Shown here one piece after another: positions 1-21,485 of a DNA stretch of 21,485 nt. Positions within the stretch are counted from its first letter, which is position 1; each line of letters starts with the position of its first letter. The notes under the pieces are model-generated. The model had not been told where the DNA came from and made no database searches. It saw only the letters and a program-made list of their open reading frames with translations. Location: IMG/VR virus record IMGVR_UViG_3300028569_002568, positions 1-21,485 of that record; one strand, 5' to 3'. This DNA is from a virus. The translations under genes and the position numbers were made by a program.

Positions 1-522
1 CGAAGCCGCGGCGCTGGCGCTGCCGAAACCTTCTCGGAAAGGGATGTTGCAGGGGTGGGCGGTGGTGCAGGGGTCGCGGAACAACCAACCAACTGGGGTG
101 CGGGGCCTCGCAAGTCTTACGCTAAGACTCGGGTGAATGTGAAAACAATTGAAAGGTCTTTGAAGCAAGCGATTGAGGTCGAGAGAATGGCGGCGGAGGT
201 TGTGGAGGCTGCGCAGTCTAACCCGGAGAAGTTGGTTACGGCGATCAATGCCTACAACAAGGCGCTTGCGAATCGCATGGATGCGGAGAAGCGTGTGTTG
301 GACTACCAGCAGGCGCGGAAGCTCTTGATTCCGCTGGATGCTGCGAAAGGTTTGATCAACCGGGCTTGGGTGCCGTTGTTGGCAAGATTGAGGTCCGCGC
401 CGAAGCGGGCCGCGATGAAGGCGAATCCGAGCGACGATACGCTGGCCGAGGAGGTTTTCTCGGAGGAGATCGAATCGGCGATCGCGGAGGGCCAAGCATC
501 GTATGCCGCGGTTTTCGCCTAA
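1..522 (+). CDS. Phage terminase small subunit, 5' partial
   Basis: This is the likely DNA-recognition subunit of the packaging terminase, which binds phage DNA and hands it to the large subunit. The frame is open from base 1, so the gene probably begins outside the window. A GTG at 55 would give a 155-aa product, but it sits in a Gly/Ala-rich linker and is a poor start. The visible part has a helical middle (about residues 27-95 from the GTG) and a C-terminal segment around RAWVPLLARLRSAPKRAAM followed by an acidic helix. That arrangement resembles Nu1-like small terminases. The N-terminal HTH expected in this family would lie upstream and is not seen. The gene overlaps the large terminase by 20 bp, and this neighbour is the main support for the call. 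A copy of the AGTCTTA palindrome falls inside the frame at 113-129 and encodes KSYAKT. Confidence 0.7.
   Translation, partial: RSRGAGAAETFSERDVAGVGGGAGVAEQPTNWGAGPRKSYAKTRVNVKTIERSLKQAIEVERMAAEVVEAAQSNPEKLVTAINAYNKALANRMDAEKRVLDYQQARKLLIPLDAAKGLINRAWVPLLARLRSAPKRAAMKANPSDDTLAEEVFSEEIESAIAEGQASYAAVFA
113..129. repeat. AGTCTTA palindrome, copy 1
   Basis: This is a perfect 7-bp inverted repeat with a 3-nt loop (CGC). Unlike the other copies it lies inside a coding frame, in the N-terminal linker of the small terminase, about 13 kb from the nearest other copy. Confidence 0.75.
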
Positions 523-2353
523 CAAAGAAGTGGTCGATGCTCTGGCGTCGGCTATGGCTGCGGCACTAAGTCGCCCTCCGGAAATGACGGTATGGGAGTG
601 GCTCGAGGAAAATGTCACGCTTACCGAGCGCGAGAGCCAAAGTGAGCCGGGAAGGTTTTCTACGCGAACAAGGCCCTACATGCGTGAGCCGTTGGACTGT
701 TTCCGCGACAAGCGCGTGACGGACTTGGTTCTTTGTTTTGGCACACAAACAGGCAAGACGATGACTGTCATGGGCGGGGCAGGCTACCGGATTGCTGTCG
801 ATCCAATGAACGCCCTGTGGGTCATGCCGAACCGCGATCTTTGCAAAAGTTTCACGCAAAACCGATGGTTTCCGTTTATTGAAAATTGCGCTCCTTTAGC
901 TGCAATGAAGCCTTCCGGAGCCGATCGCCATCTGTGGACGCGATTGGAGCAATTCTTTTCCAGGTCAACATTAGTGTGGTGCGGGTCAAACAGCCCGAGC
1001 CAACTTAGTTCTCGCCCGTGCGGCTTGGTCCTTATGGACGAAACAGATAAATTCGAGCTGAAAAGCGACCGCGAAGCCGGAGCTTTGCAGAACGCCGAAG
1101 AGCGCACGAAGTCCTTCCCGTATCCCCTACGGGTAAAAACAAGCACGCCCACCACGAAGCACGGCCAGATTTGGACCGAGTTCAAGATGGGCGACCAGCG
1201 ATACTTTTATCTCCCCTGTCCGCACTGCAAGACCATGATCAAGCTCCTCTGGGGGCAAGTCCGCTGGTGGGAGGAAGACGAGAGCGAGAGCAAGACCGAC
1301 GGCGATTGGGATCTCGAAAAAGTCCGGCGCAATACCTTCTACCGCTGCCAAGCCTGCGAAGGCAAAATCCTCGATGCCCAGAAGACCGCCATGCTCCGTC
1401 AAGGCGAATGGCGACCCGAGAATTCCCACGGGCTCCATGGCCGCCGCAGCTACCACCTTAATTCCCTCTACGCCCCCCTTAAGGAGACGCAATGGGGCAA
1501 CCTTGCCGCGAAGTGGCTCATGACAAAAAGCAATCCCTCGCGCCGCCAAGCCTTCATCAACTCCACGCTCGCCGAGCCTTGGGACAACGAGCTTCTGGTC
1601 GATGACGAGACGATCACCGTCTCCAGCTACTCCGACGAACAACTCCCGCAGGACCGCATTCCCATCGCGACGATCGATGTGCAGGAAGGGCACTTCTGGA
1701 TGGTCATTCGCGCGTGGGGCACTCCGAAAATGGAAGGAGGCCAGCAAAGCTGGCTGCTCTTTGAAGGGCGGGTGGACACCATCGAGGAAGTCGAGCGGAT
1801 CGTCGCCGAGCACCATGTCGAGCCCCGCCGCGTCGGGATGGACATGGCGCACAAGCCAAACACCGTCTCCGGCATTATGGTAAAAAACGGATGGCGCGGA
1901 TTGTGGGGCCGCGACAATTCCCAGGGCTACATTCATTCTCCGATCGGCGCGCCGAAGGTCTACAAAGACTACTCACAGGTCCAGCGCCGCGACCCGCATC
2001 TGGGGACGATTTACCAGAGCGAGGGCAATGACAAAGCCCTCTTCGTCTATTGGAGCAACGACCGCATCAAGGACCGCCTCGCCGTGCAGCGCGACAGCGG
2101 GCGCTGGCATGTCCATGCGAACATCTCCAAGGACTACATCCACCAACTCAACGCCGAGACGAAAGACATGAAGCGCAGCCCGATCACGGGACGCGTCACC
2201 TATTATTGGAAGCAAGTCCGCCGCGACAATCACCTCTTCGACTGCGAAGCCATGCAGATTGTGATGGCGCTGGTGGGCGGAGTTCTCGAAGAAGAGGCCG
2301 CCGCGTCCACGCAGACGCAACTCGCTTTGACAGCCGAGCCGGTAAAAGAATGA
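503..2353 (+). CDS. Phage terminase large subunit, GpA type
   Basis: This is the ATP-driven DNA packaging motor and nuclease that cuts concatemers and fills proheads. The 616-aa length fits the lambda GpA-like family. The N-terminal ATPase has a Walker A variant GTQTGKT at residues 80-86 and a Walker B LVLMDE at about 175-180. A zinc-binding insert carries CPHC (239-242) and CQAC (282-285). The C-terminal RNase H-like nuclease has candidate acidic residues D392 (ATIDVQEG), D447 (GMDMAHK) and D580 (HLFDCEAMQ). The ATG at 503 overlaps the small terminase by 20 bp, and the stop shares ATGA with the next gene, so the packaging genes appear translationally coupled. I see no truncation. Confidence 0.95.
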   Translation: MPRFSPNKEVVDALASAMAAALSRPPEMTVWEWLEENVTLTERESQSEPGRFSTRTRPYMREPLDCFRDKRVTDLVLCFGTQTGKTMTVMGGAGYRIAVDPMNALWVMPNRDLCKSFTQNRWFPFIENCAPLAAMKPSGADRHLWTRLEQFFSRSTLVWCGSNSPSQLSSRPCGLVLMDETDKFELKSDREAGALQNAEERTKSFPYPLRVKTSTPTTKHGQIWTEFKMGDQRYFYLPCPHCKTMIKLLWGQVRWWEEDESESKTDGDWDLEKVRRNTFYRCQACEGKILDAQKTAMLRQGEWRPENSHGLHGRRSYHLNSLYAPLKETQWGNLAAKWLMTKSNPSRRQAFINSTLAEPWDNELLVDDETITVSSYSDEQLPQDRIPIATIDVQEGHFWMVIRAWGTPKMEGGQQSWLLFEGRVDTIEEVERIVAEHHVEPRRVGMDMAHKPNTVSGIMVKNGWRGLWGRDNSQGYIHSPIGAPKVYKDYSQVQRRDPHLGTIYQSEGNDKALFVYWSNDRIKDRLAVQRDSGRWHVHANISKDYIHQLNAETKDMKRSPITGRVTYYWKQVRRDNHLFDCEAMQIVMALVGGVLEEEAAASTQTQLALTAEPVKE

Positions 2354-2511
2354 GCATCGAAGTCCAAGTTCTCTGCGGAATCCTTTCGGTGGGCATCGCG
2401 TTTGCGAGCTACAATCTCGGGCGTCTCGACGGGGCCGCCGCGCAGCGGCTCCAGGACTACCGCCGATGGCGGGAGCGCAAGATCCGTTGGCGCGAGTTCG
2501 AGGACTTGTGA
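2350..2511 (+). CDS. Small single-pass membrane protein
   Basis: This 53-aa protein has an N-terminal hydrophobic stretch (about residues 5-21, VQVLCGILSVGIAFASY) that could span the membrane once. A strongly basic and charged tail (RRWRERKIRWREFEDL) would then lie in the cytoplasm. The start ATG overlaps the terminase stop as ATGA, and its stop overlaps the next ATG as TGATG, so it sits tightly inside the packaging operon. Small membrane proteins next to terminase genes are sometimes holin or spanin components. Nothing in this sequence identifies one, so the function is left open. Confidence 0.7.
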   Translation: MSIEVQVLCGILSVGIAFASYNLGRLDGAAAQRLQDYRRWRERKIRWREFEDL

Positions 2512-2786
2512 TGGGCATCCTTGATACCGCAAAAGAGATCACCAGCGGAGCGCGACGGCGCGACTACGATGCCGCGCTGCCGAACCATGAACGCATCGCG
2601 CGGCTCTGGAACGCCTACTTGGAGAGCCGCTCAGATCCTAGCGCGGCGGTCAGCCCGCTCGATGCCGCACACATGATGATTTTGCTCAAGCTCGCCCGCG
2701 CCTGCAAGACGCCCACTCGAGACACCTATGTGGACATCGCGGGCTATGCCCGCTGCGCTGCGGAGATTGCGGGGTTTGAGGACTAG
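2511..2786 (+). CDS. DUF6378 family phage protein
   Basis: This 91-aa protein begins at the ATG that overlaps the preceding stop (TGATG). It carries the pattern I associate with DUF6378. That pattern is a NHERIARLWNAYLESR segment near residue 25, a central segment LDAAHMMILLKLARACK, and a closing DTYVDIAGYARCAAEIAG. The family is widespread in phages and has no established function. The MMILLKLAR helix and the TYVDIAGYA motif resemble helical nucleotide-pyrophosphohydrolase-like proteins, but I see no clear metal-binding set and do not claim activity. The gene is the last of the rightward block and ends 4 bp inside the convergent leftward gene. Confidence 0.85.
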   Translation: MGILDTAKEITSGARRRDYDAALPNHERIARLWNAYLESRSDPSAAVSPLDAAHMMILLKLARACKTPTRDTYVDIAGYARCAAEIAGFED

Positions 2787-3082
2787 CGGTTTGTTGGAAC
2801 AATAAATTCTGCCACGGGCTTCCCGAGTGTGAGGTTTTGAAAAATGGGGTCTTCATCCTCGCCGTCCCATTCATAAACCTCGTATTCGTGACGGGTGTTG
2901 GATAATTGCCCGCGATTGTCGTCCCAATCCCAGCGGCGCAAGATGGCGAATTGCCCTGGGTTGGATGGATCGGGGCTCCATATTGCTTGCCCTGCGCAAT
3001 GCGGTTGGCCTTGATCCTCTGGTGGCGTGTAATATGTGAGCTTTTCGATTTCTTCTTGTTGCTGTGGAGTTAGTGTTTTCAT
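2783..3082 (-). CDS. Hypothetical protein, 99 aa
   Basis: I do not recognise this acidic, Trp-rich 99-aa protein. It starts with MKTLTPQQQEEIEKL, has a Pro-rich middle (PDPSNPGQ), and carries an acidic strand-like segment YEVYEWDGEDEDP before the end. It is the last gene of the leftward cluster, ends 4 bp inside the convergent DUF6378 gene, and lies 4 bp downstream of the next leftward gene. There is no membrane segment or signal peptide. It is probably a small cytoplasmic phage protein. Confidence 0.7.
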   Translation of the reverse strand: MKTLTPQQQEEIEKLTYYTPPEDQGQPHCAGQAIWSPDPSNPGQFAILRRWDWDDNRGQLSNTRHEYEVYEWDGEDEDPIFQNLTLGKPVAEFIVPTNR

Positions 3083-3086
3083 GGTT

Positions 3087-3518
3087 TTAGTCCGCGTGTA
3101 TATAAAGAAAGCCGCTGTGAAACTGCTCGGCTTCTGGCAGGAACTGGTAGCTTTTCCCTGTTTCGATGAGTGGAGAAGTCATGTCGATAAAGCAGGGGGA
3201 TTGAACGCCGTGGTGTTTTTCCATCTCGACTTCGAGCATGTTGATTTCTTCTTGAGTTAGCGGAAACTCGCAGTTGGCCAAGTATGTGGCAATGTGGTTT
3301 GGGATTGTTACGCTTAAATGATCGAATCGATAGTGCTCTGCGATTGGTATTTTTGATAAATCCACAGGTTTGAACCCGATCTCAATCAGCTTCTGTTCGT
3401 GATCGCGATCAATAGATGCGACGGTGTAATTTGTTTTTGGTTTCAGCTCTGGAGGCAAGGAATCCTTAAGAGACACTAGGAGCGGATCTACGAATTCGGC
3501 GTATTCTTTGTCGTTCAT
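3087..3518 (-). CDS. Hypothetical protein, 143 aa
   Basis: This unrecognised 143-aa protein is mixed alpha/beta with no membrane segment. Its start ATG shares ATGA (3515-3518) with the stop of the helicase gene upstream, so it is probably translated by coupling to the helicase. A helical stretch LTQEEINMLEVEMEKHHGV lies near residues 88-106. The helicase link may hint at a role in DNA metabolism, but that is inference from position only. Confidence 0.75.
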   Translation of the reverse strand: MNDKEYAEFVDPLLVSLKDSLPPELKPKTNYTVASIDRDHEQKLIEIGFKPVDLSKIPIAEHYRFDHLSVTIPNHIATYLANCEFPLTQEEINMLEVEMEKHHGVQSPCFIDMTSPLIETGKSYQFLPEAEQFHSGFLYIHAD

Positions 3519-5482
3519 TTTTTATGTCGGTTCATGGCTTTGAGTTTCTTGGTGCTGGCTACGATGGTTTTGGCGGTGACTTTCTTGAGGGTGCCCGCCT
3601 TGAGGTGTTTTCGGTAAACATTGACCGAGAACTGGGTGGGGGAGGGGGTGTTGATGTGGCTGACGGCGGCGGCCATTTCCGATGGATCGGGGCCTCGGGA
3701 GGTGATGTGTTCCGAGTATTGGAGGTGGGCGTGCCGGAGTTGTCGGGCGAGGGTGGATTCCCATTGGTCGATGAGGCTTTGCTCCTCGATGCTGGGGATG
3801 TCCTTGCGGAAGATTCGCAGGGCTTCGCGCAGCACCCATTCCGCGTCGAGGTCTGCATCGGGTTCCTTGAAGAGCCTGCCGTCGATGGCGAGATTCGACG
3901 AGTCGCCTTTCTCGGAGAAGATTTCGTGGAGGTTTTGATCGATCGAGCCTTCGAGAAGGATGGGGTAAATGGTCACGGGTTCTGGACTGTTGATGCGCCA
4001 GATCCGGTGGATGAATTGCTCGTTCTCATCGTAAGCGTAAGAGAATCCCGGCAGGATGAGGTGCGAGCAATTCTCAAAGCTGTGACCCTCGCCCATGGCT
4101 TTGAGGCCCGCGATGAGGATGGCGTGCGTGCCTTGCTTGAACTCATCGGCCAGCAGGCCGCGCTGCTCGGGCGAGGTGTCGCCATCGAGGAGCACGCTGG
4201 AGACCTCGGCCTCGGCGAGCTTGGCGGCCAAGTCGCGGCTGAAGTCGCGGAAGGGCGAGCCGACGATCACCTGCTTGCCGTGGGAGAGGCACTCGCGGAT
4301 GATTTGCAGCGTGGCGAAGAGCTTGGGGGTCCACTCCGTCCAAGAGCGCTTGGGGCCTTTGCCGACTGTGACCGCTTCCGCGAGTTTCTCGGAAGCTGGG
4401 CACAGGGCGGCGAGGCGCAGGTTGGTGAGTTGCATGCCGACCTGCGTGCGGCGATGCACGGGCTTGGAGCCCGGTTTCTTGCCGCAGAGCGGCGCGTGTT
4501 GGAGGTGGTATTGGTAGACGGCGAGTTGCGCCGTGCCGGGGCTGACGAGGATGGGTGTCACGGTTTTTGGTGCGATGTCGAAGCCGCAGTCTGCTTTTCT
4601 GCGGCGGATGATGACTGGGGCGATGGTTTTCCAGAGACGGTGAACCGAGCAGATGCGGTTCGAGCGTTTGATGATGGTCCTCGACTCGCGGGAGTTCTGC
4701 TCGCGGGTGAGGTAGCGTTCTTTTTGGAGGAATGTATTGGCGAAGCGCTCCTTGGCGGATTCTGTGGCGGCGTAGGGCCAGCGGTCTGTGTGGCCAGTGG
4801 CCCATGCGCAGAGCCAGAAGACGCTTTCGAGGCGGTTCTTGATCGGCGTGCCGGTGAGGACGAGACGGAGCTTGGGCTGGAGCAGGCGCACGCTGGAGCC
4901 GATGCGGGATTCGGTGGCTTGGAGGCGGGTGCCTTCATCCACCACCACGCAATCGAACGAGCCGTGGGACTGCGCAAGGCGGGCCAGAGTGGGGGTCCAC
5001 AGGCAAGTGATGCCGTTTTGGATGGTGCCGATGGATTCACCACACTCGGGATCATACCGAACGCGATGCGATTTGCACCAGAATTTGCGACGGGACAGCA
5101 GATTTTTATTAGGCTGCGGCTTGCCGCTTTTCCCGAAGGAATCGCTCCACTCGTCGGCCTCGTTGAGGCCCAGCGCGGTGTAGCTGGTGATGTAGAATTT
5201 TGGCGGCCCTGTCGATGGGGCGGGGCGGTTGAGTTTGAGGTTGGAGAAGTCCTCCTTGTTGCGGACGGGGTTGAGATAGATATTGAAGAACTTGGCTGCC
5301 GAGGCGGTCATCTGGTGATGCAGCGAGCCAGGCGCGACGATGAGGGTGCGGCGCGCCTTCTTCACCAACGGCCAAGCGACGGCAGCCAGGCTCTTGCCCA
5401 TGCCAGGTTCCCAAGCGATGATCGCGCCGTCGTGCAAGGCGGCGCGGGCAAGGTCTTCAACTTGGAAGGGTTTCAGTGTCAT
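3515..5482 (-). CDS. SNF2-type superfamily 2 helicase/ATPase
   Basis: This is a DNA-dependent ATPase, probably acting in phage replication, recombination or DNA remodelling. I chose the ATG at 5482 (MTLKPFQVEDL) because it shares ATGA with the upstream stop. This gives 655 aa; an in-frame ATG at 5524 would add 14 residues. The Q-like/motif I region reads AIIAWEPGMGKSLAAV near residues 20-35. Motif II is VVVDEGT, not DEAH or DEAD, and motif III is LTGTPIKN. The C-terminal RecA-like lobe has ILIAGLKAMGEGHSFENC (motif V region) and HRIWRINSP (motif VI). Between the early motifs there is a Cys/His-containing insert around KFWCKSHRVRYDPECG. The long rightward open frame opposite this gene is a shadow. 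Confidence 0.92.
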   Translation of the reverse strand: MTLKPFQVEDLARAALHDGAIIAWEPGMGKSLAAVAWPLVKKARRTLIVAPGSLHHQMTASAAKFFNIYLNPVRNKEDFSNLKLNRPAPSTGPPKFYITSYTALGLNEADEWSDSFGKSGKPQPNKNLLSRRKFWCKSHRVRYDPECGESIGTIQNGITCLWTPTLARLAQSHGSFDCVVVDEGTRLQATESRIGSSVRLLQPKLRLVLTGTPIKNRLESVFWLCAWATGHTDRWPYAATESAKERFANTFLQKERYLTREQNSRESRTIIKRSNRICSVHRLWKTIAPVIIRRRKADCGFDIAPKTVTPILVSPGTAQLAVYQYHLQHAPLCGKKPGSKPVHRRTQVGMQLTNLRLAALCPASEKLAEAVTVGKGPKRSWTEWTPKLFATLQIIRECLSHGKQVIVGSPFRDFSRDLAAKLAEAEVSSVLLDGDTSPEQRGLLADEFKQGTHAILIAGLKAMGEGHSFENCSHLILPGFSYAYDENEQFIHRIWRINSPEPVTIYPILLEGSIDQNLHEIFSEKGDSSNLAIDGRLFKEPDADLDAEWVLREALRIFRKDIPSIEEQSLIDQWESTLARQLRHAHLQYSEHITSRGPDPSEMAAAVSHINTPSPTQFSVNVYRKHLKAGTLKKVTAKTIVASTKKLKAMNRHKK

Positions 5483-5667
5483 ATTTTTCTTTCGCGCGAG
5501 ATGCGTTTGCAAACTTCGATGCATTCGATGCTTTCGGCGTTGTTGCGCTCGCCTTCGGAAAGCGAAAGCCAGAAATTCTTTCGCGCTTCTTTTTCTGTCG
5601 AGCCCTCAACCCGTTTTTGGATTTCTTTGCATCCGCTCACCGCGACCATCAGGTAAGTTTTGTTCAT
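5479..5667 (-). CDS. Hypothetical protein, 62 aa
   Basis: This small, charged, mostly helical protein is not recognised. It begins MNKTYLMVAVSGCKEI, continues through a Glu/Lys-rich helix, and ends IEVCKRISRERKI. Its stop shares ATGA with the helicase start, which supports both genes. The ending resembles the LIKVCKRIAKQVKYEK tail of the MSYCRF protein encoded at 6162-6332, and both lie directly downstream of similar DNA. Distant duplication of the tail is possible but not shown. Confidence 0.65.
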   Translation of the reverse strand: MNKTYLMVAVSGCKEIQKRVEGSTEKEARKNFWLSLSEGERNNAESIECIEVCKRISRERKI

Positions 5668-5669
5668 TG

Positions 5670-5684
5670 TCTATTTTTCATATT
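5670..5684. repeat. 15-bp direct repeat, copy 1
   Basis: The bases TCTATTTTTCATATT are identical to those at 6161-6175. On the leftward strand each copy contains an ATG followed by AAA AAT AGA. In this copy that ATG overlaps the stop of the 164-aa gene and soon meets a stop codon itself, so it looks like a leftover start region. Confidence 0.6.
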
Positions 5685-6172
5685 GGCTTTGTTATTACTT
5701 GCAAAAGGTGGTTTTTTAATGGGTCAAATACAAGCCCATTAGTTTCATTGTCAATGAATTGGAATCTCTTAATGAATGCTTCAACTTGCTTTGCAAAGTC
5801 CTGTCTTATCAAGTTCCCGTCTGCGGGTTCATTGTCTTTTTCGTTGCGCTCAAACATGGGGATGTCGTAGCGCATATTTACCGAGACAGATCTGATGGAG
5901 TGGTCGAATGTAGGCTTTGGCTTTATCCCCCGCGTTGCTTCAAGGAGCATCCTGCATGGCAGCGTTATGTCTCTCCATGCGACTTCATGCTTCCACCAGA
6001 TGCACAAGGTTCCTTCATAAGAATCAATCTCATGCGAGAACGCTGCGTCGCAGTTCGAGCGAATGACATCCATGGCAGTTTGCGCTGCTCCTGCGGCAAG
6101 GTCTCTTGCAGATGGGCATACCGCGTTTTTGTAAAGAAGAGGGATTGATTGCAGTAGTTTTCTATTTTTCAT
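5678..6172 (-). CDS. Hypothetical protein, 164 aa
   Basis: This 164-aa protein is not recognised. The N-terminal half is helical (CPSARDLAAGAAQTAMDVI), and there is a Trp-rich segment LCIWWKHEVAWRDITLP near residues 55-72. The C-terminus is charged with alternating helices. There is no membrane segment. The gene lies almost exactly between two copies of a 15-bp direct repeat (5670-5684 and 6161-6175). One copy covers its start codon and the other its stop, as if the gene were a removable cassette. It overlaps the upstream MSYCRF gene by 11 bp. Confidence 0.7.
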   Translation of the reverse strand: MKNRKLLQSIPLLYKNAVCPSARDLAAGAAQTAMDVIRSNCDAAFSHEIDSYEGTLCIWWKHEVAWRDITLPCRMLLEATRGIKPKPTFDHSIRSVSVNMRYDIPMFERNEKDNEPADGNLIRQDFAKQVEAFIKRFQFIDNETNGLVFDPLKNHLLQVITKPI

Positions 6173-6175
6173 ATT
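6161..6175. repeat. 15-bp direct repeat, copy 2
   Basis: This is the second copy of the 15-bp repeat found at 5670-5684. Here it holds the working start codon of the 164-aa gene (ATG ending at 6172). The spacing of the two copies matches the length of that gene. The low complexity of the repeat means chance similarity cannot be excluded. Confidence 0.6.
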
Positions 6176-6332
6176 TCACTTGCTTGGCGATACGCTTGCA
6201 GACTTTGATAAGTTGGTCATGCGCCTCGCGCTCGTCTTCATCCATGTCATCGAATTGGCGGTTGATGTTTTCTTCGCAATCCAGAAGGTCTTCAAGTGTG
6301 TTCCGGAATCGGCAGTAAGACATATTAGGCAT
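6162..6332 (-). CDS. MSYCRF-type small phage protein
   Basis: This 56-aa protein starts at the ATG at 6332, which has a good ribosome site (GGAGAAAT) upstream. It opens with MPNMSYCRFRNTLEDLLDCEE, a signature seen in many small phage-encoded proteins, and continues with an acidic helix (DDMDEDEREAHDQ) and a basic tail. The family has no assigned role. Longer starts exist in the same frame, but they would run a Pro-rich extension over the neighbouring gene and are rejected. Confidence 0.8.
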   Translation of the reverse strand: MPNMSYCRFRNTLEDLLDCEENINRQFDDMDEDEREAHDQLIKVCKRIAKQVKYEK

Positions 6333-6336
6333 ACAA

Positions 6337-6537
6337 TTATTTCTCCTTCCTGCCCTTGGTTTTGACCATGGCGACGATCGGGCAGGCGAGTTTGGCGGCA
6401 TCCCCGGTGGGATCGGGGAGCGTGGGGTAAACGGTTGCGGTTTTTTCAGCCTTGGTGGCAATGCCTCCGAGGTTGATTTTTTTGATTCCCGCTGCGGGAG
6501 CGGGTGCTGTGGCTTTAGGTTTGGTTGCGGTTTTCAT
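6337..6537 (-). CDS. Ala/Lys/Pro-rich small protein, 66 aa
   Basis: This 66-aa basic protein starts at 6537, after a CGGAGAAAAT ribosome site. Its N-terminal third is a low-complexity Lys/Ala/Thr/Pro run, probably disordered, followed by IKKINLGGIATKAEKTATVYP. It ends in the basic tail VKTKGRKEK. It overlaps the upstream gene by 23 bp and lies 4 bp ahead of the next one. Basic disordered phage proteins often bind DNA or host enzymes, but there is no motif to say which. Confidence 0.65.
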   Translation of the reverse strand: MKTATKPKATAPAPAAGIKKINLGGIATKAEKTATVYPTLPDPTGDAAKLACPIVAMVKTKGRKEK

Positions 6538-6760
6538 TATTTTCTCCGTAGAGGGTTTTGAGAGCTTGGCGCTCCTCGTCGGTGAGGGCGTCATAGATTT
6601 CTCGGATGGTGTGCTGGGGAAGCTTGAGGATGAAGTCCAGGTCCACCTTTCCGCAAAGCGGAGAGGCTGGATCGATGGCGACTTGAATGACGCGAAGCGA
6701 GTCCAAGACAGCTTGGTCGTTTTCGATTTCTAGAGAGTTGACTTCTTCAGGGGTAGGCAT
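6515..6760 (-). CDS. Hypothetical protein, 81 aa
   Basis: I took the ATG at 6760 (MPTPEEVNSLEIEN) as the start, giving an acidic helical 81-aa protein ending YGENNENRNQT. The frame stays open to another ATG at 6859, which would add 33 residues. That extension would lie opposite the upstream region of the rightward peptidase gene and has an unlikely composition. No clear ribosome site marks either start. The 6761-6869 interval separates this gene from a divergent neighbour and is the most likely place for opposing promoters, although I see no good -35/-10 pair. Confidence 0.65.
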   Translation of the reverse strand: MPTPEEVNSLEIENDQAVLDSLRVIQVAIDPASPLCGKVDLDFILKLPQHTIREIYDALTDEERQALKTLYGENNENRNQT

Positions 6761-6869
6761 GAGACGGGTGTATTTTCTGGAGAGGTTGAGGCGGAGCGCC
6801 AGATTGATTGAGTTTGCTTTGCGGTTGGGTGTGGCAAAGAAGTTGTTGCGGGAGATCAAGGATCACCCC

Positions 6870-7460
6870 ATGGTGTCGCCGTTTTTAGATGGCAGAAAAA
6901 TTCGCCGTTCAGAGCACAGAAACATGCCCATAGTGGGGGGTGGGGGCGATCCAATGGATGCAACAGGTTATTTTATGCATCCGCTGCCCGACTGGAGGAG
7001 GGTGCGAAAGCGTCTCGCGGCAAAGCGCGGTATTAAAAGGGCCTATCCAGGCATTGCGATTACAAAGAGCGCGAAAGGTCAGAAACCGCTTACGGGGACA
7101 TTGGAAACTCTGATTCATGAGTATGGGCATGCAAAAGGGGGGACGCTGCATCAAGCTGCATACGAGGGCAATATTAAGAGAACGCCCATTCCGGCCTCTG
7201 TGAGAAAACGATTGCGCCCGCAAGACTGGGGCGACAAACTCGACCAACAACAAGAAGTGGACATTGGGGCTCGCAAAATTCGAATAGAGCAGGAAGCAAA
7301 CAAGAATGCTGTGCAGCTTTTAACAAAAGTTGGGGCTTCTCCTTCCGAAATGACGGATTTCTTTCGTAAAATTCAAGGGGGACAGCCCACTTCAAAGCTG
7401 GTTCACCCTTCTTATGTTGCAGGTTTTAAGGAGGCTTACAGGAAAGTGAGAGGGCCTTAA
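6870..7460 (+). CDS. HEYGH zinc metallopeptidase-like protein
   Basis: This is the only convincing rightward gene within the leftward cluster. I chose the ATG at 6870, with an AGGAT ribosome site 6 nt upstream, giving 196 aa. The frame is open upstream to 6687, but that part lies antisense to the neighbouring gene. A zinc-binding motif TLIHEYGHAKG has H83, E84 and H87. About 60 residues later comes IEQEANKNAVQLL. The spacing and shape resemble ImmA/IrrE-type and related zincins, where this Glu is the third ligand. Such peptidases in phages and mobile elements often cleave repressors or host proteins. The substrate here is unknown. The N-terminus is basic (RRVRKRLAAKRGIKR), and there is no signal peptide. 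Confidence 0.75.
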   Translation: MVSPFLDGRKIRRSEHRNMPIVGGGGDPMDATGYFMHPLPDWRRVRKRLAAKRGIKRAYPGIAITKSAKGQKPLTGTLETLIHEYGHAKGGTLHQAAYEGNIKRTPIPASVRKRLRPQDWGDKLDQQQEVDIGARKIRIEQEANKNAVQLLTKVGASPSEMTDFFRKIQGGQPTSKLVHPSYVAGFKEAYRKVRGP

Positions 7461-7657
7461 TCTTTCCAGTATGGGTCGAAAAAAGTCGAATTATCTACTT
7501 TGTCCGCAAACTCGGCCCATGCGGATTGGGCTTGCATAATGTTATCGACGGCGGCGTGCAGGGCGCGGCGGACATCGCTGGGGAAGTCGCGAATTTCGGC
7601 GGCTTGGCGGGCCTGGAGTTCCAAGTCGCCGAGGATTTCATCGAAAGGTTTTTCCAT
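7457..7657 (-). CDS. Hypothetical protein, 66 aa
   Basis: This acidic, helical 66-aa protein is not recognised. It starts MEKPFDEILGDLELQARQAAE and ends with the aromatic tail FFDPYWKD. It ends 4 bp inside the convergent peptidase gene and lies 3 bp after the next upstream gene. The ribosome site is weak, so it is probably translated by coupling. Confidence 0.65.
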   Translation of the reverse strand: MEKPFDEILGDLELQARQAAEIRDFPSDVRRALHAAVDNIMQAQSAWAEFADKVDNSTFFDPYWKD

Positions 7658-7660
7658 AGG

Positions 7661-7915
7661 TTAGAGGGTAATCATTAAAAATTCGCGGGCAAGGAGTTTG
7701 ACTCGCCCGAGTTGGTCTTTGTCGAGGTCGGCTTTGGCGATGGCGAGTTCCAAAGTGCGGAGGTCGCCGCTGCCGAGGCGGTATTCGGCGGTTTCGAGGA
7801 TGTCGAGCGCGACGGCGCGGAGTTCGCGTTTTTCGGCTTCTTCTTGCTCTCGCTTGAGAGAGTTGATCTCGTGTTCGATGCCTTCGATTTCGAGTTCGAG
7901 GGTGGCGGGGTTCAT
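7661..7915 (-). CDS. Coiled-coil hypothetical protein, 84 aa
   Basis: The start at 7915 shares ATGA (7912-7915) with the upstream stop, which fixes the frame. The 84-aa product begins MNPATLELEIEGIEHEI and is dominated by a long charged helix (residues about 5-45) with heptad-like spacing. A second helix, LRTLELAIAKADLDKDQLG, follows. A small dimeric coiled-coil protein is likely. The longer in-frame extension upstream is an Arg-rich shadow of the next gene and is discarded. Confidence 0.7.
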   Translation of the reverse strand: MNPATLELEIEGIEHEINSLKREQEEAEKRELRAVALDILETAEYRLGSGDLRTLELAIAKADLDKDQLGRVKLLAREFLMITL

Positions 7916-8109
7916 ACAACGCGGAGGTCTTCGGCGGCGCTCCAGTCGGTGTCCCAATCGGCGGCATCCTGCCAATAGGGAGAATCCCATACAAGTTTCT
8001 GGATCGACTCGGCGACGATTTGATTGGCTTCGATTTCGTTGGGGGCTTCGACTTCGACGCTGGCGTAGCTGGAGACATTGACTGCGATGAGGACTTTGAA
8101 TTTTTCCAT
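7912..8109 (-). CDS. Small phage protein, 65 aa
   Basis: This acidic 65-aa protein begins MEKFKVLIAVNVSSYASVEV at the ATG at 8109. It appears to form a beta-rich N-terminus followed by a helix (NEIEANQIVAESIQKL) and an acidic, Trp-containing tail. The pattern of a strand pair followed by an EAN..A helix is common among short phage proteins of unknown role. A TTG three codons upstream is an alternative start. Confidence 0.7.
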   Translation of the reverse strand: MEKFKVLIAVNVSSYASVEVEAPNEIEANQIVAESIQKLVWDSPYWQDAADWDTDWSAAEDLRVV

Positions 8110-8142
8110 AGGGTTCAAGGTTTCGGGGTTCGTCAGATTTTT

Positions 8143-8334
8143 TCAGTTTGACAGCCTTATTTTGCGGGCGGTGTGGTGCTTTGTTATGCTGCTGAGGATG
8201 GCCTCTTCGGGATCGCCGTTTACGAATCCGTCGAAAAGTGTCCAGTCCTCGAAGGGGTCTCCGACATAGAGGGTTGTCCACCCTTTTTCATCGATTACCC
8301 AAGAATACTCTCCGAGTTTGCCGTGCATTTTCAT
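8143..8334 (-). CDS. Hypothetical protein, 63 aa
   Basis: This 63-aa protein is rich in aromatic residues and Gly (YSWVIDEKGWTTLYVGDPFEDW) and ends with the basic tail TARKIRLSN. It is probably a small beta-rich domain. It lies 16 bp after the upstream stop. Nothing about the sequence points to a function. About 30 bp separate it from the next gene, and I see no terminator there. Confidence 0.6.
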   Translation of the reverse strand: MKMHGKLGEYSWVIDEKGWTTLYVGDPFEDWTLFDGFVNGDPEEAILSSITKHHTARKIRLSN

Positions 8335-8350
8335 CTTAATCTGCGGGGTG

Positions 8351-8566
8351 TCATTTTAAGGTTTTCCCGATGCTGGGGTGGGATTGGACTTCATAGAGCA
8401 CAAGGTTGCGAACCTTGGCGTCGATGCGCTCCAAGAACTCCTTGGATACGCGGTTAAACCCAACTGCATTGCGGTGCAGTGATGCGAGGTGAAGGGCCAG
8501 TTGGCGGACTGCTTTTGCGTTGATGTTAGTCATTGGGAATTCAAAGTTTGCTCTTGATGGACTCAT
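8351..8566 (-). CDS. Hypothetical protein, 71 aa (or 60 aa)
   Basis: The ATG at 8566 shares ATGA with the stop of the HTH gene, in keeping with the many such overlaps in this cluster, so I give the 71-aa form. An internal ATG at 8533 (MTNINAKAVRQLAL) gives 60 aa and looks more like a natural N-terminus. The core is helical (AVRQLALHLASLHR), followed by VSKEFLERIDAKVRNLVLYEVQ. The family is not recognised. Confidence 0.65.
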   Translation of the reverse strand: MSPSRANFEFPMTNINAKAVRQLALHLASLHRNAVGFNRVSKEFLERIDAKVRNLVLYEVQSHPSIGKTLK

Positions 8567-8988
8567 GGATCAATGGCCAAGCAGGGGTTGGGCTCGTCCA
8601 TTACGGCTTCGACGTGGTTGTAGACTTCGTTGGCTTCGTCCAAGTCGTCATCATGGACGGGGATGACATCCCGGAGGTGGTCGGTGATGCTGCGCTGGTA
8701 GTCGTCGCCCTTGCTGATGCTGTCCATGAGATCGCAGAGGATGCGTTGAGAGATTTTTGTCCCGCGCGAGGTAGTGTAGGGTTTCATTCTGAATGACTGC
8801 TTCTTGATTTCTTGGGATAGGATTAGCGCGACGTGATCCGCGTTTTTTCTTACAGTCCCCACCGACAGACCACAGGCAGCGGCAATGGTTTTTTGGTTAT
8901 TCGTCATTGTTTGCGCGACGGCGATAGCGATTTTTTTACGGGTTTGAGCCTTGGATTGTTCCCCGCGAAGTGATTGAGTGAAGTTCAT
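8563..8988 (-). CDS. HTH DNA-binding protein, 141 aa
   Basis: This is probably a transcription factor or small DNA-binding phage protein. From the ATG at 8988 the 141-aa product has a basic N-terminus (SKAQTRKKIAIAVAQ). A helix-turn-helix candidate lies at residues 33-54 (KTIAAACGLSVGTVRKNADHV). The CGLSVGTVRKN segment is the expected turn plus recognition helix. The C-terminal half is acidic (VIPVHDDDLDEANEVYNHVEA) and may mediate self-association. Frame extension upstream to 9129 is Ser/Lys/Pro-rich and lies across the next small gene, so it is not used. It is a candidate regulator of this cluster. Confidence 0.75.
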   Translation of the reverse strand: MNFTQSLRGEQSKAQTRKKIAIAVAQTMTNNQKTIAAACGLSVGTVRKNADHVALILSQEIKKQSFRMKPYTTSRGTKISQRILCDLMDSISKGDDYQRSITDHLRDVIPVHDDDLDEANEVYNHVEAVMDEPNPCLAIDP

Positions 8989-9040
8989 TTTTGGTGATTT
9001 CGAGTTCGCTTTGGATTTCTTTCCATCGGTTTTCGGCTGT

Positions 9041-9157
9041 TTAGGGGTCGGTGTCGTTATCAACGATTTCGATTTCGATCTCGGGGCTGATGTTTGATCG
9101 GATGGCTTGGATGATGCCGCCGTCGACATAGATTGCGATTTTAGGGGTGGTTTCCAT
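9041..9157 (-). CDS. Very small phage protein, 38 aa
   Basis: This 38-aa protein reads METTPKIAIYVDGGIIQAIR and then alternating Ile/Glu residues to the end. Short proteins opening with the IAIYVDGG(I/L) pattern recur in phage small-gene arrays, which is the main reason to accept it. Their function is unknown. Longer in-frame starts reach 9265 but overlap the next gene. Confidence 0.6.
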   Translation of the reverse strand: METTPKIAIYVDGGIIQAIRSNISPEIEIEIVDNDTDP

Positions 9158-9182
9158 ATTTGGATTTTTAATGGTCTCGGGA

Positions 9183-9398
9183 TTAAAAACTGAAGTGTTC
9201 GGAGACCTCGCGGGGGGTGGGTTTTCTGGTGGCGAGGAAAATGTGCCTTTGATTTTCCACTTCAAAAGCTCGCATCATTGGGAAGGCGCGAGCGGCTTGC
9301 ATGATAATGTCGAGGTCGGCAGCTCCGAAGTCGGAAAGGTCGATGGCGTCGGCTATTGGGTTTGGGCGGTGTTTGCGTTTTGTTTGTTTGGTTGGCAT
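9183..9398 (-). CDS. Hypothetical protein, 71 aa
   Basis: This 71-aa protein has a basic start (MPTKQTKRKHRP) and an acidic amphipathic middle (AIDLSDFGAADLDIIMQAARAF). It ends with FLATRKPTPREVSEHFSF. It is not recognised. It fits the spacing and direction of the array, with 24 bp to the upstream stop. The ribosome site is not clear. Confidence 0.65.
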   Translation of the reverse strand: MPTKQTKRKHRPNPIADAIDLSDFGAADLDIIMQAARAFPMMRAFEVENQRHIFLATRKPTPREVSEHFSF

Positions 9399-9422
9399 AA
9401 CGATATGGAAGAGCGGGTTCTC

Positions 9423-9635
9423 TTATGTTCCCCCTTTATGATAGATGACTTGATCGGATTCTTTGATTAAATTGATCGAGCGCAGGTAGCTCGTCATATA
9501 TTCTGGGGTATTCCCGTATTGAGGGGGAAAATTTTCTGTGACACCCATGTCAAAGATGACTTTTCCATCATCATCTTCGATCCAAGAGTTGATTTTTCCA
9601 TCAAATTCAAAAACAGAGCATTGATAGAATGTCAT
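9423..9635 (-). CDS. Hypothetical protein, 70 aa
   Basis: This 70-aa, acidic, beta-rich protein is not recognised. It opens MTFYQCSVFEFDGKINSWIE and includes a helix PEYMTSYLRSINLIKES near its end. The start has one of the better ribosome sites in the cluster (GGAGAGG a few bases upstream), so it may be translated on its own and not by coupling. Confidence 0.7.
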   Translation of the reverse strand: MTFYQCSVFEFDGKINSWIEDDDGKVIFDMGVTENFPPQYGNTPEYMTSYLRSINLIKESDQVIYHKGGT

Positions 9636-9636
9636 A

Positions 9637-9903
9637 TTATCCTCTCCCTACGGCTTTCATGTATTTCTGTCCCAAGGCGGCTCTGAGGTGGGAGAGGAAG
9701 TCCACGATTTCCGACTCTTTCGCATACCCCGCCATCGCTTGGAACGAATCGGCGAGGAACTGGAGATCGTGGTCGGTTAGTTGAAACTCTTCCAGTTTGA
9801 GAAGAAGAGGCATGAGAACCTCCAACTGCTCGTGGTCGAAGTTGCTGTGGCGATCAATTTCGTCGGCGATTTCTACAAGGTCTTCGGGTTCTATGGATTT
9901 CAT
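9637..9903 (-). CDS. Acidic helical hypothetical protein, 88 aa
   Basis: The ATG at 9903 shares ATGA with the upstream stop and is preferred over an ATG three codons further upstream. The 88-aa protein is acidic and all-helical: EDLVEIADEIDRHSNF, then LEVLMPLLLKLEEFQL, then HDLQFLADSFQAMAGYA. It ends in the basic ALGQKYMKAVGRG. It is not recognised. The repeated short helices suggest a small helical bundle. Confidence 0.7.
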   Translation of the reverse strand: MKSIEPEDLVEIADEIDRHSNFDHEQLEVLMPLLLKLEEFQLTDHDLQFLADSFQAMAGYAKESEIVDFLSHLRAALGQKYMKAVGRG

Positions 9904-10394
9904 TTTAGCCATTCTAAATCTTGTGTTGCTTGACAAATTCCAGCCCAGTTTGCGATTGTTATCAAAATGTCTGCTGGGTTTTCAACATGCATATAATTTC
10001 TAAGGGGATGATGGTCCGGCAAAATGCCTCCTTTCAGGCCAGGGCCAAAATAAAATATAATTTTGTCGCCGTCGGCTTGGTGATAAACGCTGACTTCTTG
10101 AGATAGCGTGCCTTGCCATGTGTTAAAGCCTCCAGCGTTGATGAGTTGAGATTCAAATTGCATTACGAAAACATTCCGTTGTTGGACAAGTGTAACTTCA
10201 GATGCTCCTGGCAAAAGCGAGACCACTTCTCGAAGGCTTGGTAAAAAATCTTCAGCCGCCATTCGGCAACGAAGACTAATCGCGTCGCGCCGCTCTTGAT
10301 TTTTTAGTTGTATTTGGCGTTCTTGCTCGGCTCTTTCTGCCTCTTGTGCGCGAAACGCATTTACTAACTCTTTTATATTGATGGTTGTCTTCAT
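9900..10394 (-). CDS. Hypothetical protein, 164 aa
   Basis: The start at 10394 follows a good ribosome site (GGAAGGGC). The 164-aa product has a charged N-terminal helix (ELVNAFRAQEAERAEQERQIQLKN split over residues 9-36) likely to form a coiled coil. A beta-rich domain follows, with VTLVQQRNVFVMQFESQ and KIIFYFGPGLKGG. The ending is ADILITIANWAGICQ. I do not recognise the family. Confidence 0.7.
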   Translation of the reverse strand: MKTTINIKELVNAFRAQEAERAEQERQIQLKNQERRDAISLRCRMAAEDFLPSLREVVSLLPGASEVTLVQQRNVFVMQFESQLINAGGFNTWQGTLSQEVSVYHQADGDKIIFYFGPGLKGGILPDHHPLRNYMHVENPADILITIANWAGICQATQDLEWLK

Positions 10395-10415
10395 TTTATT
10401 CAAAGCCCTTCCTGT

Positions 10416-11024
10416 TCATAGTGCGGCGAGGGCTTTTTTGGTTTTGCTGAATTTGGATGGCAGGATTTTAGTGATGTCGGGTGTATCTGGGATGAGGAAA
10501 TGCTCTTGAAGCACTAAAAGAGGGTGGCAGGCATGGATGCGGGGGTCGGTGGCGAGTTCTTCATGGCAGAAGGTGTGGAGCCGCTGGTGATTGTCGCGCA
10601 GGGTCACGAGAAGCTCGGTGCCGCAGATCAAAACCTCCTCCTTGCCGCCGCTGATGGTGGCGCGTTCGATGAGGCGACGGGTGGGAATGTCGTGACACTG
10701 GATTTTGTAGTGGACGCCGCAGGCAAACGAGTCGTCCATGTCAATACGGCAGGCCAAGTGCGAGTGTTCATCGAGCCAGCCGAGGCGTTGTTCGTCGTGG
10801 AGGGGCAAAAACGGGGCGGTGCGGCGCGCCAGGTTGCGGAATGCCGCTTTCACAGCAGTTTGTAGCTCCTCGGAAGTGCGGTCGGCAGGCATGGCGCGGA
10901 GAAGTTTCCGCGTTTCGACCATCACGACGGCTTCCGCGGGCGTTTTCCCGAGGAGTGCGGACGGCTGGCGGCAGCCGATGGTGCCTCTGGGGGTGAGCCA
11001 GAAGTCTGAGGTGATTTTTACCAC
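10416..11024 (-). CDS. Hypothetical protein, 202 aa, GTG start
   Basis: This 202-aa product appears to start at a GTG (11022-11024) that overlaps the upstream stop by 7 bp. The nearest ATGs would cut into the sequence. It is rich in His and Cys in the middle and end, including LDEHSHLACRIDMDD, HYKIQCHDIPTRR and HTFCHEELATDPRIHACHP. That makes metal binding plausible, but the arrangement matches no motif I know. It ends with a basic KFSKTKKALAAL. It is the largest unknown in the 6-12 kb block. Confidence 0.7.
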   Translation of the reverse strand: MVKITSDFWLTPRGTIGCRQPSALLGKTPAEAVVMVETRKLLRAMPADRTSEELQTAVKAAFRNLARRTAPFLPLHDEQRLGWLDEHSHLACRIDMDDSFACGVHYKIQCHDIPTRRLIERATISGGKEEVLICGTELLVTLRDNHQRLHTFCHEELATDPRIHACHPLLVLQEHFLIPDTPDITKILPSKFSKTKKALAAL

Positions 11025-11308
11025 AAGTAGGTTTTCAAATCGGGGATTTCTGCGCCATCACAGTCGAAGCGGATGTAGTCACCGCTGTCGGCTTGGTGTT
11101 TCTGGCGGAAATAGCTGACGGCTTCGGAAATTTCTTTGGGGCAGGTATCCAGCACACAAGCGCAATCCTCCACATCCCAAAGCCAGCAGATGTAGCCGTA
11201 GGGAACGGGCCAAAGCCATCCTTTTTCTTTGTAGGCATTGTGGGCTTCGGCGGTTTCGCGCTTGAGGTGAGCTGTTGAAAGGACGAAAAGGCGGCGTTGG
11301 TCGATCAT
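11018..11308 (-). CDS. Hypothetical protein, 96 aa
   Basis: I chose the ATG at 11308 (MIDQRRLFVLSTAHLKRETAE), which gives 96 aa. Longer starts run into the upstream gene in another frame. The middle is Trp-rich (KGWLWPVPYGYICWLWDVED), followed by CACVLDTCPKEISEAV. It is soluble by composition and probably a small alpha/beta fold. It has no known family. Confidence 0.7.
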   Translation of the reverse strand: MIDQRRLFVLSTAHLKRETAEAHNAYKEKGWLWPVPYGYICWLWDVEDCACVLDTCPKEISEAVSYFRQKHQADSGDYIRFDCDGAEIPDLKTYLW

Positions 11309-11312
11309 ACGG

Positions 11313-11495
11313 TTAGTTGTTTGCGGCGCAAATGGTTGATGCATGCCGATGCATCGTGGTCGGCACGGAATACTCTTCACACGATGCTTCGAGGATCCAT
11401 CCCTTCGCCCACGCGGAGAGAACTTCATTTCCTTTGTTCGCCGCAGCAGCGCAATCGGCGTATTCCTCTAATGTGAGTTCTATTTCTAAACGCAT
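11313..11495 (-). CDS. Hypothetical protein, 60 aa
   Basis: From the ATG at 11495 the product is 60 aa and overlaps the upstream gene by 10 bp. It starts MRLEIELTLEEYADCAAAAN and ends SVPTTMHRHASTICAANN. An ATG at 11531 is an alternative that would add 12 residues. It is helical and acidic at the N-terminus, and unrecognised. Confidence 0.6.
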   Translation of the reverse strand: MRLEIELTLEEYADCAAAANKGNEVLSAWAKGWILEASCEEYSVPTTMHRHASTICAANN

Positions 11496-11761
11496 GATGT
11501 TTTGATCTTTGACGGGCTGGTGAGGTTCCATAATATTTGTGATTCGTAGACAAGTTCGGAAGCAAAGCCGTGTTCGTCCATTTCGACACAGGCTTTGGCG
11601 ATGGCCCACATGGCTTCCCATGGGTCGCTTTGCGACCAGCAGTATTCGATGGCTTCGGATGGGCTTTCGAAGTTTGTTCTGATTTTTTGAAGCTCAATGG
11701 AGTCTTCCGGCCTGCCACCCTGTTTGGCGGCGGAGCTTTGGGCGTGCTTGGAGGAGGTCAT
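11486..11761 (-). CDS. Hypothetical protein, 91 aa
   Basis: The start at 11761 shares ATGA with the stop of the 53-aa gene upstream. The 91-aa protein has a polar, basic N-terminus (MTSSKHAQSSAAKQGGRPED). A helical core with Trp follows (IEYCWSQSDPWEAMWAIAK and ACVEMDEHGFASELVYES). It is not recognised. Confidence 0.7.
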   Translation of the reverse strand: MTSSKHAQSSAAKQGGRPEDSIELQKIRTNFESPSEAIEYCWSQSDPWEAMWAIAKACVEMDEHGFASELVYESQILWNLTSPSKIKTSCV

Positions 11762-11919
11762 TTTTCTTTAATGATATTTCTGATAGTTCTCACCAAGCCG
11801 ATAGGCGTCTTGACGCCCCAGCTTGTATTGTAAAGGTTTTGGTCTTTTAATTTTTTAATTCCCAAGGCTTCAGCCAACTTGAGACCGCGCCTGTGGTCGA
11901 TTGATTCTTGGGTGCTCAT
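11758..11919 (-). CDS. Small basic protein, 53 aa
   Basis: I read this 53-aa gene directly from the leftward strand. It starts at an ATG at 11917-11919 and stops at 11758-11760, overlapping the next gene as ATGA. The product begins MSTQESIDHRRGLKLAEALG and ends with a basic amphipathic helix (VRTIRNIIKEK). The segment NTSWGVKTPIGLVR resembles a short conserved phage pattern in which RRGLKLAE is followed by TSWG.K, but I cannot name a family. The exact overlap and the filling of an otherwise empty gap support the gene. Confidence 0.7.
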   Translation of the reverse strand: MSTQESIDHRRGLKLAEALGIKKLKDQNLYNTSWGVKTPIGLVRTIRNIIKEK

Positions 11920-11947
11920 TTCGTCATCTTTTTGAGGGGTCTGTTAT

Positions 11948-12121
11948 TCAGTTTGACCAAGTCAAGTAGGCCTCCAGTCGATCCCGAAGCGTGCTGAGTT
12001 CTTTGTCTAAAAGATCGAGGTGCTCGGCAATTCGGTTGAAGGTGGCGGGTTCGCGAAGGGCTATACTCGCGCACTCCAGAAGAGTGAGGATTTCCGAGTG
12101 AATGAGGATGGGTGTTTTCAT
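11948..12121 (-). CDS. Small helical protein, 57 aa
   Basis: This 57-aa frame starts at the ATG at 12119-12121, which overlaps the stop of the 328-aa gene as ATGA. It ends at 11948-11950. The product MKTPILIHSEILTLLECAS... is one or two amphipathic helices, with FNRIAEHLDLLDKELSTLR showing heptad-like Leu spacing, so a small coiled-coil dimer is likely. A competing frame over the same bases is Arg/His/Ser-rich with no sensible start and is treated as a shadow. Confidence 0.7.
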   Translation of the reverse strand: MKTPILIHSEILTLLECASIALREPATFNRIAEHLDLLDKELSTLRDRLEAYLTWSN

Positions 12122-13104
12122 AATTCGTCCTCTCTTTCGTCTTGTGTGTCTGCAATCCAGCCTTTGCAGCGGATGCTTTTTTTGCCTTGATTCATGCCGC
12201 GTGCGAGTTTTTCAGCGACATCCGTAGGGAGTTCTTCGGGGTGAGGATCGAAAAATGGATGATCTTGGTTATCTGCTTCTTCATCCACTTCCTGCCAGCC
12301 CCATCTGTGGTAGTAATCCCCTGGCGGCTGGTCGTAAAAGTCTGCATTTATTCCACATGGAACCAAGTATGTGAATTGCCAGTTTTTGCGTGATTTGGTT
12401 TTGTGGCAGTATTTTCCGACAGCATATAGCCGGACTGGAGAGTTTTCTTTTTTGTCCCGTGATGCTTTGTCCGCAGCTTCATTAATCGCTTTGAGGATTG
12501 CATCCCAATTTTGCGTGTATGGAATCACGCTGATGCCCAAGCCTTCGGTGTCGAAGTCATCGCTTACGCTCACCTGTGCGATGATACTGCCGTTTGCGCA
12601 CTCCAGCTTGGTGGAGCAGATTTCTTTTTTGCAGGCAAGCCACCCAGTCGCCCATGTGTGTGACGGGCCTTTGGCGAGCGCGGCTTTTATCGCTTGCTCG
12701 ACTTCTTCATAAAAGTCGCTTGGCCCCCATTTTGTCCCGTCGCCGCTGGGCGAGATGGTTTCCATAAACTCGATGTCGTATTCCGCAGTTCCCTTGCAAG
12801 TGATGCTTCCGTCGATGTTTTCTTCGCCATTCAGCTCCAAGAGCTGCCACATGATGTCTTGGTTTTTCCAATTCGAACGGCATTCTTTGATTGTCTCCCG
12901 ATCCACGACCCACCATTCGGAGTTTTCCCTATGGAGATCAAAAGTTTCAACTAAACTTCTCGCAAGGAAATCTTCGTTTTCGTAAAGCCAGTTAGGCTCG
13001 TAGTAGTTTCCATTTACGCACATGCCGACAAGGCGGGCGTTTTTCCCTACGAAGGGATCGGGGACTTCCACGAAAGTGGCAGTCCAATTTGTAACAGATT
13101 TCAT
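12118..13104 (-). CDS. Hypothetical protein, 328 aa
   Basis: This is one of the largest unknowns in the array. The start ATG (13104) directly follows a copy of the AGTCTTA palindrome with no spacing. The usual ribosome-site position is therefore inside the hairpin. The 328-aa product is acidic and Trp-rich, with many charged loops. Recognisable spans are YEPNWLYENEDFLARSLVETF, a central ACKKEICSTKLECANGSIIAQ with several Cys, and FYDQPPGDYYHRWGWQE near the end. A short basic stretch KSIRCKGWIADTQ precedes the acidic C-terminus. There is no membrane segment, and I know of no family match. Confidence 0.75.
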   Translation of the reverse strand: MKSVTNWTATFVEVPDPFVGKNARLVGMCVNGNYYEPNWLYENEDFLARSLVETFDLHRENSEWWVVDRETIKECRSNWKNQDIMWQLLELNGEENIDGSITCKGTAEYDIEFMETISPSGDGTKWGPSDFYEEVEQAIKAALAKGPSHTWATGWLACKKEICSTKLECANGSIIAQVSVSDDFDTEGLGISVIPYTQNWDAILKAINEAADKASRDKKENSPVRLYAVGKYCHKTKSRKNWQFTYLVPCGINADFYDQPPGDYYHRWGWQEVDEEADNQDHPFFDPHPEELPTDVAEKLARGMNQGKKSIRCKGWIADTQDEREDEL

Positions 13105-13122
13105 AGTCTTATGCGTAAGACT
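13105..13122. repeat. AGTCTTA palindrome, copy 2
   Basis: This is a perfect 7-bp inverted repeat, AGTCTTA-TGCG-TAAGACT. It fills the whole gap between the stop of the 62-aa gene and the start codon of the 328-aa gene. In leftward mRNA it would fold into a hairpin ending right at the AUG, so it could limit initiation or depend on coupled ribosomes to open it. Confidence 0.8.
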
Positions 13123-13311
13123 TCACTTCAAGGCATCGATGATGACCCACCCTTGTTCAATCAAAGCGTCTTGGACATGTTTGGGGCTTGCGCCTTGGAG
13201 TTCTTCTGGGTAGAAGACGACGACGGCGTAGCCTTTGCGCCTTATGGAGGAAAGGGCGTCCCACTCTTGCTTTGAGAGGATGGGATGCTCTAGTTCGGTT
13301 TGGATTGTCAT
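13123..13311 (-). CDS. Hypothetical protein, 62 aa
   Basis: This 62-aa alpha/beta protein opens MTIQTELEHPILSKQEWDAL and has the strand RKGYAVVVFYPEELQG. It ends with the helix KHVQDALIEQGWVIIDALK. It lies 3 bp after the upstream stop and directly before the palindrome. It is not recognised. Confidence 0.7.
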   Translation of the reverse strand: MTIQTELEHPILSKQEWDALSSIRRKGYAVVVFYPEELQGASPKHVQDALIEQGWVIIDALK

Positions 13312-13314
13312 AGT

Positions 13315-13617
13315 TTATTGGTAAATATCTACTTCCGAAGGGTGGGTTGATAGAACGATGCGGTATTCGCAATCGGGGAATGCCAAGGTGAGGTCTTCCA
13401 GTTCGGACAAAGCTTCTTCCAATGTCTCAAAAAGTTCTGCTTGGTAGGGGCCGTCATCTTCGCTGAATTTCAAATCCGCCCAGCCATTGACGGCCTCGGT
13501 TTGGATTTTGAAGGGGCCTTCGACTTCCGCAGGATGTGTTGCTGGGACGATTCGGTATTGGCCTGCGGATTCGTAGATTTGCACGGCTTGGCGGTATTGG
13601 GATGGGGTGGCTTTCAT
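13315..13617 (-). CDS. Hypothetical protein with internal repeat, 100 aa
   Basis: The start at 13617 shares ATGA with the upstream stop. The 100-aa product has two copies of a short unit, QYRIVPATHPAEVEGP at residues 20-35 and EYRIVLSTHPSEVDIYQ at residues 84-100. They are separated by an acidic helical spacer (ELFETLEEALSELEDL). This suggests duplication of a strand-turn unit, or two edge strands of a small sheet. The family is not recognised. Confidence 0.75.
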   Translation of the reverse strand: MKATPSQYRQAVQIYESAGQYRIVPATHPAEVEGPFKIQTEAVNGWADLKFSEDDGPYQAELFETLEEALSELEDLTLAFPDCEYRIVLSTHPSEVDIYQ

Positions 13618-13838
13618 GGTTTCAATCCAATCTTTTTTAAGTCTTTGATCGTTTTCCAACCAGGATGTTGCCGATCGCCGGTCGGTTCGAATTCGGGCAT
13701 GACGCCCTCGAGGTCGGCAAGGGCGCAGCGCAAGGCAAGCGTTACCTTTGCCCATGCCCTGTCGATGTCCTTTGCCTCGGACGGGCACTCTTGAACATAG
13801 GCTTCAAGGGCAGTCTGTATTGTGTCTAATGCTTTCAA
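13614..13838 (-). CDS. Hypothetical protein, 74 aa, TTG start
   Basis: This 74-aa helical protein appears to start at a TTG (13836-13838) one base after the upstream stop, giving MKALDTIQTALEAYVQECPSE. The first ATG is 46 codons in and would remove most of the protein. The C-terminus is basic (GWKTIKDLKKIGLKP). The close spacing and the ATGA at its end support the frame. The function is unknown. Confidence 0.65.
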   Translation of the reverse strand: MKALDTIQTALEAYVQECPSEAKDIDRAWAKVTLALRCALADLEGVMPEFEPTGDRQHPGWKTIKDLKKIGLKP

Positions 13839-13839
13839 G

Positions 13840-14418
13840 TTAGTCTCCGAGGTAAAATTGCTGGCAGTAGGTGAGAAGGGCTTGCTGCTCCTCTGCGGTG
13901 ATGTCGTAAAGCGGTTCCCATGGCTCGAACCAGTCTTGGTATTCGAGGCGGGCGGTGTCGGGCTGGTTCAAGAGGTCTAGGTCGCCGGTGATTCGGACGG
14001 CTGGGCCGCCGGTGCAGAGGAGGATATTGAATTCTTCGGGATCCATTTCTACGCCAGGATCGCGCCACCCAGAGCGCACTTGCACGCTGAGCGGGTCTTC
14101 CATGATGCGGTCTCGGGCCTCATCCCGAGCGGAATCCTCGTCAAAATCAAACCCGTCGGGTTCGCAAATTTTGTCAGCGATGTTTACGGCGACAGCCTCG
14201 CGGAGTTCATCAAAAGAGTCGTCTGAGCGGCAATAAATTGAGCATTCATCGCGCAGGATTTCTTCGCATCTTTGGCGCGATAGGTTTTTTGCATATTCGT
14301 GAGCGGCCTTTTCTCGAGCCTTCTCGGGGTCGAGGTTTTGCACCATCTCCACGATGCCTTCGAGTTGGGAGCGGGCTTGTTGCTCGGCGCGGTTGTCTTT
14401 TTTGGTTTCGGTGGTCAT
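13840..14418 (-). CDS. Conserved phage-type protein, 192 aa
   Basis: The start at 14418 shares ATGA with the upstream gene. The N-terminal half is charged and helical, with two Cys-bearing helices (SRQRCEEILRDECSIYC). The C-terminal half carries a pattern I recognise from many phage and mobile-element proteins: PEEFNILLCTGGPAVRITGDL, then ARLEYQDWFEPWEPLYDI, then LLTYCQQFYLGD. The family is recurrent but has no assigned function that I know of. It sits directly downstream of the AcrVA2-like gene. Confidence 0.75.
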   Translation of the reverse strand: MTTETKKDNRAEQQARSQLEGIVEMVQNLDPEKAREKAAHEYAKNLSRQRCEEILRDECSIYCRSDDSFDELREAVAVNIADKICEPDGFDFDEDSARDEARDRIMEDPLSVQVRSGWRDPGVEMDPEEFNILLCTGGPAVRITGDLDLLNQPDTARLEYQDWFEPWEPLYDITAEEQQALLTYCQQFYLGD

Positions 14419-15386
14419 GCGGCTTTTTGCTGGGTTGTGGCTCCGATGATCATGGGTTCGATCCAGATGTCCTTGCGGAGGGAGTTGGCGGGGCCGTGGG
14501 CTTGGTGACGCCAATGGCCGCGCCGCCAATGCACATGGGGCGAGGCGTGGGTTCCTCCCGCGTGTTCGGAACGGGGGGCGCGGTAGGTGCGCCCGATCCA
14601 GTTGGGCGAGGCGAGCTTGCGCGCGGCCTTGCCGCTGGTGGGCGGCTTTTCGGCTTTGGTGTGGGTTTCCACCAAGGCGGGGCGGGCGTTCATGAGCATG
14701 ATGAGGGTGATGCCTATGCGGGCCAAACGGAGGCTGAAGAGGCGGTCGGCCTCGCTGAGCTTTCCAATTTCTCCTGTGATGGGATGGAATTCTCCGCTGT
14801 CGGTATTTTCATGCACGGCCAGCGTCTCATGGTTTTTGATGCTGGCCATGTAGTTTGCGCCGCAGGAGGTGCCGGTGCAGATGCCCAAGCGTTTTTCCCC
14901 AGCGTAGGTTTCCGAGGTGGCGACGGCGAGCCATGAGGAGTCTTCCCCGTCGGGATTCACGAGAGTATTTAGCGGGAGAAGAAAGACGGCTCCAGGGAGG
15001 GGCATGGGGAGGTCGCTGGGCTTGAGGGATTTTGGCGGTTCGGTTTCGAAGGCGGATTGCACTAACTCGCGCCCCACCCAATAGGTCGGCATCCAAAGGC
15101 GACGGACGACCTCGCCGATGGCGGCCGTATTATTTGTCACAGGGTCGTGATCGACGGCCGAAATGCCAAGTTGGCGTTTCACTTCCAGTGCGGCAATCGT
15201 CGTGGCGGTGAAGACGGCGGCGGGGGTTTTGGGAGATGTGTAGCCGCTGGGGGCGGCATATTTGCGGGGATAGAAATGCTCCCACACTCCGATGCCAGCG
15301 CGTTCCATGATCTCATTGGCGCTGGCGGGGCGGCCAAAGAACATCTGGGCCAGATGCTCCATGCTGCCGCGGATGTCGGATTTCAT
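14415..15386 (-). CDS. AcrVA2-like protein
   Basis: The C-terminal 43 residues (281-323) contain HVHWRRGHWRHQAHGPA followed by KDIWIEPMIIG. This closely resembles the end of the Moraxella anti-CRISPR AcrVA2, which has an IRRGHWHGYWQGTG segment followed by a charged RWQP strand. From memory, AcrVA2 is about 320 aa, very near the 323 aa here. AcrVA2 lowers Cas12a by triggering loss of its mRNA during translation. Homologs occur on many phages and plasmids in hosts without Cas12a, so the family may have broader mRNA- or ribosome-related roles. The rest of the protein does not obviously match AcrVA2. The central segment RLGICTGTSCGANYMASIKNHE is Cys- and Gly-rich. The start overlaps the upstream stop as TAATG. 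Confidence 0.65.
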   Translation of the reverse strand: MKSDIRGSMEHLAQMFFGRPASANEIMERAGIGVWEHFYPRKYAAPSGYTSPKTPAAVFTATTIAALEVKRQLGISAVDHDPVTNNTAAIGEVVRRLWMPTYWVGRELVQSAFETEPPKSLKPSDLPMPLPGAVFLLPLNTLVNPDGEDSSWLAVATSETYAGEKRLGICTGTSCGANYMASIKNHETLAVHENTDSGEFHPITGEIGKLSEADRLFSLRLARIGITLIMLMNARPALVETHTKAEKPPTSGKAARKLASPNWIGRTYRAPRSEHAGGTHASPHVHWRRGHWRHQAHGPANSLRKDIWIEPMIIGATTQQKAA

Positions 15387-15562
15387 TAGTCTTCCAAGGT
15401 TTTTATCGCTACGATTTCTTGCTCGTATTTTTCGGGGACATCGAACTCGTGGCCGACATGGAATTGCTCGGTGGCTTCTTCGATGGCCGTATTTTCCGAT
15501 TCGGCAGAGCAGGTGAATGTTTTCGTGATAATTGCTCTGATGGTGACTTCAAATGTCTTCAT
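15386..15562 (-). CDS. Small phage protein, 58 aa
   Basis: I read this gene directly from the leftward strand. It starts at the ATG at 15560-15562 and ends with TAA at 15386-15388, overlapping the AcrVA2-like start as TAATG. The 58-aa product begins MKTFEVTIRAIITKTFTCSA and continues through a helix (NTAIEEATEQF) to an acidic tail. The strand pair followed by an acidic helix is a common form among short phage proteins. No function is known. Confidence 0.7.
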   Translation of the reverse strand: MKTFEVTIRAIITKTFTCSAESENTAIEEATEQFHVGHEFDVPEKYEQEIVAIKTLED

Positions 15563-15563
15563 G

Positions 15564-15734
15564 TCAGTCCTCGCAAGAGCAGGATTTTTCCATGTAGTCT
15601 TCGTGGCACAACTCGCAAAGCGGTTGGCCGTCGCGCATTTTGTGAATGCGTATGGAGTCGGCGCGCATTTGCTCTGGCGTGTAGGTATCGCCGCAGTCGC
15701 TACACTTAACAGGGGTTTCGGATCGAATAATCAT
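15564..15734 (-). CDS. Small zinc-ribbon-like protein, 56 aa
   Basis: This 56-aa gene starts at the ATG at 15732-15734, overlapping the upstream stop as ATGA, and stops at 15564-15566. It has CSDCGD at residues 11-16 and CELCHEDY at 40-47, two CxxC pairs about 26 residues apart. Another Cys pair follows at the end (SCSCED). This is the layout of a treble-clef or zinc-ribbon domain that binds one zinc. Its partner, nucleic acid or protein, is unknown. In this setting it could be an accessory factor, but it lacks the features of a RING E3. Confidence 0.72.
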   Translation of the reverse strand: MIIRSETPVKCSDCGDTYTPEQMRADSIRIHKMRDGQPLCELCHEDYMEKSCSCED

Positions 15735-16216
15735 GATTTGATGTAGATGCCTTCGCTTTCAAGGGCTTCTTGGCTCAACGAGTTGAGCCAGACGACCAAC
15801 TTGGAGAAGCCGGTAAGGTCGCGCCCATACTCCTCGCCGCGTGGGTCGGGTTCGGTGGTTTCCAAGCAGATAAGCTGGCTGTAAGGAGGGTTCAGCATGG
15901 CGACGACTTTTCCCAAAAGATTGTCGCGGATGTAAACATGGCCGATGGGATTGGCAGCTTTGATTTCGTCGGGGAGGGTGAGAGCCTCGGATTCAGGATT
16001 GATGACCAGTTCAAAGCGTTCCGCTTCCGGCGTCCAGAAAAACTCGATGTCTTCGGGAGTTGGTTCCGATTCCGCCCAATACACAAAGTTGCCATCTGGG
16101 TCGGGCCAAGGGACAAGTTTTGGATTTTTTTGCTGTTTTAATCGGATGAATTTCCAGTCGGGGTAGCCTCCGCCGACGATTCCGAGGTCAATAAAGTATT
16201 GAATTTTTTTACTCAT
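15731..16216 (-). CDS. Hypothetical protein, 161 aa
   Basis: From the ATG at 16216 (MSKKIQYFIDLGIVGGG) the product is 161 aa and overlaps the upstream gene by 8 bp. An ATG 11 codons earlier is less likely. It is acidic, with a Trp/Pro-rich middle (PDPDGNFVYWAESEPTPEDIEFFW) and a helical end (FSKLVVWLNSLSQEALES). There is no membrane segment and no known family. Confidence 0.7.
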   Translation of the reverse strand: MSKKIQYFIDLGIVGGGYPDWKFIRLKQQKNPKLVPWPDPDGNFVYWAESEPTPEDIEFFWTPEAERFELVINPESEALTLPDEIKAANPIGHVYIRDNLLGKVVAMLNPPYSQLICLETTEPDPRGEEYGRDLTGFSKLVVWLNSLSQEALESEGIYIKS

Positions 16217-16415
16217 CTTGTTCTTTGAAAAGTGCGTATGTTTCTGCAAGGCAGTCGTTCATTTCTTCTTTGTTTTTGTAGATTGCAACCCAAACACCCC
16301 TATCGGTGGTGTGAATTCTTATGGCAAAGCCAGCGACCTCCAACCACGCTGCGCCTTCAGCGAGGATGTAGTCTTTGTCATCCAGCAATGCGTCAGTCTT
16401 ATCTGTAAGACTCAT
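16209..16415 (-). CDS. Hypothetical protein, 68 aa, palindrome in start codons
   Basis: This 68-aa protein starts MSLTDKTDALLDDKDY at 16415, where ATGA is shared with the DUF2958 gene. Codons 2-7 are formed by a copy of the AGTCTTA palindrome, so the hairpin begins right after the AUG. The product is an alpha/beta protein with a strand-rich middle (EVAGFAIRIHTTDRGVWVAIY) and an acidic tail. The repeat has become coding and contributes the residues SLTDKT. The function is unknown. Confidence 0.7.
   Translation of the reverse strand: MSLTDKTDALLDDKDYILAEGAAWLEVAGFAIRIHTTDRGVWVAIYKNKEEMNDCLAETYALFKEQDE
16395..16412. repeat. AGTCTTA palindrome, copy 3
   Basis: The arms AGTCTTA and TAAGACT are perfect, with a TCTG loop. 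In leftward mRNA the stem starts at the second codon of the 68-aa gene, directly after its AUG. This is a position where a hairpin can slow initiation. Confidence 0.8.
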
Positions 16416-16783
16416 TTTTCAGTAATGGTTCGAGCTTCGACGGGGGTGAAATAGACATCGATTTCGATCCCGATTCCGAGCGGGCCGGGAATGGACGAGA
16501 GTTCTTGAAGGGAAAAGCTTCCCCACTCATTTTCAAACCCTTCCACCCATCCGAAGCAGATGTCCTGCCCGTCCCAATCTTGGATATACCAAGTCCAAGC
16601 TCCGCAGGGGTTGAATAGCTTTACGCGGAGCAGCTTGGAAAGCGTTTCGCCGTTGGAATCGACGTTTTCATCTGTGATGGGGACTTCCATGAGGCGGCAG
16701 GCGCGTTGCATGAGTTCCAGTTTTTTCGGCCCGTAGGTGATGCCGTTTTGCTTGATGTGATCGTAGAGGTTGATGGTGGTCAT
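16412..16783 (-). CDS. DUF2958 family protein
   Basis: This 123-aa protein matches what I know of DUF2958, a family common on plasmids, integrative elements and phages. Diagnostic parts are VKLFNPCGAWTWYIQDWDGQ, then ICFGWVEGFENEWGSFSLQEL, then IPGPLGIGIEIDVYFTP. The role of the family is not established. Here it overlaps neighbours on both sides by four bases, downstream of the JAB peptidase gene and a 66-aa gene, so it may be co-translated with the ubiquitin-like module. DUF2958 often travels with mobile elements, so that link may be incidental. Confidence 0.85.
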   Translation of the reverse strand: MTTINLYDHIKQNGITYGPKKLELMQRACRLMEVPITDENVDSNGETLSKLLRVKLFNPCGAWTWYIQDWDGQDICFGWVEGFENEWGSFSLQELSSIPGPLGIGIEIDVYFTPVEARTITEK

Positions 16784-16980
16784 GATGGGATTTTCTTGCG
16801 GCGTGCCTTGCGTTTGCGCGGTTTAGACGGCGCTGGCAAGGCGGGCGGGAGGTCAATGGTTGGTCGGAGGCTGGATTTGAATGGCTCGGTGGATAGAATG
16901 GCATCCACGGCCAGGTTGGCTACTGCGATGGCTGCCGTGCGGAGCAGCCGTTCTTGGTCGTCTCGGGATAGTTCAAACAT
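16780..16980 (-). CDS. Hypothetical protein with basic tail, 66 aa
   Basis: This 66-aa protein has a helical N-terminal half (SRDDQERLLRTAAIAVANLAV). A Pro-rich linker (LPPALPAPSKP) and a strongly basic end (RKRKARRKKIPS) follow. The tail could bind nucleic acid. It starts 3 bp after the JAB peptidase stop and shares ATGA with DUF2958, so it belongs to the same transcript. No family is recognised. Confidence 0.7.
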   Translation of the reverse strand: MFELSRDDQERLLRTAAIAVANLAVDAILSTEPFKSSLRPTIDLPPALPAPSKPRKRKARRKKIPS

Positions 16981-16983
16981 AAG

Positions 16984-18096
16984 TTAATACAGGTTATAGG
17001 ATTCGACATACTCGTCCCAACCGACATCCAAGCGAGCGAGTTCGCGCTCGATGTGTTGGCAGATGTCCCATTCCTTGTCGGAAAGGGAATGAGCTTGGCC
17101 GAAGTGCATTATGCCAAAGAGATTGGCTTGGGTGATGTCTTCGGATCTCATGAGGTTTTCAAGCCATTCGGCAAACTCCTCGAGGCGTTCGGAGTCTGGC
17201 CATTTTGCTTTGCTAGGCTGTTGAGTTACGCGGCGCGCCGGCTCGGCGGCAGCGGCGGCGTGGCCATTACAGTAGGAGGAATAATTGTAGTCATCTTCCA
17301 GAAGGTGCCTGCTCCAAGCGGCTTGCTCGTGTGCAGCAGTCGTGGAAAAGCCGACGGCGCGATGCACGATAGGCTTGGGCTCTTCCTTGATCAAATTCTC
17401 AGCCCATTGCGGCGGGAACTTGGCGTCCTCGGGTTCGGGAGTGCAGAGGTAAAACTTGGCGATTTCCTCGCGGATGGAATCGGAGATGGGGATGCCGACA
17501 TCGGGAATCTCGAACCAGTCGAAGAAAATCGCGGAGTAGTAGGCGTGGGTGGCCTTGGTCGCGGCGGTGCCATCGGCGTTGAGTGTGCCGGGGATCGTGA
17601 GCGATACACGCCCGTGGATGGAGTGGCGCAGGCCGCCGATGTTGCCGAGTGTGATGTGAAGGCCCATCTCGGTCTCATCGGCGGAGTCCGTGCCGCTCTG
17701 GAATGCGCCGGTCGAGCAATGGTGGTGGACGGTGCCGAACTTGATCCAGTTGCCGCCCGACATCTGGGCGTTGAGTTGGTTTGCGTAGTCGGCATTGTCG
17801 GAGAGTTCCTTGGCGGTCATGCCCGTGCCGTATTTCTGCGGGAAGGCGTGGGCCTTGAACTCGCCGGTATCGACATTGAGTAGGAGGCGGACTTGGGTTT
17901 CGGACTTGGTTTCCTTGTAGCTCCATTGGAAGAAAGCGACGATTTCCTGCCAGACGGAGCGGGGAATCTTGGCCCCGCTCCATCGCATGGAGGGCGTGCC
18001 ATCCTGCAAGGTGATGTTGGCGGGCACATGGCCGATGAAGCCATTGCCGAGATCGCGAAGCTCATAGAGCTTTTTGTCGTGTTGGATGATTGTCAT
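16984..18096 (-). CDS. JAB/JAMM-domain peptidase (deubiquitinase-like)
   Basis: This is a predicted zinc isopeptidase that would process the ubiquitin-like precursor or remove it from targets. The 370-aa protein carries an exact JAMM motif, HxHx7SxxD, with H124, H126, S134 and D137 in the segment VHHHCSTGAFQSGTDSADE. The expected upstream catalytic Glu is probably E66 (SETQVRLLLN). The following GLHITLGNIG is typical of phage JAB proteins. The domain covers roughly residues 40-175. A C-terminal region of about 190 residues, ending in an acidic helical part (LEEFAEWLENLMRSEDI), has no family I can name. An Ala-rich linker (AAAAAEPARR) separates the two parts. The start overlaps the upstream membrane-protein gene as ATGA. 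Confidence 0.88.
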   Translation of the reverse strand: MTIIQHDKKLYELRDLGNGFIGHVPANITLQDGTPSMRWSGAKIPRSVWQEIVAFFQWSYKETKSETQVRLLLNVDTGEFKAHAFPQKYGTGMTAKELSDNADYANQLNAQMSGGNWIKFGTVHHHCSTGAFQSGTDSADETEMGLHITLGNIGGLRHSIHGRVSLTIPGTLNADGTAATKATHAYYSAIFFDWFEIPDVGIPISDSIREEIAKFYLCTPEPEDAKFPPQWAENLIKEEPKPIVHRAVGFSTTAAHEQAAWSRHLLEDDYNYSSYCNGHAAAAAEPARRVTQQPSKAKWPDSERLEEFAEWLENLMRSEDITQANLFGIMHFGQAHSLSDKEWDICQHIERELARLDVGWDEYVESYNLY

Positions 18097-18335
18097 AATG
18101 TTGTGAATCTGCGGTTTGTTCTTGGGGAAGGGCGTCTGTGGCGCGGGGGGCGCGGGACAAAGTGAGGGCGGGGATCGGGTGGTGTGGGGTCTGGGCGGTT
18201 GTTTCCCTCGTCAGGTGGCTCGTCTTTCGAGAGCCACCATGCAACCGCCCAGACCAAAGCCACGGCCACAAGAAGAGGGCCTGCGCCAATCACGAAAGAG
18301 GCGGCGAAGAAAATGCAGAAGACGGCAAATTTCAT
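18093..18335 (-). CDS. Small membrane protein, 80 aa
   Basis: The N-terminal half is a continuous hydrophobic region (residues 1-35, FAVFCIFFAASFVIGAGP then LLVAVALVWAVAWWL). It could be one long or two short membrane spans, or a signal segment plus one span. The remainder is Pro/Arg-rich and probably disordered (PRPHFVPRPPRHRRPSPRTN). ATGA overlaps on both sides (18093-18096 and 18332-18335) place it firmly between the acidic protein and the JAB peptidase. It may anchor a component at the membrane, but this is inference from position. Confidence 0.75.
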   Translation of the reverse strand: MKFAVFCIFFAASFVIGAGPLLVAVALVWAVAWWLSKDEPPDEGNNRPDPTPPDPRPHFVPRPPRHRRPSPRTNRRFTTL

Positions 18336-18943
18336 TCGTCATCCTCGTCCTCGTCTTCGCCATCGCGCTCGCGGATCATGCGCTCGGCGTCTTCCATGAG
18401 GGATTCGAGGTCATCTTCAATCTCGATCCCGTCATCGCCTCCATATTCGTAGTCTGAAATGTCGCCGTATTCTTTATCCGAAGCTTCAACGCTTTCGCGG
18501 ACATATTCTTCCACCTCTGCTATACCTTGTTCCCAGATGGAAAGCGGCACTTGGACGCACTCACTTTGGTCCCAGCCTACGGTGCAGTTGTCATAGCCGC
18601 TAATCTCGCCAGTGACTTCGATAAATTCTCCACGCGCAATTTGAGCGCGATGGCTATTCGGATTGGAGGTGTTGCCGGTCCATACAACGGAAGCGGGCGA
18701 AGGTGGAGGCGCGGGATTGGGGGCGGTTGGGAGAGTTGCAAGCCACGCCTCGATCTGCTCGAAGGTGGTGCAATTCTCCGGCACGGGCCGGTTGAACTTG
18801 ATGCGCAACAGGGCGCGTGTGTAGGGCGACATGGGGGCGAGTTGCACAAGATTTTTGAGGTCTTGGCTGATCCAGCGGAAGGGCAGCGGCTCGGGCCGCG
18901 GCGCTTCGATGTTGGTCGGGTATACAGGTGGTGTTTCTGTCAT
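18332..18943 (-). CDS. Hypothetical protein with acidic tail, 203 aa
   Basis: This 203-aa protein lies between the E1-like and membrane-protein genes. The N-terminal part (residues 20-75) looks helical, including NLVQLAPMSPYTRALLRIK. It is followed by a Pro/Ala linker (PTAPNPAPPPSPAS) and a probable beta domain (RGEFIEVTGEISGYDN, then SECVQVPLSIWEQ). The last 50 residues are extremely acidic and end EDEDEDDE. Such tails can mimic DNA or bind basic proteins. The start lies 9 bp after a palindrome copy, without a clear ribosome site. I do not recognise the family. Confidence 0.75.
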   Translation of the reverse strand: MTETPPVYPTNIEAPRPEPLPFRWISQDLKNLVQLAPMSPYTRALLRIKFNRPVPENCTTFEQIEAWLATLPTAPNPAPPPSPASVVWTGNTSNPNSHRAQIARGEFIEVTGEISGYDNCTVGWDQSECVQVPLSIWEQGIAEVEEYVRESVEASDKEYGDISDYEYGGDDGIEIEDDLESLMEDAERMIRERDGEDEDEDDE

Positions 18944-18952
18944 GATGCTGTG

Positions 18953-18970
18953 AGTCTTATGTGTAAGACT
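18953..18970. repeat. AGTCTTA palindrome, copy 4
   Basis: The arms AGTCTTA and TAAGACT are perfect, with a TGTG loop. The copy lies in the short gap between the E1-like stop (18974) and the start of the acidic 203-aa gene (18943). It divides the E1/E2/Ubl block from the JAB block. Confidence 0.8.
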
Positions 18971-18973
18971 GGG

Positions 18974-19675
18974 TTATGCTGCGTAGCGCAGCGTTTCGTT
19001 GGCGGTGGCGGTGTTGCTGAACGAGATAGGCCAGTAGGGGCGCGTGAGGGCGGGGTCGAGCTTGGGCCGCTCGATGAAGACGAAATTCCATAGAAGCAGC
19101 AGGTGGGAGGCGGCCATGAAGTTGGCGATGGGAGTCTGCGGAACCTCGCGCAGCCGCGCCTCGGAGTTGCAGCCCGAGGCATGGACGGGCGAGCCGGTGT
19201 CGTCGGTGAGAATCTCGGGCCAGCGCACGCGGGGATCGCGCGGAGTGTCGCGGTCGTGGGTGGCATCATACCACCACGCCTCCGCGCCGATGGTGGAATT
19301 GGCGGCGGAGAGAACATGGACGCCTGCGGCGCGGTCAGCGGCATCCAATGCGTGGCGACGGGCCAAGTGGTTGTCTGCCATGATGATGATGCAGTCGCCA
19401 TCGTCCACGCGGAACGAACCGTCGATGTAATGGCGCACCACGGAGAGCTTGGGATACCAGTTGCAGGAATCTGCCAATGCAAACGCCTTGTTGGTATCCA
19501 CATACTGGGTCTCGAAATTCTGCCGCTGGAAATTGCGCTCCTCGAGCTTATCGCCATCGTAGAGATGGACGGGGATGTTGCGAAGGCGCAGCTTGTCGCC
19601 GTAGCGGAGCGTGCGAAGGAGTGGCGGCAGGAAGTAGCTGGCCACGCCGCCGCAGCCGATGATGTTTATGGTCAT
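18974..19675 (-). CDS. ThiF/E1-like adenylating enzyme (PRTRC ThiF-like)
   Basis: This is a predicted E1 that would activate the C-terminus of the ubiquitin-like protein with ATP. From the ATG at 19675, which shares ATGA with the upstream gene, it has 233 aa, close to the PRTRC ThiF family. The Rossmann nucleotide loop is IIGCGGVAS (residues 5-13). D40 in LYDGDKLEERNFQRQNF is the ribose-binding acid, with the conserved N and R of the E1 family after it (N48, R51, Q52). IIIMADN contains D101, the likely Mg/ATP acid. C169 in HASGCNSEARL is the best candidate catalytic Cys, followed by PQTPIANFMAASHLL. The frame is open for another 119 codons upstream, but those overlap two real genes. Confidence 0.9.
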   Translation of the reverse strand: MTINIIGCGGVASYFLPPLLRTLRYGDKLRLRNIPVHLYDGDKLEERNFQRQNFETQYVDTNKAFALADSCNWYPKLSVVRHYIDGSFRVDDGDCIIIMADNHLARRHALDAADRAAGVHVLSAANSTIGAEAWWYDATHDRDTPRDPRVRWPEILTDDTGSPVHASGCNSEARLREVPQTPIANFMAASHLLLLWNFVFIERPKLDPALTRPYWPISFSNTATANETLRYAA

Positions 19676-19950
19676 AGTGATCGGATGGCTTCTTTGATGG
19701 GGCGGTTTTTGTTGTAATCGGCATCCATCTCTGTGGCAATGCGTTGGCTGGTGGTTAAGAAGTTGGCGTTCCCGTTGAAGTATCGCTGAAGGCAGCGAAG
19801 CTGGGAGCGGTTGGTTTCGTAAAGTCTCACAACAACTTTGAGGAACTCGCGATCCTTCTCGTCTTCGTCGGAATTGAGATAGACGGGGTTTTGGGCTTGA
19901 GTTTCCGCGTTGCCGTCGGTGAGCCGTTTTAAGCGGTGGTATAAGTTCAT
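19672..19950 (-). CDS. Unknown protein between E2 and E1, 92 aa
   Basis: The start at 19950 shares ATGA with the E2-like stop, and the stop shares ATGA with the E1-like start. This gene is therefore coupled on both sides to the conjugation enzymes. The 92-aa product is charged and helical: MNLYHRLKRLTDGNAETQA, an acidic patch DEDEKDREF, then VVVRLYETNRSQLRCLQRYF and TTSQRIATEMDADYN. It has no zinc ligands and no RING- or HECT-like features. Its position suggests an adaptor or a conjugation target, but nothing in the sequence proves this. Confidence 0.75.
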   Translation of the reverse strand: MNLYHRLKRLTDGNAETQAQNPVYLNSDEDEKDREFLKVVVRLYETNRSQLRCLQRYFNGNANFLTTSQRIATEMDADYNKNRPIKEAIRSL

Positions 19951-20639
19951 GGCGTAAGAATTTGGTCGTAAATCCAACTGGAAAGAGATCGCTGCATATC
20001 GCTGTCGATGTCGTCCCAGCCGCGGTAATCAATCGTCATGGTGGCGGGATCCCACAGCAGCAAAGGGATGGGTGCAGTGTGGGGGCGGAGATCGGTGTTG
20101 GACTCCGCATTCTGGAACCAATCCACGGCGGCCTCAAACTGCTCAACCAGCGTGCCTGTCGGTGATATCCAGTTGCGGCCCATACAAATCTTGCCGTCGT
20201 CATAGGTGTTGCTGAACGGCGGGCGGTAGATGTTGTCGCCCGGTATGAACCACGCCATGTGCGGGGCATCGCTCATGCGTTGTTCGCGTCCCATGTCGAA
20301 CGGGCAGAGGAACCAAAACTCGTGGCCGCCCGGCGGGGTGAACTCCAAGTTTTGGCGGATGGCCATGCCATTGTCGTAGAAGACCGGCGTGATGCGGGCG
20401 GTGCCGTCGGGTAGCGTGATGGGGGCGAACCAAGTGTTGAGCTTGATGCGATCCAGTTTTTTGGCCAGCACCGCGCGGTCTGGCCCAGCCTTGAAGCGGT
20501 AGCCCGGCGAGGGGTAGTTGCGGTAAACCACCGGCTCGGAGCGGGCCAAGCTGCGCAGGATGTCTGCGCCGTTAGACACCTCGCGAAGCGGGGCGTGGCA
20601 TAATTTGCCATCGGGTCGAATAATATACAAATCTTGCAT
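19947..20639 (-). CDS. E2-like conjugating protein (PRTRC protein B-like)
   Basis: This is predicted to take the activated ubiquitin-like protein from E1 and pass it to a target. The 230-aa length matches the PRTRC protein B family. The core motif is FSNTYDDGKICMGRNW (residues 142-157) with C152 as the candidate catalytic Cys. In bacterial E2-like proteins this takes the form N.Y..G..C.G. The preceding MAWFIPGDNIYRPP plays the part of the HPN-side loop, and the following TLVEQFEAAVDWFQNA is the helix after the active site. The N-terminal region (LYIIRPDGKLCHAPL, then VVYRNYPSPGYRF) is the family extension. The gene follows the Ubl gene by about 90 bp that contain a strong hairpin, and is coupled to the 92-aa gene. 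Confidence 0.85.
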   Translation of the reverse strand: MQDLYIIRPDGKLCHAPLREVSNGADILRSLARSEPVVYRNYPSPGYRFKAGPDRAVLAKKLDRIKLNTWFAPITLPDGTARITPVFYDNGMAIRQNLEFTPPGGHEFWFLCPFDMGREQRMSDAPHMAWFIPGDNIYRPPFSNTYDDGKICMGRNWISPTGTLVEQFEAAVDWFQNAESNTDLRPHTAPIPLLLWDPATMTIDYRGWDDIDSDMQRSLSSWIYDQILTP

Positions 20640-20680
20640 AAAATAATAAACGAGTGAATGTTAAAACGAAGCAGGCCGCC

Positions 20681-20727
20681 GCGCCGCGCAAGTCTTATGC
20701 GTAAGACTCGCGCGAGCGCGGCGACGA
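20681..20727. repeat. Extended GC-rich hairpin around palindrome copy 5
   Basis: The region holds AGTCTTA-TGCG-TAAGACT (20691-20708), and the arms continue outward as near-complementary GC-rich stretches (GCCGCCGCGC on one side, GCGCGGCGAC on the other). This gives a stem of about 24 bp with a few mismatches. It begins just after the Ubl stop. No run of T follows, so a classic intrinsic terminator is not supported. A strong mRNA hairpin that protects or separates the Ubl message is possible. Confidence 0.7.
20691..20708. repeat. AGTCTTA palindrome, copy 5
   Basis: This copy is identical in sequence to copy 2 (TGCG loop). It forms the tip of the longer GC-rich hairpin between the Ubl and E2-like genes. 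Confidence 0.8.
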
Positions 20728-20731
20728 GGGA

Positions 20732-20956
20732 TCAAGCGGCCTTGGAGTGGGCCAGCTTCTGAATGAGGAGGGTATCCCCCGCAAACAGAGTGGTTTCCAA
20801 GTTCGCCTTCGCTCCACCGATCAGACCCTCGACATTGCTGGTGTCGAAGTTCAACACGGCGGCGTAGTTCGAGTTGGACAGGATCTGGCCGACGCTAGTG
20901 CCCTCGGGCACATCGACGGACAGAGTGTTCAACCCGCTTTTGAGCGTGATGGACAT
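20732..20956 (-). CDS. Ubiquitin-like protein (PRTRC protein C-like)
   Basis: This small beta-grasp protein is the predicted modifier of the pathway. I chose the ATG at 20956 because an AAAGGAAA ribosome site lies at the right distance, giving 74 aa. The frame stays open to an ATG at 21115 but adds a Ser/Thr/Pro/Ala-rich stretch with no family resemblance. The fold pattern is visible: two N-terminal strands (SITLKSGLNTLSVDVPEGT), the helix SVGQILSNSNY, then strands AVLNFDTSNVEGLIGG and TLFAGDTLLIQKL. This fits PRTRC protein C and other bacterial Ubl proteins. It ends KLAHSKAA, so there is no C-terminal Gly-Gly. It is the first gene of the module. Confidence 0.8.
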   Translation of the reverse strand: MSITLKSGLNTLSVDVPEGTSVGQILSNSNYAAVLNFDTSNVEGLIGGAKANLETTLFAGDTLLIQKLAHSKAA

Positions 20957-21152
20957 AACAGGCTTTCCTTTCTGTTGTTGCGCGTTAATGACTCGACGCG
21001 CGGCGAGTTGAGCCAGCGGGCTCGAAAGTGTTAAAAATGGGGGGGGGGTAGTAGATGCAGCGGCCTTGTCATTACGATCCGACGCTTGCGCCGCTTCCTT
21101 TTTTCCGGCGATCAACCCTTCTCGGAAGCGAACCGCTGCACCTACTAAATTA
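20957..21152. other. Leader region upstream of the Ubl gene
   Basis: This region lies between the Ubl start and the insertion sequence. On the leftward strand it has an open frame from 21115 joined to the Ubl gene, probably non-coding leader. It also holds a run of ten C residues (ten G at 21039-21048 on the given strand), where frame or length may vary. A short GAGCC-AGCG-GGCTC hairpin lies at 21010-21023, and the Ubl ribosome site is at its downstream end. I see no convincing -35/-10 pair. A promoter could lie here or have been displaced by the insertion. Confidence 0.4.
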
Positions 21153-21485
21153 GAGCCTGTCCGGAAAGTCCTCGATTTGGCAGGTGGTGATTTTTCCCAC
21201 CCAACAATTTTTTCACATCAGCACGGAAAAGCGCACTTTTTCTTGATCTGGGCTTTTTTCGGCTCGCAAAACCCTATTTTTGGGCGTGGACTCTCTTAAA
21301 CTTGTTTTTTTACGATTTTTCGATGGTTTTTTCAGACTTGAATCAGGCCGCCTTGCGTAGCGGCTCTTTTTCTGCGGCAGTCGATTGCATCATCCTTGCC
21401 ACCACGCGCAAATTGTGCGCCAAGACTGCCCATGACACTTGGAGTTGACGGCTTTCAAATCCCTTCGCTCGTGGAATTTCACCCA
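21153..21485 (-). mobile_element. Insertion sequence, terminal part
   Basis: The element contains the 3' end of a transposase gene, and the probable terminal inverted repeat starts near 21153 (GAGCCTGTCCGGAAAGTC). About 190 bp of AT-rich non-coding DNA separate the two. The other end lies outside the window, so neither the partner repeat nor the target duplication can be checked. The sequence CTAAATTAG at the junction could include a short target duplication. Transposase reading is leftward, towards the Ubl module, so read-through from the element could feed that module. Confidence 0.7.
21343..21485 (-). CDS. Transposase C-terminus, partial
   Basis: The last 46 codons are in the window and end at TGA (21343-21345). 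The sequence begins GEIPRAKGFESRQLQVSWAV and continues LAHNLRVVARMMQ before a charged tail ending PLRKAA. The LQVSWAVLAHNL helix pattern is typical of the C-terminal end of DDE transposases. I cannot assign the IS family from this fragment. The gene starts outside the window. Confidence 0.65.
   Translation of the reverse strand, partial: GEIPRAKGFESRQLQVSWAVLAHNLRVVARMMQSTAAEKEPLRKAA

Follow-up and report, generated by a model that had tools for sequence, protein, structure and literature searches.

Bacterial ubiquitin-like systems are mostly known from antiphage defence or from plasmid cassettes of unexplained role. The locus described here is a complete, conserved gene set of a phage that is akin to the protein-tagging ubiquitin machinery of human cells. 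In the window, that is, the whole stretch of 21,485 nucleotides analysed from an IMG/VR virus record, the minus strand carries from 20956 to 16984 the genes of a ubiquitin-like protein (Ubl), an E2, a 92-aa protein, an E1, an acidic protein, a membrane protein and a JAB peptidase, in this order (Table 1). The locus is probably a phage-encoded reversible Ubl conjugation module, whose Ubl would be matured by JAB and activated via its C-terminal alanine. Among the open-licence papers searched, no published description of it was found.

Gene set and spread of the module

Table 1. Features of the module and phage marker in the window.
Feature	Position	Strand	Evidence
Ubl, 74 aa	20732..20956	(-)	Precursor end ...LAHSKA-A; AF2 model and 84% identity in four relatives
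E2-like conjugating enzyme, 230 aa	19947..20639	(-)	Prok-E2_D match; Cys152 in RPPFSNTYDDGKICMG
92-aa protein between E2 and E1, function not assigned	19672..19950	(-)	ORF; conserved place
E1-like (ThiF fold) adenylating enzyme, 233 aa	18974..19675	(-)	GCGGVAS nucleotide loop; candidate catalytic Cys169
Acidic protein, 203 aa	18332..18943	(-)	46-55% identity, same place in relatives
80-aa putative membrane protein, N-terminal hydrophobic helix	18093..18335	(-)	Same place conserved in L001-L004
JAB/JAMM metallopeptidase, 370 aa	16984..18096	(-)	HHHCSTGAFQSGTD = HxHx7SxxD; Glu66, His124, His126, Ser134, Asp137
66-aa protein, next gene downstream of JAB and possibly part of the operon	16780..16980	(-)	56-71% identity, same place in L001-L004
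Terminase large subunit (GpA type), phage marker	503..2353	(+)	PF05876 E 2.4e-55; phrog_15 E 6.4e-112

The first-pass annotation of this DNA had named four components (a 74-aa Ubl, an E2 with candidate Cys152, an E1 with intact nucleotide loop and a JAB with an exact HxHx7SxxD motif) in a phage setting with a terminase, and the ORF coordinates confirm all of them at the claimed place and strand, each with the residues named. It had also described ATGA coupling from E2 to E1 and from the acidic gene to JAB; these overlaps are present, but both couplings are indirect, the first running through the 92-aa ORF, which overlaps both E2 and E1 by ATGA, and the second through the 80-aa membrane-protein gene, which has ATGA overlaps with both neighbours. 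A small gene at the 92-aa position is also found in four other IMG/VR contigs (L001-L004) and in L059, L065 and L068, and the 92-aa protein has no detectable sequence similarity to the sister-clade protein at a comparable place. The acidic protein has one copy in the window versus two tandem copies in L001-L004, and it is, together with the membrane protein, a candidate adaptor or substrate of the module.

L001-L004 share the gene order of the window, with identities of 84% for Ubl, 72-75% for E1, 50-55% for E2 and 54-59% for JAB, and dN/dS of 0.13-0.41 indicates purifying selection on the module genes. The JAB subfamily was matched in 87 IMG/VR contigs and, across 84,980 prokaryote genomes, in 4 contigs only, all of them MAGs; the clade is almost exclusively viral. 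Among the 85 loci with the JAB group of the window (window included), E1 is present in 79, E2 in 72 and Ubl in 65, and the order Ubl-E2-E1-JAB is kept in 64 of the 65 loci having Ubl. A terminase was strongly matched in 8 of the 12 viral contigs tested and weakly in three more. When used as single queries, E1 found relatives and E2 found no viral ones, because the peptide patterns of the latter were too specific. The shared order and purifying selection, with the profile-profile support given below, rule out chance as the origin of the predicted module. The module represents a widespread phage family and is no single case. The interpretation given in the first-pass annotation is partly supported, in that the phage-borne module of PRTRC-like flavour stands, while the extra gene, the breadth of the family and the Lys-Ala end of the Ubl had been missed; defence, superinfection exclusion and assembly are hypothetical roles.

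Catalytic residues of E2, E1 and JAB

Single-sequence Pfam/NCBIfam scans missed Ubl and JAB, and the E1 and JAB of the window, each taken by itself, stay under the cut-offs; profiles and structure were needed. E2 passes PF14460 (Prok-E2_D) with 25.4 bits at a cut-off of 25, and E1 matches TIGR03736 (PRTRC_ThiF) below the cut-off with E 6.6e-7; weak PADLOC E1-E2 matches are confined to the E1 part. In sequence searches of solved structures, E2 and JAB were uninformative, and E1 gave only a weak ThiF-type match (9egc, E 0.003). Profile-profile comparison supports each enzyme by its match to independent phage groups: hhalign gave 97/96% for E2, 99.9/99.4% for E1 against two groups, and 99.9/96.4% for JAB.

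Loss of catalytic residues in homologues, which would have spoken against a working pathway, is not what was found; they are invariant instead (counts cover 56-62 distinct homologues). Cys152, Asn144 and Gly154 of E2 occur in 56/56 distinct homologues, with no conserved histidine downstream of the Cys and mostly Asn-x-Asp-Leu there. In E1, G7, G9, G10, D40, D42, N48, K63, D101, R106 and C169 are kept in all 57 homologues, and the JAB motif residues (Glu + HxHx7SxxD) are likewise invariant. Since the JAB loci were retrieved by the pattern AF[FQ]S[GA]TD or [SG]AFQSGTD, the conservation of the letters in that pattern is circular, which leaves the JAB Glu and His and the E1, E2 and Ubl residues unaffected. 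The AF2 model of JAB is poor (pLDDT 55.7), and Foldseek of this low-confidence model ranks MPN/JAMM proteins (Rpn11/Rpn8, BRCC36 and 8tyx, the last a bacterial Ubl-deubiquitinase structure); JAB has Glu + HxHx7SxxD on what the model suggests is an MPN fold. No E3 was recognised.

The ThiF-like E1, minimal in form, could also belong to a pathway in which the Ubl is a sulphur or cofactor-like carrier, activated by E1 to pass sulphur on with no protein modification, and PRTRC ThiF lies close to a PAPS-reductase family gene on two vibrio plasmids. This is very unlikely, as the module contains JAB and an E2 with invariant Cys, neither a rhodanese nor any sulphur gene could be identified, and the Ubl ends in Lys-Ala, whereas ThiS/MoaD require a C-terminal GG.

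The alanine end of the Ubl

The AF2 model of the Ubl (pLDDT 88.6) superposes on ubiquitin with Z 9.8 and rmsd 1.8, 68 residues being aligned to ubiquitin 1-74; that is to say, the modelled Ubl has whole-chain ubiquitin (beta-grasp) topology. The profile of the window group matches that of an independent group (hhalign 89.5%, E 2e-6). The PF14454 (Prok_Ub) scan gave no match in the window, and its positive control likewise gave none.

Lys-Ala, not Gly, ends 52 of the 54 distinct Ubls found with the JAB group of the window, and no Ubl of the window group has a C-terminal Gly. In 15 of these 52, Lys-Ala is followed by an extension of 1-8 variable residues, which implies cleavage after Ala; natural tails include A, V, HG, TEVLA and NELELVAA, and L150 has a di-Ubl. 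The Lys-Ala end is conserved and apparently processed. In the E1 tree, the Lys-Ala systems make up a single clade that no other E1 enters (FastTree, local support 1.0). Some E1 residues differ between the Lys-Ala and the Lys-Gly clades (V11 against Thr and A125 against Gly, for example), but they were set aside as evidence, because they are confounded with phylogeny. In related phages outside this clade, the Ubl ends in GTKG and several have tandem Ubls; these did not match the Lys-Ala Ubl in profile comparison, so common descent of the two rests on gene context. The tandem Ubls of related phages and of one Bacillus plasmid resemble polyubiquitin precursors. L046, with a di-Ubl ending in TGSKA-A/TGSKA-V and no clear E1, is a possible independent instance of the alanine end.

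To our knowledge, a C-terminal glycine is the rule for ubiquitin and its known conjugated relatives, and alanine may therefore signal a non-conjugating role, in which partners would bind the Ubl end without a covalent bond and the enzymes would form a regulatory complex. Some eukaryotic Ubls, such as Hub1, work in this way. It is highly improbable here, since the ATP-site residues and Cys of E1, the E2 Cys and the JAMM residues are all invariant, and since the Lys-Ala end is strict while the extension varies. In the favoured conjugation pathway, the Ubl would be made as a precursor ending in ...HSKA-A, and JAB would trim the last residue to expose ...HSKA. With ATP, E1 would adenylate the C-terminal alanine and then hold the Ubl in thioester linkage at Cys169. 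From there the Ubl would be handed to Cys152 of E2 and finally be attached to target proteins through their lysines; JAB would also remove it from these targets again.

Known relatives and the setting of action

Among known systems, the module comes closest to the type 6d operons described by Iyer et al. 2006 (PMC1779556), to which the Prok-E2_D and PRTRC A/B/C/ThiF families are assigned here, and it is a viral offshoot of them. Both have separate Ubl, E2, E1 and JAB genes with a further protein in one operon, an E2 passing Prok-E2_D in the window and a JAB with N-terminal extension; the 92-aa gene lies at a place comparable to that of the conserved alpha-helical fifth protein of 6d. In contrast, 6d has a highly conserved C-terminal glycine on the Ubl and an absolutely conserved downstream histidine in E2, against alanine and no such histidine in the window clade, and it was described from bacterial genomes (PMC1779556), whereas the clade is nearly all viral.

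As PRTRC B, ThiF and A are the best named matches and plasmid relatives lie near ParB, the module might be a PRTRC plasmid/ICE cassette acquired by phages for replicon maintenance (partition). There is little to recommend this, because the matches to TIGR03735, 03736 and 03737 (18, 28.9 and 12.2 bits) fall far under the curated cut-offs (131.45, 144.75 and 101.8), as the first-pass annotation held in separating the module from PRTRC proper, and because the clade is nearly exclusively viral. The ParB partner, which it had not seen, is indeed absent (ParB_N) from the window, a fragment, and from the 96.7-kb relative G001, and a 95-kb relative (G003) has one ParB about 10 kb from the module. PRTRC_D (ParM-like) had no match, its positive control being likewise silent.

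Bil (BilABCD) also has Ubl, E2, E1 and JAB genes, and its JAB matures the Ubl, according to the account of Chambers et al. cited in PMC11354881. It differs in that BilA is two fused Ubl domains with a reactive glycine and BilD joins inactive and active adenylation domains, while the window has a single 74-aa Ubl and a single-domain 233-aa E1, and in that Bil is bacterial defence, while this module lies in a phage genome. In type II CBASS (Cap2/Cap3), E2 and E1 are fused, unlike the separate genes here. The lambdoid TAPI/TAPK pair (PMC1779556) is a phage-encoded Ubl and JAB; it lacks E1 and E2, TAPI being a fusion, TAPK carrying NlpC/P60, and both lying in the tail gene cluster.

Salmonella phage Arash and Vibrio phages D69, D181 and D148 carry Ubl(s), E2, JAB and E1 in one series with the same catalytic residues, and differ in the order E2-JAB-E1, in Ubl ends of RTGTKG or KTGTKG and in an extra 230-320-aa protein; D69 has three tandem Ubls. 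Their module genes are annotated as hypothetical or structural. A role in virion assembly, in which E1, E2 and JAB would modify or process proteins of the capsid or tail in the way proposed for lambda TAPI/TAPK, could be read from the structural annotation of two module proteins of the distantly related Arash and from the homologous E1, JAB and E2 among 116 proteins of the Arash particle preparation (PMC10585845 Table 2; paper and GenBank numbering may be off by one, and the three are covered either way). However, RNA ligases and ribonucleotide reductases are also among the 116, and abundant enzymes may, according to the authors, merely co-purify with particles (PMC10585845). In a related phage contig of 42,150 b, which has a 64-b terminal repeat, the module moreover heads the rightward replication block (DNA polymerase/primase/helicase), lying before the DNA polymerase and apart from the leftward head/tail genes. 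This placement favours a function during infection over one in the virion and makes the assembly role unlikely. With the conjugation module so placed, its genes would be expressed during infection, and its substrates in the infected cell may be proteins of the host or of the phage.

As judged from their sequences, complete E1-E2-Ubl-JAB sets are conserved phage genes, present in four cultured phages and in related contigs by the dozen. That many phages run the complete pathway, with a modifier cut to and conjugated via a C-terminal alanine and tagging host or phage proteins during infection, is about an even chance. A clear biochemical prediction follows from the variable tails after Lys-Ala, and two questions become accessible to experiment: which host targets a phage tags, and whether alanine can serve for the activation and attachment of a Ubl. 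If true, this would be viral conjugation chemistry outside the glycine rule, active during infection.

Gene series and identity of the proteins

The four genes proposed in the first-pass annotation, namely those of a ubiquitin-like protein (Ubl), an E2-like conjugating enzyme, a ThiF-fold adenylating enzyme (E1) and a JAB/JAMM metallopeptidase, were all found on the minus strand of the 21,485-base IMG/VR virus record. ATGA overlaps occur at four junctions (E2/92-aa, 92-aa/E1, acidic/membrane and membrane/JAB).

Positions of the genes discussed in the window
Feature	Positions	Strand	Basis
Terminase, GpA type	503-2353	+	Family profile match
SNF2-family helicase, 669 aa	3515-5524	-	
257-aa protein	6687-7460	+	HEYGH zinc-protease-like motif
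JAB	18096-16984	-	
Membrane protein	18335-18093	-	
Acidic protein	18943-18332	-	
E1	19675-18974	-	
92-aa ORF	19950-19672	-	
E2	20639-19947	-	
Ubl	20956-20732	-	

E2 scored 25.4 bits against Prok-E2_D (cut-off 25), E1 matched PRTRC_ThiF at E 6.6e-7, far under the family cut-off, JAB reached only 12.2 bits against PRTRC_A, and sequence-family searches gave no match at a meaningful score for the Ubl. The AF2 model of the Ubl (pLDDT 88.6) is ubiquitin-like; Foldseek ranked ubiquitin-family chains (Bacteroides Ubl 8hm2, Caldiarchaeum ubiquitin and NEDD8), and VIA-align superposed 68 residues on ubiquitin chain residues 1-74 (Z 9.8, rmsd 1.8). JAB gave a weak model (pLDDT 55.7), for which the top PDB hits are nonetheless MPN/JAMM proteins, including the bacterial Ubl-deubiquitinase 8tyx. 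When profiles were compared group against group, one side being free of the window's own sequences, the probabilities were 99.9/99.4% for E1, 97/96% for E2 and 99.9/96.4% for JAB. The gene identities are well supported.

Relatives and conservation

The E1 query retrieved four IMG/VR contigs, each with the window's gene series (identity: Ubl 84%, E1 72-75%, E2 50-55%, JAB 54-59%) and each with two copies of the acidic gene. Against two of them (L001 and L002), a Nei-Gojobori script gave dN/dS of about 0.13-0.41, values that are rough because dS is high. The contig of L001 is phage DNA of 96.7 kb that runs collinear with the window and encodes a terminase, a portal protein and a primase. It also holds a relative (33% identity) of the 257-aa protein, whose strand is opposite to its neighbours. 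The SNF2 helicase, 75% identical to the relative's copy, weakly resembles the ZorD and DpdE defence helicases and is likely a phage helicase (phrog_62).

A first JAB alignment, which took in three divergent loci (Salmonella phage Arash, Vibrio phage D69 and a Bacillus plasmid), led to 63 IMG/VR contigs; of 74 loci, references included, E1 was recognised by HMM in 72 and E2 in 61. A second, built around the sister group of the window, gave 87 viral contigs, of which 80 were kept; in a genome collection of 84,980 species its matches were limited to 4 loci, every one on a MAG contig, and an alignment for the window's own E1 had 0 matches there. Among 85 loci (the window with its four relatives, plus the new loci; some contigs counted twice), E1 is present in 79, E2 in 72 and Ubl in 65, absences being mostly at contig ends. 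Terminase families matched in 11 of the 12 viral contigs tested (8 strong, 3 weak).

E1 Gly7, Gly9, Gly10, Asp40, Asp42, Asn48, Lys63, Asp101, Arg106 and Cys169 are kept in 57/57 distinct sequences, E2 Cys152, Asn144 and Gly154 in 56/56, and JAB Glu66 in 58/58. JAB His124, His126, Ser134 and Asp137 are kept in 62/62, the conservation being circular for Ser134 and Asp137 alone, because both lie within the retrieval pattern.

The C-terminal end of the Ubl

Lys-Ala closes the fold in 52 of the 54 distinct Ubls of the 85-locus set, two NKKA Ubls that the script scored Lys-Lys being assigned by eye from printed tails; the exceptions are L152 (Lys-Asn) and L159 (Lys-Gly, its E1 outside the clade described below). 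The protein stops at Lys-Ala in 37 and continues in 15, with tails drawn from A, V, L, HG, TEVLA, ELACA, EPALVV, TAELAHA, TVELALA and NELELVAA (A in the window, A or V in its relatives); two loci (L149, L150) have tandem Ubls in addition. A processing site would be expected to show this pattern, with Lys-Ala invariant and the tail behind it unconserved; the sequences strongly suggest maturation to Lys-Ala, for which the linked JAB would be the obvious candidate protease.

In FastTree, the E1s of Lys-Ala systems form one clade with 0 intruders, also supported in IQ-TREE with a long-branch warning, which is consistent with one Gly-to-Ala change. Outside it, GTKG or GNKG is the Ubl end in related phages and PRTRC-like elements, with KTNG in two PRTRC plasmids; C-terminal fusions also occur, as do tandem Ubls, of which D69 has three, the Bacillus plasmid four and several phage contigs two each. 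E1 position 11 (window numbering) is Val in the Lys-Ala type and mostly Thr in the Lys-Gly type, and position 125 is Ala and always Gly, respectively; both are candidate specificity residues, confounded with phylogeny.

Cultured phages, plasmids and known systems

Among 50,697 annotated phage records, E1 or the Arash E2 matches only Arash, D69, D181 and D148. The Arash particle proteome contains E1, JAB and E2, all covered despite an apparent shift of one against GenBank numbering, and its authors note that enzymes may co-purify with particles (PMC10585845). A related phage contig (G022) of 42,150 bases is probably complete, because it has a 64-base terminal repeat. Its Ubl-E2-x-E1-JAB order occupies 23.1-26.5 kb, close to the start of a rightward block holding DNA polymerase, primase and helicase, with head and terminase genes leftward.

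In D69, three tandem Ubl units ending TGTKG (L005:2385-3176) are annotated as hypothetical, and the annotated E1 start looks about 200 bases too late. On Bacillus velezensis pAD3, a 220-kb plasmid also carrying DNA polymerase III alpha, four tandem Ubl units, each ending KAGTKG, make up a polyubiquitin-like precursor of 245 aa (L018:967-1704); E2, JAB and E1 follow it. Locus L046 has a di-Ubl (770-1114; ends TGSKA-A and TGSKA-V) adjoined by E2 and JAB; it lacks a clear E1, and two genes downstream of JAB there is a reverse-transcriptase-like ORF (YIDD; 4652-6355). Between E1 and JAB, a distant relative encodes a 470-aa protein (L079:5108-6520) in which one stretch looks, by eye, like the N-terminal region of the acidic protein in the window, a likeness that profile search did not detect.

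Bil and CBASS differ from the module in domain make-up, and the open-licence literature searched contained no description of phage E1-E2-Ubl-JAB modules. In gene content the module equals Iyer type 6d, in which a C-terminal glycine is highly conserved in the Ubl and the E2 carries a downstream histidine (PMC1779556). Both were looked for in the window's family and neither is conserved there, so that the module is classed here as a variant working like 6d rather than a plain member. It may conjugate its Ubl covalently through Ala and act during infection, for which we judge the chances to be about even.
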